Source: Shewanella sp. HN-41 (GTDB lineage: Bacteria; Pseudomonadota; Gammaproteobacteria; Enterobacterales; Shewanellaceae). From it: 64,000 nt of DNA. Position numbers and translations under genes: made by a program. Positions 1-64,000 of the stretch are shown piece after piece; position 1 is the first letter of the stretch, and every line of letters starts with the position of its first letter. The notes below the pieces were generated by a model that saw only the letters and a list, made by a program, of their open reading frames with translations, made no database searches and was not told the DNA's origin. The stretch lies in the NCBI RefSeq assembly GCF_000217915.1, contig NZ_AFOZ01000018.1, positions 1 to 64,000 on the forward strand. The letters run 5' to 3'.

Positions 1-10
1 GCAACACGCG

Positions 11-1654
11 TTGTCGATAGGTCGAGATAAGCTGTTTACCCTGCTGCGCGTGCACCGGCTGTTGGTAGCAACCAAGCGTGCATATCATCGCACCACGAAC
101 AGCCATCATCGGTTTCGTTGCCATCCTAATTTACTGAAATCAGGGTATAAAGCGACCAAGCCGTGGGCGATTGGCTTTAATGGGGCTGAAGGCGACTATC
201 CGCCGCTCACTATGCAGGTCTCGGGTGAGTGGCCGGCGCAATTGAGTGGCAATTTATATCGTAATGGACCAGCGAAAATGTCTCGGGCGGGTAGGGCATA
301 CCAGCATTGGTTCGATGGCGATGGTATGGTGCAGCAGTTCAGTCTGGCCAATGGGCAAATTCAGCATCAGGCCAAGTTTATCCAAACAAAGAAGTTTAAA
401 GTGGAGGAGGCCGCTGGCGCATTTAAATATTCTACCGCTGGTACTGTGATCCCTAATGCTTTGCCCATTCGCAATAACGATGATTTGAATGTCGCTAACA
501 CCAGTTTATTGCCGCGCCACGGCGAGTTGCTTGCCTTATGGGAGGCGGGTTCGCCCTATCGACTCGATACGAAGACCTTAACCACGCTTGGCGTGAAAAG
601 CTTTGGTGACAAGTTTAAGGGCTTGCCCTTTTCTGCTCACCCGCTTGCTGACGGACAAGGTGGGCTGTGGAATTTTGGCGTCTGGTATGTCGGTGGCGAG
701 AAGCAATTACGTGTGTACCAAGTGGCCGCCGATGACAGCATTGCCAGAATGGAAGTGATTGAATTACCACAGGCGAGCTACTTACATGCCTTCGCTCAGA
801 GTGAAAATAAGCTAGTGTTTTACATTTCCTCCTGCGTCTATGATGAGGGCGAAACCTATATCGATGCCTTTAAATGGCGCCCCGAATTGCCGTCACAGTT
901 ACTGGTTATAGACAAAGCCGATTTTAGGGCGCGCCAGTTACACCCGTTGCCTGCAGGATTTGTGTTTCACTTTGGTCAAGCCATTGATAAAAATGATGAA
1001 CTTTCAGTGCAGCTTTGCCTCTACCCTAATTCGGCCATTTTAACTCAAGGGATGAAGGGGTTACTGACAGGGGTGCGTAAAACTAAGACACCCCATGCAG
1101 AGTTAGTGACTATCACTGTACCTTTGGCTGAGGCGCAGTCTTCCCCAGCACGCATTAACCGCAGCGGCGTGATGATGGAGTTTCCCCAGTTTGGGCAGCA
1201 AACTATGAGTAATAAAGAGTTTGTGCAGCAAACTATGAGTAAAACAGAGTTTGTCCCTCTATTTGGCATCGAAGCACGCTCAGATCTTGGCTCTCACTCT
1301 GAATTAGAGGCTGAATTAGCGTCTGAGTCAGGGCTGAGTAACACCCTGTATTGTATTCATAATACAAAGGACAGCAGCAAGCTTGCTGCCGATACGCTTG
1401 GTAACAGGGGACTTAGTGTTGACAGCTATAGTGCGTATTATCTGGGTAAAGGCAAGATAGCCGAAGAGCCGCTTTATATCCCCGCCACTGAGCAGCATGA
1501 AGCCTATGTTTTGATGACTTGGCTCGATTACCACAATGCACGGTCCGGTCTATCTTTGTTTCGTGCCAGTGATATCTGCGCTGGCCCTATCGCCTCGGCA
1601 CAGATGAATAGGGTATTACCCTTAGGGTTTCATGGCTGTTTTATTAATGCTTAA
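11..1654 (+). CDS. Carotenoid oxygenase family protein (RPE65/CCD type), possibly cut at the left edge
   Basis: Non-haem iron dioxygenase of the carotenoid/apocarotenoid (or stilbene) cleavage family; the substrate cannot be told from sequence. The N-terminal block with RNGP followed by HWFDGDGM is typical of the family. Four likely iron-ligand histidines lie in SAHPLADG, YLHAFAQ, FHFGQA and the C-terminal LGFHGCF, so the C-terminus is complete. The apparent start is a TTG ten bases from the edge and the frame stays open to base 2, so the true start may lie outside the window. The protein carries a 30-bp in-frame tandem repeat (1196-1255). It is convergent with the YebC-type gene across a shared terminator. 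Family assignment is firm, physiological role unknown. Confidence 0.85.
   Translation: MSIGRDKLFTLLRVHRLLVATKRAYHRTTNSHHRFRCHPNLLKSGYKATKPWAIGFNGAEGDYPPLTMQVSGEWPAQLSGNLYRNGPAKMSRAGRAYQHWFDGDGMVQQFSLANGQIQHQAKFIQTKKFKVEEAAGAFKYSTAGTVIPNALPIRNNDDLNVANTSLLPRHGELLALWEAGSPYRLDTKTLTTLGVKSFGDKFKGLPFSAHPLADGQGGLWNFGVWYVGGEKQLRVYQVAADDSIARMEVIELPQASYLHAFAQSENKLVFYISSCVYDEGETYIDAFKWRPELPSQLLVIDKADFRARQLHPLPAGFVFHFGQAIDKNDELSVQLCLYPNSAILTQGMKGLLTGVRKTKTPHAELVTITVPLAEAQSSPARINRSGVMMEFPQFGQQTMSNKEFVQQTMSKTEFVPLFGIEARSDLGSHSELEAELASESGLSNTLYCIHNTKDSSKLAADTLGNRGLSVDSYSAYYLGKGKIAEEPLYIPATEQHEAYVLMTWLDYHNARSGLSLFRASDICAGPIASAQMNRVLPLGFHGCFINA
1196..1255 (+). repeat. 30-bp in-frame tandem duplication inside the carotenoid oxygenase gene
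   Basis: Two adjacent 30-bp copies (1196-1225 and 1226-1255) encode QQTMSNKEFV then QQTMSKTEFV. The unit is a whole number of codons, so the frame is kept. It falls in a low-complexity stretch between conserved blocks of the oxygenase, probably a surface loop. Confidence 0.85.
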
Positions 1655-1673
1655 TATCTTGACCTATAAACGA

Positions 1674-1698
1674 AAAACGCAGCCAAGGGCTGCGTTTT
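1674..1698. terminator. Bidirectional terminator between convergent genes
   Basis: The GC-rich stem AAAACGCAGC/GCTGCGTTTT with a short loop is bounded by A- and T-runs. It sits between the 3' ends of the oxygenase gene and the YebC-type gene, and can serve both. Confidence 0.8.
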
Positions 1699-1718
1699 CA
1701 TTTCAGGCGAAAGGGTGA

Positions 1719-2441
1719 TTACTCTTCAATTTCCGCATTGTGGTAGACGTTTTGCACATCGTCACAATCTTCTAATGCGGCGATAAACTTATCGAATACG
1801 GCCACATCCTCACCAGTCACTTTAGTCATAGTTTGCGGGACGAAGGTGATGTTTTCTATTTCAAAGTTAATCTCTGGCATGGCATCGGTCAGTGCCGTTT
1901 TTACCTTGAAAAATTCAGTGTGTGGGGCAAATACGCTGATCATGCCATCTTCAACTTCGACATCACTCACATCCACATCGGCCATCATTAGGATTTCTAA
2001 AATAGCGTCTTCATCATCGCCAGGGAAAACAAAAACGGCTGAATGATCAAACATATGGCCAACAGTGCCTGGGCTACCGAGTTTGGCATCGTTCTTCACA
2101 AAGGCTTGACGCACTTCGGTGAAGGTACGTTTTACGTTATCGGTTAAACAGTCGACAATCACCATGCAGTTGCCTGGGCCAAAACCTTCATAACGGGCTG
2201 TATCGTAATCTTCACCGCCGCCACCTTTGGCTTTTTCAATAGCACGTTCAATAACATGCGCTGGAACTTGGTCTTTCTTCGCACGCTCAATTAAACGACG
2301 TAGTGATAAGTTACCATCTGGCTCTACACCACCTTGTTTAGCGACAACGTAAATTTCTTTACCGTAGCGCGAGTAAAGGCGGGTTTTCTGGCCTGCAGTT
2401 TTCGCCATGGATTCTTTACGATTTTGATATGCTCTGCCCAT
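1719..2441 (-). CDS. YebC/PmpR-family regulator, YeeN-like
   Basis: Protein of 240 aa of the YebC/TACO1 family (DUF28). Members bind DNA as regulators or help ribosomes through difficult peptide stretches. The N-terminus [18 protein letters not shown] and the block [10 protein letters not shown] resemble the YeeN branch more than canonical YebC, which starts MAGHSKW. The central [16 protein letters not shown] segment and the acidic C-terminal domain are family hallmarks, and length is normal. It is transcribed toward the oxygenase gene and is divergent from the chemotaxis gene. Target genes cannot be inferred. Confidence 0.85.
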
Positions 2442-2859
2442 CTTGATCTCGTTAGCTCAAAAAAATTGCGCCGATATTAGCAGTTTTCTTGATAGAAGTG
2501 CAGTCGTCTAGGAGGGAATATTGCCTAGAAGACGATACGGACCGCATTTCTGAGCACTTTAGGGAGATAAAGTTTTAACCTCCGATAGAGAGCAATATGT
2601 GACTTTTCATACTAAGGTCTAATGCCATAAGTTCGATAGACTGTCGATGATATGCTATTGGTCTTATTTTTAGCCAAAGCGTGAATTGTTTTCTGAGTCA
2701 GAGGGATAGGCTAGTTGCATCTGCCTTAAGATCCTTTCTGTCTTATCGGTTTCGCTGCTAGTTCTAGAGTGGCAATGGATGGCTATTACTCGTTAATCTT
2801 GAGTCGACTTCCCTTAATCGAGCCCTTCACCCTTTGTGTGCGCTGTTGTGAGAATAGAT
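2442..2859. other. 418-bp divergent intergenic region
   Basis: Lies between the divergent YebC-type and chemotaxis genes and must hold both promoters. I see no ORF with coding character, no strong hairpin and no recognisable operator. Confidence 0.5.
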
Positions 2860-4428
2860 ATGGAAATACAACATAAAGTCGCGGTAGCTCTGAGTTTTAC
2901 CATAGTCATGCTGGGCAGTTTATTGCTCTCAGTGCTGGCGCTTCCCAGCCTTATTCAGGCGATTGTGTTAGGTGTGCTGGCAGGGGGATTTCTACTTGAG
3001 ATAGCGATGCGCTCCGTGGCTACTCAACAGCGGGCTAATGCGACCGAGGCTCATCGCCTTAAGACGCAAAATGCCTCGGCACACGAGATCAGCACACAAA
3101 CGAGTAAAATGGCTATCGGCTCGGCCGAAGTCTCACATTTTATTGATTTGTTGAATAAATCAATTGAATCTAACGGTGAACATGCCAGCGCCATTGCCGT
3201 TGCCGCCGAGCAACTCAGCCATACAACGGCGCTGCTTGGTGATAATGCCGCCAATATTTTAGTGCAGGCCCAAGAAGCTGAGCGATTCAGCGTACAAGGT
3301 CGAACTCAGGCACAAAAAGGGGTGGAGGCGATTCAATCTCTTAGTGCTGATATCGATACCGCCGCGGAGCAGGTACAGTCGCTTAAGTCCAGAGCCGAAC
3401 AAATTCAAAAGATTACTGAAGTGATTAATGCTGTTGCAGAGCAAACGAATCTTCTGGCATTAAACGCTGCGATTGAGGCGGCTCGCGCGGGTGAGCAGGG
3501 CCGAGGGTTTGCTGTGGTTGCGGATGAAGTCCGCAATCTCGCGGCTAAAACTGCTGGTGCAACCCAAGATATTGGCAGAATGTTATTAGAGATCCGCAGC
3601 GAAACCGACAAAACCTCGGGCTTGATGGAGCGGGTCGTTTCTCAGACCGCGGATGTTGTCACTGCAATGGGGAGATTAGATGAACATTTCGCTGAAATAT
3701 CGACTTCGGTGACACACTCCGCCCATGCCCTTGGTGATATGGAGAATTCACTTAAACAATATAACAATACCACAAATGATATCAGCTGTTCGGTCAGCCA
3801 AATTCGGGACTCCTTAAACTTGACTGGAAAACAGAGCCATCAAGTGTCCGAGCAGGCATTTACCCTTTCTTTAACGACAGAGGGGATTTTTAAAGCTCTG
3901 TCCAACTGGGACACACAAACCTTCGACCAACGGGTGTTGGTGTTAGCCAATGCGGCTGCAACGGCCTGCGGCGAAAAGCTCGCCGAAGGTTTAGCAAAGG
4001 GAAGTTTTAGCGAGGCAGAACTGTTTAATCCCAGGTATCAACCCATTGCGAATACACAACCACAGAAATACAGCACGGCTTTCGACAGGTTTACCGATCA
4101 ACATTTCCCTGAGATCCAAGAACCTATTTTGGCAAAATATAACGAAATTATTTATGCAGGAGCCGTGGATAAAAAAGGCTATTTCCCGACCCATAACAAG
4201 CGCTTTAGCCAGGCCCTAACGGGAAAAGTCGAAGTCGATATAATTCATAATCGCACCAAACGCCTCTTTAATGATCCAACAGGGATCCGCTGTGGTGACC
4301 ATACAGAGCCTGTGTTATTGCAAACCTATAAACGGGACACGGGTGAAGTGATGCACGATTTATCCGTGCCTATTTACGTCAATGGAAAACATTGGGGGGG
4401 ATTCAGAGTTGGATTTAAAGCCAAGTAA
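2860..4428 (+). CDS. Methyl-accepting chemotaxis protein with C-terminal sensory region
   Basis: Chemotaxis transducer of about 522 aa. ATG at 2860 is preferred to an upstream GTG at 2836 because the hydrophobic segment begins just after it. Two closely spaced membrane helices (about residues 6-26 and 28-48) leave almost no periplasmic loop and there is no obvious HAMP domain. The coiled-coil signalling domain contains the CheA/CheW-binding hairpin with [16 protein letters not shown] and [10 protein letters not shown]. After it, about 150 residues form a soluble domain ending in [20 protein letters not shown], a pattern seen in Cache/PAS-like sensory folds. The sensor is therefore probably cytoplasmic and C-terminal. 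The ligand is unknown. Confidence 0.88.
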
Positions 4429-4748
4429 TCGCGATTAACCCTATATAGGAGTGAAGTTTATCGCATAAAACTCAGGCCAACAAAATTAACACCTGTGATC
4501 AATTGCGCGAAATTGATTAACAAAATAGAAATAGATTGGCATCTATTTGCCGAAGTGCTTAAATAACAAAATATTGATGGCGCTAAGATATTCAAGCATA
4601 TTCAGTTGAAGCTGTAGGGTTGGTTTTTTTTAGCGAATTGATTTTAAATAGTAAAATTTTTTCTAAGTTTTGCTGTCTAAGAGAGTAAGGGAGACTCTTG
4701 TCATCTAGGTCGATAGCAGCAGGCGCTGCTTAATGTGAGTTAAAAGCT
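4429..4748. other. 320-bp AT-rich intergenic region
   Basis: AT-rich stretch after the chemotaxis gene with a run of eight T near 4624. I see no gene and no convincing hairpin. It probably contains the promoter of the small gene that follows. Confidence 0.4.
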
Positions 4749-4973
4749 ATGCAAGCACAACAAGCGATTGTAACCGTTTTGTATTATGATGCACCTGTAG
4801 GGTTAATTATGCACAATGCTGTGCTAGATGGTTTGCCTGTTAGCGACTCTGGCCGAGTGATGATCCCAGCCAGTTTCCGTAAGGGAAAATCCATCATAGC
4901 TGTCCTAGAAGGTGAATGTAAGATTTTGAACTCCTTAGGAGAACGAGTCTTTGCTCAGGCGAATATAGGTTAA
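4749..4973 (+). CDS. Small conserved protein, TIGR02922-like
   Basis: A 74-aa protein starting MQAQQAIVTVLYYDAPVGL and containing SGRVMIPASFRKGKSIIAVLEGE. It resembles a small family shared by Shewanella and Colwellia (recalled as TIGR02922). No signal peptide or membrane segment is present. It is a single-gene unit followed by a strong hairpin. Function unknown. Confidence 0.65.
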   Translation: MQAQQAIVTVLYYDAPVGLIMHNAVLDGLPVSDSGRVMIPASFRKGKSIIAVLEGECKILNSLGERVFAQANIG

Positions 4974-5008
4974 GACTACCCTGCGGGTCGAAAACGGCAC
5001 AGACAATG

Positions 5009-5047
5009 GGGGACGGTAAAGATGATTTACCGTCCCCTTAACTTTTT
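5009..5047 (+). terminator. Terminator after the small conserved gene
   Basis: The perfect 12-bp stem GGGGACGGTAAA/TTTACCGTCCCC is followed by a T-rich stretch. Confidence 0.75.
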
Positions 5048-5119
5048 GGGTGCCTATGGTGAATAAAGCGTCGCTCTCTTCCTAAACCAAAGCCGTTCAC
5101 CAACTAACCCCGGCAGTGC

Positions 5120-5701
5120 CTATCGACAGACTTCGATAAAGAGCTTATCCGCTAATTGCTGTAAAATTTGTGGCTGTGGATGGGTGTGGGCGAAGGTTCT
5201 CAGGCCGTATATTCCCATCATCAAGTATTGGGCCCTTTGCGTGCTATTGCGTTCTCCCTCAAGCAACCCTTGCGTGGCGGCAAAGTCGAATTGTTGCGTC
5301 AGTGCATCCTGCCATATCTGTAGATTATTATTGATAATCTTTTGTATTTCATCATCTTGCTCTGCAATTTCGTTCAATGCCTTAGTGAGCAAGCAAGCTT
5401 GCGCACTGTCGCAACTTAAACATTCGACGACCAGATTATCTAAGTAGTGCTTTAGGTTCGCGAGGACATCGGCACTATGGGTAAAGAGGAGGCTGAACTG
5501 CGCATTTCTATCGAGCTGATATTGTTCGATTGCTGCGATTAAGAGCCCACGTTTATTCGTAAAGGCGCAGTAGATCGAGCCTGGATGTAATCCCGTGGCT
5601 TGGGTGAGATCTTGCATGCTGGTTTTAGTGTAACCCTTGTGCATGAAGGCGGTCATAGCACCGCGAAGAACTTGTTCTCGGTTGAACTCTGCATTGCGCA
5701 T
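5120..5701 (-). CDS. nemR: TetR-family repressor, NemR-like
   Basis: A 193-aa TetR regulator. The N-terminal helix-turn-helix is clear (VLRGAMTAFMHKGYTKTSMQDLTQATGLHPGSIYCAFTNKRGLL) and the C-terminal part fits a ligand-binding domain. The gene is divergent from the old yellow enzyme gene with 132 bp between start codons, holding three copies of one palindrome. This is the usual layout of a NemR-type repressor that senses electrophiles through cysteines; cysteines are present (VECLSCDSAQACLL). The repressor probably controls both itself and nemA. The nemR name is inferred from context. Confidence 0.75.
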   Translation of the reverse strand: MRNAEFNREQVLRGAMTAFMHKGYTKTSMQDLTQATGLHPGSIYCAFTNKRGLLIAAIEQYQLDRNAQFSLLFTHSADVLANLKHYLDNLVVECLSCDSAQACLLTKALNEIAEQDDEIQKIINNNLQIWQDALTQQFDFAATQGLLEGERNSTQRAQYLMMGIYGLRTFAHTHPQPQILQQLADKLFIEVCR

Positions 5702-5750
5702 CGACTTTATTTGACTCGTCTAGAAAAACTTAACTTCATTCTACCTAATT

Positions 5751-5766
5751 TTGAACGCACATTCAA
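5751..5766. promoter_or_regulatory. TetR operator copy 1
   Basis: TTGAACGCACATTCAA, an interrupted palindrome in the nemR-nemA divergent region. Identical to copy 3. Confidence 0.7.
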
Positions 5767-5774
5767 AAATAAAC

Positions 5775-5790
5775 TTGAATGTTCATTCAA
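5775..5790. promoter_or_regulatory. TetR operator copy 2
   Basis: TTGAATGTTCATTCAA, same half-sites as copies 1 and 3 with a changed core. Starts 24 bp from copy 1. Confidence 0.7.
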
Positions 5791-5801
5791 ATAATATTAT
5801 C

Positions 5802-5817
5802 TTGAACGCACATTCAA
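5802..5817. promoter_or_regulatory. TetR operator copy 3
   Basis: TTGAACGCACATTCAA, identical to copy 1 and 16 bp before the nemA start codon, so binding here would block transcription or its start. Confidence 0.7.
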
Positions 5818-5833
5818 GATTGAGATTGAAATT

Positions 5834-6888
5834 ATGACCACACACGCCACATCAAATCTTTTTGAAACCTATAAACTTAATGATGCCATTACCTTAAATA
5901 ACCGTATTTTAATGGCACCCCTAACCCGTTGTATGGCGGATGCCGATCTGGTGCCGACCGAAGATATGGTCGCCTATTATGCGCGCCGTGCCGAGGCGGG
6001 TTTGATCATCACAGAGGCGACAATTATTCGCCCCGACGGCCAAGGTTACCCCAATACCCCAGGTATTTTTACTCAGGCACAAATTGCTGGTTGGCGTAAG
6101 GTAACCGATGCGGTGCATGCCAAAGGTGGAAAAATTTTTGTGCAGTTATGGCATACGGGGCGCGTAGCGCACCCGCACTTTTTGGTGGTGGCGATGTGCT
6201 CGCCCCATCGGCACAGAAGATTGAAGGCTCAGTCCCCAGAATGCGTGAACTGACCTATGTCACGCCAAAACCTGCAACACTGGAGGATATTCAGGAGCTG
6301 GTGCGCGATTATGCCAAGGCGGCTGAGAATGCGATGGAAGCCGGTTTCGATGGGGTTGAAATCCATGGTGCAAATGGTTATTTGATCGATGCCTTCCTAC
6401 ACCATGACAGCAACCGCCGCACCGACGAATACGGTGGTACACCCGCTAAGATGGCGCGCTTTGCCCTCGAAGTCGTTGATGCTGTTGTCGCTCGAATTGG
6501 TAAAGATAGAACCGGTTTGCGTCTGTCTCCCGGTGCTTATTTTAATATGGCCACCGATAGTCGCGATCGGGCTGTATTTGACTATCTATTGCCTGAACTC
6601 GAACAACGCGATATCGCCTTTGTGCATATAGGTATTTTTGATGACAGTATGGAGTTTGACTATTTAGGCGGTCGAGCTTCCAGCTATGTGCGAGCACACT
6701 ATGGCAAAACGTTAGTAGGTGTCGGCAGTTATAGTGCCCAGAGTGCAAGTGAAGCGATTGCCGCAGATAAGTTTGATTTGATTGCTATCGGCCGCCCCTT
6801 TATCGCCAATCCAGACTATGTCGCTCGAGTGCGCGCTAGCGAGGAACTAGTGCCCTACAGCGATGACATGTTGACAACACTAGTTTAA
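5834..6888 (+). pseudogene. nemA: Old yellow enzyme / N-ethylmaleimide reductase, frameshifted
   Basis: FMN-dependent ene-reductase of the NemA family, which reduces electrophilic alkenes, maleimides and nitro esters. The first frame (5834-6253) runs from NRILMAPLTRCMAD to VQLWHTGRVAHPHF. The second (readable from 6148) resumes at FGGGDVLAPSAQKIEG and continues through EIHGANGYLIDAFL, NRRTDEYGG and IAIGRPFIANPD to a normal C-terminus. They join cleanly if one T is added to the five-T run at 6179-6183, so a single-base deletion splits the gene. Without repair the product stops at 139 residues and lacks much of the active site. It could also be a homopolymer sequencing error, since both halves look well conserved. 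Confidence 0.8.
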
Positions 6889-6901
6889 TTATCCAACTAT
6901 A

Positions 6902-6942
6902 AAAACAAAGGGTTAGCTAATTGCTAACCCTTTTGTTTTCTC
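6902..6942. terminator. Bidirectional terminator between nemA and the Lon-like gene
   Basis: Stem AAAGGGTTAGC/GCTAACCCTTT with flanking A- and T-rich tracts, between convergent 3' ends. Confidence 0.8.
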
Positions 6943-6944
6943 CC

Positions 6945-9380
6945 TTATTTATCGTGTTTTACGAGGGCCCTGAGGGCCGTGAGTTTTTCCTGGGCAATAC
7001 CGAAAACACTCTCGGGTGCATATTGCCCTTGGTTTTTAGTCTCTTTTTCAATCTGCGTATCTGCAGCTTTGCCAAGTAACAGCTCCATGGCTTGGGTGAC
7101 ATGGGTGATGGCCCAAATATGGAATTCTCCGAGTTGGACCGCTTCGACAATATCTTTACGTAACATAAGGTTGGGAACATTTGAGGCGGGAATGATTACA
7201 CCTTGGCTCGATGAGCGCCCCTTTATTTTGCAGACGTCGAAGAAACCCTCAATTTTCTCATTCACACCACCAATTGGCTGCGCCTCTCCGAATTGATTCA
7301 TCGAACCTGTGATCGCAATATCTTGCCTAATCGGTTGTTCGCTTATGGCTGAGATGATGGCACAGCATTCGGCCATAGAAGCGCTATCGCCATCAACCCC
7401 GCTATAGGACTGTTCAAAGGTGAGATAAGTCGTTAATGGGATTTGTGCTGTCTTGCCTAAAACCGAAGCTAAATAAGCGGTTAAGATCAGCACTCCCTTA
7501 GAATGGATCCGCCCACCCAGTTTGACTCTATGTTCAATATCTAACACTTCACCCTTACCAAAGGCTGTGGTTGCTGTGATGCGGTTAGGCATGCCAAATT
7601 GATGGTCAGAGGTGGAAATAACGGATAAGGCATTGATTTGACCGACGACTTTATCGTGGGTATTGATCAAGGTCGTGCCATTAATAAAGCTTTCCATTAT
7701 GCTGTCGTGCAGGCGGGAGACCCTTTTTTCTTGATTGCGAAGCGCCTGCTCTACATGGGGCACCAAAATTTGATCGCTGCCAGCGGACTTAGCGCAGTAA
7801 TTAGACTCGCGCAGTAAATTGGCAATATTAGCGGAGTGCAGTGAGAGTTTTTGCTGATCCTGCGCCTCGCGGGAACTGTATTCGATGATCCTCGCAATGG
7901 CGCTACGCTCGCAGTGCAGCATATTGTTGTCGTGCACTATGCTGGATATAAAACGTGCATAGTGGGCCTCAGAGGCATGGGTTCTGTCCATCACATCCTC
8001 AAAATCGGCGGTGACACGGAACAGTTCACTAAAGTCAGGATCATAGTGCTGCAATAGTTGATAGGTTTCGTGATCGCCAAACAGAATGATTTTAACGTCT
8101 AAGGGGATAGGCTCTGGCGCGAGGGAAATCGTGCCCGAGAGTGAGACCTCACGCTCGAGTGAGCTTAGGTCTAATTTGCGGGAACGTAGGGCGCGTTTTA
8201 ATCCATCCCAAACATAGGGGCGTTCAAGCACTTTCACCGCGTCCATCAATAGGACGCCGCCATTCGCTTTATGTAGGCTACCGGAGCGGATCAACGAGAA
8301 GTCGGTGAATACTGTGCCCCTAAAGGTCGCGTTTTCCACATAGCCGAACAGGCTGTGATAACTCGGGCTTTCTTCAACGACGATGGGAAATTGTTGTGAG
8401 CCTTGGCAAACCAACACATTCACTTGGTAACGCCGAGGCATTTTCTTTTCGAGGGAGGCGTAGGCGAGGGCAAGTTGTTCTTCACTCTCCTCTAAAAAAA
8501 TATCCAAATTGCTTAAAATATCCGCCTGCATACCATTTAAAAAGGCTCTCACTTCGGGCTGATGTTTGTACTTGTCCTTCAGTGGCTTGAAAAAGTGGAT
8601 AAGTACATCCTTAGCGACTTGTTCATCATGTTCCTGCTGGGTGTCGCTAAACTCTTCTTCCCATTCGGTATTTTGGCGAATAATGCCACGCAATTTGACC
8701 TCAAGTCCGTTAATATTGCTTTCAAATTGACTGCGTTCGGCCTCACTCAGGGCATTGAAGGAGGCTTCATCGTGGGGCTCGTCTTCACCCTTGAGCGCGA
8801 TCATTTGATAATCGCCCTGCAGGGTTAAGCTGAGGCTGATCCCTTTTTGCTTAGCTTCCTCACTTAATTCGGTCAGTGCGGTTTCTTGCTTTTGGGCTAG
8901 TTGACTCTTTAGTTTTTCAGCTCGCGCATAATACATTTCATTATCAAAGGCTAAGGGGAGCGCCTTGACTAACTTGAGCATGAGTTTTTCGATGGCTTTT
9001 TTAAATTCGAGCCCAGTGCCTGCCGCCAGTTTAAGGACCTTAGGGCTGCGGGTATCGTCGAAGTTAACCACATAGCACCAATCGTGTAGATTGTGATCGC
9101 TCGGCTCGTGACGATTAAGATAGCGCAGCATCATAGTGCGTTTTCCTAATCCATTCTGGCCTATGGCATAAATGTTATAACCTTTTTCTTTTATACCCAT
9201 GGCAAATTCCACCGCTTGCTGGGCGCGTTCTTGGCCGACGATATCATCGAGAGGAGTCAGCTCGGCGGTCGATTGGCAATGGAGACTTAATTCTTTTAGT
9301 TCACATTTGCGATACAGTTGTTGGCTGGTTAATTGAATGGCTTGATTCGGCTTAGTATGAGATGAGTGGTCAGTGGGCAT
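6945..9380 (-). CDS. Lon-like ATP-dependent protease (AAA_32 / Lon C-terminal)
   Basis: An 811-aa cytosolic protease of the Lon-related family with a fused ATPase, distinct from housekeeping Lon. The nucleotide-binding loop is GQNGLGKR (74-81). The segment GGVLLMDAVKVL fits Walker B. The C-terminal protease domain has the catalytic serine in DGDSAS (Ser666) and lysine in NEKIEG (Lys709), 43 residues apart as in Lon. GVLILTAYLAS and TYLTFEQSYSGVDGD are typical of the domain. No membrane segments are seen, so it is not a membrane-bound LonB. Single-gene unit; substrates unknown. Confidence 0.88.
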   Translation of the reverse strand: MPTDHSSHTKPNQAIQLTSQQLYRKCELKELSLHCQSTAELTPLDDIVGQERAQQAVEFAMGIKEKGYNIYAIGQNGLGKRTMMLRYLNRHEPSDHNLHDWCYVVNFDDTRSPKVLKLAAGTGLEFKKAIEKLMLKLVKALPLAFDNEMYYARAEKLKSQLAQKQETALTELSEEAKQKGISLSLTLQGDYQMIALKGEDEPHDEASFNALSEAERSQFESNINGLEVKLRGIIRQNTEWEEEFSDTQQEHDEQVAKDVLIHFFKPLKDKYKHQPEVRAFLNGMQADILSNLDIFLEESEEQLALAYASLEKKMPRRYQVNVLVCQGSQQFPIVVEESPSYHSLFGYVENATFRGTVFTDFSLIRSGSLHKANGGVLLMDAVKVLERPYVWDGLKRALRSRKLDLSSLEREVSLSGTISLAPEPIPLDVKIILFGDHETYQLLQHYDPDFSELFRVTADFEDVMDRTHASEAHYARFISSIVHDNNMLHCERSAIARIIEYSSREAQDQQKLSLHSANIANLLRESNYCAKSAGSDQILVPHVEQALRNQEKRVSRLHDSIMESFINGTTLINTHDKVVGQINALSVISTSDHQFGMPNRITATTAFGKGEVLDIEHRVKLGGRIHSKGVLILTAYLASVLGKTAQIPLTTYLTFEQSYSGVDGDSASMAECCAIISAISEQPIRQDIAITGSMNQFGEAQPIGGVNEKIEGFFDVCKIKGRSSSQGVIIPASNVPNLMLRKDIVEAVQLGEFHIWAITHVTQAMELLLGKAADTQIEKETKNQGQYAPESVFGIAQEKLTALRALVKHDK

Positions 9381-9768
9381 AAATATCCTTGAATTGTCAG
9401 CCTTAATATTTCCATTGTAGACAATAAGATAGCATCGTTGTCAATTAAAAGTCGGTTATTTCCCTAATCTGCCGAGTGGCGTATAACTGCACCGGCATTC
9501 CTGCTCTTTATTTCATTAATTATTTATGTATTAGAAAATAACGATGGTTTGGCCTCTATACTGATAATTGCTGATATGATGCAATTATCATCTTGTATTT
9601 ATAGCAAAGGGTGTGCGCCGACAAGGCCCTATGGTCTACAATGCCAGTGATGTTGTACTGCCGGTGACTTGTATTCTTCTTCCGTGTCGGTGTATAAGGC
9701 TATAAGGGCGCTTTGAGAGTTCAGAGTCAGTCAAAATTCAGTAGTACAAGGCGTTGGTTGGCAACTAT
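9381..9768. other. 388-bp divergent intergenic region
   Basis: Lies between the divergent Lon-like and GGDEF-EAL genes and should carry both promoters. No coding ORF, strong hairpin or known operator seen. Confidence 0.4.
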
Positions 9769-12411
9769 ATGATTGATGTGATCATTCCACAACAGCAGCA
9801 AGACAGTTGGTTAAGTGACTTAAATTTAGTCGCTGGGATGTTTGCATGCCATGGGCTTATCTTCGCCCGTGATGGTTCGGGGCCGTTGAGGCTATTATTA
9901 AAGTCAATGGCGGCCACGGATGAGGATATTGCATCGATACTCGGTCAGCTCAATGCTCATCACGGTTTTAAGCTACAGCAAAGCGTTACTCCACATATTA
10001 AAGCCACAGATATCTCTCAAACTGAGCCCGCTGATGAGTCGAGTGTCATCCATAGTTATCAAGCTATGGTCTCCAATGCCCAAGTGCAACTCACGCCACA
10101 TTTACTGGCTACCCCATTAGTCACAGACACCTCATTGGATCCGTTTTGGCAACAATACAATAGCTTAGGCAGTCTGATTTGCTTGCCGATATTATGGCCA
10201 TCGGGGGCCAGTTTTGGTGTCCTGTGTTTGTACCATAGTGCATCCCATCATTTAACGGGGCAGTCGCTGCAACTTGCTCAACTTAACGTTAATAGCATCC
10301 AGCTCGGTTTAACCGAGATCCTACGTCAGCATAGGGCCGATGAAGCACGGGCTCGTGGTGAGCAAAGCAACTTACAAGTGCTAGATTTACAAACTTTTAT
10401 CGATAGCTTTGAGGAGCATATTTGGGTCAAGAATGTCGATGGGATTTACACTAGCTGTAATCTGAGTGTTGAAAAAGCCTGGGAAATGCCGCGCAATGAG
10501 ATTGTGGGTAAGACAGATGTTGAATTATTCGGTAAAGATATCGCCGATATTTTCCTCGATGGTGACAGGCTCGCCATCGAAACGGGCACCCCCATTATCG
10601 TTGCCGAATGTTTAGATGGTAGCGAGCAGACAAAACACCTCTGGCTAGAAACCCTAAAAATGCCTGCCTTCACCGCAGATGGTCAGTTAGCGGGCGTGAT
10701 TGGTATGACGCGCAATATCTCTAAACATAAGGAAGTAGAAGAGCAACTTACACTCGCAACGAATGTATTTAAAAACTCAGTAGAAGGTGTCGTAGTAACC
10801 GATAGGCACGGCAATATCACGGATGTGAATGGTGCCTTTTACGAAATAACGGGTTACTCCCGTGAGGAATTGCTCGGACAAAACCCACGGCTGTTCAATT
10901 CGGAACGCCATGATAAAGCGTTTTTCGATGCCATGTGGAATGCCCTGTTAGAGACTGGTAAGTGGAACGGCGAGATCTGGAATCGCCGTAAAAATGGCAC
11001 TATCTTCCCGCAAAATATCACTATCAGCACTATTTATGACGATGTGGGGGATATCCGTTATTTCGTGGCGGTGTTTTCAGATATTTCCGCACAAAAACAG
11101 AGTGAAGCTCAACTCGCTCATTTAGCCTATTTCGATCCCCTGACGCACCTGCCGAATCGGATGAAATTAATGATGCAGTTAAAACAAGAGGTGAGGCACG
11201 CTAAGCGCCTGAATGCACAACTTGCGACTGTGATTATCGACGTCGACTTGTTTAAGCACATTAATGACAGCTTTGGCCATAGCATAGGTGATGAGATGCT
11301 AGTGGAACTAGCGAAGCGACTACGTAGCAAAGTAGGTGATCAGGATGTGTTGTCGCGTATTGGCGGTGATGAGTTTGTCGCATTGATCTCCGGTATTCAA
11401 AACTATGAGGATGCCACCCATGCGGTCAATCAATTGCGTGAGGTTTTTGAGCAACCTTTTGTGGTGAGCACTGGTGATCATCTACGCTTGACTGCAAGCA
11501 TGGGCGTCTCACTCTACCCGAACGATGGCACCGATGCGGACACCCTATTGCGCAACGCGGATGCGGCCATGTATCGGGCGAAGAACTATGGTCGCAATGA
11601 TTTTGCCTTCTACACTGAGTCTTTGACCAAACAATCGTTTGAGCATTTAAAGCTACAGAACGCCCTCTATGGTGCCATTGCCCAGAACGCTTTGTATTTG
11701 ATGTACCAGCCAAAACTGGATTTATCAACCCGTAAAACTGTGGGGTTTGAGGCACTGCTTCGCTGGAATGATCCGCAATTGGGGCAAATATCGCCAGCGG
11801 TGTTTATTCCCGTAGCCGAAAAAATTGGCCTTATTCATGATATTGGGTTGTGGGTGCTTGAAACGGCCTGCCGCCAAGGTGTTACTTGGCTGGCCGAAGG
11901 GCGGCATTTTGGGCGCATCGCCGTGAACGTAGCGGGCCAGCAATTGCAACGCAGCACTTTTGTTGACGATGTTAAACGGGTACTAGAGAAAACAGGCTTG
12001 CCAGCCAAATACTTAGAGTTAGAAGTCACTGAGAGTGTGATGATGCAGAATCCTGATCTGGCTATCCGAGACTTAAAGCTGCTTGGGGATCTGGGCATTG
12101 AATTGTCAGTGGATGATTTTGGGACAGGCTATTCATCACTGAATTATCTAAACAAATTGCCGATCCATAAACTCAAAATCGATCAATCCTTTGTGCGTGA
12201 CATTCCCTTCGATACTAACAATACCGCCATTGCGAAGGCCGTGATTGCCCTTGGCCATGCCCTAAAATTAGAGATTATTGCCGAAGGGGTTGAAACCGAG
12301 GAACAGGCGGATTTTCTAAGACAAAATCGGTGTGATCAAGCCCAGGGTTATCTCTTTAGTCGGCCCCAGTTACCCTCTGAGCTCGAGGCATTTTTCGCCA
12401 ATCCTGAGTGA
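9769..12411 (+). CDS. Cyclic-di-GMP protein: GAF-like, two PAS, GGDEF and EAL domains
   Basis: An approximately 880-aa soluble signalling protein. ATG at 9769 is preferred to a TTG five codons earlier. The first 190 residues look like a GAF domain (LICLPILWPSGASFGVLCLYH). Two PAS domains follow (from LQTFIDSFEEHIWVKNV, and from VFKNSVEGVVVTDRHG with ITGYSREELLGQNPRLFNS). The cyclase domain has an intact RIGGDEF. The EAL domain keeps FEALLRW, LELEVTESVM, DDFGTGYSSL and IAEGVETEEQ, so the phosphodiesterase residues look complete. Both activities are possible, and such hybrids often act mainly as phosphodiesterases. No membrane helices, so the input signal is probably cytoplasmic. Confidence 0.9.
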   Translation: MIDVIIPQQQQDSWLSDLNLVAGMFACHGLIFARDGSGPLRLLLKSMAATDEDIASILGQLNAHHGFKLQQSVTPHIKATDISQTEPADESSVIHSYQAMVSNAQVQLTPHLLATPLVTDTSLDPFWQQYNSLGSLICLPILWPSGASFGVLCLYHSASHHLTGQSLQLAQLNVNSIQLGLTEILRQHRADEARARGEQSNLQVLDLQTFIDSFEEHIWVKNVDGIYTSCNLSVEKAWEMPRNEIVGKTDVELFGKDIADIFLDGDRLAIETGTPIIVAECLDGSEQTKHLWLETLKMPAFTADGQLAGVIGMTRNISKHKEVEEQLTLATNVFKNSVEGVVVTDRHGNITDVNGAFYEITGYSREELLGQNPRLFNSERHDKAFFDAMWNALLETGKWNGEIWNRRKNGTIFPQNITISTIYDDVGDIRYFVAVFSDISAQKQSEAQLAHLAYFDPLTHLPNRMKLMMQLKQEVRHAKRLNAQLATVIIDVDLFKHINDSFGHSIGDEMLVELAKRLRSKVGDQDVLSRIGGDEFVALISGIQNYEDATHAVNQLREVFEQPFVVSTGDHLRLTASMGVSLYPNDGTDADTLLRNADAAMYRAKNYGRNDFAFYTESLTKQSFEHLKLQNALYGAIAQNALYLMYQPKLDLSTRKTVGFEALLRWNDPQLGQISPAVFIPVAEKIGLIHDIGLWVLETACRQGVTWLAEGRHFGRIAVNVAGQQLQRSTFVDDVKRVLEKTGLPAKYLELEVTESVMMQNPDLAIRDLKLLGDLGIELSVDDFGTGYSSLNYLNKLPIHKLKIDQSFVRDIPFDTNNTAIAKAVIALGHALKLEIIAEGVETEEQADFLRQNRCDQAQGYLFSRPQLPSELEAFFANPE

Positions 12412-12500
12412 TTACCAATGCTATGCTGCTCGACCTTGCGGCTAGTCGCACCCTGCCCAGTCTGTTAACATTGGCTCATTATGATTTGTGGTGATTTCCA

Positions 12501-13730
12501 ATGTCTTTCAACTCCCTTTCTTTGCACTCCCAGCTAGTGAACACCTTAGCCGAACTAGGCTATCAGCAACCGACACCTATCCAAGTTGAGGCTATTCCTG
12601 TGATTTTGGCAAAACAGGATCTGATGGCGGGAGCACAAACGGGGACGGGAAAGACGGCCGCATTTGCTTTACCGATTTTGCATGGACTGATGGCGGCCCC
12701 CTTAACGGAGGAGGCCCCAAGGCATATACGTGCCTTAGTGTTGGTCCCTACACGGGAGCTTGCGGTGCAAGTCCAGCAAAGTTTTGTTAACTATGCGAAA
12801 GGCACAGATATTCGTATTGGGATAGCCTATGGTGGCGTCAGTATCGATGCACAGGTCGAGGTGTTTAAAGCGGGAATCGATGTACTCATTGCGACTCCAG
12901 GGCGTTTGCTCGATCATCTACGTCAAGGCGCACTGAATCTTAAGCAGTTGAATGTGCTGGTGTTTGATGAGGCAGATCGCATGCTCGATATGGGTTTTAT
13001 GGATGAAATAAAGGCGGTACTCAAACAAGTGCCAGCAAAGAGACAAACCCTATTGTTTTCCGCCACCTTAGACGATGCCATTTTCTCTTTGAGTAAAAGT
13101 TTGCTGCGTGAGCCTAAATGGATTGAAGTGGCTAAACGCAATACCACGGCCACACAGGTAGAACAGCGGGTTTATGCTATAGATAGCGACCGTAAAACCG
13201 AATTTGTGAGCCACTTAATTCGCAGCCAAAATTGGCATCAAGTGCTTATTTTTAGCCGCACTAAACAGGGTGTCGATAAACTTGCCTTGCAACTCAATAA
13301 ACTCGACATTGCTACCCAAGCATTCCACGGTGATTTGTCCCAGGGGGCGCGAGAAAAAGTGCTGCAGGATTTTAAACAGGGCAAAATTCAAGTACTAGTG
13401 GCGACCGATGTGGCGGCTAGGGGGCTGGATATTGTTGAATTACAATATGTCATCAACTTTGAGCTGCCTTTTATTGCCGAAGATTATATTCATCGTATCG
13501 GTCGCACGGGCCGAGCGGGCAACGCAGGTCTGGCCATTACCCTATTTAGTCAAGAAGATGCCTTGTTGCTCGAAGAAGTCGAGGCAGTGCTCGATAAGCG
13601 TCTGCCCCAGCAATGGTATCCAGGCTTTGAGCCCGATTTTAATAAAATGGCCCCCGAGCCCCGACGCAACAGTAAAGCCGCCCAAAAACAGCGCGCCAAA
13701 AAACGCGCCCTCGGCGGCAAAAAGCGTTAA
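12501..13730 (+). CDS. DEAD-box RNA helicase, RhlE-type
   Basis: A 409-aa ATP-dependent RNA helicase. Visible motifs in order: Q motif region (GYQQPTPIQVEAIP), Walker A AQTGTGKT, PTRELA, TPGRLLDHL, DEADRMLDMGF, SAT, ARGLDIV and HRIGRTGRAG. The C-terminal tail is short and very basic (RRNSKAAQKQRAKKRALGGKKR), as in RhlE proteins that use it to bind RNA. It starts 89 bp after the GGDEF-EAL gene in the same direction. Its role is probably ribosome assembly or RNA turnover; the exact paralogue cannot be fixed. Confidence 0.9.
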   Translation: MSFNSLSLHSQLVNTLAELGYQQPTPIQVEAIPVILAKQDLMAGAQTGTGKTAAFALPILHGLMAAPLTEEAPRHIRALVLVPTRELAVQVQQSFVNYAKGTDIRIGIAYGGVSIDAQVEVFKAGIDVLIATPGRLLDHLRQGALNLKQLNVLVFDEADRMLDMGFMDEIKAVLKQVPAKRQTLLFSATLDDAIFSLSKSLLREPKWIEVAKRNTTATQVEQRVYAIDSDRKTEFVSHLIRSQNWHQVLIFSRTKQGVDKLALQLNKLDIATQAFHGDLSQGAREKVLQDFKQGKIQVLVATDVAARGLDIVELQYVINFELPFIAEDYIHRIGRTGRAGNAGLAITLFSQEDALLLEEVEAVLDKRLPQQWYPGFEPDFNKMAPEPRRNSKAAQKQRAKKRALGGKKR

Positions 13731-14223
13731 GCATAAGGGGGAGAGGGCAGAGTCTTAAGTTGTTGGGATCTTAGCGTTTGCAGATATCCACTTATCGGCT
13801 TGCCATGGTATTCGCTGCCAACACGGTTAATAGAAACCTAGGGTTTCTAAGTTTATTAACGAGAGCTGTGGTCGTTCTCATGTATCCCTGCATTGCACGA
13901 CATTCAGGTGTCCAGCCTATCAGATGGCGAACTGGCAGTTAAACAGAGATGTTGTTCAAATCCCTAGATGCTCGACCTCCCCGTCTGATGTGAAAGGATT
14001 CACAAATGCCGCGATGGCATGGATGCCCAAAAGCGGCCATGGGGTGGACGGTCGTCTCGCTAATCACCATGGCTCACCTGTTTAACATCGGTGTAGCCTG
14101 TTTGTTTTAAAGTAGATATGTGACTCGTTTGGGGACAGAAGCGTACTGAGTTTTCACGGAATTATCTTCATTTCGGATAAACAAAAAATAATCCCAAGAG
14201 CTGAATCGTGAGCGGTGACGAAC
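13731..14223. repeat. Palindrome-rich region downstream of the RAYT gene
   Basis: About 490 bp without a gene. It holds several short inverted repeats, including GGCATGGATGCC (14016-14027), whose reverse complement has the CATCCATG apex found in the hairpins of the 43-47 kb patch. The motif GGGGACAG near 14135 recalls the CTGTCCC core of the 44-bp repeats on the other side of the transposase. It may include one end of the mobile unit. Boundaries not resolvable by eye. Confidence 0.5.
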
Positions 14224-15258
14224 TTAAGGATGTAACGCTTGGCTTGACGCTTTACCTTTACTCCATTTCCCACAGTTGTGCTGCTTTTTAAACTCGCACA
14301 TGCTATCCCATCGACCACTTATGCCACTGTATTGACGGCGAAATTCTTTGGCTGAAGTCAACCAAGCATCGGGCGTAATGCCTAACTCATTGAGCAGTTT
14401 TGGCCGTTGGTTATCGATATAACCTTTTTTATCAAGGCGAATCGCTCGGCCTGTCCAATCAATCAGTTCGAGATAATCGGCAAAATGAAACGGAATGCCA
14501 GATTGCTGACTTAGATGTGTTGAACCATCAAATTTGGCGAGGGATGGGTATGTTGTTTGCGGTCGTTTATTTGCGGATTGAGCCAGTGTGTTAAGTGAGG
14601 GGAAAGCGTCATCTTGCGGGTCTAGCGAGCTAATTCTTTCTTGAATCGATGTAAAATCAGAGGATTGCAAAGAGTCAGCAATGCCTGCTCTTATAGGATT
14701 TAAATCCACATACATCATGCACGCCAGCAAAGCTTGTTCATCTAACAGTGCTTGTGATTTAAACCGACCTTCCCAAAAGGCCCCTTTACACTCATCTTCA
14801 CGATTGGCCTTACGGGCAATTTCTTCATTTAAACAGCGCATAAACCAAGATATGCTGGATAAACGCTCATGCCACTCGGCAAGTAAGCTATCGAGTAACA
14901 TGACTTCAGCGTCGATTAAAGCATCACCATTTATATATTTAGTGGCGACTGAATGGCCCTTAGTGATTTGACGCCAGCGGCTGATAATGTCTTTTTGCGT
15001 TAACGATTTTGCCTTGTCGACGTCAATTTTAAGCACTAAATGATAGTGGTTATTCATCACCGCATAAGCGCAAATATCAATGCAAAAAATTGCAGATAAT
15101 GCTTTGATTTTATCGACAATCCAGCCACGTCTATGCTCATAACTACGACCTGTGAGTTTATCTTCACCACACAAAAAAGCCCTACGAACACAGCGGTTTA
15201 TCACATGATAGAAAGGCGTTGCATTGGCATCAATTAACTGTCTTCTGGCCGAGGTCAT
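14224..15258 (-). CDS. REP-associated tyrosine transposase (RAYT, IS200-like Y1 family)
   Basis: A 344-aa protein related to IS200/IS605 TnpA. ATG at 15258 gives the typical start TSARRQLIDANATPFYHVINRCVRRAFL; an upstream GTG at 15270 is less likely. The HUH motif is visible as AYAVMNNHYHLVLKI. Downstream are the family segments MRCLNEEIARKANREDECKGAFWEGRFKSQ (catalytic tyrosine region not pinned down) and MYVDLNPIRAGIA. RAYTs are domesticated single-strand transposases that act on REP hairpins. Repeats lie on both sides here (44-bp pair upstream, palindromes downstream). No partner TnpB is present. Confidence 0.85.
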   Translation of the reverse strand: MTSARRQLIDANATPFYHVINRCVRRAFLCGEDKLTGRSYEHRRGWIVDKIKALSAIFCIDICAYAVMNNHYHLVLKIDVDKAKSLTQKDIISRWRQITKGHSVATKYINGDALIDAEVMLLDSLLAEWHERLSSISWFMRCLNEEIARKANREDECKGAFWEGRFKSQALLDEQALLACMMYVDLNPIRAGIADSLQSSDFTSIQERISSLDPQDDAFPSLNTLAQSANKRPQTTYPSLAKFDGSTHLSQQSGIPFHFADYLELIDWTGRAIRLDKKGYIDNQRPKLLNELGITPDAWLTSAKEFRRQYSGISGRWDSMCEFKKQHNCGKWSKGKASSQALHP

Positions 15259-15302
15259 CACAAACTCCACACAGACAAAATCAAGATAATTTAAAGCCTA
15301 GT

Positions 15303-15346
15303 AGAAGGGGCTGAAAAACACAAAAAGATATGGCTGTCCCAACTTT
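15303..15346. repeat. 44-bp direct repeat, copy 1
   Basis: Starts AGAAGGGGCTGAAAAACAC and ends TGGCTGTCCCAACTTT. Matches copy 2 over the full 44 bp. Lies 45 bp upstream of the RAYT start codon. Confidence 0.85.
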
Positions 15347-15426
15347 CTCTGCCCAGCGCAGCTGCCAATCACTCTCTTTGGGGCAAATTCCGTTTGCCCT
15401 CGATTAATCCTGTCAGCTGCTTTAAG

Positions 15427-15470
15427 AGAAGGGGCTGAAAAACACAAAAAGATATGGCTGTCCCAACTTT
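15427..15470. repeat. 44-bp direct repeat, copy 2
   Basis: Same 44 bp as copy 1, offset by 124 bp. The GGGG and CCC blocks inside the unit could pair to form a hairpin. Confidence 0.85.
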
Positions 15471-15664
15471 TCATGTTGATTGACGGCATTTTGGCCTCGC
15501 ATTCAGGCTGATACTCGTATGACATTTTCTCATTGGCTCACGTGAATGCGGTTGGATAAAACTGATAAGGCCAGAGCTCTGTAGCATTACTAAAATTGGG
15601 TCAATGTTTTGATGTTGGAGTTAGCTAGATGCCACTTTGATAAAGCGCAATGGGGCACCACATT

Positions 15665-16021
15665 TTAGCGTTTACGAGGTTTAAAGCTTTTAAAAATAAC
15701 TTTTGCATTATGGAAAGAATTTCTTAATGGCAGGAACAGCTGAACGGAACAAATTCCATATATAAATGCTACACCCAGTGTGTAGGCTAAACCATCGCTT
15801 ATCCCATAACTGATTAGCAAAAGCGGAACGGTCGTTGAAACCGTGACAAGCGAATATAGGTTAGGATAATCCCTAACTGTATAGACAGTTATGTAGCCCG
15901 CAGCTATACAAGCCACAATCGAAATTAAAAGGCCATTTAGAGAATCGTCCACATCCAATAGTGAAATGAACGCTCCTAGAAGTAATCCTAGGATACTGCA
16001 GATAACTAATGGTTTCCCCAT
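15665..16021 (-). CDS. Small hypothetical membrane protein
   Basis: An approximately 118-aa protein with four predicted membrane helices (PLVICSILGLLLGAFISLL; LLISIVACIAAGYITVY; LVTVSTTVPLLLISYGI; GLAYTLGVAFIYGICSV) and a basic tail KSFKPRKR. ATG at 16021 is chosen because GAGGA lies just upstream at Shine-Dalgarno distance; a GTG at 16069 would add 16 residues without hydrophobic character. It sits alone between repeat clusters. No family recognised. Confidence 0.55.
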   Translation of the reverse strand: MGKPLVICSILGLLLGAFISLLDVDDSLNGLLISIVACIAAGYITVYTVRDYPNLYSLVTVSTTVPLLLISYGISDGLAYTLGVAFIYGICSVQLFLPLRNSFHNAKVIFKSFKPRKR

Positions 16022-16189
16022 GAAATCCTCGTTTAGGTAGAACGAATGGCAATCAATACTAACTTTCACTCATTACTAAAGTTTGGTCAACAAACCTGTA
16101 GCTGGAAGAGCTAGTTAAAAAAGGCGAAACAAGCTTTGGGGCAAAAGCTTTTAGTCAGATGAACAGTTCAATGGTCGTTAAGATTGCCA

Positions 16190-16482
16190 CTGTTACAACA
16201 GTGACCGTTGGCGGCATGGCCGCTCTTTCACATCTGACCCATAGGGATGTGGGGAATGTCACTATGATGTCTGGAACATTATTGACCATGTGAACGCGGC
16301 ATTTACACTTCCATGCGTTGCAGATGCCGCCGTCGAGCCTATAGGGATAACTCTTGTTAAATTAAATGGCGGCGTGTCACTGGGGAAACCGTGGCAATGC
16401 ATATCACGCAATATATGATTCAGTCGTCTTGCTTTGGGGCAAATTCCGTTTGCCCTCGTAATCCTGTCAGCTGCTTTAAGAG
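16190..16482. repeat. Disrupted palindromic element and hairpin repeat
   Basis: GTGACCGTTGGCGGCATGG (from about 16191) and, about 120 bp later, GATGCCGCCGTCGAGCC followed by GGCGTGTCACTGG are the two halves of the palindromic element seen intact at 43959-44058 and 44610-44709. Here they are separated by extra sequence, with an inner hairpin CACATC...GATGTG. A copy of the GGGCAAA/TTTGCCC hairpin follows at about 16435-16455. No gene is seen between 16022 and 16520. Confidence 0.6.
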
Positions 16483-16520
16483 CCTATTTCGCTGAGATTA
16501 AGCAAGGTTTGTGTAAGCAA

Positions 16521-16916
16521 TCACAGTGTGCAGGCGGGCAAATATTCGGATAATTCCAATAGATTCAAATCGGGGTCGCGGATATAGACGGAGTTGATGC
16601 GGCCGGTGGCGCCGGTGCGTAGCACTGGGCCTTCAATAATTGGCACCTCAAGTGCGTTTAAGTGGCTGATCACTTCTTCCATGCTGTGGCTGACTACAAA
16701 ACACAAGTCTGCACTGCCGGGTGTGGCGAGGGCGGCCTTAGGTTCAAACTCGGCGCCCGCTTGATGGAGATTGATTTTTTGATCGCCAAAACTCAAGGCG
16801 ATACGGCCCTGACCAAATACGGATTTTTTCATCCCTAACACGCTTTGATAAAAGTCGACGCTGGCTTCGATATCTTTTACGGTTAACACTAAATGGTCTA
16901 GGCGGGTCACGCGCAT
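16521..16916 (-). CDS. VOC (glyoxalase/bleomycin-resistance fold) protein
   Basis: A 131-aa single vicinal-oxygen-chelate unit. The N-terminal LDHLVLTVKDIEASVDFYQSVLGM and C-terminal SVYIRDPDLNLLELSEY show the paired beta-alpha-beta modules. His8 and the final Glu are plausible metal ligands. Members include glyoxalases, dioxygenases and drug-binding proteins; the reaction cannot be assigned. Monocistronic and divergent from the DUF502 gene. Confidence 0.8.
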   Translation of the reverse strand: MRVTRLDHLVLTVKDIEASVDFYQSVLGMKKSVFGQGRIALSFGDQKINLHQAGAEFEPKAALATPGSADLCFVVSHSMEEVISHLNALEVPIIEGPVLRTGATGRINSVYIRDPDLNLLELSEYLPACTL

Positions 16917-17076
16917 ATTCTTTCCCTCGATGCCGTAGCGGTTTGTTCTTGGTTTTCTCTGAGTCTTACCTTACATCAAGTGCTGGTGCAAAAGTGACTC
17001 TGTGGTAGCATTTAACGCGCTTTTGGGCGTAAATATTTTATGCCTTTTTTTATCCCATTGATTAAATGAGACTGTA

Positions 17077-17685
17077 ATGAAGAAAACCTTAGCCCGTGGC
17101 TTAATGAATCTGCTACCCATGGCGCTCAGCCTGTGGTTGTTCTGGTCACTGTTTGTGTCTCTAGATGGTTTGGGGATTTTTATTTTAGCGTTGGTAGGGA
17201 TTAACCAACATTTTGTCGGCGCGGGCTTTATCTTAGTGGTGGCCCTCGTATTTGCGGTCGGTTTGCTGTTTTCGGTTAGTCCAATTGTGTGGCTCTATGG
17301 TTGGATTGAACGCCAGCTAATGCGTTTCCCACTGTTTAAATCTGTCTATGGCAGTATCCGCGATATCGCCTCCTTGATGAACCGTGAGGGGAAGACCCAT
17401 ACCCAACAAACGGTGTTGGTAAAACAAGCAAACGGAGGATATGTGGTGGGTTTTATTATGACAGACACACCGCCACAGCCCTTGCTCGATGCGTTGCCTG
17501 AGGGCGATTGGGTGCCAGTATTATTCCAGTTAAGTTATCAGATGGCGGGGGTGACAAGCCTAGTCAAGCGTGATGACTTGATCCTCGTCGACTGGTCGTT
17601 TGAAGAGGCGATGCGCTTTAATTTAACGGCGGGAATTTCACAGACTCCCAATTCGGCGAAGGTTAACGCGACTAAACCCGTTTAA
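17077..17685 (+). CDS. DUF502 membrane protein
   Basis: A 202-aa inner-membrane protein of the DUF502 family. Two N-terminal membrane helices (LMNLLPMALSLWLFWSLFVSL and FILVVALVFAVGLLFSV) are followed by the family segment FPLFKSVYGSIRDIASLMN and a soluble C-terminal half with VPVLFQLSYQMAG. Function of the family is unknown. A good terminator follows. Confidence 0.8.
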   Translation: MKKTLARGLMNLLPMALSLWLFWSLFVSLDGLGIFILALVGINQHFVGAGFILVVALVFAVGLLFSVSPIVWLYGWIERQLMRFPLFKSVYGSIRDIASLMNREGKTHTQQTVLVKQANGGYVVGFIMTDTPPQPLLDALPEGDWVPVLFQLSYQMAGVTSLVKRDDLILVDWSFEEAMRFNLTAGISQTPNSAKVNATKPV

Positions 17686-17739
17686 CGGCTGTTTTGGTAT
17701 TAAAAGTCAAAATAACCTTACTTTGTGGTATAATTGCTT

Positions 17740-17766
17740 GGCGACTTTATTTGGTCGCCATTTTTT
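17740..17766 (+). terminator. Terminator after the DUF502 gene
   Basis: Stem GGCGAC/GTCGCC with an A/T loop followed by a T-run. Confidence 0.8.
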
Positions 17767-18056
17767 ATGCTGATTACTCCGACTAAACTTAGCGTTATAT
17801 TGTGCGTTATGCGCAGGTTTTTATCGTTTAAATACCTATACCCAAACAACCTTATTACACATCTTCGTATATTGAGGTCGGTTGGATATAAGTATGACAT
17901 AACAAGGTATTACAGCAATGTAGTCTATGTTATTGATGCTTTTGGGTGTGCTTAATACCGCGAGTGTTGGAATGATCGTGAGTTGACTATTTGGCTAAAG
18001 CTTAGGCGCTTCGGCTGGGGGCGTCTATCGGAAACCTGTCACGACTAGGGGTATTC
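17767..18056. promoter_or_regulatory. Leader region of the BCCT transporter gene
   Basis: Together with the preceding terminator this fills the 371 bp before the transporter start. The 5' part is AT-rich and likely promoter; no named operator recognised. A 73-codon frame here has no coding character. Confidence 0.4.
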
Positions 18057-20033
18057 ATGTCGATTAAATCGAGTATTAACCCGCCAGTATTTTATTCGGC
18101 GGTCTTCTTCATTATTTTAATGGTAATGATCTGTGCAATTTGGCCAATCGAGGCCAACCTTTTTTTTAAGTCAATGCAGTCATGGATAGAAGTTAAAGCC
18201 GGTTGGCTTTACATTTTAAGCGTTGCTATTTTTTTGATTTTCATCATTTTTGTGATGGTGAGTCGCTTTGGTGATATCAAACTCGGCCCCGATCATTCAG
18301 TGCCTGACTATAGCTATAAAAGCTGGATAGCCATGCTATTTTCTGCGGGTATGGGTATAGGTTTAATGTTTTTTGGGGTGGCCGAGCCGGTGATGCATTA
18401 TCTGGCGCCGCCCGATGCCACACCAGAGAGCTTGGCCGCAGCAAAAGAGGCGATGAAGATTACTTTCTTCCACTGGGGGATCCACGCATGGGCCATTTAT
18501 GCTGTGGTTGCCCTGAGTCTAGCGTATTTTGCCTATCGCCATAAATTGCCCCTATTACCCCGCAGTGCCCTCTATCCCTTAATCGGTGAACGTATTCATG
18601 GCCCGATTGGGCACTGTGTCGACACTTTCGCCGTGCTCGGCACTATGTTTGGGGTGGCTACATCCTTGGGTTTTGGTGTGCTACAGGTCAATTCGGGTTT
18701 AAGTTATCTGTTTAAGGGCTTTCCTAATAACACCTTAGTACAGGTCGCTTTGATCGTTGGCATTACATTACTTGCAACGCTTTCGGTATTTTCGGGGTTA
18801 GATAAGGGGGTTAAACGACTGAGCGAACTTAACCTTGGCTTAGCACTTATCCTTCTACTTATCGTCTTAATCCTTGGCCCAACCGTGATGCTCTTGCAGG
18901 CATTTGTCCAAAATACAGGCAGTTACCTAAGCGATATTGTCAATAAAACCTTTAACCTCTATGCCTATCAACACAAGGAGGACTGGCTCGGCGGTTGGAC
19001 GCTACTCTATTGGGGTTGGTGGATCTCATGGTCGCCATTTGTTGGAACCTTTATTGCGCGAGTGAGCCGTGGCCGTACTATCCGTGAATTTTTAATTGGT
19101 GTGTTGTTTGTTCCCTCGTCGCTGACCTTTCTGTGGATGACTGTGTTTGGCAATTCCGCCATCGACGCCATTATGAATCAAGGTGCGACTTACTTGGCCG
19201 ATGCCGTGAATACCGATGTACCTGTGGCTCTATTTACATTTTTTGAGCATATGCCTTTTCCGAGCCTATTGTCGGGGATAGGGATTTGTTTAGTCGTGAC
19301 TTTCTTTGTCACCTCCTCGGATTCCGGCTCCTTAGTGATAGATAATCTCACCTCAGGTGGTGATAAGAATGCCCCCGTATGGCAACGGGTGTTTTGGGCT
19401 CTACTGCAAGGTGTCGTGGCATCTGTACTGCTATTAGCGGGTGGCTTACAGGCGTTGCAAACGGCGGCAATCGCCAGTGCTTTGCCATTTTTATGTGTGA
19501 TGTTACTGATGTGTCTTGGGCTCTATAAGGCGCTTAAGGATGACTGGCTTAAGATCAACAGTGTGCAGTTGCATACAACCAGTGTGCAATATGCCAAAAC
19601 CAATATCAGTTGGGAGGAACGCATCGAGGTTTTGGTTTCGCATCCCACCGAAGAAGAGGCGCGCATCTTCCTGAATAATGTCGCAACCCCTGCATTATCT
19701 AAGGTGTGTCAGCAGTTTATGAGTAAAGGCATTGTGGCCGATCTTGAGTATTTAGACGGAAAAGTGCGCCTTGTGATTAGCAACGAAGCATACCAACCCT
19801 TTGTTTACGGGGTGCGGATGCGTTGTTTTGAAATCGTTAATCCCATGGGCGAGGAGTTGGAGCAGGGCAACAACTGGTATTATCGTGCCGAAGTTTACCT
19901 AGAGCAGGGTGGCCAGCATTATGATGTTATGGGTTATACCGAAGAGCAGCTCCTTGCAGATGTGGTGACCCAATACGAAAAATATCTGCACTATTTGCAC
20001 CTTTCTAATGCCGACCAAGGACATGTGGCTTAG
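18057..20033 (+). CDS. BCCT-family transporter (betaine/choline/carnitine type)
   Basis: A 658-aa inner-membrane secondary transporter for quaternary amines such as glycine betaine or choline. About twelve hydrophobic helices are visible. Family signatures include SRFGDIKLGPDHSVPDYSYKSWIAMLFSAGMGIGLMFFGVAEP and the conserved tryptophan-rich GWTLLYWGWWISWSPFVGTFIARVSRGRTIREF. The C-terminal 140 residues form a soluble domain, as in BetT-like members where the tail senses osmolarity. No choline dehydrogenase genes lie nearby, so an osmoprotectant-uptake role is inferred only. Confidence 0.88.
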   Translation: MSIKSSINPPVFYSAVFFIILMVMICAIWPIEANLFFKSMQSWIEVKAGWLYILSVAIFLIFIIFVMVSRFGDIKLGPDHSVPDYSYKSWIAMLFSAGMGIGLMFFGVAEPVMHYLAPPDATPESLAAAKEAMKITFFHWGIHAWAIYAVVALSLAYFAYRHKLPLLPRSALYPLIGERIHGPIGHCVDTFAVLGTMFGVATSLGFGVLQVNSGLSYLFKGFPNNTLVQVALIVGITLLATLSVFSGLDKGVKRLSELNLGLALILLLIVLILGPTVMLLQAFVQNTGSYLSDIVNKTFNLYAYQHKEDWLGGWTLLYWGWWISWSPFVGTFIARVSRGRTIREFLIGVLFVPSSLTFLWMTVFGNSAIDAIMNQGATYLADAVNTDVPVALFTFFEHMPFPSLLSGIGICLVVTFFVTSSDSGSLVIDNLTSGGDKNAPVWQRVFWALLQGVVASVLLLAGGLQALQTAAIASALPFLCVMLLMCLGLYKALKDDWLKINSVQLHTTSVQYAKTNISWEERIEVLVSHPTEEEARIFLNNVATPALSKVCQQFMSKGIVADLEYLDGKVRLVISNEAYQPFVYGVRMRCFEIVNPMGEELEQGNNWYYRAEVYLEQGGQHYDVMGYTEEQLLADVVTQYEKYLHYLHLSNADQGHVA

Positions 20034-20135
20034 GCGCAGTGGGCATTTTGCTAAAACGGGATATATTGCCCCAAGTGGTAACTCGGATTATCCTTGGGGG
20101 AATTATCAGTGGTTGTTTTTAGGTTAGGTGTGAGC

Positions 20136-20498
20136 ATGTCAACAAATCAAGGCCAGAGTAAGTTAGATCAAGTGTTAGCCGAGGCGCGGGAATACAAAGC
20201 CAAACGCGAGAGTGGTTATCGCGAACAGGCATTAAAATTGTACCCTTGGGTGTGTGGCCGTTGCACCCGTGAATTCACCCCGAAAAATTTGAGCGAGCTG
20301 ACCGTTCACCACAGAGACCATAACCACGATAACAATCCATCCGACGGTTCTAACTGGGAATTACTGTGCCTATACTGCCACGACAATGAACATTCCCGCT
20401 TCGAAGAACTGATCCGTTACGGTAACACCACAGAAACTAAGCAAGCGGCGGCGACCTATAATCCCTTTGCCGATTTAAAGGCCATGATGAAGAAATAA
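20136..20498 (+). CDS. yajD: HNH nuclease, YajD family
   Basis: A 120-aa HNH protein. ATG at 20136 (MSTNQGQSKLDQVLAEAREYK) is preferred over upstream in-frame starts because the family starts there. Zinc-binding pairs CGRC and CLYC flank the HNH core LTVHHRDHNHDNNPSDGSNWELLCLYCHDNEHSR. Length matches E. coli YajD. Cellular role unknown. Confidence 0.85.
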   Translation: MSTNQGQSKLDQVLAEAREYKAKRESGYREQALKLYPWVCGRCTREFTPKNLSELTVHHRDHNHDNNPSDGSNWELLCLYCHDNEHSRFEELIRYGNTTETKQAAATYNPFADLKAMMKK

Positions 20499-20524
20499 CT
20501 GAGGTAAGCGCTGAGCCCGTTCTA

Positions 20525-20755
20525 TTATTTTTTAGCTAAGCGCACCTCTGCCTCTAACCATTTGGTTCGGCTCAGGATATGTTTATTTTCAGCGCCTTCG
20601 AAATGTGCCTTGCGGGCCGCGAGTTTGTTGATTATTGAATGTTGCTCGGCTTCACTGGCATCGCGCCAAGCGACAATTTCGTCAATATGGCGAAAGCAGC
20701 CCATACAATAGTCTTCATCGTTTAAGCCACAGCGGGCAACGCAGGGTGAAAGCAT
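20525..20755 (-). CDS. DUF1289 small Cys-rich protein
   Basis: A 76-aa protein with four cysteines in the DUF1289 pattern (SPCVARCGLNDEDYCMGCFRHIDEIVAW), probably binding a metal or Fe-S centre. Convergent with yajD across only 26 bp. Function unknown. Confidence 0.85.
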   Translation of the reverse strand: MLSPCVARCGLNDEDYCMGCFRHIDEIVAWRDASEAEQHSIINKLAARKAHFEGAENKHILSRTKWLEAEVRLAKK

Positions 20756-20904
20756 GAGTATCTTCTTAGTCTATCCCTTACTGGGTTTTGTCGACGGCCA
20801 ATAGTGGGAGTGGTTAAGTTAAGGCGCGAAATACTAACAGACTTTCCGTTAAAGTCAGCCTTAGTCCCTCGAACGATCACAAGTATTTTTATACCGGGTA
20901 TCTA

Positions 20905-22206
20905 GTGAATCAAGCAAATCCTCAGAATACATCTAGCGACAAAGAGCAATTTAATAAGATTAATCAATTGCTCGAGCAGAGTCGCCCCCTATGGCAAGTG
21001 CGAGCCTTTGAGGCCAATGTCCTGCCATGGCAGGCGGATTTCCCTTGTTTGGCACAGAGGCTGTGGGACATCAGTGATGATGATCTCGATAGCCTAGATG
21101 CCGAGCAAGATAGGCTAGTCAAAGCCCTATTACCCGCGTTAAATCAAGATCTTCATCTGCTAGGGCTAGATTGGGATCTGTCTTTATTGGCGGTTCCTGC
21201 CAGTGGCGGGGCATTAGTACAAACGCCTGAAATTCAATTTGACGATAGCGCACATTTCAGCGCCCATATTAAGGGGCGTAAATGGGCACAAATTACCGCC
21301 TTTGCGCAACATTTACCCGAGTACGATTTACCTGTGCTGGAGTGGTGTGCGGGCAAGGGGCACCTAGGAAGATTGATCGCTAAGACCCGCGGCGTCGATG
21401 TGATCAGCCTAGAGTGGCAAGCAAAGCTTTGTGAAGAGGGACAAGCCTTTGCGCAACAATGGCAGTTATCCCAACATTTTATATGTGCCGATGCCTTCAC
21501 TATTGGGACTGACACAGGGATTAATGAGGGAGAGAGCCTCAATCGAGCAAATGAAAATCCGTTGACGAGTCAGCAACAGGCGATTGCGCTCCATGCCTGT
21601 GGCGATTTGCATGTGCGTTTATTGAAGCTTGCCACCGAGGCAGGCACTCGGGCGCTGGCGATTTCCCCCTGTTGTTACCATTTAATTCAAGCGAGTCATT
21701 ATCAACCCTTGTCGACAGTTGCGAAGCTGAGCACACTTAAGCTCAGCCGACACGATTTGCAGTTGCCACTGCAGCAGAGTGTGATTGCTAATCCAAAACA
21801 ACAGGCGCTGCGGCATCAAGAAATCGCGTGGCGCTTAGGTTTTGATGCGCTGCAACGTCAGTGTCGCAGCATGGATACGTATTTGCCGCTGCCTTCCATT
21901 AAACAAAGCCAACTCAGTGGCAGTTTTGCCGATTTTTGCCTGTGGGCCGCGCAGCAAAAATCCGTCCTAGTAGCACAAAATTGTGATTTTGCGGCTTGGC
22001 TCGAACTTGGGCGGCAAAGGCAAAGATTGACTCGGCGTATCGATTTAGTGGCGCATTTATTTCGCAGCCTACTCGAGCGGTGGTTAATCCTCGATCGCTG
22101 CTGTTTTTTGCAAGAGCATGGCTATCGGGTTATTGTGGGCGAATTTTGTGCAAACAGTGTCACGCCGAGAAATGCGTTGATTTTGGCATTAAAATCGACC
22201 GATTAA
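20905..22206 (+). CDS. SAM-dependent methyltransferase (METTL25/PF13679-like)
   Basis: A 433-aa protein beginning at a GTG. The Rossmann motif is LPVLEWCAGKGHLGRLIAKTRGVDVISLEW; the later blocks QAIALHACGDLHVRLLKLA and ALAISPCCYHLI match the methyltransferase domain also found in METTL25/RRNAD1. Substrate unknown. Monocistronic, followed by the ole region promoter. Confidence 0.75.
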   Translation: MNQANPQNTSSDKEQFNKINQLLEQSRPLWQVRAFEANVLPWQADFPCLAQRLWDISDDDLDSLDAEQDRLVKALLPALNQDLHLLGLDWDLSLLAVPASGGALVQTPEIQFDDSAHFSAHIKGRKWAQITAFAQHLPEYDLPVLEWCAGKGHLGRLIAKTRGVDVISLEWQAKLCEEGQAFAQQWQLSQHFICADAFTIGTDTGINEGESLNRANENPLTSQQQAIALHACGDLHVRLLKLATEAGTRALAISPCCYHLIQASHYQPLSTVAKLSTLKLSRHDLQLPLQQSVIANPKQQALRHQEIAWRLGFDALQRQCRSMDTYLPLPSIKQSQLSGSFADFCLWAAQQKSVLVAQNCDFAAWLELGRQRQRLTRRIDLVAHLFRSLLERWLILDRCCFLQEHGYRVIVGEFCANSVTPRNALILALKSTD

Positions 22207-22459
22207 AAAACAGTGTCTTAAAATGTGCTGTACAGCAATGTTTTTTATGAAATATTTCTGTATTAGTAAATTTGAATTTGAGTTTACCTGTGCCTATGCC
22301 CCTAGGCTTATGTGAGTAGGTGTGAGACAAGTCTTACGCTGAAGATGGTTTTTTATTGAATCATCGGGCTTTTCTTGTTCAAATGTCGCATTAATGACGA
22401 ATAACAACTGAAAGCTGGCTCTTAGGTCAGTCATTCTAGTAAGTGAATAAAACAGTTTC

Positions 22460-23509
22460 ATGAAATATTCCCGCGTATTTATTAATAGCCTGGCCTATGA
22501 ACTGGCACCTGTAGTGGTCTCCAGTAGCGAGCTAGAGTCTCGTCTTGCGCCTTTGTATCAAAAGTTCCGCATACCTATGGGACAGTTGGCAGCATTGACT
22601 GGCATCACGGAGCGTCGCTGGTGGCCAAAAGGACATCAATTGTCTGACGGGGCGATTAAAGCTGCCCATAAAGCCATGGTTGAAACGGGAATAGATGTCG
22701 CCGATTTGGGTGCTGTGGTGTACACGGGGGTGTGCCGCGATCAGCACGAACCCGCGACGGCATGCCGCATTGCCGCCGAACTTGGCGTGTCAAAGGATAC
22801 GGCAATCTACGATATCAGCAATGCTTGCCTTGGGGTGCTATCGGGCATTCTAGATATCGCTAACCGTATTGAACTCGGACAGATCAAGGCGGGCATGGTG
22901 GTGTCCTGTGAATCGGCGCGGGATATTGTCGATGTTACTATTGATAATATGTTGGCCGATCCGACTATGCAGAATTTTGCTCAATCCCTCGCGACCTTAA
23001 CCGGTGGTTCTGGCGCCGTTGCCGTGATCCTGACCGATGGTAGCTTACCGCTTGCGAATGTGCGTCAACACCAATTGCTTGGAGCATCTCACCTCTCCGC
23101 ACCGCAGCACCACCAGTTGTGTCAGTGGGGGTTACAGGAAGTTGGTCATAATATCTACCGTGAGTTTATGCGTACCGATGCGGTGACGCTCCTTAAAGAG
23201 GGGGTCGAGCTGGCTAAGCACACTTGGGAGCATTTCCTCGAGCAGCGCAATTGGTTGGTCGAGCAAGTGGATAAGGTGATTTGCCACCAAGTGGGTGCAT
23301 CGAACCGCAAGCAAGTGTTGAGTGCACTCAATATCCCACCAGAAAAAGAATTTCCGACATATCAATTGCTGGGCAATATGGGCACGGTTTCTTTGCCCGT
23401 GACCGCCGCTATGGCCCACGATCAGGGTTTTTTACGCCCTGGGGACCAGGTGAGCTTTTTAGGCATTGGCAGTGGCTTAAATTGCATGATGTTAGGCATT
23501 AAGTGGTAA
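22460..23509 (+). CDS. oleA: OleA, thiolase-fold long-chain acyl condensing enzyme
   Basis: A 349-aa thiolase/KAS III-like enzyme that condenses two fatty acyl-CoAs head to head into a beta-keto acid, the first step of long-chain olefin synthesis. The catalytic cysteine is in DISNACLGVLSG, the histidine in ICHQVGASNRK and the asparagine in LGNMGTVSLP. FRIPMGQLAALTGITERRWW is typical of OleA. oleB, oleC and oleD follow in order, which fixes the assignment. In Shewanella the product is a C31 polyunsaturated hydrocarbon linked to cold growth. Confidence 0.93.
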   Translation: MKYSRVFINSLAYELAPVVVSSSELESRLAPLYQKFRIPMGQLAALTGITERRWWPKGHQLSDGAIKAAHKAMVETGIDVADLGAVVYTGVCRDQHEPATACRIAAELGVSKDTAIYDISNACLGVLSGILDIANRIELGQIKAGMVVSCESARDIVDVTIDNMLADPTMQNFAQSLATLTGGSGAVAVILTDGSLPLANVRQHQLLGASHLSAPQHHQLCQWGLQEVGHNIYREFMRTDAVTLLKEGVELAKHTWEHFLEQRNWLVEQVDKVICHQVGASNRKQVLSALNIPPEKEFPTYQLLGNMGTVSLPVTAAMAHDQGFLRPGDQVSFLGIGSGLNCMMLGIKW

Positions 23510-23526
23510 AGGCGCCTCGCGCCTTT
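23508..23526 (+). terminator. Hairpin between oleA and oleB
   Basis: AAAGGCGC/GCGCCTTT stem right after the oleA stop and about 100 bp before oleB. The following T-run is weak, so it may attenuate or protect mRNA rather than stop transcription fully. Confidence 0.5.
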
Positions 23527-23625
23527 ACCTGCACCATTGTGCTGGTTACCAAATAATATCGCCTATAAGCCTAGGTGATTCGCTCACATCAGCTTGAATA
23601 AATAAAACCAAAGATAGGAAGCGTC

Positions 23626-24537
23626 ATGTTAGACACTCTGTTGCCCTTTAAACGTCATTTTCTGAGCCTTAATGGCAACAAGTTACACTACATCAACGAA
23701 GGCCAAGGTGAACCAGTGGTCATGGTGCATGGTAATCCTAGCTGGTCGTTTTACTATCGCAATCTCGTTAGTGCCTTAAAAGACACCCACCAATGCATAG
23801 TGCCGGATCATATCGGCTGTGGCCTGTCGGATAAGCCAGATGATAGCGGTTATGACTATACCCTTAAGCGCCGCATCGACGATCTCGAAGCCTTGCTCGA
23901 TAGCCTAAGTATCAAAGAAAACATTACCTTAGTCGTACACGATTGGGGTGGCATGATAGGTATGGGTTACGCGGCGCGCTATCCCGAGCGCATTAAACGT
24001 CTAGTGATATTGAACACGGGCGCTTTTCATCTGCCCGAGACTAAGCCTTTCCCTTGGCCGCTGTGGATCTGCCGTGATACCTTGCTCGGTACTGTGCTAG
24101 TGCGTGGTTTTAATGCTTTTTCATCCATCGCCTCTTATGTTGGGGTAAAGCGCCAACCGATGTCGAAATACATTCGTGAGGCCTATGTTGCGCCCTTTAA
24201 TTCCTGGGCGAATCGTATTTCTACCCTACGTTTTGTGCAGGATATTCCGCTGCGTGAAGGGGACAGAAACTATCAATTAGTCTCTGACATTGCGGCAAGC
24301 TTGCCAAAGTTTGCCAAAGTGCCAACCCTGATTTGTTGGGGACTGAAGGACTTTGTGTTCGATAAGCACTTTTTAGCCAAATGGCGCGAGCATATGCCCC
24401 ATGCGGCAGTGCATGAATTTGCCGATTGCGGCCACTATATTCTCGAAGATGCCAGCGATGAAGTGATCCACCAGATCAAACACTTTATGGGCGATGAAGT
24501 GACTGCAAAGGCGCAATTCGAACAGGCCGCTGGCTAA
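23626..24537 (+). CDS. oleB: OleB, beta-lactone decarboxylase (alpha/beta hydrolase fold)
   Basis: A 303-aa haloalkane-dehalogenase-like alpha/beta hydrolase. [13 protein letters not shown] (oxyanion region) and the nucleophile elbow [11 protein letters not shown] with Asp are visible; the catalytic His is in [10 protein letters not shown]. In the ole pathway OleB decarboxylates the cis-beta-lactone made by OleC to the final alkene. Its stop overlaps the oleC start by one base (TAATG), pointing to coupled translation. Confidence 0.92.
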
Positions 24538-26333
24538 TGTCGCCCTTGCGTGGAACCGATTTTTCAACCTTGCACTGTGATGACTCTTCGCCATCAACGA
24601 TGGGCTGTGATGCCAATATTTGCCGTCATCTTAAACAAGCGGCACGTGTCATTCCCCATCACTTGGCGGTTGCTGTGCAAAAGGCTAGGGGCTCTGGGCC
24701 TTTCAATCAAAGCTGTGCCCCTGCCAATCTCAGTTATCAAGAACTCGATTTTGTAAGTTTAGATAGGCAAAGCGATGCCATTGCCTTTGCCCTTAATGCC
24801 CACGGTATAAAACGTGGCATGAAGGCGGTATTGATGGTGACGCCGAGCCTCGATTTTTTTGCGCTCACCTTCGGACTCTTTAAGGCCGGGGTTATTCCCA
24901 TTCTCGTCGATCCCGGTATGGGAATTAACAACCTCAAGCAATGTTTTGTTGAAGCCGCCCCCGATGTCTTTATTGGTATTCCTAAGGCGCATATTGCGCG
25001 GCGGCTATTTGGCTGGGGTAAGGGCAGTGTGAAGTGCTTGCTCAATGTCGATAGTGGTAAGCCGGGCCTGTCAGCCAAGTTAACGCAAATGCTTACGGGT
25101 GCACCGAGCTTAGCGTCGTTGCTAAGGTTGCACTCTGGCGAGCAGATTGAATATCCCATGGTCATGCTAAAGCCCGACGAGATGGCGGCGATACTCTTTA
25201 CCAGCGGCAGCACGGGGACGCCAAAGGGCGTGGTCTATAGCCATGGGATGTTTGAGGCACAAATTCAAGCACTGAAAAACGATTATGGGATTGCCCATGG
25301 TGAGCGTGATTTAGCTACTTTCCCGTTATTTTCCCTCTTTGGTCCAGCACTCGGTATGGCGTCCATCGTGCCTGAAATGGATGCGAGCAAACCTATTACC
25401 GCCAATCCCGAATTTTTATTTGCCGCGATTGAGAAATATCAGTGCAGTAATATTTTTGTTAATCCGGCCCTACTGGAGCGCTTAGGCCGTGCGGGAGAAC
25501 TAAAGCAGCATAAATTGCCCAGCGTGCAGCGGGTGATCTCGGCGGGTGCGCCTGCGACCATCGCCTCTATTGCTCGGTTTAGTCAGATGCTGAGCCAAGG
25601 CGTGCCCATTTTAAACTCCTACGGTGCGACCGAATCCTTGCCCATTAGCATGATCGCCAGCGACGCCTTATTGGCCACTACCGAGATTACCGATAACGGT
25701 GGTGGCATCTGTGTTGGCCGTGGGATTAAGGGCGTCGATATAGGCATTATCGAGATTTCTGAAGAGGTTATCCCAGGGTGGGATGATGCCTTACTGCTGA
25801 ATAGCGGTGAAATTGGCGAGATAGTTGTGCGGGGACCTATGGTCAGTCAGTCCTATTATCAACGGGATAGCGCAACGGCAGCGGCGAAAATATGGGACGA
25901 AGCGACCCAAACCTATCGGCATCGTATGGGTGATTTAGGTTATCTCGATACCGAAGGGCGGTTGTGGATGTGTGGGCGTAAGGCCCATAGGGTCGATACG
26001 ACCCATAATGGTCAATTTGCTAAGCGGTATTATTCGATTCCCTGTGAGCGTATTTTTAATACCCATCCCAATGTGAAGCGCTCGGCCCTCGTAGGAGTCA
26101 CAGTAGCGAACGAGATCGAGCCGTTAATTTGTATTGAACTCGACCAATCATTGGTGTGCAATAAGAGCCAGCAGTTGTACCAAGATTTGATCACCATTGC
26201 CGAGCAATTTGCCCAGACTAAGGGGATCAGACGTTTTCTTATCCATCCTGACTTTCCCGTGGATGTGCGGCATAATGCTAAAATTTTTAGAGAAAAATTA
26301 GCCGTTTGGGCACAATCTCAGACCAAAGGTTAA
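24537..26333 (+). CDS. oleC: OleC, beta-lactone synthetase (AMP-forming ligase fold)
   Basis: A 598-aa ANL-superfamily enzyme that uses ATP to close the beta-hydroxy acid from OleD into a beta-lactone. The P-loop is [20 protein letters not shown], followed by [13 protein letters not shown] and the hinge region [22 protein letters not shown]. Near the C-terminus, [13 protein letters not shown] carries the conserved lysine region. Coupled to oleB. Confidence 0.92.
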
Positions 26334-26461
26334 TTTCAGTTTAGACTCATTTTTTCCGTAAAATTTGCGTTATATTCTGTGTTCATTTGAGCCACAGTTT
26401 ATTTTTATTCCCCTATGTTTATTGCACTGGCTTATATAACAGCGGTGGAACTGGATATCTA

Positions 26462-27619
26462 ATGACGAACAACCCAAGCAAACGTTTGACACTGACACCA
26501 TTGGAAGTGCAAGAGCAAAATGCCCTCACGCAGCTTGCTTTAAAGGTAAGCCATGCTTTTGTCACTGGCGCGGGGGGATTTTTAGGTAAGGCCATATGTT
26601 TAAGATTGTTAGCCGCAGGGATTAAGGTGACAGGTTTTGCCCGTGGAGATTATCCCGAACTGGCATCCCTCGGCGTTGTTATGGTGCAGGGGGATCTCGT
26701 CAATAAGGAGCAAGTCCAACAGGCGATGCAGGGCTGCGATATCGTGTTCCATGTGGCGTCAAAAGCCGGGGTATGGGGGGATAGGGACAGTTATTTTTGC
26801 CCGAATGTGAAGGGAACGGCTAATGTGATTGCTGCGTGCAAGGCATTAAAAATAAATAAATTAGTCTATACCAGTACGCCGAGTGTGACCTTTGCTGGGC
26901 AGGATGAGTCAGGTATTGATGAGTCCACGCCCCATGCGGCTCAATTTCTCAATTATTACGCCCATTCCAAGGCCATCGCCGAGAAGATGGTGCTCGATGC
27001 GAATCAAGCGGGTGACGTGCCGCTTGAAAATACCGATGCAACCCAATTATCTCCCCAATTCGCTATCCCAGTAACGAGTCCGCTAACTGCGCCCTATGTA
27101 TTAAAAACCGTTGCACTGCGGCCACATTTAATCTGGGGCCCTAATGATCCCCATCTTGTGCCTCGAGTACTCGCGCGCGGCCGTTTAGGCAAATTAAAAT
27201 TGGTTGGCCGTGAAGATAAATTGGTCGATACCATCTATATAGATAACGCCGCCTATGCCCATGTGCTCGCGGCGCTCGAACTCTGTGAGCCCCAGCCTAA
27301 GTGTCAGGGAAAAGCCTATTTTCTCAGTAATGACGAGCCTGTCACTATGGCTAAAATGCTTAACTTGATTTTGGCCTGTGATGGCTTGCCGCCAGTGACC
27401 AAGCGGGTTTCTCGAACTGTGGCCTATATCGCGGGGGCGGTCCTCGAGGGGATGTATCTTCTCTTAAAAAAACAACAGGAACCGTTAATGACCCGCTTTG
27501 TGGCTCGTCAGCTATCCTGCAGCCATTATTTTGATATTAGCGCCGCTAAACGGGATTTAGGCTATCGTCCGCTGATCTCTATCGATGAAGGGATGAAACG
27601 TCTTAAAGCATCGCGCTAA
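26462..27619 (+). CDS. oleD: OleD, NADPH-dependent 2-alkyl-3-ketoacid reductase
   Basis: An approximately 385-aa short-chain dehydrogenase (3-beta-HSD-like). ATG at 26462 is chosen; a TTG at 26387 would add 25 residues without family match. The cofactor loop is HAFVTGAGGFLGKAICLRLL and the catalytic pair is YYAHSKAIAEK. It reduces the OleA keto acid to the beta-hydroxy acid used by OleC. It lies 128 bp after oleC in the same direction; this AT-rich gap may hold its own promoter. Confidence 0.92.
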   Translation: MTNNPSKRLTLTPLEVQEQNALTQLALKVSHAFVTGAGGFLGKAICLRLLAAGIKVTGFARGDYPELASLGVVMVQGDLVNKEQVQQAMQGCDIVFHVASKAGVWGDRDSYFCPNVKGTANVIAACKALKINKLVYTSTPSVTFAGQDESGIDESTPHAAQFLNYYAHSKAIAEKMVLDANQAGDVPLENTDATQLSPQFAIPVTSPLTAPYVLKTVALRPHLIWGPNDPHLVPRVLARGRLGKLKLVGREDKLVDTIYIDNAAYAHVLAALELCEPQPKCQGKAYFLSNDEPVTMAKMLNLILACDGLPPVTKRVSRTVAYIAGAVLEGMYLLLKKQQEPLMTRFVARQLSCSHYFDISAAKRDLGYRPLISIDEGMKRLKASR

Positions 27620-27644
27620 ATGGATTGTCGGCAAATTAGGTGGA

Positions 27645-27887
27645 ATGATGGGGTGTAATGATTGCAACACTTCGATTTTTAAACAAAAAATTGGCCGTTG
27701 CCAGTCTTGTATGTGGCAACTTACAGGCTTATCCGCTATCGGTTGGCCGCTGTGGTGGTTTCTCTATTGGGAAACTCCGCGGGAGGTCAACTCCATCGCA
27801 TTATTGTTTTTCTGCTCAGCCTTTACCGGCTTGTTGTTACTGCATCTTGTTGTGTTAGCTGTGCGTTGGATCCTCGGACGCAAATAA
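27645..27887 (+). CDS. DUF3624 small membrane protein
   Basis: An 80-aa protein with an N-terminal cysteine cluster (CNDCNTSIF and GRCQSCMW) followed by two membrane helices (GLSAIGWPLWWFLYWET and IALLFFCSAFTGLLLLHLVVLAV). This matches the DUF3624 pattern. It starts 25 bp after oleD and may be cotranscribed with it. No known function. Confidence 0.7.
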   Translation: MMGCNDCNTSIFKQKIGRCQSCMWQLTGLSAIGWPLWWFLYWETPREVNSIALLFFCSAFTGLLLLHLVVLAVRWILGRK

Positions 27888-28110
27888 GTACCTTCCTCAA
27901 CATGTTGTCCGTTTGAGTGAGCCTGCTCATGTTTTTCCCTATCCTTGATGGTGGCGAGTGGTTGCCATTGATCACATTTCTGTTTGGTATTTTATGCGAT
28001 TTTAGTACGGTGAATTTTCCATACGGGAATACCTTGATTGTACTTGCCCCCTTATCGGGGTAGCTTAAAGGGAAAATGATCATTCACATGATTAACAAGG
28101 AATTTCGGTA

Positions 28111-28659
28111 GTGGACAATATCAAGGCAAAGAATTTGATGGCGTTAAACTTGTTAAGGCTAGGTCAGTTAAAGCCGTTTTCAGGAAAGCGCGTTTTCAAC
28201 ACTGTACTCATTGCATTCTGTTTAGTGGTGGGCGCGGTAAGCGACCTCTCTGCGGCAGAGGATCTTCTCCCTAGAATCGATGGCTTAAAACCAGTTCAAC
28301 CGAATCAAGCTTTGCTTGGTAGCTGGCAGTTAGTATCGGGGCAGTACTTAGATGACAAGGCGCAGTGGGTGGATTATCAAACACTTAATCTAACTGCTAT
28401 CAAAGTGATCTCCGAAGGCCATTTCAGTTTTACCACCATGAAAGTGGTGGAGGGTAAACGTCAGTTTTGGGCTGCAGGTGCGGGAACTTATCAAGCGACA
28501 GCCACCGAGTACCGTGAGCGACCTGAGCTAAATTCGTTTGGGGTAAGCGATAGGGCAGAATTTGTTTTTAGCTATCGAATAGAAGGCCATCAATGGCATA
28601 CCCAAAGGTTTGAAGAAGGGGAGCTTAAAGAGACTGAAGTGTGGCAACGACTCGACTAA
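28111..28659 (+). CDS. Secreted lipocalin-like hypothetical protein
   Basis: A 182-aa protein beginning at GTG 28111 (ATG 28138 is an alternative). A hydrophobic segment VFNTVLIAFCLVVGAV ends at SAAED, consistent with Sec export and cleavage. The mature part has the lipocalin-like opening LLGSWQLVSGQYLDD and short beta strands ending TEVWQRLD. Ligand unknown; probably periplasmic. Confidence 0.6.
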   Translation: MDNIKAKNLMALNLLRLGQLKPFSGKRVFNTVLIAFCLVVGAVSDLSAAEDLLPRIDGLKPVQPNQALLGSWQLVSGQYLDDKAQWVDYQTLNLTAIKVISEGHFSFTTMKVVEGKRQFWAAGAGTYQATATEYRERPELNSFGVSDRAEFVFSYRIEGHQWHTQRFEEGELKETEVWQRLD

Positions 28660-28824
28660 ACAGTAGACTATTTGTGCTGAAGAGGAATGCCTGAGTGCGT
28701 GAATTTAAACAAATTAAGTCTGATATTCTGGATACTTTATATTGTTCACTGTTTAAGTAAGCAGTCAGTTCTCCCATTGTGACTAGGCCGAATATGTCAA
28801 AATTTTAGATTTTTAAGGAGAGGC

Positions 28825-29811
28825 ATGGTGCTTTTTACCACCTTATTTGCGGGCTACCCGATTTGGGTTTGGTTGATGTTCTTTGGCTTTGTATTAGCCC
28901 TGCTGGCCTTTGATTTAGGTGTGTTGCATAAGGACCAACATGAAATCACCGTCTCTGAAAGCTTAAAACTCTCTGCGTTTTATATTTGTATGGCGATGTT
29001 ATTTGGTGTTTGGCTTTGGTGGTATAGGGGACCAACGGCAGGGATGGAATACCTGACGGGTTATCTGATTGAAAAGTCACTGTCTATGGATAACATATTT
29101 GTTATCGCGCTTATTTTCAGTAGTTTAGGTATTCCACGTCTATATCAACATCGCGTGCTGTTCTGGGGGATTATTGGCGTGATTATGTTACGCGCCATCA
29201 TGATCGGTCTCGGGGCCGTACTTGTGGCAAAGTATCAGGGTGTTTTGGTGTTGTTTGGCCTGTTCTTGATTTTCACCGGTGTGAAGATGTTGTTCTCGCA
29301 GGAGGAACATAGGGATATTCAAGACAATAAGCTGTACAAGTGGTTACGTACTAAAATGCGTTTTACGCCAACCCTGCATGGGGAAAAATTTGGGGTACGT
29401 GGCGAGGATCACCAGTTAAGTAAAGGCTGGTGGGCGACACCGTTATTTTTGGCGCTAATTCTGATTGAAACCGCGGATTTAGTCTTTGCGGTTGACAGTA
29501 TCCCTGCAATATTTGCCATCACTCAAGATCCTTTTATTATCTATACCTCTAATATCTTCGCTATTCTGGGACTGCGGGCGCTGTACTTTGCTTTAGCAGC
29601 CATGGTGCATCGTTTCGAGTACCTTAAGTATGCCCTGTCTGTGGTGTTGATTTTTATCGGTGCCAAGGTCGGCTTAGTGTATTTCTATCATATAGGATTA
29701 GTGGGCTTTACCATCCCAACGGCACTTTCTTTAGGAGTCACCTTTGGCCTGTTAGTCGCAGGAGTACTCTACTCACTTTGGAAAACCCGCGGACAAGCAG
29801 CCGAGAAGTAA
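28825..29811 (+). CDS. TerC-family membrane protein (Alx-like)
   Basis: A 328-aa integral membrane protein with about eight helices, preceded by a good AGGAG Shine-Dalgarno. Family motifs: LTGYLIEKSLSMDNIFVIALIF, LILIETADLVFAVDSIPAIFAIT and TSNIFAILGLRALYFAL, with acidic residues in membrane that fit metal transport. TerC/Alx proteins are linked to manganese export and tellurite resistance. The 165-bp leader shows no yybP-ykoY riboswitch pattern I can recognise. Confidence 0.85.
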   Translation: MVLFTTLFAGYPIWVWLMFFGFVLALLAFDLGVLHKDQHEITVSESLKLSAFYICMAMLFGVWLWWYRGPTAGMEYLTGYLIEKSLSMDNIFVIALIFSSLGIPRLYQHRVLFWGIIGVIMLRAIMIGLGAVLVAKYQGVLVLFGLFLIFTGVKMLFSQEEHRDIQDNKLYKWLRTKMRFTPTLHGEKFGVRGEDHQLSKGWWATPLFLALILIETADLVFAVDSIPAIFAITQDPFIIYTSNIFAILGLRALYFALAAMVHRFEYLKYALSVVLIFIGAKVGLVYFYHIGLVGFTIPTALSLGVTFGLLVAGVLYSLWKTRGQAAEK

Positions 29812-29837
29812 AATTGCTTGTTTACCCCCTGGTGATA

Positions 29838-29869
29838 TTAAGCCGTTTAACCTGAGTTAAGCGGCTTAA
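29838..29869 (+). terminator. Hairpin after the terC-like gene
   Basis: TTAAGCCG/CGGCTTAA stem with an inner complementary TTTAAC/GTTAAG. No strong T-run follows, so a moderate terminator call. Confidence 0.5.
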
Positions 29870-30022
29870 CTATTACGCCTAAATAATACGCCTAAATAAA
29901 AATCATGTTTAAATAAAAAGTTAAAAATTAGACTATGCTTAAATACGTTTGATATAAATACTACCGCCATTTATATCAAACTCAGGGGATTTTTGAGATT
30001 AACCTTCATCAAGGACGATACT

Positions 30023-31561
30023 ATGAAACTCAACATTGCCGTCATACTCATATTCTCAGCTTGTACATTGACCGCTGTCGGTGCAGAAGCCGCAGACAGC
30101 CAATCTAATATGGCTAACTCTAATCCAACTTCCACTTGTACAGGTGCCTACCCGAGTTACTTCCAAGATCCCGCCTTTACTAAAACGGGGATGTGGGACA
30201 ACCAAGTGATCATTAATCAGGCTTACCCTGGATGGAAAGGTCCCATTTTTCGTCTAAGCGATGCGTACACTAGCGCTAAACCCGATGATGAAACCCCTTG
30301 GCTTAAATTTAATCCCTTCGATAAAAGCCTGAGTGAAAAAGATAAAAATACCCAAGCATGGAACTACCTTTGGGCGGTCATGAAATATATCCAAGCAGGG
30401 AATGTTGATAGTGGGGATGTGAATAGAGACTGGGATCTGTGCAATAACAAAGTTCGTTCTTGGTATCACATTCCCTACCAAACCTACGATCCCATGAGCG
30501 GTCGGGAGTTTGTGCATGGATTGACCCGTGAAGCCCCCGTCACAATGGCGATTAAAGGCCAGGGGGACATTAAAACCACTATGTGGGCGGTGGGGTTTTA
30601 TAATCCTCAGGCGGCAAATAGCATTGGCAAGGTATGGACGGGAGCTCCATCGCCGGTGATGCCACAAACCAATTTTGTATTTAATGAGGGTAGCGTCATT
30701 GGCAAGTTGCTATTCACCACGGCGACTCCCAGTAATTATCCCTTCTTAGAAAATGTGCCCGTATGGCAAGCCAATATCAGCGCCAGTGATTTTTGTGAAT
30801 GTAAGAATGCCGATGGCAGCGCTTGCAGCTTCCAACAGGAAACAGAGCAATGCCCACGCACAGTTGCCGATGTTTACCTATTGCAGTTTGACATAGCGGT
30901 GCGTGACAGCCGCTCTCCCGTAGGCTGGGCCTATGGCACCTTTGTGGCCGATGGTCAGTTTAAGGCTCAGGAGAAAAATCCTTGGGATCGTATTTCACCA
31001 CTTGGGCTGATGTGGGGTAATGATACACCGCCTGCGACCGTGGGCGCGGCAGCATTTCCGCAAAATCCGGTGACAGAACTTAAGGATAGCGCGGTATTTC
31101 AAGAGGTTGTTGGACGTTTAAATGAAAAAACCAATGCGGGGCATTTAGGCTGCAATGGACGTTTAAACGGCCCTGCGGACAATGCCTTAAGCAGCTGTTT
31201 ATCCTGCCATCAAACTGCGTCAGTGCCCGATAGCACTAACAATACCCCGGCGATTATGTACCAGTTTGCTTCGTATCAGGAGCAGGGCAGTGGGCAATGC
31301 TTAACTTCACCTAGCAAACTCGATCTCGCGATTGACCAAGTGTACTTTAAGTCCTTCCAGTGTTCTGAATCCTTCAGCGGCCCTAAAAATATTGTGCCGA
31401 TACCTCAATATGCTCAAGGGCAGACACAGTGGATCTCTACGGATTTCTCCTTGCAACTCAGCATCAGTCTTACTCAATGGCAAGAGTGGCAACAGGATCA
31501 GGAAAATCTGAAGAAAAATATTAAGGTTCGCGTATTCGATGGCACGCTACCATCCCGTTAA
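30023..31561 (+). CDS. Periplasmic protein with a single c-type haem site, family not recognised
   Basis: About 512 aa. ATG at 30023 gives a signal peptide MKLNIAVILIFSACTLTAVGAEA; a TTG at 29993 would place extra residues before it. One haem-binding motif CLSCH lies near residue 393, surrounded by SSCLSCHQTASVPD. Other cysteines (CTGAYP, CECKNADGSACSF) could form disulfides. The long N-terminal region has no repeats I recognise. The haem site and export suggest a periplasmic redox enzyme or cytochrome. Stands alone between two terminators. I do not assign a function. Confidence 0.65.
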   Translation: MKLNIAVILIFSACTLTAVGAEAADSQSNMANSNPTSTCTGAYPSYFQDPAFTKTGMWDNQVIINQAYPGWKGPIFRLSDAYTSAKPDDETPWLKFNPFDKSLSEKDKNTQAWNYLWAVMKYIQAGNVDSGDVNRDWDLCNNKVRSWYHIPYQTYDPMSGREFVHGLTREAPVTMAIKGQGDIKTTMWAVGFYNPQAANSIGKVWTGAPSPVMPQTNFVFNEGSVIGKLLFTTATPSNYPFLENVPVWQANISASDFCECKNADGSACSFQQETEQCPRTVADVYLLQFDIAVRDSRSPVGWAYGTFVADGQFKAQEKNPWDRISPLGLMWGNDTPPATVGAAAFPQNPVTELKDSAVFQEVVGRLNEKTNAGHLGCNGRLNGPADNALSSCLSCHQTASVPDSTNNTPAIMYQFASYQEQGSGQCLTSPSKLDLAIDQVYFKSFQCSESFSGPKNIVPIPQYAQGQTQWISTDFSLQLSISLTQWQEWQQDQENLKKNIKVRVFDGTLPSR

Positions 31562-31589
31562 TGTTGAAGTTTGTGTCAGGTTAACACCT

Positions 31590-31630
31590 ACGCACTATCC
31601 GGCATGAATGGCTAGATAGTGCGTTTTTTA
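31590..31630 (+). terminator. Terminator after the haem-site protein gene
   Basis: The stem ACGCACTATC/GATAGTGCGT is followed by a T-run. Confidence 0.8.
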
Positions 31631-31740
31631 TGCTCATCCTTAGTTGATGCCGAAATTAAGCCTCAGCTGATTTTGAAATTAATGCAAATTAGCTTGTTCT
31701 TCGCCGCTGTTTTTCCTAAGGTAATTGCAAATGATTTTCA

Positions 31741-33474
31741 ATGAGGCGTGTTATGAATACTCCACTGCAATTACAGGTTAAACATTGGCTTGAAAATGAT
31801 CCTGACCCCCGCACTCAAACCCAATTACAAACCCTAATTGATAACGGCAATGAAGCCGAACTCGCGGCGCGCTTTGCCGGTCGCTTGGAGTTTGGCACCG
31901 CGGGGTTACGCGGTGTTGTCGGCGCGGGGCCTATGGGGATGAACCGTCTGGTGATCCGTCAAACCTCGGCTGGCCTTGGTGCTTATCTGCTTGATCAGAT
32001 TAAAGATGCCGCCGAGCGTGGCGTGGTGATAGGTTATGATGGCCGCCACGATTCACGTACCTTTGCCCATGATACGGCCAGCGTGTTGACCGCCATGGGA
32101 TTCAAGGTGCGACTCACTAGCAAAGTGGCACCGACTCCCTTGGTCGCCTTTGGGGTGAAGCATTTTAACGCGGCGGCGGGCATTGTCGTGACCGCCAGCC
32201 ATAATCCACCACAATACAATGGTTATAAGGTGTATTGGGAGAATGGCGCCCAGATCATTCCACCACACGATTCGGGTATCGCCGCGCAAATTGAACTGGC
32301 GGCCACCAAGGCCATCCCATTTTTAGCGCAAGATGAGGCGGTTGCACAGGGTAAGTTGATTTGGCTTAATGAGGGTTACTACGAAACCTATCGGAACGGC
32401 GTAAAGCAATCCTCTGTACTACAAAATCATACCGCCCCTGAAAAAGTCACTTTAGCCTATACTGCGATGCACGGTGTGGGGGCTGAAATGGCTGAAACTG
32501 TGCTGAAAGATGCAGGGTTTACCCAAGTGTATTCCGTGGCGGCGCAGCGCGAGCCCGATGGGGATTTCCCGACGGTGAACTTCCCCAATCCGGAAGAAAA
32601 GGGCGCGATGGATTTAGTCATCGCCGAGGCGAAAAAATACGGCACTATGCTCGCCTGTGCCAACGATCCCGATGCCGACCGTTTTGCGGTGGCGGTGCGT
32701 AAGGGAGAGGGGGAATATCAAATGTTGACGGGGGATCAAGTGGGCATCCTCCTTGGTCATTATCTGTTAAGCCATGCCCCTGAGCATCGAGGTTTAACTG
32801 GGACGACTATAGTCTCATCGAGCCTGTTATCTAAGATTGCTAAGAGCTTTAGTCGCCAAAGTTATACCACGCTCACTGGCTTTAAATGGCTGATGAATGT
32901 GGGAATTGTTAAGAGCCAGCCCGATAATCCATTCCTATTTGCCTACGAAGAAGCCCTAGGCTACACCGTCGGTAGCATGGTGTGGGATAAAGACGGCCTG
33001 TCGGCGCTGGTGGCCTTTGCCCAATTAACCGCCGAGCTTGTCGTCAATGGACAAACCATTTGGGACAGACTCGAGCAAATTTACCGTGAGCATGGCTTCC
33101 ATCTCAACGCGCAGGTGAGTATTGCGCTAAAACCTGACACGCCCAAGATTGGCGCCTATTTGCGCGAGCACCCACCGCTGAAGATTGGTGAGCTAGACGT
33201 ACTCTCAACCGATGATTTAAAGGCGCTTGAGCGCCGTTTTGCCGATGGACGCGTCGAGAAAATTGATTTGCCATCGAGTGATGTTTTGACCTATTGCCTA
33301 GCGGGTGGCGCTCGGGTGATCGTCAGACCTTCGGGTACAGAGCCCAAAATCAAATGTTATTACGAAGTGGTCGAGCCTATGATGGCGGATGACACCCTCG
33401 CTAGCGCCCAAAGCCGAGCAACTCAGGCAATGGAGGTATTTATCGCGGCCCACCAAGCCAGTTTGCCAAAATAA
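31741..33474 (+). CDS. Phosphoglucomutase / phosphomannomutase (alpha-D-phosphohexomutase)
   Basis: A 577-aa cytosolic enzyme interconverting hexose 1- and 6-phosphates. The phosphoserine loop is VVTASHNPPQYNGYKVYW, the metal loop ACANDPDADRFAVAV and the sugar-binding loop FAYEEALGYTVG; the C-terminal phosphate loop is VRPSGTEPKIKCYYEV. Length fits the PgcA/YhxB branch. ATG 31741 and 31753 are both possible starts. Monocistronic with its own terminator. Confidence 0.9.
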   Translation: MRRVMNTPLQLQVKHWLENDPDPRTQTQLQTLIDNGNEAELAARFAGRLEFGTAGLRGVVGAGPMGMNRLVIRQTSAGLGAYLLDQIKDAAERGVVIGYDGRHDSRTFAHDTASVLTAMGFKVRLTSKVAPTPLVAFGVKHFNAAAGIVVTASHNPPQYNGYKVYWENGAQIIPPHDSGIAAQIELAATKAIPFLAQDEAVAQGKLIWLNEGYYETYRNGVKQSSVLQNHTAPEKVTLAYTAMHGVGAEMAETVLKDAGFTQVYSVAAQREPDGDFPTVNFPNPEEKGAMDLVIAEAKKYGTMLACANDPDADRFAVAVRKGEGEYQMLTGDQVGILLGHYLLSHAPEHRGLTGTTIVSSSLLSKIAKSFSRQSYTTLTGFKWLMNVGIVKSQPDNPFLFAYEEALGYTVGSMVWDKDGLSALVAFAQLTAELVVNGQTIWDRLEQIYREHGFHLNAQVSIALKPDTPKIGAYLREHPPLKIGELDVLSTDDLKALERRFADGRVEKIDLPSSDVLTYCLAGGARVIVRPSGTEPKIKCYYEVVEPMMADDTLASAQSRATQAMEVFIAAHQASLPK

Positions 33475-33511
33475 CGCCCTAGGCCAAAAACTCAACATTC
33501 ACTTTTATTAA

Positions 33512-33548
33512 AAGGCTACTGACATCATGTTGTCAGTAGCCTTGTTTT
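33512..33548 (+). terminator. Terminator after the hexomutase gene
   Basis: Stem AAGGCTACTGACA/TGTCAGTAGCCTT then GTTTTA. Confidence 0.85.
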
Positions 33549-33627
33549 ATTCTTGTTGTTGCCCGCTGGTGGTCCAGATTAATAACCTTATGGATCATTG
33601 GTATTTTTCAACAAGGAGAAAGTGAAA

Positions 33628-34011
33628 ATGTTATCTATTGCACCGTTAGTTTGGGGTGAAATTCCTGTCAGTGATATGAATCGTGCCGTTGCTTTTTATC
33701 AGCAGCATTTTGGCGTTGAGTTTAAGCGTGACGATATGGAAGACATGGAATACGCCACCATAGTGACCGAAGACGTTAGCGCCGCTAGTATTGGGCTAGT
33801 CAAATGCAGCATGAGCCAACCGTCGATGCAGGGCAGCACTGTGTATTTGCATTTCAGCACCCAATTGCAGCCCTTAGTGGATAAACTCACCGCGGCTAAT
33901 GTCAATATTCTGCTGCCAGTAACCCCGATCAAAGAAGGGGAATGTGGTTATATTGCCCTCTTTGTCGACAGTGAAGGCAATAAAGTGGGTCTGTGGTCTA
34001 AGGATAAGTAG
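33628..34011 (+). CDS. VOC-family (glyoxalase-like) protein
   Basis: An approximately 127-aa single-domain VOC protein. ATG 33628 follows AAGGAG at proper distance; the upstream ATG at 33598 does not. EIPVSDMNRAVAFYQQHFGVEF and GYIALFVDSEGNKVGLWS are the two module ends. First of three small same-strand genes with a GyrI-like protein and a WYL regulator. Reaction unknown. Confidence 0.8.
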   Translation: MLSIAPLVWGEIPVSDMNRAVAFYQQHFGVEFKRDDMEDMEYATIVTEDVSAASIGLVKCSMSQPSMQGSTVYLHFSTQLQPLVDKLTAANVNILLPVTPIKEGECGYIALFVDSEGNKVGLWSKDK

Positions 34012-34028
34012 GCGATTTTTTAACCTAC

Positions 34029-34057
34029 CAGAGTCGTGCACTCAGGGCACGACTCTG
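34029..34057 (+). terminator. Hairpin after the VOC gene
   Basis: Perfect 11-bp stem CAGAGTCGTGC/GCACGACTCTG. Few T follow. Confidence 0.6.
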
Positions 34058-34092
34058 ATTAACTTATTGGTTTGGCTATATATGGAAAAACA

Positions 34093-34545
34093 ATGATGGA
34101 CCTGGTTTATATTGATGCTCGACCGCTACTAGGGCTTAGCAGCCGCACGAACAATCGGGCCGAGATGTCCGTCGATAGCGCTAAAATTGGCGGCCTGTGG
34201 CAAGATTTTTTTGAATCATCCCAGCTCACGGCTATGCTCAATTCGCCCATGTACGGCGTGTATTATGACTATGAGTCAGACATGAATGGCGAGTTTGCTG
34301 TGCTGGTGGGCAAGGCAATTGATGCCCCTGTCGAAGCAAACCACTTCACGTCGCTGGAGCTTGAAGCTGGTAAGTACCTTAAATTTACGGCCCAGGGGGA
34401 AATGCCCCAGTGTGTTATCGATCTTTGGGGACAAGTGTGGGGCTATTTTGGTACTAACGATTGTCCACATCAGCGGCGCTATCAAACTGATTTTGAAGTT
34501 TACCTTAGCACCACTGAGGTTGAGATTTATATCGGGATTTTATGA
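34093..34545 (+). CDS. GyrI-like / AraC effector-binding-domain protein
   Basis: About 150 aa, stand-alone effector-binding fold. The pattern KIGGLWQDFFESSQL, YGVYYDYESDMNGEFAVLVG, AGKYLKFTAQGEMPQCVIDLWGQVW and QTDFEVYL is typical of the GyrI-like small-molecule-binding superfamily. Such proteins bind or hydrolyse toxic small molecules. Start ATG 34093 (34096 also possible). It lies 110 bp before a WYL-type regulator that may control it. Confidence 0.75.
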   Translation: MMDLVYIDARPLLGLSSRTNNRAEMSVDSAKIGGLWQDFFESSQLTAMLNSPMYGVYYDYESDMNGEFAVLVGKAIDAPVEANHFTSLELEAGKYLKFTAQGEMPQCVIDLWGQVWGYFGTNDCPHQRRYQTDFEVYLSTTEVEIYIGIL

Positions 34546-34654
34546 TTTAAATCGTAAACTATCACTCAAGCGAGTATAAGGATATGCCAGTGATTTATGT
34601 AAACTAACACTGCTTAATCAACTTATTGACAAATAAAGGATTAAATCAGAGTCC

Positions 34655-35326
34655 ATGCGCCGCGCCGATCGCCTATTTCAAATAGTGCAAATTCTTAAAC
34701 ATAAACGCCTGACTACAGCCTTGGAGCTAGCCGAACGGTTAGAGGTTTCCACGCGCACGATTTACCGTGATGTGCAGGATTTGTGTTTAAGCGGCATTCC
34801 CATCGAAGGGGAGGCGGGGGTAGGCTATTTATTGCGCCATGAAGTCAATGTGCCGCCGTTAATGTTCAACGAAGCCGAACTCGAAGCGATTCAAGTGGGC
34901 ATGCGTATGGTGCAAACCTGGGGGGGAAAAGAACTCGGTAGCGCGGCGCGCCAAGCGATGATCAAAGTCGAAGCCGTGCTGCCTAAGCGATTACAAGCCT
35001 ATCAATCCTTGATGTTTTCGCCCGATTTTTATTTAGATTCCAATGAGTTTCAATTCCTTGATCCTTTGCGTAATGCCGCACAGCGCCGCGAATATGTCAA
35101 ACTCTTCTATCAAGACGTCAAACTCGATGTCACCGAGCGGGAAGTTAGACCGCTTGCCATCTATTTTTGGCGTGGCACTTGGACCTTGCTGACTTGGTGT
35201 GAGCTACGTTCGGCTTTTCGTAATTTCAGGGTCGATCGCATCACTGGTCTTGTGCGGTTGAACCGTTATTTTCCGATAACTTCAGGGCAAGAATTAGATG
35301 ATTTTATTGTAATGACTAAATATTGA
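34655..35326 (+). CDS. HTH and WYL-domain transcriptional regulator (YafY-like)
   Basis: A 223-aa regulator. The N-terminal winged helix is MRRADRLFQIVQILKHKRLTTALELAERLEVSTRTIYRDVQDL, with the strand-turn IEGEAGVGYLL. The C-terminal half is a WYL-type ligand domain (RREYVKLFYQDV, VRPLAIYFWRGTWTLLTWCELRSAFRNFRVDRI). It may regulate the GyrI-like and VOC genes just upstream. Confidence 0.85.
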   Translation: MRRADRLFQIVQILKHKRLTTALELAERLEVSTRTIYRDVQDLCLSGIPIEGEAGVGYLLRHEVNVPPLMFNEAELEAIQVGMRMVQTWGGKELGSAARQAMIKVEAVLPKRLQAYQSLMFSPDFYLDSNEFQFLDPLRNAAQRREYVKLFYQDVKLDVTEREVRPLAIYFWRGTWTLLTWCELRSAFRNFRVDRITGLVRLNRYFPITSGQELDDFIVMTKY

Positions 35327-35814
35327 TTAGTTTACCGTTCTTGCTGCCATTAAGTGTTAACTGTAAAAAATTGTAAGAATTTATATTTAATTTTTTTCAG
35401 TTTATTTCCTGCTCATAACTTATTTTAATTGTGCTTATTTTTAAGATTTTGAAGATGTTTAATGTCTCCAATAAATTTCACTTTTTATTAACAATTCTGT
35501 GTGGTAATGTTAATAATATTATAAGTCTTTAGTTTGATTTTTTGTTATTTCATTTATTTTAATCATCAATTCCCATCTTTTGCTTATTTGTATGTGTTTG
35601 ATATTTAATGCTTTAATCTTATATTGTTTTGCTTGGTAAAAAAACAATTGTTAACCAATTTAAAACTTATGTTTATAAAATGTTTTAACTTCTTCGTTAT
35701 TGTTGCATTATATATTTAAGTGGAAATGTTAGTTGTCTTACTCTCTAGCTGATAACTGGGTTTTTACTTTGAAGGAACATATAAAAATATTTTAATGTTA
35801 AAGGGATATATAAC
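35327..35814. promoter_or_regulatory. 488-bp very AT-rich leader of the TonB-dependent receptor gene
   Basis: Strongly A+T rich with T-tracts and short inverted repeats, no ORF. It must contain the receptor promoter. Its composition stands apart from the preceding genes. I could not identify a Fur box with confidence. Confidence 0.5.
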
Positions 35815-38721
35815 ATGTTTAAGGATTCTAAATTAGCCTGCTCAATTAAGCTAGCCTGTGCATTCGGAGTTGTTGCATCTTGCACTTTTCCTGTAATTGC
35901 AGAGGAAGCACAAGCAAATGATCAAATAGAAAAAGTTGCTGTAACTGGCTCTCGTATTGCTAAACCAGAATTAACTCAACCATCCCCAATCGTTAGTATT
36001 GGAGCTGAAGAATTGGCTAAGTTTGGTAACTCTGACCTTGCCAGCATACTTTCTGAGTTACCTTCTATTGGCGCGACGAATACTATTATTGGTAATAATA
36101 ATAGTAATGAGAGCGCAGGTGTGAGCTCTGCTGACTTGCGACGTTTAGGTGCAAACCGTACTCTTGTACTCGTTAACGGCAAGCGACATGTAGCAGGCGA
36201 ACCTGGTTCTGCTCAGGTTGATTTATCGACCATTCCAGCAAGCATGATTTCAAGAGTTGAAATCGTGACTGGTGGCGCCTCAGCTATTTATGGCTCCGAT
36301 GCAGTATCTGGTGTTATTAACATTATCTTAAAAGAAAACTATCAAGGTTTTGAGTTTAATGCTCGGACCTCAGGCTCATTAGAAGGTGTCGGTACGCAAG
36401 AGCATTCTTTTGACATGCTAACAGGTGCTGATATTGTCGATGGACGCGGTAATGTGACTTTCTTCGCTGGTTATGACCGCACTAAAGAAGTGATGTCACG
36501 TGATATTCGCCAGTTTGATTCATGGGGAACAATTATCAACCCTGATAGTAAAGGGGAAGACGATGGAATTCCAGATAGATTACGCGTGCCGAAGGTCTAT
36601 TCAGAAATGATTAGCGCTACGGGCGTTATCAATGCCTTTGGTGGTGCAGGTGGTCGTTGGACATTTGATCAGGCTGGTAACCCTCTAGTGCAAGTTGAAC
36701 GTGACGGTGATAATAGTTTCGCATTTGGTTCTTTCCCTAATGGTTGTGATACCTGTTTTGATTCCGAGTCCTATGAAAACTACATCCCAGGAGTTGAGCG
36801 TATTACTGTTGGATCATCATTCAATTTTGATTTAAATGATAATATTCAACTATATAGCGACTTTAAATATGTTAAGGCGGATATTCGTCAACAGTTCCAG
36901 CCATCATTCCGTTTTGGTGATGACACAATTAATGTTGTAGATAATGCCTTTTTAGATGAAGGTTTACGTAAAACGCTCTTAGATGCTGGTCAAACAGAAG
37001 TTGTTTTTGCAAAGTTTTTTGATGAGTTAGGCAACCGCAGTGCCGATAATACCCGTGAGTTGTTCCGTTATGTAGGTGGATTTAAAGGTGGCTTTACTTT
37101 AAGTGAAACAATTTTTAATTATGATACTTACTTTGTATATGGTGAAACTCGAAATCAACGTAAAACATTGAATGATTTAATACCAGATAATTTTGTTGCT
37201 GCATTAGATTCGGTGATCGATCCTGCAACAGGTTTAGCTGCGTGTCGAAGCCAAGTGCCTAGTGCACAGGGGCCTGGGTATAAAGATCCAGCATCTGTCA
37301 ACGGTGGTGATTGTGTTGCTTATAATCCTTTTGGTTTAGGCCAAGCATCCGCTGAAGCACGTGATTGGATATCTGCTGACGTTACACGTGAAGATAAAAT
37401 TACTCAGCAAGTAATTGGTGGAACATTAGCAACCGATTCAGCCGAGCTATTTGAACTTCAAGGTGGCCCAGTTGCTATGGTTGTTGGTTTCGAATATCGC
37501 GAAGAAACTTCTGCTTCCGTTACCGATGAATTTACTAAGGCTGGATTTTTAACGAATGCTGCAACACCTGACTCTTATGGTGAATACGATGTAATGGAAT
37601 ACTTCATTGAAGTAAACATTCCATTAATCAAAGATTTAGCATTTGCTCACGAGTTAAGTGTTGATGGTGCTTATCGCGATGCTGATTACTCACATTCAGG
37701 GAAAACTGAAGCTTGGAAAGTTGGGTTGTTTTATGCTCCATTCGAACAACTGAGTTTACGTGGTACTTATGGTGAGGCTGTACGTGCTCCTAATATAGCC
37801 GAGGCATTTAGCCCTCGTTCACCAGGATTTGCTCGTGTCTCTGATCCATGTGATGCCGATAATATTAATGATGATCCCGATCGCGTTGCAAACTGTGCAG
37901 CTCTTGGCGTTCCTGTAGGCTTCCAAGCTAACGATAACGTTTCTGTTGATATTATCTCTGGAGGTAACTCTGAATTAGATCCAGAAACATCAACTTCCTT
38001 TACTGGTGGTATTGTTTGGGAACCTACTTTTGTTGATAAATTAGCGTTCACAATTGATTATTATGATATTGAAATCAAAGATGCTATTACATCAATTGAA
38101 GCACAGGTAGTTGCTGATAACTGTGTTGATGCAACAGGTTCTCCTGATAGTACATTCTGTTCTCAAGTTGACCGAGATCCTACTACTCATGATATTACTT
38201 TGGTTCGTTCTGGATATTTAAATACTTCAGCACTTTATACTAGAGGTATTGAGTTTCAAGCAAGCTACGGTTTGGATTTAGCTAGCTTTAACGCACCTGG
38301 TGAGTTGAAGTTTAATTTACTTGCAAACCAATTGCTTGAGCTTGAACAGCTCGAGTTCCAGAATCGTCCTGATGAAGTGAATGATGAAAAAGGCGAAGTG
38401 GGAGATCCAGAATTACAATTCCGTTTAAGTGCTGATTACCGTTTAGATGATTTAACTGTAAGTTGGTCAACCCGTTACATTGATCGTGTTGTTACTTATG
38501 ATATATCTAAAAATGGTGGTTCACCTGAGGATTTAGCTCCTGGATACATTGGTTCTATGACTACACATGATTTATCTGCAACATATTATTTAAGTGATAA
38601 CGTCATGATCAATGGTGGTATTCGTAACCTATTTGACTCTTTACCACCTGGTTATACTAATGATGCTTTGTATGACTTAGTCGGCCGTAGAGCTTTCCTA
38701 GGCATAAAAGTGAACATGTAA
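35815..38721 (+). CDS. TonB-dependent outer-membrane receptor
   Basis: A 968-aa receptor. A signal peptide (LACSIKLACAFGVVASCTFPVIAEEA) is followed by a TonB-box-like IEKVAVTGSRI and a plug domain with LRRLGANRTLVLVNGKR, VEIVTGGASAIYGSDAVSGVINIIL. The long beta-barrel ends in FLGIKVNM. The size and plug resemble the large receptor group in Shewanella and Alteromonas that imports carbohydrates, peptides or other nutrients, not only siderophores. No catabolic operon adjoins. Codon use looks AT-richer than neighbours, suggesting different ancestry. Substrate unknown. Confidence 0.9.
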   Translation: MFKDSKLACSIKLACAFGVVASCTFPVIAEEAQANDQIEKVAVTGSRIAKPELTQPSPIVSIGAEELAKFGNSDLASILSELPSIGATNTIIGNNNSNESAGVSSADLRRLGANRTLVLVNGKRHVAGEPGSAQVDLSTIPASMISRVEIVTGGASAIYGSDAVSGVINIILKENYQGFEFNARTSGSLEGVGTQEHSFDMLTGADIVDGRGNVTFFAGYDRTKEVMSRDIRQFDSWGTIINPDSKGEDDGIPDRLRVPKVYSEMISATGVINAFGGAGGRWTFDQAGNPLVQVERDGDNSFAFGSFPNGCDTCFDSESYENYIPGVERITVGSSFNFDLNDNIQLYSDFKYVKADIRQQFQPSFRFGDDTINVVDNAFLDEGLRKTLLDAGQTEVVFAKFFDELGNRSADNTRELFRYVGGFKGGFTLSETIFNYDTYFVYGETRNQRKTLNDLIPDNFVAALDSVIDPATGLAACRSQVPSAQGPGYKDPASVNGGDCVAYNPFGLGQASAEARDWISADVTREDKITQQVIGGTLATDSAELFELQGGPVAMVVGFEYREETSASVTDEFTKAGFLTNAATPDSYGEYDVMEYFIEVNIPLIKDLAFAHELSVDGAYRDADYSHSGKTEAWKVGLFYAPFEQLSLRGTYGEAVRAPNIAEAFSPRSPGFARVSDPCDADNINDDPDRVANCAALGVPVGFQANDNVSVDIISGGNSELDPETSTSFTGGIVWEPTFVDKLAFTIDYYDIEIKDAITSIEAQVVADNCVDATGSPDSTFCSQVDRDPTTHDITLVRSGYLNTSALYTRGIEFQASYGLDLASFNAPGELKFNLLANQLLELEQLEFQNRPDEVNDEKGEVGDPELQFRLSADYRLDDLTVSWSTRYIDRVVTYDISKNGGSPEDLAPGYIGSMTTHDLSATYYLSDNVMINGGIRNLFDSLPPGYTNDALYDLVGRRAFLGIKVNM

Positions 38722-38746
38722 TTTAAGCGATTATAGGTTTTTTAAG

Positions 38747-38775
38747 ATGCAATCCTCATGGGTTGCATTTTTTTT
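38747..38775 (+). terminator. Terminator after the TonB receptor gene
   Basis: ATGCAATCC/GGTTGCAT stem followed by a run of T. Confidence 0.85.
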
Positions 38776-38860
38776 AACCAATTAGATTAAACATTTTAGT
38801 TATGTTTGCATACATTTTGGCTGGTAAAGTAGATGCACTATACGATCAGAACTTAAATAT

Positions 38861-38888
38861 AAGCCACTCGAATGAGTGGCTTGTTTTT
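38861..38888 (+). terminator. Second hairpin terminator
   Basis: Perfect AAGCCACTC/GAGTGGCTT stem with a four-base loop followed by TGTTTTT. No gene lies between it and the first terminator. Confidence 0.7.
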
Positions 38889-38995
38889 ACAGCATATTTT
38901 TAACGTAACTAGAAAAACGCATTTACAAAAGTATCGTGCATGACCAAGTGACTTTGGGGCCATAAATGAACGATAACGTTGTACAGCGACATATC

Positions 38996-39055
38996 CTAGT
39001 GGATAAAGAAAAATAGTCACATACTCAACACCCTGGCCAGCAAGGTATTACGGGT
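38996..39055 (-). pseudogene. Degraded fragment of an azlD 3' end
   Basis: About 60 bp align with the last 60 bp of the intact azlD at 41339-41400, including an identical CAGCAAGGTATTACGGGT. On the minus strand it reads TRNTLLARVLSM then stop, against TRNTLLTTVLSMGLFFVIH in the intact gene. The fragment abuts the stop codon of the glyoxalase-fold gene. It is a relic of a second azlD or the mark of a rearrangement. Confidence 0.75.
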
Positions 39056-39570
39056 TATCTTTTCAACTCGTTGTATGCGCCACTGGCGTAATGTAATTCA
39101 TAGCTGTGACTGTATATTTCTAAAATATTTCCGAAGGGATCTTCCATGTAAATCATGCGGTAAGGTTTTTCACCCGGATAGTAATAACGGGGAGCCTTCA
39201 TGCGTTTTTTGCCGCCAGCGGCTACAATTTTTTCGGCTAATTCTTCCACATTTGGATCTTGTACGCAGAAATGGAAGATACCCGTTTTCCAGTATTCAAA
39301 ATTGTTCTCTGGGTTGACTTGATTAGCAAATTGAAACAGCTCGACTCCAATCCTATCACCCGTTGATAAGTGGGCAATTTTGAACGAGCCCCAATTTGGC
39401 CCAAAGACATCGGTACACATTTGTCCGATAGCTGAGTCGTCTTCGACGATTTCAGTCGGTTCCATAATGAGATACCAACCGAGGATTTCGGTGTAGAATT
39501 TTACCGCGGCATCTAAATCGGGTACTGAAATACCAATATGGGAAAAGGTACGTGGATAAGGTTGATTCAT
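39055..39570 (-). CDS. VOC-family (lactoylglutathione-lyase-like) protein
   Basis: A 171-aa VOC protein. FSHIGISVPDLDAAVKFYTEILGWYL, GIFHFCVQDPNVEELAEKI and MIYMEDPFGNILEIYSHSYE show both modules with His, Glu ligands in place. Some homologues act on aromatic or alkyl substrates; function unproven. It is divergent from a LysR regulator with a palindrome between, so it is the likely regulated gene. Its stop touches the azlD relic. Confidence 0.8.
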   Translation of the reverse strand: MNQPYPRTFSHIGISVPDLDAAVKFYTEILGWYLIMEPTEIVEDDSAIGQMCTDVFGPNWGSFKIAHLSTGDRIGVELFQFANQVNPENNFEYWKTGIFHFCVQDPNVEELAEKIVAAGGKKRMKAPRYYYPGEKPYRMIYMEDPFGNILEIYSHSYELHYASGAYNELKR

Positions 39571-39677
39571 GGTGACTCCTAATGAGTAAACAGCGATTGT
39601 CAGCTAAAACCTGTGCTGGGTTTGTGGTACTTCTGATTGAATGAACTCAGTTTACTGCGGACAAAACGCTATTAAAA

Positions 39678-39704
39678 ATTATCAATAGTTCTTATTTTGA
39701 TAAT
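39678..39704. promoter_or_regulatory. Candidate LysR operator
   Basis: ATTATCAA and TTGATAAT separated by 11 bp form a dyad in the divergent region between the VOC gene and the LysR gene, the usual place for a LysR-type binding site. Confidence 0.6.
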
Positions 39705-39770
39705 TTAAAATTATTAAAATGCGTTTTTTTAGCTACACTCATGATTTAACAATGGCTGTCTGGAACGATA

Positions 39771-40715
39771 ATGCTAAATCAGCAATGGCTAATGACTTTT
39801 ATGACCTTGGTTGAGGTGGGACATTTTACCCACACAGCCCATAAACTATTTATGACTCAGCCTGGCGTCAGTCAGCACATTAAAAAGCTCGAGCAGCAGG
39901 TCGGTGCGCCTTTATTGCAACGGATAGGTAAGCGTTTTGAATTAACCGCCGCGGGTGAGATCCTCTATCGTTACGCTCGTCAGCGAGCGATTGACGAAAC
40001 TCAGCTACTGAGTCAGCTACAAACCGATCATGAGTATGTGGGCGATTGTCGCTTTGGTTGCTCAGGTGCGATTGCGAGTCTGCTTTACCCACATTTTCTT
40101 GAGTATCAGAGGCAACATTCTGGGCTGACAGTCACTATGGAGGCTGCGCCGAATAAACGTATAGTCACGGCCATTCTAGATAACCAGTTGGATATTGGCA
40201 TTGTGACTCGGGTAGGTGATGAGGTTGAACTGAGTTATGAGGCGATAGGCCATGCGCCTTTATCCTTGGTATTACCCAGCCAGTATCGGGACCAAGTGCT
40301 GGATATTGAGTTGTTAAATCGCATTGGTTTTATCAATCACCCCGACGGGGAATATTACTTGCAGCAAGTGTTACAAACTAATTTTCAAACCTTGCCTAAG
40401 GGCGCAGTCTCAACGACAGTGGCTGCTCAAGATTTTTCCATACAATCCTCAAAAGTGGCATCTATTCGCCGGACTGGTTATGTAAATCAACTTAGCCAAA
40501 TTTTATTACCTGTATCGAAAGGCTTAGGCTTTACTGTTCTGCCACAAAGTACAGTGGATGCCTTTATTGCACAGGAAAGTTTATGGTCTGTAAGGTTGGC
40601 GCAATCGGTGCGAGAAGCACATTATCTTGTTCATAAGTCACATAGACCACTGCCAAGGCGTTACCATGGCTTCATTGATTTAATTGGCCAATTAATAGGT
40701 AAGCAGGTTGGATAA
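39771..40715 (+). CDS. LysR-family transcriptional regulator
   Basis: A 314-aa LysR protein. The N-terminal winged helix LMTFMTLVEVGHFTHTAHKLFMTQPGVSQHIKKLEQQVGAPLLQRIGKRFELTAAGE is classical; the remainder is a periplasmic-binding-type effector domain (VGDCRFGCSGAIASLLYPHFLEYQ, DIGIVTRVGDEVELSYEAIG). It is divergent from the VOC gene and likely controls it and itself. Confidence 0.9.
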   Translation: MLNQQWLMTFMTLVEVGHFTHTAHKLFMTQPGVSQHIKKLEQQVGAPLLQRIGKRFELTAAGEILYRYARQRAIDETQLLSQLQTDHEYVGDCRFGCSGAIASLLYPHFLEYQRQHSGLTVTMEAAPNKRIVTAILDNQLDIGIVTRVGDEVELSYEAIGHAPLSLVLPSQYRDQVLDIELLNRIGFINHPDGEYYLQQVLQTNFQTLPKGAVSTTVAAQDFSIQSSKVASIRRTGYVNQLSQILLPVSKGLGFTVLPQSTVDAFIAQESLWSVRLAQSVREAHYLVHKSHRPLPRRYHGFIDLIGQLIGKQVG

Positions 40716-40722
40716 CTGTCTA

Positions 40723-41097
40723 TTAACTGTAACTAGCTGAATAAATCAACAATAAAGGTAGTGGGACGGAAAATAGACCGATAAAACGGAATTTATTTTT
40801 GAAGTAGTGCGCCGACCATAGGGCAAACTTTCTATGCAATCTCGCAGGTGTGAACGCTAAGCCCACCCCGACGCAAACTAATACAATACCTATCGCAAAA
40901 ATAGCCTGCGGAAACAGGGTATCGGCTGAATAATGGATAAAAATAAGACCCGCAATAATTCGGCTACTCACTTCAACAATATGGAAGTAGGGCTGCTCGC
41001 TAAATGAAATAATGCCCTTAGAGAAAGACTCAGGTTTTACTACCATCACTAGGTTTAATAACAGCATCAACAGACCAGCAAACGCAATAAAGTACAT
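40723..41097 (-). CDS. Small hypothetical membrane protein
   Basis: A 124-aa protein with three to four helices (FIAFAGLLMLLLNLVMVV; IIAGLIFIHYSADTLF; AIFAIGIVLVCVGVGLAF; FIGLFSVPLPLLLIY). Convergent with the LysR gene across 7 bp. Its upstream side borders a palindromic element. No family recognised. Confidence 0.65.
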   Translation of the reverse strand: MYFIAFAGLLMLLLNLVMVVKPESFSKGIISFSEQPYFHIVEVSSRIIAGLIFIHYSADTLFPQAIFAIGIVLVCVGVGLAFTPARLHRKFALWSAHYFKNKFRFIGLFSVPLPLLLIYSASYS

Positions 41098-41137
41098 AGT
41101 GATCCCTTGATGTTGGAACTATAAATCCAGCGGTAAA

Positions 41138-41325
41138 ATTTAGCACTCTCATTCCAGTGACACGCCCCTGTCGCCAACGGTCACTTCCATGGGAGTGCTT
41201 AATTGTTGTTAATTCCTGCGTAACTTTACCTCCAGTTTTTACACTATATCTTCCATTTTCGAGTAGATACATCAGTGTATATTCCCTTTTAACCATAGAG
41301 ATATATGGATGTCCTCACTCTTCTA
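41138..41325 (+). repeat. Palindrome-plus-tail element, copy 1 (short form)
   Basis: A 66-bp dyad (41138-41203) opens TTTAGCACTCTCATTCCAGT and closes with GTCACTTCCATGGGAGTGCT. A tail of about 120 bp follows with TTTTACACTATATCTTCC, ATTTTCGAGTAGATAC and TATGGATGTCCTCACTCTT. Dyad and tail align with the elements at 42855, 43959 and 44610. It ends about 14 bp from the azlD stop codon. Confidence 0.75.
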
Positions 41326-41338
41326 GCCAACCGCCTGA

Positions 41339-41641
41339 CTAATGAATAACGAAAAATAGCCCCATACTCAACACTGTGGTCAGCAAGGTATTACGGGTGA
41401 CGAGAGCGAGTACCGTCGCGACCACGGCGCAGATGAGGTAGCTGTTGTCCAAGCTGAGATCGAGCTGGCCTTCTTGCACAAAGACTATGGGCGCGAAGAT
41501 AGCGGTGAGGACTGCAGGGGCTGAGTAACTTAAAAAAGTTTGGGTGCCCTTACTTAATCGCAGCGGTAATTTAGGTTCGAGTAGTAAATGACGACTGATA
41601 AACACGATCGCCGCCATCGAGAAAATCATTAACCAGATCAT
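41339..41641 (-). CDS. azlD: AzlD-family branched-chain amino acid export subunit
   Basis: A 100-aa small membrane protein with four helices (MIWLMIFSMAAIVFISRHLLL, FLSYSAPAVLTAIFAPIVF, LICAVVATVLALVT, LLTTVLSMGLFFVI). Its start overlaps the azlC stop by 4 bp. AzlC and AzlD form an exporter of branched-chain amino acids. A degraded copy of its 3' end lies 2.3 kb downstream. Confidence 0.85.
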   Translation of the reverse strand: MIWLMIFSMAAIVFISRHLLLEPKLPLRLSKGTQTFLSYSAPAVLTAIFAPIVFVQEGQLDLSLDNSYLICAVVATVLALVTRNTLLTTVLSMGLFFVIH

Positions 41642-42417
41642 AGGGTTTCCTCAGTTTGTGTGGCTGTGGTTTCGGCTTTTACGGCTTGTTTATCTTCCCC
41701 GGTGACTTTGGCATAGAGCACACCTGCGGTCATCCCCGACAGGGCGGCAATTAAGAGCCCCGCCTGAATATTAAGCACGGCGCATACTACCGCTAAGGTG
41801 AGCGAAACCAGCACACAGACTAAGATGGACGGCTTTTTCACCGTGGGGACCACGAGTGCTATAAAGGTCGCAGCAATGGCGAAGTCGAGTCCTAATTCGC
41901 CTAAGTTGTCGATGGCATTGCCGGCGATAATGCCGAGCAGGGTGGCGAGGTTCCAACCGATATAAAAACTCAAGCCGCCGCCAAGGGCGTACCAAGGATC
42001 GAACCTATGTAACTTGCCTTGATTGGCGATGGCAAAGAGTTCATCCGTGAGCAAAAAGCCCAACGTTAGGCGCCACTTTAACGGCAAGGGACTGATCTGA
42101 CTGCGCATCGCCATGGCGTATAACAAGTGGCGCGAAGTGATAAGTAAAGTGGTGATTAAGATACTCCACAGGCCAATACCGGCTTTGACCATCCCCAGTG
42201 CCACTAACTGAGCGGCACCCGCATAGATAATCGCCGACATGGCCTGACTTTCTATGGGCGTGAGCCCGACTTCAATGGCGAATGAGCCCGCTAAAATGCC
42301 CCAAGGTACAACCGCTATCGTCAGCGGCATCATGGCTAAGGTGCCTTTTAAAAAAGCCTTGGTTTTGGTGGGATGCGCGGGAGCAACCTCAGGTTCTATA
42401 AGTTTGTCGGTGGTCAC
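41638..42417 (-). CDS. azlC: AzlC-family branched-chain amino acid exporter
   Basis: A 259-aa membrane protein with AzlC hallmarks: FLKGTLAMMPLTIAVVPWGILAGSFAIEVGLTPIESQAMSAIIYAGAAQLVALGMV, TTLLITSRHLLYAMAMR and LTDELFAIANQG. First gene of a two-gene operon with azlD. A broken AraC-type regulator lies just upstream on the same strand and may once have controlled it. Confidence 0.88.
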   Translation of the reverse strand: MTTDKLIEPEVAPAHPTKTKAFLKGTLAMMPLTIAVVPWGILAGSFAIEVGLTPIESQAMSAIIYAGAAQLVALGMVKAGIGLWSILITTLLITSRHLLYAMAMRSQISPLPLKWRLTLGFLLTDELFAIANQGKLHRFDPWYALGGGLSFYIGWNLATLLGIIAGNAIDNLGELGLDFAIAATFIALVVPTVKKPSILVCVLVSLTLAVVCAVLNIQAGLLIAALSGMTAGVLYAKVTGEDKQAVKAETTATQTEETL

Positions 42418-42561
42418 TTAGGCTCCTAAAAATAGTGGCGACGCTAGGGCCGCGGTTAAACAAAGAATGCTTACATAAGGTTTGCTTACTCTGTTAAGAC
42501 CACTCAGTGATGACAGGATGTAAGCAAGCATGAGCATGGCAGATTAACCTAAAGTGGTTGT

Positions 42562-42881
42562 TTAGGCTTGGATAATATTGCGGCCTATTTCTTTAGCAAA
42601 TTGCCCTGGGGTTACGCCGACGGTCTTTTAAAATGCCGATTCAAATGACTTTGATCGTGAAAACCACAATCGAGGGCGACATCGAGTAGCCTGTGTGCCT
42701 TGTTTAATTTACCCTTGGCGAGTCTCACTCTGGCCTGAATTTGGTAAGCGTGGGGCGGTAAGCCGTAATAATGTTGAAATTGCTTGAGTAAATAATAGGG
42801 GCTTAATCCCGCAAGTGTTGCCAGCTCTCCAAGGGAGATATCGACCGCAGGGTGGATGTGAAAGAGCGGCCATGCCGTCAA
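42562..42881 (-). pseudogene. AraC-family regulator remnant, 5' truncated and frameshifted
   Basis: Only the AraC DNA-binding domain remains: DISLGELATLAGLSPYYLLKQFQHYYGLPPHAYQIQARVRLAKGKL...LDVALDCGFHDQSHLNRHFK. The N-terminal effector domain is missing. At about 42855 the sequence changes into a palindromic repeat, so an element insertion or recombination removed the 5' part. Near 42630 the frame is lost: one extra A in the A-run would give HFKKTVGVTPGQFAKEIGRNIIQA, a normal family C-terminus ending at 42562. The reading frame as it stands stops at 42612. Confidence 0.75.
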
Positions 42882-43025
42882 CGGTCACTTCCATGAGAGT
42901 GCTTAATCTCGTTAATTCTTGTGCATCTTTTAGCGGCAGTTTTCACACTATCATCTTTTATTTTCAAGTAGATGCTTTAGATGCACACTTTTTCATCTCA
43001 GAAACATGTGGGTGTCCTGTCTTCT
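42855..43025 (+). repeat. Palindrome-plus-tail element, copy 2 (half dyad plus tail)
   Basis: Holds the right arm GTCACTTCCATGAGAGTGCT and the full tail (TTTTCACACTATCATC, ATTTTCAAGTAGATGC, AACATGTGGGTGTCCTGTC). The left arm is replaced by AraC gene sequence. The GATGTGAAAGAGCGGCCATG start matches the inner part of the 16.2-kb element in reverse. Confidence 0.75.
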
Positions 43026-43077
43026 TGGTCTTTTTTGGTATTTATGAATAAGAAAGCGTTAGTTGTTGTCGCTTGTT

Positions 43078-43542
43078 CTACTTTAACTTGAATCGCAATT
43101 GTTCTATCTGCTTATCGATAGACGCAACCTGTGTATCTGCTTGCTGCGCCACTGCCGACATTTCTTGCGCCAAGCTTTGCTCCCAAGTCGCTCCAGCAAG
43201 ATTGTTATTGGCGTAACTTCTATCGTTTCTCAGCGCTACAATACGTTTATCCCTTTGGTCGATAATGAGTTTTCGGTCGTTCTCTAGTTTAGTGATTTCG
43301 CGGCTAATGCGTTGTTTATCAATAAAATCGGTGATTTCTTGTTTTTTATCTGTGTGAGTAATAGTGTTTGCATGGGCAGTATCAGGACCTTTAACGACGC
43401 TACCTATACCACTAAGGTCGACGGGTTGACTATTTTCATCACAGGGTTCGGCCTGATATTTCCCGTCGGCACAGTGATATACGGCGGCATTGGCCGAAAA
43501 AGGCTGGATAAGTGTAAGTAGCAATAATGATTTTCTGTCCAT
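43078..43542 (-). CDS. DUF4124-type exported coiled-coil protein
   Basis: About 154 aa starting MDRKSLLLLTLIQPFSANA (signal peptide, likely cleaved after ANA). AVYHCADGKYQAEPCDENSQPVDLSG is the DUF4124 pattern with two cysteines that may pair. Residues from about 70 on are charged and helical (REITKLENDRKLIIDQRDKRIVAL), fitting a coiled coil. Between repeats on both sides. Function unknown. Confidence 0.7.
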   Translation of the reverse strand: MDRKSLLLLTLIQPFSANAAVYHCADGKYQAEPCDENSQPVDLSGIGSVVKGPDTAHANTITHTDKKQEITDFIDKQRISREITKLENDRKLIIDQRDKRIVALRNDRSYANNNLAGATWEQSLAQEMSAVAQQADTQVASIDKQIEQLRFKLK

Positions 43543-43650
43543 AGAACACCCCATTGTCGATTTTGGCTAGATTACTCTGTCGTGGCGTAAAAAACAAAAC
43601 AAGGTCGTGGGGTTTCCCCCCACACCCGACCAAGGAGGACTGCTCGTCCT

Positions 43651-44175
43651 TGCACCTGCGAAAGCTAGCTCGGCATCCATGTCGAGACTCACGCAATTTA
43701 TCTATTCGCCCTGCGGTAACACCGAGGGGAGGTGTATTCTGTTACTTCGGAGTTAACTGTTAATCCCGAGAGATTCAAGCCTGTCCTGTCTTTCTCTTAA
43801 TTTCGTTAATTCCTGTGTACCTTTTTAGTCAGTTTTCACACTATCAATTTCCATTTTCAAGTCGGCACATCAGGACATATATTCACTTTTAACCTTAAAA
43901 ATATGTGGATGTCCTTACTCTTTTTACTCTTTTTTGAGGCTATAAGTCCGTCTTTACAATTAAGCACTCTCATTCCAGTGACACGCCATGAACTCATCCC
44001 TGAGGGCTCGACGGCGGCATCCATGCCGCCAACGGTCACTTCCATGAGAGTGCTTAATCTCGTTAATTCCTGTGCATCTTTTAGCGGCAGTTTTCACACT
44101 ATCATCTTTTATTTTCAAGTAGATGCTTTAGATGCACACTTTTTCATCTCAGAAACATGTGGGTGTCCTGTCTTT
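43651..44175 (+). repeat. Large duplicated repeat unit, copy A
   Basis: Contains in order: a hairpin CTCGGCATCCATGTCGAG (43669-43686); a shared stretch to CCTGTCTTTCTCT (about 43797); a tail module (43797-43925); a 100-bp dyad (43959-44058); and a second tail (44059-44175). Nearly all of this recurs in copy B at 44370-44826 in the same orientation, apart from about 70 bp absent from B. Confidence 0.85.
43959..44058. repeat. 100-bp palindromic element
   Basis: Arms ATTAAGCACTCTCATTCCAG and its near complement ending GAGAGTGCTTAAT enclose GTGAC/GTCAC and an inner hairpin GGCGGCATCCATGCCGCC (44013-44030). It could fold into one long hairpin. Confidence 0.85.
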
Positions 44176-44369
44176 TTCCTCGTCCTATCCTCCTTGCCTA
44201 TTGTTTTCACATCAGCCAAGACGCCCCTAACGGAGTTGAAAGCCCCTTGTGCTCATTGGCAAATTTGCTATCGCATCCGAAGGATGCGCTTTACATCCAT
44301 GTAAAGCCCCCAGTTCGGCAGTCCCTGCCTCTCGCTCATAAGCGCGAAAATCACCGATTTTCATTCGCC
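44176..44369. repeat. Spacer with three short perfect hairpins
   Basis: Between the two duplicated units: GCATCCGAAGGATGC (about 44273-44287), GCTTTACATCCATGTAAAGC (44288-44307) and GAAAATCACCGATTTTC (about 44346-44362). No coding potential seen. Confidence 0.7.
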
Positions 44370-44826
44370 CCTGCACCTGCGAAAGCTAGCTCGGCATCCA
44401 TGCCGAGACTCACGCAATTTGTCTATTCGCCCTGCGGTAACTCCGAGGGGAGGTGTATTCTGTTACTTCGGAGTTAACTGTTAATCCCGAGAGATTCAAG
44501 CCTGTCCTGTCTTTCTCTCATCAGGACATATATTCACTTTTAACCTTAAAAATATGTGGATGTCCTTACTCTTTTTACTCTTTTTTGAGGCTATAAGTCC
44601 GTCTTTACAATTAAGCACTCTCATTCCAGTGACACGCCATGAACTCATCCCTGAGGGCTCGACGGCGGCATCCATGCCGCCAACGGTCACTTCCATGAGA
44701 GTGCTTAATCTCGTTAATTCCTGTGCATCTTTAGCGGTAGTTTTCACACTATCATCTTTTATTTTCAAGTAGATGCTTTAGATGCACACTTTTTCATCTC
44801 AGAAACATGTGGGTGTCCTGTCTTTT
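44370..44826 (+). repeat. Large duplicated repeat unit, copy B
   Basis: Second copy of the unit at 43651-44175. Includes CTCGGCATCCATGCCGAG (44390-44407), a shortened tail (44519-44576), the 100-bp dyad (44610-44709) and a terminal tail. It ends 118 bp before the 3' end of the ApeA-like gene. Confidence 0.85.
44610..44709. repeat. 100-bp palindromic element, second copy
   Basis: Essentially identical to 43959-44058, with the same GGCGGCATCCATGCCGCC core (44664-44681). Confidence 0.85.
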
Positions 44827-44944
44827 ATTTGGTATGCCTGATCGTCTGTTATTTACAATTAGGGCATTTTAATAATTTAACAATAAGTGTCTCGTTAAAT
44901 TAAAATGCTATGTTAAATGTGCTCGGGGGAAGTTCATTGAAACT

Positions 44945-46651
44945 TCATTTATGAGTTAACACAATTGCGCCATAGTAGCATTTTTCATCTGCACCACTGG
45001 AAAGATATAAAGTATTTACATATTCAATTTCAAAATCGATATTTTGGAGAAGTTTGCTCCTAATAAAATCTCTAACATCGGCTATACCGCTATTACGCTT
45101 GTTATGCTTTATTTCATAGGATAGGTGTTCATTTAATGTAAACTGGCCAGATTTAGCATCATGATCAATAACAAGACAATCAACAAAACTAAATCGATTA
45201 AGATCAATTTCTTCATGTAATGTTATGAAACTAGCAGTACCAGCTAGCTTATCTCTCGCCCTTTTATTGAGGTCGGCGTTATGTATAAATGGGTTAAATG
45301 TTTTGCTCATATTTTGAGCTATTTGAGTGTCACTAAAACCAAGTTCGCGAAACACAAAATACATTAAAAGCACTAAAAGACGATCCTTTAGTTGAACTTC
45401 TTTTGTGATTTCACCGTCTATCACAGTCTTGTAATCTAGGCCATGTGCAACAGAGTTCCTGAGCCTTTTCAACACATCAAAATCAGAATTGCTGAATGAA
45501 ATAGCTTCTTTAATATCATTACTCGTCTTGCTCATTAAGAAATCATATTTGTGCTGTAGCGTGGGGTGGGAAGTATTTTTAAGGTTGGTAATAACACTCT
45601 CAATACCATCTATGACTAATTTTTCATCCTCGGAGAATTCATTCGATTCAATAAAAGTTTGCAACGTATCATTGAGCTGTGACCTTAGCTCGTTAAACTT
45701 CGCTCTGTTTAGTTTATGCCCTTTTCCCTTAGACTCCTGCTCGCAGTACATTTCAAGCGTTACAACGACAGATAAAATTCGATATTGCCAAATCTCTGTA
45801 CGTGAGTTTGAAAAAGATACTACTAGGCGGTTCCATATTGTTCGGAACGATTTAACTTTGAAGTAGTTGGTTATGATCGTTTCCCAAAGCTCCCAGCCAG
45901 ACACATTATTATAGTGACAGAGTGTGTCGTGATGATTCTTAAATGGTATTTTTTCGAAGATTATGCTTGAGAAAATGATGGATTTATAATCATGCCTCTT
46001 ACTGGATGAGAAAACGTATAAATTTTTGATTGATAACGAATATCCCAGAAGGAGAGAAAAAAGATTTCGTATCTCTAATGTAAGCTTTTCTACTTCACGT
46101 AACGTAAATTTGTCATTTTTCTTTTTGATGATAAAGCAGTCTTCAATTTGGATTAGATGCTCAGTTGGTGTGGTTGTTGGTGATGATACATAACGGTGGT
46201 TTTCTATCGAGTAGTCATTTTTTTGATAGGTAAAGTCAACTAAAAACTTGTCTATGGCTGTATTTCGCTTTAACTCCGTGTCTGTTATTTCAGTGGTTCG
46301 TAATCTTTCAAACCAAGTTGAAATACCTGTAAGGTGTACTTCAAACTGGTCAATGTCATTCGAGAGCAAAGAGCCTGTAGTGATATATCTACAAGTTATC
46401 TGCCCACCTCTTTGAAGCTCTGATTGATGTAGAGTAAATGTTTTTCGCGAACCAATCTCATAACAAATGATTGGTAAATTGATTACTCTATCTTCATCTG
46501 CAAACAGCAAGTCGTGCTTATCGGTGTGAATTACAAGATTTAGGATTTGGCTTGCATTTATCGATAGAACACCAGTGTATTCTTCACAATCAAGACTAAA
46601 CTTTACAGTATGCCTGTATTCTTCAAAGAAACTTAATTCCCTTTGCGACAC
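44945..46651 (-). CDS. ApeA-like HEPN-domain protein, probable antiphage defence
   Basis: A 568-aa protein. The N-terminal 330 residues are beta-rich and resemble the ApeA N-terminal domain (LDCEEYTGVLSINAS; TGSLLSNDIDQFEVHLTGISTWF; LTLEIRNLFSLLLGYSLSI). The C-terminal half is helical with the HEPN RNase motif R-x4-H in RLRNSVAHGLDY (Arg398, His403). ApeA-type HEPN proteins are known antiphage, probably abortive-infection, factors. No membrane segment or signal. The gene is markedly AT-rich against its neighbours and lies between repeat elements, so it was probably acquired. It is a single gene; no antitoxin partner is seen. The domain call is from memory of the family. Confidence 0.7.
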   Translation of the reverse strand: MSQRELSFFEEYRHTVKFSLDCEEYTGVLSINASQILNLVIHTDKHDLLFADEDRVINLPIICYEIGSRKTFTLHQSELQRGGQITCRYITTGSLLSNDIDQFEVHLTGISTWFERLRTTEITDTELKRNTAIDKFLVDFTYQKNDYSIENHRYVSSPTTTPTEHLIQIEDCFIIKKKNDKFTLREVEKLTLEIRNLFSLLLGYSLSIKNLYVFSSSKRHDYKSIIFSSIIFEKIPFKNHHDTLCHYNNVSGWELWETIITNYFKVKSFRTIWNRLVVSFSNSRTEIWQYRILSVVVTLEMYCEQESKGKGHKLNRAKFNELRSQLNDTLQTFIESNEFSEDEKLVIDGIESVITNLKNTSHPTLQHKYDFLMSKTSNDIKEAISFSNSDFDVLKRLRNSVAHGLDYKTVIDGEITKEVQLKDRLLVLLMYFVFRELGFSDTQIAQNMSKTFNPFIHNADLNKRARDKLAGTASFITLHEEIDLNRFSFVDCLVIDHDAKSGQFTLNEHLSYEIKHNKRNSGIADVRDFIRSKLLQNIDFEIEYVNTLYLSSGADEKCYYGAIVLTHK

Positions 46652-46712
46652 TCTTGTATTCCCTTAAGTCTCATTAAAGAAATCACACTTTAATCAAGTA
46701 ATAACGGAAAGG

Positions 46713-46960
46713 CTAGCAAAAAAGAGTAAGGATACCCACACCATCATAATTACTTTTGAAAACATAACCCCTATGGGCAGAGGTTGACTTTTCAACGCTG
46801 TTTTCACGGTATTTTTGCCAGCAAATTACACCGAGATTTGCTAAGGCGAATTCGATTGCGGACGTGACCTTCGATGACATGGATGTCATCGTAGAGCCGC
46901 CATGGATGGCTTCACGGCGTGTCACGGAAGCAGTTGAATTCGGCGTACAACAGAGTGATG
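46713..46960 (-). repeat. Palindrome-plus-tail element in opposite orientation
   Basis: Starts AAAAAAGAGTAAGGATACCC, the reverse complement pattern of the tail end in the 43-44 kb copies. It continues through a diverged tail to GACGTGACCTTCGATGACATGGATGTCATCGTAGAGCC, matching the dyad layout, then TTCACGGCGTGTCAC. Diverged but same architecture. It lies upstream of the ApeA-like gene, so that gene is flanked by elements in opposite orientation. The rest of 46652-47139 shows only a terminator. Confidence 0.6.
46872..46891. repeat. Perfect hairpin with CATCCATG apex
   Basis: CGATGACATGGATGTCATCG, whose complement strand carries the CATCCATG apex on a different stem from those at 44 kb. Confidence 0.8.
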
Positions 46961-47056
46961 GATAAATGCTTTGAACTCTACCCTACTTTTAATCTTAGAA
47001 GGGTTGCTAAAGCTTCTCGCTTGGCCAACGTTGCACTAACTTTGTATCACTAAGCA

Positions 47057-47085
47057 AACAGCCGCAAATAATTTACGGCTGTTTT
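47057..47085 (-). terminator. Terminator after panP
   Basis: AACAGCCG/CGGCTGTT stem with an A-run on the plus strand, placed after the panP stop in its direction of transcription. Confidence 0.75.
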
Positions 47086-47139
47086 GCTATTGAAGTGCTT
47101 TATTTGAGTTGCGATTTGTAACTTTCGCTAAACAACTCG

Positions 47140-48789
47140 CTATTCAGCCACCATCGCCATTAGCGCGGGCAAAAACTCGTTATCTAGTGCTGCGATTTCG
47201 CCTTGTTCGACCAGCACTTGATTGAGGATCTCATGGCTAGTCAAAGGGTTGGCGAGTACTACGCGAAACACCACGGTCGCTTGCCTAAAATAGCGGGCTG
47301 GCTGAATGCGGGTGCGGGAGACGAAGGATTTACCCTGTTCGCGTTGGTGCTTTTGAATAAACTGGGTCAGGCCATCGAGCAGCTCGTTAAAGCGCGCAAG
47401 TTTTACTGTGTCTGCTTGCTCACAGGCAAGCTGCATGACGGCTTGCACTTTAGCGGGGACATAACGATAGGTGAGCAGGCACAGCTCTGGTTCAGTGACC
47501 AGCTCAAAATCCTCATGGGCTTTGATTTGCTCGGCAAAATAGCCCGCTTTTTCAAGGCTGTTATTGATTAAGATTTCATACCCATCGCGGCCGATAATTT
47601 GCAAGCAAGCGTGCACTAACATTGCCATGCCGGGGCGTGAGCCTTCCAGGGTTTGGCTACCGAGATCCTTAGAACCGCGGCGCAGAATATATTCGGCGTG
47701 ATGGGCAATGGCGTGGGCAAACTCTGGGTCCTTAAATAACACCATGCCCGCGCCCATGGGCACATACATTTGTTTGTGGGCATCGATAGTCACCGAATCA
47801 GCAAGTTCGATACCTGCGAGTAAGTGGCGGTATTTATGGGATAATAAACTCGCGCCGCCCCAGGCTGCATCCACATGGAAATGACAATTTAACTCTTTTG
47901 CGAGCGTCGCTAACTCAATCAGCGGGTCAACATTACCTGTCTCAGTGGTGCCAGCCACGCCAACAATCGCCAATACCTTGATATTTTTACTGGCAAGTTC
48001 AAGGGCCGCTTGGCGCATTTTAGCCACATCGACCTTGTTATCACTACCCGTGGGAATGCTGATGATATTGTCGCGGCCAATGCCAAGCAGATCGACGGCT
48101 TTGCCCAGCGAATAGTGACCGCGCTCCGAGACTAAAATCGCTAAATCATCATAGCCATAGTGGCGCAGCGCCTTGAGTAACCCTTCGCGGGTCACGCCTT
48201 TAAAGTCGCCATCGGCCCTTAATAATTGATTGCGGGCAATCCACAGGGCGGTAATGTTGGCAACTGTGCCGCCGGAGCAAAATGCCCCGAGGGAATGATT
48301 GGCGCTGTGCATCCAGCTTTGATAAAAATCCGTATCTTGGGCGTAAATCAAATGGTGCATCATGCCGAGCACTTGGCGCTCAAGGGGCGTAAATGCCTTG
48401 GATGTCTCGATTTTTACCAAGTTTTGATTGAGCCCCACCATCATCTTCGACAGCGGTAACACAAAGTAGGGCAGTGCCGAAGTCATGTGGCCGATAAAAC
48501 TGGGCGCCGCCGTATGGACCGAATGGGCCACCAGATTTTGCATGATCTCGTCGGTGTAATCGGAGACAAAACGCGGCTGAGTTGGGATCTCAAAGGCCTG
48601 AAAATCGGTTTCAATTTCCGATAAGGGCTTTTCGAGCGCGGCAATGCTGTCACCCAAAAAACCTGCTAAATCCTCGGAAAGCTTCTGCTCGATAATACTT
48701 AAGGTCGATTCTGCATCTTCCGGCACAGTAAATATGCGCATCAGACTGGCTTCGGATGCCGTGGCTTGGCGAGGGAGTTTTTGAGTCAT
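47140..48789 (-). CDS. panP: PLP-dependent aspartate 1-decarboxylase (PanP type)
   Basis: A 549-aa group II PLP decarboxylase. SANHSLGAFCSGGTVANITAL and HFHVDAAWGGASLLSHKY are cofactor-site blocks, and the Schiff-base lysine is in SVTIDAHKQMYVPMGAG. The family in Vibrio and Shewanella (recalled as PanP) makes beta-alanine for pantothenate and replaces PanD. It has often been annotated as glutamate decarboxylase, which remains an alternative. Monocistronic. Confidence 0.8.
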   Translation of the reverse strand: MTQKLPRQATASEASLMRIFTVPEDAESTLSIIEQKLSEDLAGFLGDSIAALEKPLSEIETDFQAFEIPTQPRFVSDYTDEIMQNLVAHSVHTAAPSFIGHMTSALPYFVLPLSKMMVGLNQNLVKIETSKAFTPLERQVLGMMHHLIYAQDTDFYQSWMHSANHSLGAFCSGGTVANITALWIARNQLLRADGDFKGVTREGLLKALRHYGYDDLAILVSERGHYSLGKAVDLLGIGRDNIISIPTGSDNKVDVAKMRQAALELASKNIKVLAIVGVAGTTETGNVDPLIELATLAKELNCHFHVDAAWGGASLLSHKYRHLLAGIELADSVTIDAHKQMYVPMGAGMVLFKDPEFAHAIAHHAEYILRRGSKDLGSQTLEGSRPGMAMLVHACLQIIGRDGYEILINNSLEKAGYFAEQIKAHEDFELVTEPELCLLTYRYVPAKVQAVMQLACEQADTVKLARFNELLDGLTQFIQKHQREQGKSFVSRTRIQPARYFRQATVVFRVVLANPLTSHEILNQVLVEQGEIAALDNEFLPALMAMVAE

Positions 48790-48969
48790 GGGGCTTGCCG
48801 TCTATTAATTCTTATAGTGAAACCGCAAATTTGTTCAAAGAGTATAACCAAATCAGTGACTCTCGAAAGCAATCAAGGCGGATTACCAAAAAGGGAGCTC
48901 ACTTTACTGCAAGGCCTTTTAGTCATCAAGCATTAAAATCTAGTGCAGGCTCGGCGGCGAGGTAAAAAA

Positions 48970-48992
48970 CAAGGCGCCATGTGGGCGCCTTT
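48970..48992 (-). terminator. Terminator after the glycerate kinase gene
   Basis: AAGGCGCC/GGCGCCTT stem with an A-rich run on the upstream plus-strand side (T-run in the transcribed direction). Confidence 0.75.
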
Positions 48993-49018
48993 GCTCGATT
49001 TTCCCTTGGCCTTATGGT

Positions 49019-50191
49019 CTAGGGTTTGCCTAACATCAGCACAGCACCAATATTACGGGCGGTGTTACAAAGGTTTAGCTTGGCATTGGCCAACACATTC
49101 TCAAGCGAACTTAGGGCCGGAATAATAGGGAAAATTGCCGACATACCTTGATCCAGAATGGCATTGGCGTTTTCACCTAGGCAGCCGGCAATACCAATAG
49201 TGGGAATCCCCTGCAGTCTGGCTTGCTTTAACACGCCCATCGGGGTTTTACCAAATACAGTTTGACCATCGATGCGGCCTTCACCTGTGATCACTAAATC
49301 GGCACCGCGAATTTTGTCAGCGAGGCCAACGGTTTGCATTACAATCTCGACACCGGGTTTGAGTTCGGCATTTAAAAAAGCCATCACACCAAGGCCCATA
49401 CCGCCCGCCGCACCCGCGCCAGCTTGCCCACGGTGATCGGCAACGCCACTTTGGACTATCATATCGGCGTAGTGGGCAAGGGCCGTATCTAGCTGCTTAA
49501 CCATCTCGGGGGTAGCGCCTTTTTGCGGACCAAAAATCGCCGATGCACCACGCTCACCACACAGAGGGTTGTCAACATCACAGGCGACTTCGAAGCTACA
49601 TTGGCTCAGTAGTGGATGGGCGTTTGTCATATCAATACGGGCAAGATTGGCTAGCGCAGCGCCGCCAGCGGGCAAGGTTTTACCTTGGCTGTCGAGCAAT
49701 AAAATATCCAACGCTTGGGCCATACCCGCACCACCATCGTTGGTGGCACTGCCGCCTAAGCCTAAAATGATGTGCTTTATCCCCCGATTAAGCGCATCAC
49801 AAATCAACTCGCCCGTACCATAACTTGTGGTGAGCAGCGGATTTCGTTGCTCCCTTGGTACATGGTGTAGCCCAGAGGCTGAGGCCATTTCAATTACGGC
49901 AATAGCACCAGTATCTGAATGAGTTGCAGCACTACCATTTGAACCATTGCCGAGGATGCCATAGTGCGCCTGTACTCTATTTCCGAGTGGGCCCATGACC
50001 TCTAAATTGACAATACTGCCACCTGTGGCATCGACCATAGACTGCACTGTACCTTCGCCGCCATCGGCAACGGGGATTTTGACTATATCGCAGTCGGGGA
50101 GCACTTGTTTTAAGCCCTGTTCAATCGCGTTGGCGACTTCGAGTGCGCTTAAGCTTTCTTTAAAGGAGTCGGGGGCGATAACTATTTTCAT
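49019..50191 (-). CDS. garK: Glycerate kinase (GarK/GlxK family)
   Basis: A 390-aa kinase phosphorylating glycerate. ATG at 50191 gives the family start MKIVIAPDSFKESLSALEVA; an upstream in-frame start would add 15 unrelated residues. Other blocks: PVADGGEGTVQSMVDATGG, GLGGSATNDGGAGMAQALD, GAGAAGGMGLG and DLVITGEGRIDGQTVFGKTPMGV. It follows the permease gene by 82 bp on the same strand, with a hairpin in the gap. The pair imports and activates glycerate. Confidence 0.92.
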   Translation of the reverse strand: MKIVIAPDSFKESLSALEVANAIEQGLKQVLPDCDIVKIPVADGGEGTVQSMVDATGGSIVNLEVMGPLGNRVQAHYGILGNGSNGSAATHSDTGAIAVIEMASASGLHHVPREQRNPLLTTSYGTGELICDALNRGIKHIILGLGGSATNDGGAGMAQALDILLLDSQGKTLPAGGAALANLARIDMTNAHPLLSQCSFEVACDVDNPLCGERGASAIFGPQKGATPEMVKQLDTALAHYADMIVQSGVADHRGQAGAGAAGGMGLGVMAFLNAELKPGVEIVMQTVGLADKIRGADLVITGEGRIDGQTVFGKTPMGVLKQARLQGIPTIGIAGCLGENANAILDQGMSAIFPIIPALSSLENVLANAKLNLCNTARNIGAVLMLGKP

Positions 50192-50210
50192 TAAAAATCC
50201 TACAACTAAA

Positions 50211-50229
50211 TGGGCGCAGTATGCGCCCA
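50211..50229. promoter_or_regulatory. Intercistronic hairpin between permease and kinase genes
   Basis: TGGGCGCAGTATGCGCCCA, an 8-bp perfect stem with a three-base loop and no T-run. Could set relative expression of the two genes by mRNA processing or protection. Confidence 0.5.
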
Positions 50230-50273
50230 AGGACACAATATCGAATCAAGGTCAAACCAAGGTCAAATCAATA

Positions 50274-51632
50274 TTAGAGCAAGACTAAGCTCAGCACATA
50301 CACAGTCACCATGGCGGTGACACCTTGGATTAGGGTTGCCATGGTTTGTGCCTTATAGGCTTGTTTCACACTCATGCGGCTAAATTGGGTCACGACCCAG
50401 AAAAAACTGTCATTGGCGTGGGAAACCGTCATCGCGCCCGCACCAATTGCCATTACCGTTAATACGCGGCCCATATCGCTGCCAAGACCTATATCACCTA
50501 GCATAGGCGCAACCAGTGCCGAGGTCGCAACTAACGCCACAGTGGATGAACCCTGCGCCGATTTAAGCGCCGCGGCGACGATAAAGGGCATAAAGATACC
50601 GATACCTAGCGCCGACAGTGAGCTACCTAAAAAGTCGCCTATAGGCGTGGCTTTTAAGACTGCACCAAAGGCGCCACCCGCACCTGTGATCAAGATAATC
50701 GGCGCGGCTGTGACGAGTCCTTGGCTAATGCGCTCACTAAATTCACTGATCTTATTCTCACCTTTTAATAACAACAGGGATAAAAACAGGCCAATCATCA
50801 GGGCATTAACGGGCTGGCCGAGGAATACGAGTGCGGTAAATAAACCTTCTTTACCTAAGGGAGCCGAGGGGAAATTAGCGATGGAACCTAGACAAATTAA
50901 TATGATCGGCACAAAAATTGGCGCGAAGGCTTTTAGTGGATTGGGCAGAGTGCCATAGCTTTTTTTCAGTGATTCATAATCATCTAGCTGTGCCTTCAGC
51001 TCTTCTGCACCTTCACCATCGGGCTCAACATCGGCAAAACGGTTTGCCCATAACATACCCGCAAGCGCGGCAACGGCGGCGACAAATAGACCCACGCCGA
51101 TCACTAAACCTAAATTAGACTCTAAGCCTAAGTTACCTGCGGCGGCGATAGGGCCAGGCGTTGGCGGTACAAAGGTGTGAGTGGCATACAACCCCGTGGC
51201 TAAGGCAACGCTCATGGAGACACTAGAGACCTTCATGCGGTTAGCCATGGATTGTTTTAACGAGTTTAAGATCACAAAGCCCGAGTCACAGAATACGGGG
51301 ATAGACACGAGATAACCTATGATGGACATAGTGAGCGTCGGGAAGCGTTTACCCAATAGCTTGATCACCACGTCGGCCATGGTAATGGCTGCGCCGCTCT
51401 TTTCGAGAATAATCCCGATAATCGTCCCCAATACGATCACTAGGCCGATATAACCTAAAATATTGCCAAACCCTGTGGTAATGGTTTTAGCGATTTCTCC
51501 GCTCGGTAAGCCATAGGCGAAGGCTGCGATAAAGGCGGCTAAAATTAAGGTTAGAAAGGGGTGGAGTTTAAATTTTGAGGTCGCGAAAACAATAAATGCA
51601 ATCACGCCGATAAGAATAAGCACTAAGTTCAT
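50274..51632 (-). CDS. GntP-family permease (gluconate/glycerate type)
   Basis: A 452-aa inner-membrane transporter with about twelve helices. GntP signatures: FATSKFKLHPFLTLILAAFIAAFAYGL, TITTGFGNILGYIGLVIVLGTIIGIILEKSGAA, VPPTPGPIAAAGNLG and SHANDSFFWVVTQFS. Glycerate is the likely substrate because of the adjacent kinase. First gene of the two-gene operon; CdaR is nearby. Confidence 0.88.
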   Translation of the reverse strand: MNLVLILIGVIAFIVFATSKFKLHPFLTLILAAFIAAFAYGLPSGEIAKTITTGFGNILGYIGLVIVLGTIIGIILEKSGAAITMADVVIKLLGKRFPTLTMSIIGYLVSIPVFCDSGFVILNSLKQSMANRMKVSSVSMSVALATGLYATHTFVPPTPGPIAAAGNLGLESNLGLVIGVGLFVAAVAALAGMLWANRFADVEPDGEGAEELKAQLDDYESLKKSYGTLPNPLKAFAPIFVPIILICLGSIANFPSAPLGKEGLFTALVFLGQPVNALMIGLFLSLLLLKGENKISEFSERISQGLVTAAPIILITGAGGAFGAVLKATPIGDFLGSSLSALGIGIFMPFIVAAALKSAQGSSTVALVATSALVAPMLGDIGLGSDMGRVLTVMAIGAGAMTVSHANDSFFWVVTQFSRMSVKQAYKAQTMATLIQGVTAMVTVYVLSLVLL

Positions 51633-51953
51633 AGTTTGTCCCGTTCAGTTCTTGGCTGAAGTTTTTGAGTAAGTTTCTTAAGTGAGTTTTGACGGATATT
51701 GTAGGGCGCAGTGTTCATTTAGGCCTGAGTCCAAATGAAGGCTGCCTTAAGGTCATCCTATTATTGTGCAGGCATATTTGAATAGCTTTGGCTAAACCGA
51801 CGGACTTACCGCCATATGACAGGCTATTTTTGTGCGCATGCACAAAAAGACTTAAGTGAATTCGAATGTAAGAGGGTTAATTTTGTCTATAGAGTTGGCA
51901 AATATGGCTATTTGCCAACCTTAACAGGAGAGACTGGGCTTAACTCGGCGCAC
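51633..51953. promoter_or_regulatory. 321-bp intergenic region with a perfect hairpin
   Basis: Between the catalase-like gene and the permease gene on the same strand. GTTGGCAAATA/TATTTGCCAAC (51894-51919) is a perfect 11-bp stem with a four-base loop, perhaps the terminator of the catalase-like gene, though no T-run follows. The rest likely holds the permease promoter. Confidence 0.5.
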
Positions 51954-52961
51954 TTATTGACGACGAATAAAGGATTCTACATAGGCGGCGGTTCGGGCAT
52001 TGAGTATAGGATCGGCCGATGCGGCAATGCCCTTAGGTAATAACAGCGGGTTGAAAATGCCTTTATCACACTGTTGAACTTGGGGATCGTTATCTCGTTC
52101 ACCGTTAATCACCACTTGGCCGACGAGCAAACGCTGGCGAGTCTCAGGCCAAATCACGGTTGGATCATTAATCTCATCGCCCGCTTCAGCCAGTTGAATA
52201 TAGAGGTTCCATTGTGCAGGCTGGGTTTTAATGCGCTGGAGTAGTTCAGCCTTTAAAAAATCATCGCCAAGCTCAGCCAGTTCGCTGGCTGACAACGCCG
52301 CCGTGCCTGCGACGGGTTCAAAAATCCACTTACCCGCGACCGTTTCACCTTGCTGGGCGCTGTCTTTTTGCGTACTAAACAGGAAACTATTTACGCCATA
52401 GTAGCGGCTGTTGGCGAAACTTGGGCTGGGAGGCAGTTGTTTTACATAGTCGAAAAAGGTTTTAGCGCTGGGTTGATTGTCGATAAGCCACTGTTTACCT
52501 TCAGCGCCCTGTTTCACTTTGGTTTGAAAGTTAAAAAACTCTTCAAGATTACTGGCAAAGAAAACGGGAATATTAGTTGTGACAAAGTTAAGGTTTTCTT
52601 TATCGCCATCAATTTTGAGTGACATAAAGCGCCCTGCGGTTTTATCGGAGATCTGCGGATTTGTGCCGCCAAGGGAAAAACGGGCAGTGATCTTAATCGA
52701 ATCTTGATTAAAAAATGGGATCGCCAATGTTTGTTGTAGTTGCGGATCCGGTTTAAAACTGCCTGAGGTACAAAATCCTTTAGTGTGATTGCGCAGTTTG
52801 ACTTTTTTACCCGCCTCGCGACTTGCCGCATCGGGTGTGCCATTAACGGCATCGACCAGCTCGGGAATGGTTTTTTCGGCAGCGATTAATGTCGGTGAAG
52901 TCAGTGCAATACCACTAATTAGACAAGCCTTGGCGAGTAAAGTCAGTTTGATGAGGTTCAT
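51954..52961 (-). CDS. Exported catalase-family peroxidase (SrpA-like)
   Basis: A 335-aa catalase-core protein with a signal peptide (LLAKACLISGIALTSPTLIAAEK). The distal His is in KLRNHTKGFCTSGSF, and the proximal haem Tyr is likely in LNARTAAYVESFIRR near the C-terminus. It is shorter than true catalases, as in SrpA-type periplasmic peroxidases. It lies between the glycerate operon and the CdaR gene, an unexpected neighbour. Confidence 0.82.
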   Translation of the reverse strand: MNLIKLTLLAKACLISGIALTSPTLIAAEKTIPELVDAVNGTPDAASREAGKKVKLRNHTKGFCTSGSFKPDPQLQQTLAIPFFNQDSIKITARFSLGGTNPQISDKTAGRFMSLKIDGDKENLNFVTTNIPVFFASNLEEFFNFQTKVKQGAEGKQWLIDNQPSAKTFFDYVKQLPPSPSFANSRYYGVNSFLFSTQKDSAQQGETVAGKWIFEPVAGTAALSASELAELGDDFLKAELLQRIKTQPAQWNLYIQLAEAGDEINDPTVIWPETRQRLLVGQVVINGERDNDPQVQQCDKGIFNPLLLPKGIAASADPILNARTAAYVESFIRRQ

Positions 52962-53235
52962 AGCAATTCCTTTTAATGGACTGGGTCGAGCGTTCGAAAT
53001 GTCGACGCGAGACGGTTATCAGAGACTATAGGAAAGGGGATACGGTATAAATCTTTCAATCAGGCTTCCAATAAATGCCAAGTTTTATTCAATGACACGG
53101 AAATAACGTCAGTACTTTTTATGATCTCTATCTGTTTGCCTGTTTCTCGTTGGCTCCTTAAACCCATCAGCGACTCAATCCGTCACACCGCTAGGCATAG
53201 TTGCTAAACCTATGTGCGGTTAAACATAGAGGCTG

Positions 53236-54465
53236 TTAAGTTGAGCCAGTCGAAGTATCAATCAATTGCCCAAGATACAGGCTTAATAGCCCATGCAGGG
53301 ATTGAATATCTGTTTTAGTGAGCTGCTGAATTTTATCTAGTCGATATCTTAAGGTATTACGGTGAATAAACAGGGCATTAGCACATTGCTGCGCATCACC
53401 AAAGTGGGTGATATAGGCGGCTAAGGTTTTGCGTAATTGACCGTTTTTATCGGCCTTGGCGAGTTGTTGATAGGGCATTGCCAGTGCCTGACCACGCCAA
53501 TCATGTTTAAGCCCTGCGAGTAGCACTTGCAGAGAATAATCTTCAAACAGGTATTTAGTGCCTTCAGGATTGAGCTGTTTACCTATGTTCAAGGTTTCCT
53601 GCGCCGTTTGGTAAGAGCGCGCTATACCGCCTTTTTCGGGGAAAAAATGGCCTAGGGCAATTTTAAAGTTTAAATCCATCTGGGCGGGTAAACGTTGCAG
53701 CAATTTATCAATACGTTGGTTTTCAAGTTCAGGATCCCATTGTTTTCCGTCCAAAAAAGCCGGTTTTAAGATCACTAGCTGTGACATGGAAGTCATGGCG
53801 ATTAAATTGCCGCGATCAGGATTTTGCAGTAGATGTAACACTTGTTTTAGGGTTTCGCTCACTCGGGGATTTTGCCTATCATTGCTTTGCTCAGCCTTGC
53901 TTAACCCATTAAAAGGGGGCTTGTCCTCTACAAGGGGGTGTCGGTGCTTTTCACTGACCTCAATAATGGCCGCGACCCGTGGTTGGCTGATATCAATGTC
54001 GAGTTGTTTGGCCCAGCGGTGTAGTTGCTCATCATCAACGGTTTGTGCCTTGATCAGTTGTAGAATAAATTCTTCCCGCTGGCGGTTCTCCCACTGCAAT
54101 TTATCCTGCAAATTAGCTTGTTCGACTATCATTTCGGCGGTCATTTTGAGTAACTCGCCGTAATGGGCGAACTCACTGGGATCACCTGTAATGCCGACAA
54201 CACCTATGATTTGTCCTTGATAATGCAAGGGTAAATTGATACCGGGCTTAACGCCATGGAGCCCTGAGGCTACTTCCTGACTTATTTCCACATTGCGATT
54301 TTGTGCAATCGCCAGTAGCGCGCCTTCATGAGTAGAACCAATACGTTTAGGATCTCCTGAACCTAGGATCACCCCTTGGCCGTTCATCACATTAATATTG
54401 TGGCCGATAATTTTCATCGTACGACTCACAATTTGTTTGGCAATTTGCTGATCTAAAACATACAT
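53236..54465 (-). CDS. cdaR: CdaR/SdaR-type sugar-diacid regulator
   Basis: A 409-aa regulator. The N-terminal sugar-diacid recognition domain is clear (LDQQIAKQIVSRTMKIIGHNINVMNGQGVILGSGDPKRIG...HEGALLAI, GVVGITGDPSEFAHYGELLK). The C-terminal PucR-type helix-turn-helix is ALFIHRNTLRYRLDKIQQLTK. CdaR activates glycerate and sugar-diacid genes in enterobacteria, so it should control the permease-kinase operon 1.6 kb downstream. Confidence 0.88.
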   Translation of the reverse strand: MYVLDQQIAKQIVSRTMKIIGHNINVMNGQGVILGSGDPKRIGSTHEGALLAIAQNRNVEISQEVASGLHGVKPGINLPLHYQGQIIGVVGITGDPSEFAHYGELLKMTAEMIVEQANLQDKLQWENRQREEFILQLIKAQTVDDEQLHRWAKQLDIDISQPRVAAIIEVSEKHRHPLVEDKPPFNGLSKAEQSNDRQNPRVSETLKQVLHLLQNPDRGNLIAMTSMSQLVILKPAFLDGKQWDPELENQRIDKLLQRLPAQMDLNFKIALGHFFPEKGGIARSYQTAQETLNIGKQLNPEGTKYLFEDYSLQVLLAGLKHDWRGQALAMPYQQLAKADKNGQLRKTLAAYITHFGDAQQCANALFIHRNTLRYRLDKIQQLTKTDIQSLHGLLSLYLGQLIDTSTGST

Positions 54466-54667
54466 AACTAACCTTAGATTTCAGTCTATTAATAAACATT
54501 GCATGGCTAGATTTACTGATAACCAAGCCAATAGCAAGCGCCTTAAAAAAGCAGGTGTTTTTATAATCTTCTATACTTATTTTGTATTTGGTTTGTTAAA
54601 TTATTAACCGTAATGCAACAAATTAATTTGTAAGCCTGTTTTATTTGTGACACTTTGTATCCGCTGA

Positions 54668-56197
<1,530 letters not shown>

Positions 56198-56224
56198 CAT
56201 ATTGATTTTAGTGATACTAAGACT

Positions 56225-56260
56225 AGAGCCTCGAGCAATTAACTCGAGGCTCTTTAGTTT
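56225..56260. terminator. Terminator between the M4 protease and the UDG-family gene
   Basis: Perfect AGAGCCTCGAG/CTCGAGGCTCT stem; overlaps the convergent gene's stop codon region. Confidence 0.8.
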
Positions 56261-56994
56261 GATGGGGGCAGTGAAACCTCGAGTAATGTTGCAATCCTTT
56301 GCCTCAGTCTTGGCAGCATATCGCGTTCAAACTCAGGGTGTTGCTTAAGCCAGAGATTATTGCGTGGGCTAGGGTGTGGCAAAACGATAAACTTGGGCCA
56401 ATATTGCTGCCACTGTGCCGTTGCCTGAGTCACTGTGATGCCCTTTGCCTTCGCTCTTGCTTGCGTATTGGGAGTGGGAGCTGAGCTTGTATTTGTCGGG
56501 GTATCTATAGCGGTTGTATCAATCCCATTAGAGGCTAAGTGGTAATCGATGGCATATTGGCCGAGGATCACGATTAACTCTATTTGTGGCATCAGCGCCA
56601 GTAGTTGCCTATGCCAAGTGGCGGCGCATTCGGGCCGAGGCGCCTTATCGCCCAATTTTTTACCGTTTTTCTCTATGCTTCCTGGAAAACAAAATCCCAT
56701 TGGCACTATGGCAAATAGGGTAGGATCGTAAAATTGCTCACGGGTGACATTTAACCAAGCGCGTAGCCTCTCACCGCTGGCATCATCAAAAGGAATGCCT
56801 TTATGGTGAGTTTTAATCCCCGGCGCTTGGCCGGCAATTAAGATCCGTGCCTGGTGACTGGCTTGTAAAATAGGTTGAGCTGGTAGCGGCAAATGGGCTT
56901 GGCAGAGTGTGCAGGCCCTGATTTTTATTAATAGCGCGTCCATGGCAGTTAAGCCTATTGGTTCCGGCGCTTGCCCTTGTGCTTGTTTCACCAT
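56254..56994 (-). CDS. Uracil-DNA glycosylase-family protein
   Basis: A 246-aa protein of the UDG superfamily. ARILIAGQAPGIKTHHKGIPFDDASGERLRAWLNV carries the first active-site motif (GQAPG), and VLPHPSPRNNLWLKQHPEFE holds the second with His. Cysteines at CTLCQAH could be part of a metal site, but a full four-cysteine cluster is not obvious. May repair uracil or act on other substrates. Confidence 0.8.
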   Translation of the reverse strand: MVKQAQGQAPEPIGLTAMDALLIKIRACTLCQAHLPLPAQPILQASHQARILIAGQAPGIKTHHKGIPFDDASGERLRAWLNVTREQFYDPTLFAIVPMGFCFPGSIEKNGKKLGDKAPRPECAATWHRQLLALMPQIELIVILGQYAIDYHLASNGIDTTAIDTPTNTSSAPTPNTQARAKAKGITVTQATAQWQQYWPKFIVLPHPSPRNNLWLKQHPEFERDMLPRLRQRIATLLEVSLPPSN

Positions 56995-57016
56995 ATTGAG
57001 TATCTAAGCCGAGTAT

Positions 57017-57631
57017 TTAAGCCAGTGAGGATTGGAACATGACTAGCGTTTGGTATAGCCAGTAACCAAATAGGCCATAGCCACCCACTAAAGCTAAATA
57101 ATTTAATAGTTTAGGTATTTGTTTCGGTGTAGAGGCTAAGCCAATATGGGCAACGATAATGGCAAAAAGCGCTAGCGGGGCAATGATATAGCTTAAGCCT
57201 AAAATCGTTAATGCCCCAAGGCTGAGGATCCAGTCGGCTTTTGCATGGACGGTTTTATCGATTTGATGGAGTTGCAGTGGCAGTAAGATCAGCCCTGTGC
57301 CTATGCAGATAATGCCGACATTGAGGGCGAAATCGCTCCAGCCCCTGTGGTCATAAATGGCCAGGGCGACGGCAATCAGCGGTATAAGTAAGGCGCAGAT
57401 CACATGACGCTTGGCAAAAGTACGGCTGTGATAGCAACCAGCAAAGAAAAATAATCCCTGTAAAAGGAGATTGATTAAGGTAAAGCCACCTAGGCCTAAA
57501 ATGATGAATAGGCTGGCCGTGCCACCCGAGGGATCGAAGGCAATGGCGGGCACTGGGAGTAAACTTAGCCCGAGTAATGCGGGTATAGATGCCAAGCGTT
57601 GGGGTTGGGGGGGCGACAAATGATTCAACAT
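57017..57631 (-). CDS. Hypothetical membrane protein
   Basis: A 204-aa protein with about six helices (LASIPALLGLSLLPVPAIAF; LFIILGLGGFTLINLLLQGLFFF; VICALLIPLIAVALAIY; VGIICIGTGLILLPL; LSLGALTILGLSYIIAPLALFAIIV; LALVGGYGLFGYWLYQTL). Lies 22 bp upstream of the UDG-family gene on the same strand and may share its transcript. No family recognised. Confidence 0.6.
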   Translation of the reverse strand: MLNHLSPPQPQRLASIPALLGLSLLPVPAIAFDPSGGTASLFIILGLGGFTLINLLLQGLFFFAGCYHSRTFAKRHVICALLIPLIAVALAIYDHRGWSDFALNVGIICIGTGLILLPLQLHQIDKTVHAKADWILSLGALTILGLSYIIAPLALFAIIVAHIGLASTPKQIPKLLNYLALVGGYGLFGYWLYQTLVMFQSSLA

Positions 57632-57788
57632 GGTTTTAGATGATTAACGAAAAGATTGAATTAAGATCCGCTAAAGTGACTTAAAACTCAAGGAATAAGC
57701 TTTTTATGGGCGGATTTTCGCGCCAGAGTCTGATCTTATTCAAGAATTTGACTTTTATACTGCCACAATCGTTAAACTACAAATAAAC

Positions 57789-57813
57789 AAAAGCCCGCAG
57801 GAAGCGGGCTTTT
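57789..57813. terminator. Terminator after mtrB
   Basis: AAAAGCCCGC/GCGGGCTTTT perfect stem, 21 bp after the mtrB stop in its direction. Confidence 0.85.
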
Positions 57814-57833
57814 GGATCGCAGTGAACCGCGTA

Positions 57834-59921
57834 CTAGAGTTTGTAACTCAGACTGAGCATGATCATCTGTGCCGTGTAGTCATGGCTATTGCTACCAAAG
57901 CCTACGACGTTCCAGATCCCATCGACGGCGATATCATTGGCGGCGTCATTGTCCTTATAGTTCTCAACTTTGTAATCGAAGCGCAGCGCCATTTTGTCGG
58001 TGGCTTGATATTGAGCATATAAGTTAATGTTATGTACTTTGGCAAAATAATCGCCATAGTCGCCCGTGATACCTTGTCTGACTTGAGTGTTACTGTCGGA
58101 GTCTGAGTAGGTGTAATCCAGTCCTAAACGTAACTTGTTCTCGAGCAGGTTGTTATAGCTGACACCTGCACCAATTACATCCACTTTGTCCTCAATGAAA
58201 CCTTGCCAAGTAGGTGTGCTGTAATTGCTGCTTCCCGCCTGTTCAGATTCAATGGTTTGGTGGTTGTAGAAGGCCGTTGCCAGTAAGTCGGCGGTGATCA
58301 TATAGCTGAGATTGGCATCGTAACTGGTGTCTTTTGACTCAGTTAAACCAATCACAGTATCGGTATAATCATCTAACGCATAACGGGCGCCGAAGTCGAT
58401 AGTCAGGCTCTCCATCGGCGTATGAGTGACGCGGGCTTCCACTTGGGTTCTGTCACGATCCGCTAGGTTATACTTACGTAACAAACTGTTGGTTTCAGAA
58501 GAAGTCCATTCAGAGGCTTGATATTGTGAGCCATCACGATTAGCGTAACTGCCTTTTACCCACATGTCCCACATATCGAAGCTATTGACTCTAAAACGTG
58601 CCCAAACGGTGTTTTCATCCGTGGTTTCACGGTCTTGATAATCACGTTGGTCACGCTTGAAATCATAACCACCGTCCAGCTTCATCCCATGGGTAATACG
58701 GTAATCTGCAGCCACTTTGAAGCGTTGACTGCGATTATCGTAAGGGGTGTTATAGGCCACCTTACCGTTGACATTATTGATGCTGATCTGGGTCCATTCT
58801 TCGATTTGGGTGTTGTTATCACGGTCGTGGTAGTCATAACTACCCGTTAAGCGCACAGAATTACTCACTTTGCTGACGACTTTGAGGTTCATCCCGAGCA
58901 GATCAACTTTGGCATCCACGGCTTCTGTGGGCACTTGATAGCCATAGCCTGAAGTGACTAAGGCCTGATCTTGGCTCATTTGCCCTGCCAGTATGCGACC
59001 CGATAACACATTAGTGCTGTCGTTATATTGACCCATTAGTGTCACTGTGTGCGACTGATTATCTGGGTCAAGGGCGATAGCACCGGAGGTTTGGGCACCA
59101 AAGGTGGGATTGAATGCACTGTCAAAATTTAGCTGGTTGTATTCGTTTTTGAAAATAGAACCATTGTAGTTAAGTGCCGTGAACCAACGATCACCTTTAA
59201 GCTTAACGCCAGCTTCTATGGTATCTGTAGTGTAATCCACAGGCTCGGCGAGCATCATCGATTGGTTGAAGAAACTACCTGAGGTTTGTTTTAAACCGGT
59301 TTTTTCTTCACGCATATAATTTACATAGGTGCTCCACAGGGATTCGCCTTGGTATTCAAAACCTAAACCTGTGCGTTCACGTTTAAGTGATAGCTCCAGT
59401 GAGTTCAGGCTATCCATCAATAGCGGCATTTGGCTGCTTGAACCGGCGGTAATCCAGTTATCAGGCAGGGTCAAATGGTCGCTACCGACACCTGAATAGG
59501 GTGTTAGGGCGCTGTTGGTGTCATAGGTGGCAATTTGGCGGTAGTTAACATTGACATTGTATTGCCCTTGTTTGCCCGCATTCACATCTAAGCGGCCACC
59601 ATCCATGCCCAATTGATAGGCTTCAATACTGGCACGGTAACCTTTCTCCCCTTTGAAGCTTAAATCGGCGTCGAGCTTACCCGCCACTTCATTGGAGGAC
59701 CCAAAGGCATTGGCGGAGCGAATATCGTCTTCACTGTTATAGCCAACACCTACACCGACGGTGCCGGATGTGCCCGTTTCAACGACGCAGCCTTTACAAC
59801 TCCAAGCGGAGAATTTGACTTTGTCAGTATTGGCATTATTGATGCCATAACCATCGGCTGCCACTGCAAAACCTGTGTTTGCCAATAACGCCAGAGTGAT
59901 CAAATTGAGTTTAAATTTCAT
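57834..59921 (-). CDS. mtrB: MtrB, outer-membrane beta-barrel of the electron conduit
   Basis: A 695-aa exported porin that sheathes MtrA and holds MtrC at the surface. Signal peptide KFKLNLITLALLANTGFAVAAD is followed by the characteristic CKGC motif (Cys42, Cys45 in SAWSCKGCVVETG). The remainder is amphipathic beta strands rich in aromatic residues, ending YTAQMIMLSLSYKL as an outer-membrane barrel signal. AAGGAG lies 8 bases before the start. It follows mtrA by 12 bp, so the two are cotranscribed. Confidence 0.95.
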   Translation of the reverse strand: MKFKLNLITLALLANTGFAVAADGYGINNANTDKVKFSAWSCKGCVVETGTSGTVGVGVGYNSEDDIRSANAFGSSNEVAGKLDADLSFKGEKGYRASIEAYQLGMDGGRLDVNAGKQGQYNVNVNYRQIATYDTNSALTPYSGVGSDHLTLPDNWITAGSSSQMPLLMDSLNSLELSLKRERTGLGFEYQGESLWSTYVNYMREEKTGLKQTSGSFFNQSMMLAEPVDYTTDTIEAGVKLKGDRWFTALNYNGSIFKNEYNQLNFDSAFNPTFGAQTSGAIALDPDNQSHTVTLMGQYNDSTNVLSGRILAGQMSQDQALVTSGYGYQVPTEAVDAKVDLLGMNLKVVSKVSNSVRLTGSYDYHDRDNNTQIEEWTQISINNVNGKVAYNTPYDNRSQRFKVAADYRITHGMKLDGGYDFKRDQRDYQDRETTDENTVWARFRVNSFDMWDMWVKGSYANRDGSQYQASEWTSSETNSLLRKYNLADRDRTQVEARVTHTPMESLTIDFGARYALDDYTDTVIGLTESKDTSYDANLSYMITADLLATAFYNHQTIESEQAGSSNYSTPTWQGFIEDKVDVIGAGVSYNNLLENKLRLGLDYTYSDSDSNTQVRQGITGDYGDYFAKVHNINLYAQYQATDKMALRFDYKVENYKDNDAANDIAVDGIWNVVGFGSNSHDYTAQMIMLSLSYKL

Positions 59922-59933
59922 TTTCTCGTCTCC

Positions 59934-60923
59934 TTAGCGCTGTAATAGCTTGCCAGATGGATGGTTAGAACCATGGACCTGACTATGGCAATTTAAGCAG
60001 CTTCTTCCACCTGTAAAGGCATTGTCACCGACGTTAGAACCTAAACCAGTGTTACCTAAGTAGGCATTGCTGGCATGGCCATCACTGGCGTGACATTGCT
60101 GACACAGCTGCGGTGCGCGGGTTTTCAGCATGGCATCATTCACACTACCGTGAGGATTATGGCAGGTGACACAATTCTCAGTGACGGGTGCATGCTCCCA
60201 CAATTTTGGGCCGCGTTTTTCGGCGTGGCAGGAGTAACAAGTATCATTAATACTAGGTTTGTTAAGATCGGAATCTGTCATGCTCCCATGGGGATTATGG
60301 CAATCGCTACAGGTCATTTGGGCCCATTTTAATGGATGACTTGAGCGTTTGTTCATATCCGCTTTTTGCTTGGTATGGCAGCTGGTACACACTTCCATTT
60401 CAGTGTTTTTGGCAAGCACTGGATCTTTGGCTACGTGTACTTGATGGCAAGAGGCACAAGCAACATCTGCGTTGTCATGGTGACCGCCATTCCAAGACAT
60501 GCGTTTATCGTCTTGGTGACAGCTCATACATACGCTGTTTTGCTTGTCGGCACTTAAGGTTGACTGCTTACCAAAAGTGATCATCGGCTCGTTGCCGCCC
60601 TTGTTATGCTGACCCATAGGGCCGTGGCAAGCCTCACATTGTAGGCCTGCCATTGGGCTCTTGGAGGAGTCAATGGTGCCGTGGACACCTTTGAAAAGGT
60701 CCATGACTTTTTCGGATTTTTTATGGCACATCAAGCAAGAATCGGCGCCTTTAGGTGAGTAGTTGCCTTCGGCAAACTTCTTATCTAGGGTCGCTTCGAC
60801 TTGCTCAGGGGTCATTTTTTCATCCCACTTGGAGGCGTGAGCGCTCGGTGCGATGGCAAATGCCATGACCGCTGACATCATTAATGCCGGCAGTAGGTTT
60901 TTCATTTTGTGACTGTTCTTCAT
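59934..60923 (-). CDS. mtrA: MtrA, periplasmic decahaem c-type cytochrome
   Basis: A 329-aa cytochrome that carries electrons through the MtrB barrel. ATG at 60923 ([30 protein letters not shown]) places the signal peptide correctly; the upstream in-frame start adds nine residues. Ten CXXCH motifs are present (CLMCH, CEACH, CMSCH, CASCH, CTSCH, CSDCH, CYSCH, CVTCH, CQQCH, CLNCH), the full set. It starts 69 bp after the mtrC stop. Confidence 0.95.
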
Positions 60924-60992
60924 AGTAGGCTTCCCAATTTGTCCCAACAAAATTCAAGAAAGGGGGAGTTCAACTCCCCCTGCTTGGGCAAA

Positions 60993-62946
60993 TTACATTT
61001 TCACTTGAGTGTGATCTGCAACTGTTGGGGTATGGCAGTAGAAACAGGTTTCTGACTGTGCCGCTTGGTTGGCTTGAACATAATCACCGTTCACAATCGC
61101 GCCCATGTTTTCTAAGCCGTGGCCGATGGATTCTGGCGCGTGGCATGAAGTACAAGTCGCCGTGATTGGAGTGGTGTATTTACCTGCTGAAGTCGCCAGT
61201 GCACCTTTAACCTTGAATGCATCTAGGTTGAAGTCGTTATGGCACTGAGTACATTCTTTGATCACACCTTGCTCACCGTGGACAACGTGCAGTTTCATCT
61301 CGAAACCACCTTTGTTTGCACCACTTGCATAGGTGCCGTCAGGTGTATGGCAGGCCACACAGGCATCCACACCCACAATTGGGTTATTGTTTGCGTCTTT
61401 GGCATGTGACACTTGTTCTGTCATCACAAAGCCTGAGTGGTGACCTTTGTGAAGCTCGAAAGTACCACTGTGGCAACCTTGACAAGTGCTGAAGTTCACT
61501 GAGTTTACATGACGCATGCTAGGTGCATTACCGGATTTAGTGCCAAACACTAACTCGGCTTTCATACTAGTGGTTGCGCTGTCAGTAGTACAAGCCGTCA
61601 GTGTGGTACCAGTGTTACACATTTCCAGACCGATAAAGGTAAAGGCGGTATCTGTGTCGCCAGCACCAAAGGGGAGTGCAGGTGTTGTGAATACCAGTTT
61701 ACCGTCAGCTAAGGTCACACCTTCTTGTAGTGCACCATCTTTGACCAGATCTTTGGCTACTTTAGCGGCACCGCTACCAGGGCTCTTGTTGTAGCCCATG
61801 ATCGGGAAGTTAGGACCCACGTTAGTGATAGTTTCTAAACGTTTGATCTTATCTTGTAACGCTTGCTGCATCGATGGCATTGCCGTCTTTATCTAAGATA
61901 GACACGGTTAATACCGCAGTATTGTCGTCTTGACCTGCCAGCGTTGCTGACATACCTAGCTGAGCGATAACCGCTTTCTTCTCGGCGGTTTTGCCCGTGT
62001 GTAACTCGGCTGTCCAATCGCTGTTATGACAGGCAATACAGTTGGAGTTGTCAAGTTGTTGTGAGTGGCCGTTACCCGCAGCAAAATCAACGGCGGTATG
62101 GCAGCTACCACAAGTTGCGGCTGTGGGGATTCGAGACCAATTGCTCCAATCTGGCGTAGCATCATGTTGCGTATGACAGCTTTGGCAGCTTTCTAATGAA
62201 CCTAAGGTTAAGTCTTTGTGTTTAGCGTGAACGAGAACATTGAACTCTTTACCTACGCCCACTTTGCCAGCCGTATGGCAAGTCGCACAGTAGTTCACAT
62301 CGGAATAAGCACCGCTATGCTTTACATTGGCTAAGTCTTGGTGGCAAGTGTTACAGCTTTCAGTGGCAACAATTTTGCGGCTGTATGTGGGGGCGGCACC
62401 CGTATCGGCAGTAAAGTCGACAAAGGCATTACTATTAGGGACTTGAGTACCATCGAGTAACGGTGTGTTATAGGCACGAATTAACACTCGTTGGGCTAAT
62501 TGTGCATTGTACGTGACCTTAGTGTTTGCGGTCAGGTTCATATTGAAGGTATAGCTGTAGTGACCATTCTTCATGTCCACAAATGTACCTGGACAGGTTG
62601 AAGCCACATCACAGGTCTCATCACCAAAGTATTGCCACTGAGAGGCGTTACCTGCACCTGTTGCACCTTGCGGGATCAACTGTGCTGCGGCGAAGCGCAT
62701 TTTTTGCAGACCTACTACTGGTAAATCGTCTTCGTTAGTGACGGTGAATTCAACACTAGGCACACCGTTAGCCACAACTGATTTGTTAAAGGTAAAATTA
62801 AGGGTTTGAATCGCTGGTGCGGGTTCGCCACCAGGTTCGCCAGGATTGCCATCTTTACCATCGCTGCCACCACAACCAGTTAAGGCCATAGTGACGGCAC
62901 TTGCTGCCAGCAGCAGTGCGATTTTAGATTTTTGTGCGTTCATCAT
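60993..62946 (-). pseudogene. mtrC: MtrC, surface decahaem cytochrome, split by a one-base frameshift
   Basis: Terminal reductase of the Mtr conduit. The first frame (62946-61849, 365 aa) has a lipoprotein signal with LTGC and haem motifs CNTCH, CATCH, CQSCH, CGSCH, CIACH. The second (readable from 61880 to 60993) has CQGCH, CVACH, CTQCH, CTSCH, CFYCH and a normal end HTQVKM. Near 61855 the coding strand reads GTTACAAGATAAG. Removing one base gives V-Q-D-K-I-K and fuses both halves into about 650 aa, close to the usual MtrC size. As it stands the product ends after the fifth haem and should not reach full electron transfer. Either a real loss-of-function mutation or a sequencing error. Confidence 0.88.
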
Positions 62947-63280
62947 TTTTTTCCCTGCATAGGTTTGGCATTGCTTAAGTTTTTATGTTCTAGATCCGAC
63001 AGATTCTATGTCTGTGTTTTTTGGTCACTAGAAGCAACTTAAGTGGATGCTGGAAATAGAATTCCCCAAGGAAAGGCTAACCTAACATGCCCTGAAAATC
63101 TTCAAGGCCTTTGCTAATGTGTGACTTGGATCTTTCTATTTCTAAAGAGGTAGTTAAACCACAGGTGAAAAACAAATTTAGATCAAAAAAACGACGGATT
63201 GTGATGTGAAAATAAAAAGAGAGAGGGGGGACCTCTCTCTTTTAAGCGGTAAAGCCGTTGTCTAAATTAGAGCGCTTTAC
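62947..63280 (-). promoter_or_regulatory. mtrC upstream region and omcA 3' flank
   Basis: A 334-bp gap between omcA and mtrC. It includes the omcA terminator at its upstream end, then an AT-rich stretch that should carry the mtrCAB promoter. AGGGA before the mtrC ATG serves as ribosome site. I looked for CRP half-sites and found only TGTGA near 63200 without a matching partner, so no operator is claimed. Confidence 0.55.
63214..63244 (-). terminator. Terminator after omcA
   Basis: AAAAGAGAGAGG/CCTCTCTCTTTT stem immediately after the omcA stop. Confidence 0.8.
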
Positions 63281-64000
63281 TTAATTACCGTGGACTTTCA
63301 TTAACTGCGCAGGAGTATGACAAGTTGCACAGCTTTCAGACGCACGGGTTTGAACATCGACTGTACTGGTACCATCTAAGATACCGCCGTTAGCTTCAAT
63401 GTGAGACTTAGCCGCATCTGACAGGTATTTTTGGTGACAGCTTAAACATGCTCCAGCATCAGAAGATACCCAAACACCCGCTTTGTCGTAGGTTGTTGAG
63501 TTTGGATAAATCCATGTACGCTCGGGAGCGCGGCCAAGTTCAATACCTGTGACGACACCACTCTTTTCGACGTGGCAAGTCGCACAATCACTCTTAAGAA
63601 CAGTGCCTGATTGAACTCCCGCATATTTCAGATAGTGTCCTTCAGCTTCATGGGCTTTCCAAGCAAAGCTGGTTGCTTGGTCAAACTTACCTGAATTTCG
63701 CACTGTCTCTTTAAGTGTTTTGTCTGGAGTATGACAAGTTTGGCAGTTTACCCCATTATCATAATGCAGAACCTGCTGATTATGACAGCCTTGACAATTT
63801 GATGTGTCAACAATAGGGCGACGTGTAGCTGGTGTCGCTGAGCTATCTACACCACTATCTTTCCAGACAAAATGGTATGGTGCTTCTTTGACAGGGACCT
63901 TACGTACGTCAGCTGTAGCACAATCAGTCATCACAACATCTGCAACACCGTAACCACCATTGTTGAAGCATACTTCTAATGCTGACCAGAGTTCGAACGT
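63281..64000 (-). CDS. omcA: OmcA-type surface multihaem cytochrome, C-terminal part (cut by the window edge)
   Basis: The last 239 residues of an outer-membrane multihaem cytochrome; the frame is open to base 64000, so the 5' part lies outside. Five CXXCH motifs are visible (CQGCH, CQTCH, CATCH, CLSCH, CATCH) and the end SCATCHTPAQLMKVHGN fits OmcA. Position upstream of mtrC matches the Shewanella order omcA-mtrC-mtrA-mtrB. In some species this slot holds UndA, an eleven-haem relative, which cannot be excluded from the fragment. Confidence 0.85.
   Translation of the reverse strand, partial: TFELWSALEVCFNNGGYGVADVVMTDCATADVRKVPVKEAPYHFVWKDSGVDSSATPATRRPIVDTSNCQGCHNQQVLHYDNGVNCQTCHTPDKTLKETVRNSGKFDQATSFAWKAHEAEGHYLKYAGVQSGTVLKSDCATCHVEKSGVVTGIELGRAPERTWIYPNSTTYDKAGVWVSSDAGACLSCHQKYLSDAAKSHIEANGGILDGTSTVDVQTRASESCATCHTPAQLMKVHGN

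Follow-up and report, generated by a model that had tools for sequence, protein, structure and literature searches.

Probable consensus error at a one-base break between the pentahaem halves of mtrC in the Shewanella sp. HN-41 draft genome

The mtrC locus as written

The draft genome of Shewanella sp. HN-41 presents mtrC in two pieces, which raises the question of whether this strain has lost half of its decahaem cytochrome MtrC or whether the break belongs to the assembly. Taken at face value, it would have the strain scored, probably wrongly, as incapable of making its main metal-reduction cytochrome. The window, i.e. the whole stretch of 64,000 nucleotides that was analysed, lay on a contig of 80,299 bases (C30) in a draft of 4.41 Mb and 47 contigs. 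Within it, mtrC ran from 62946 to 60993 on the minus strand in two overlapping frames. Frame 1 (61849..62946, minus strand) encoded 365 aa and had a lipobox-like LTGC at residues 22-25 (pattern only), as expected of a lipoprotein signal, followed by CXXCH motifs at residues 198, 220, 254, 279 and 303, which correspond to haems 1-5. Frame 2 (60993..61880, minus strand) encoded 295 aa with CXXCH motifs at residues 133, 174, 210, 243 and 279 (haems 6-10), and inspection by eye revealed no N-terminal signal in it. Together the two frames held ten CXXCH motifs, five in each, in agreement with the first-pass annotation. The one-base shift that it had placed between the pentahaem halves could be narrowed to a T doublet of the coding strand at 61858..61859, where the window had one base more than every one of the 29 aligned relatives.

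Both halves were assigned to the OmcA/MtrC family (NCBIfam). When the halves were scored apart with TIGR03507, frame 1 reached 213.5 bits and frame 2 reached 91.7 bits, against a cut-off of 209.3. Frame 1 aligned to residues 1-363 of 6r2q chain C (E 1.4e-229), and frame 2 aligned to residues 320-608 of 6qyc and 362-650 of 6r2q. The locus was thus similar to Shewanella MtrC (TIGR03507; 6r2q, 6qyc, 4lm8) in that each half matched its own part of the protein and the omcA/mtrA/mtrB context was present. Unlike the solved Shewanella MtrC, however, the window gene as written was not one unbroken frame but two.

The neighbouring genes were in the order omcA before mtrC, with mtrA and mtrB after it. 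Both mtrA (59934..60950, minus strand; 338 aa with 10 CXXCH, its start set mechanically) and mtrB (57834..59921, minus strand; 695 aa) were open, as had been stated earlier of these two genes. The omcA gene, also on the minus strand, occupied 63281..64000 of the window and continued to contig position 65491; it was open and encoded 736 aa with 10 CXXCH. Outside the window we found open frames for MtrF (639 aa, 10 CXXCH), MtrD (321 aa, 10 CXXCH) and MtrE. MtrA and MtrB were named by size, motif and order rather than by family search, and OmcA, MtrF, MtrE and MtrD were likewise named by order, size and motif.

Comparison with relatives and the age of the break

A search of the genus with the mtrC DNA covered 129 genomes including the HN-41 assembly, and 116 of them matched, namely 115 others and HN-41 itself; plasmid records searched with mtrC gave no match. 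The best 29 by score among the 115 other genomes were aligned in detail. The closest of these 29 had 88% DNA identity to the window mtrC, and the named relatives from a scan with frame 1 were Shewanella. The comparison with related strains, which had been proposed as a check on the break, set the window apart, since none of the 29 had the extra base. Five relatives did not otherwise differ around the site; on the coding strand they had a single T in place of the window's TT. Ten CXXCH motifs lay in a single frame in all 29 relatives, and a full-length decahaem frame of 650-691 aa, counted from the first M, was present in 28. The remaining one (G013; the locus is on its contig C8, reverse strand) had a stop codon in frame, located after the first domain and ahead of haem one, and beyond it the ten CXXCH motifs followed in one stretch of 484 residues. 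Its mtrC was also interrupted, in a different manner and at a different place from the window gene, so loss of mtrC may occur.

The same alignment bore on the idea that the two halves are joined by programmed +1 frameshifting. The frames do overlap, and the stop directly followed an AGA codon at the shift; however, the shift site was not conserved, the extra base being found in none of the 29 relatives, and visual inspection showed no stimulating element. We rejected this explanation as barely conceivable.

The frames themselves gave information on the age of the break. Both were open to their ends, and neither half contained further damage. According to the Nei-Gojobori method, dN/dS against six relatives was 0.038-0.071 for the first 360 codons of mtrC and 0.037-0.060 for the last 290 codons, while a pair of intact relatives gave 0.040 and 0.053 between them. 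Judging from these substitutions, both halves look conserved. Since both frames were open and dN/dS was low, the break was either an error or very recent, and an older decay of mtrC was rejected on the same grounds. These dN/dS values do not separate a consensus error from a very recent mutation.

Single-base breaks across the assembly

The rate of such breaks in the draft was estimated by comparing 886,487 bases of the HN-41 assembly (contigs C30, C2, C11, C8 and C5) with 900,000 bases of one complete relative (G077); the frames compared were mechanical, of at least 100 aa and at least 75% identity. With all rows kept, a frame change was found for 25 of 520 G077 frames vs 5 of 522 in the reverse direction (p ~1.5e-4), and four of the five reverse changes were pieces of split genes of the HN-41 assembly itself. 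After five doubtful rows had been dropped, 20 of the 520 frames, including mtrC and feoB, were split by single-base indels, vs 1 of 522 in the reverse direction (Fisher p ~9e-6). In three of the dropped rows (C2:165972, C11:12394 and C11:141283) the first segment was at most 29 aa and probably upstream of the true start; C2:144284 was a 103-aa transposase-like frame from another region, and C8:108416 was a two-base change. An earlier pass over 500 kb, which counted frame changes or in-frame stops, had given 24 cases among 302 G077 frames and 11 among 304 HN-41 frames; the in-frame stops were left unused, several of those inspected being near the mechanical start.

The 20 split genes contained 22 single-base indels, half of them insertions and half deletions (11 each). 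In the 886 kb sampled this amounts to a frame-breaking indel about every 40 kb, and extrapolation from this sample would give about 110 such breaks assembly-wide. Homopolymer runs of four bases or more, which made up 6.6% of the sampled bases, contained 19 of the 22 indels, and A/T runs predominated. Homopolymer indel errors of draft assemblies typically arise with 454 and Ion Torrent reads, and the HN-41 assembly resembled drafts of this kind in that single-base indels were in excess in the A/T runs of its conserved genes. The mtrC site was unlike them, because there one T was read as two and no run was present; in this respect the first-pass annotation, which had placed the shift outside a homopolymer, was right. 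Only three of the 22 indels were scored at a run of two bases, and mtrC departed most clearly from the homopolymer pattern, the other two being feoB, where a T run could be chosen by eye, and ftsY, which lay in a repeat-rich stretch.

According to the NCBIfam names of the G077 copies, the split genes included murA, murJ, era, ftsY, thyA, aceF, mutH, hcp and feoB. Breaks of the same type as in mtrC were present at about codon 22 of murA and codon 42 of murJ, and a whole-genome search found no second copy of murA or murJ, only two pieces of each. The same kind of search returned era in three pieces, plus other GTPases at 30-42% identity. Both murA and murJ are essential for peptidoglycan synthesis, and a cell with both of them cut should not live. 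Therefore, many of these shifts must be consensus errors, and since the other breaks resembled those in murA and murJ, most of them should be errors too. It had been argued earlier that a sequencing slip was less likely at mtrC because the shift was not in a homopolymer. This argument was weakened by the sampling, in which a frame-breaking indel occurred about every 40 kb and reached even genes such as murA and murJ.

The mutH gene was itself split in a T run (contig C11 of the HN-41 assembly, 41255-41924). Because of this split we considered whether HN-41 might be a mismatch-repair mutator strain that truly gathers run-length mutations, with mtrC, feoB and nemA as casualties, a picture that the predominance of indels in A/T runs would also fit. 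It was rejected as highly improbable, since a living mutator should not carry breaks near the beginning of murA and murJ, and the mtrC site was not a run. The mutH break is probably an error as well.

Two further genes of the contig were broken in a similar way. The nemA gene (5834..6888, plus strand), assigned to the N-ethylmaleimide reductase family (NCBIfam), was in two frames and lacked one base of a T run compared with all eight relatives searched; it lay within the 886 kb yet outside the count, because its G077 counterpart was missing from the stretches taken. The feoB gene, outside the window (contig 71402-73757, which is 11103-13458 of locus L039), had one extra base compared with three relatives. 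The script scored this base at a run of two C, and by eye it was placeable in a T run of four. Since three breaks on an 80-kb contig were close to the assembly rate of about one per 40 kb, no special fate of the iron genes was needed.

Consensus error or recent loss of the second half

We consider it likely that the extra base in mtrC is a consensus error, because the same draft breaks single-copy genes that are thought to be essential. The T would have been added in the draft consensus, and the mtrC break would belong to the single-base error class of this assembly, even though there is no homopolymer at its site. The living strain would then most likely carry an ordinary single-frame decahaem MtrC.

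The main alternative is that the extra base is real and that the C-terminal half of MtrC was lost very recently, either in the wild or during laboratory culture. The strain would then make a 365-aa lipoprotein that carries haems 1-5 and could remain on MtrAB, leaving terminal reduction to OmcA or to other cytochromes. Three observations together led us to keep a real mutation as a tentative second reading: the site has no homopolymer run, whereas 19 of the 22 indels do; the mtrC of G013 is interrupted, the only one among the 29 relatives with an in-frame stop; and PMC9415397 reports frameshift variants that affect two of the four omcA/mtrC genes when S. putrefaciens strains are compared. In addition, PMC12304082 describes an engineered half of MtrC (domains I and II, 9eov) that folds and docks on MtrAB. 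On the other hand, mtrC was full-length in nearly all of the aligned relatives, neither half of the window gene had other damage, and the excess of single-base breaks in the assembly cannot consist of real mutations only. With OmcA, MtrD, MtrE and MtrF open, a strain with a real break could fall back on OmcA. The first-pass annotation had suggested that the strain would rely on OmcA or another cytochrome; the open frames are compatible with this, whereas its premise, i.e. the reading of the split as loss of MtrC in the strain, was weakly supported.

A more specific form of real loss would be a natural strain in which a five-haem half-MtrC stays bound to MtrAB and forms a shortened conduit, while OmcA or another cytochrome performs the terminal reduction. 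Like the engineered protein, window frame 1 ended after haem five, and its residues 10-321 matched residues 9-322 of 9eov_A. However, frame 1 stopped 44 residues beyond the matched part, and 9eov was truncated by design in S. oneidensis MR-1, whereas the truncation in the window is probably not real. In PMC12304082, domains I and II of MtrC alone reduced OmcA, flavin and Fe(III) citrate poorly. We consider such a natural half-MtrC strain improbable. If it existed, it would parallel in nature the engineered protein made of MtrC domains I and II, and a confirmed break would make the role of domains III and IV testable in a natural background.

Given the break counts, claims of gene loss made from the HN-41 draft are unsafe without the reads. 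One locus of the window had a different appearance from mtrC. At about 42550-42900 on the minus strand there was a remnant of an AraC-like regulator, in which only the C-terminal stretch matched and several frames were broken; the regulator was 304 aa in G087 and G077. Judged by its sequence, this remnant, in contrast to mtrC, looks like true decay.
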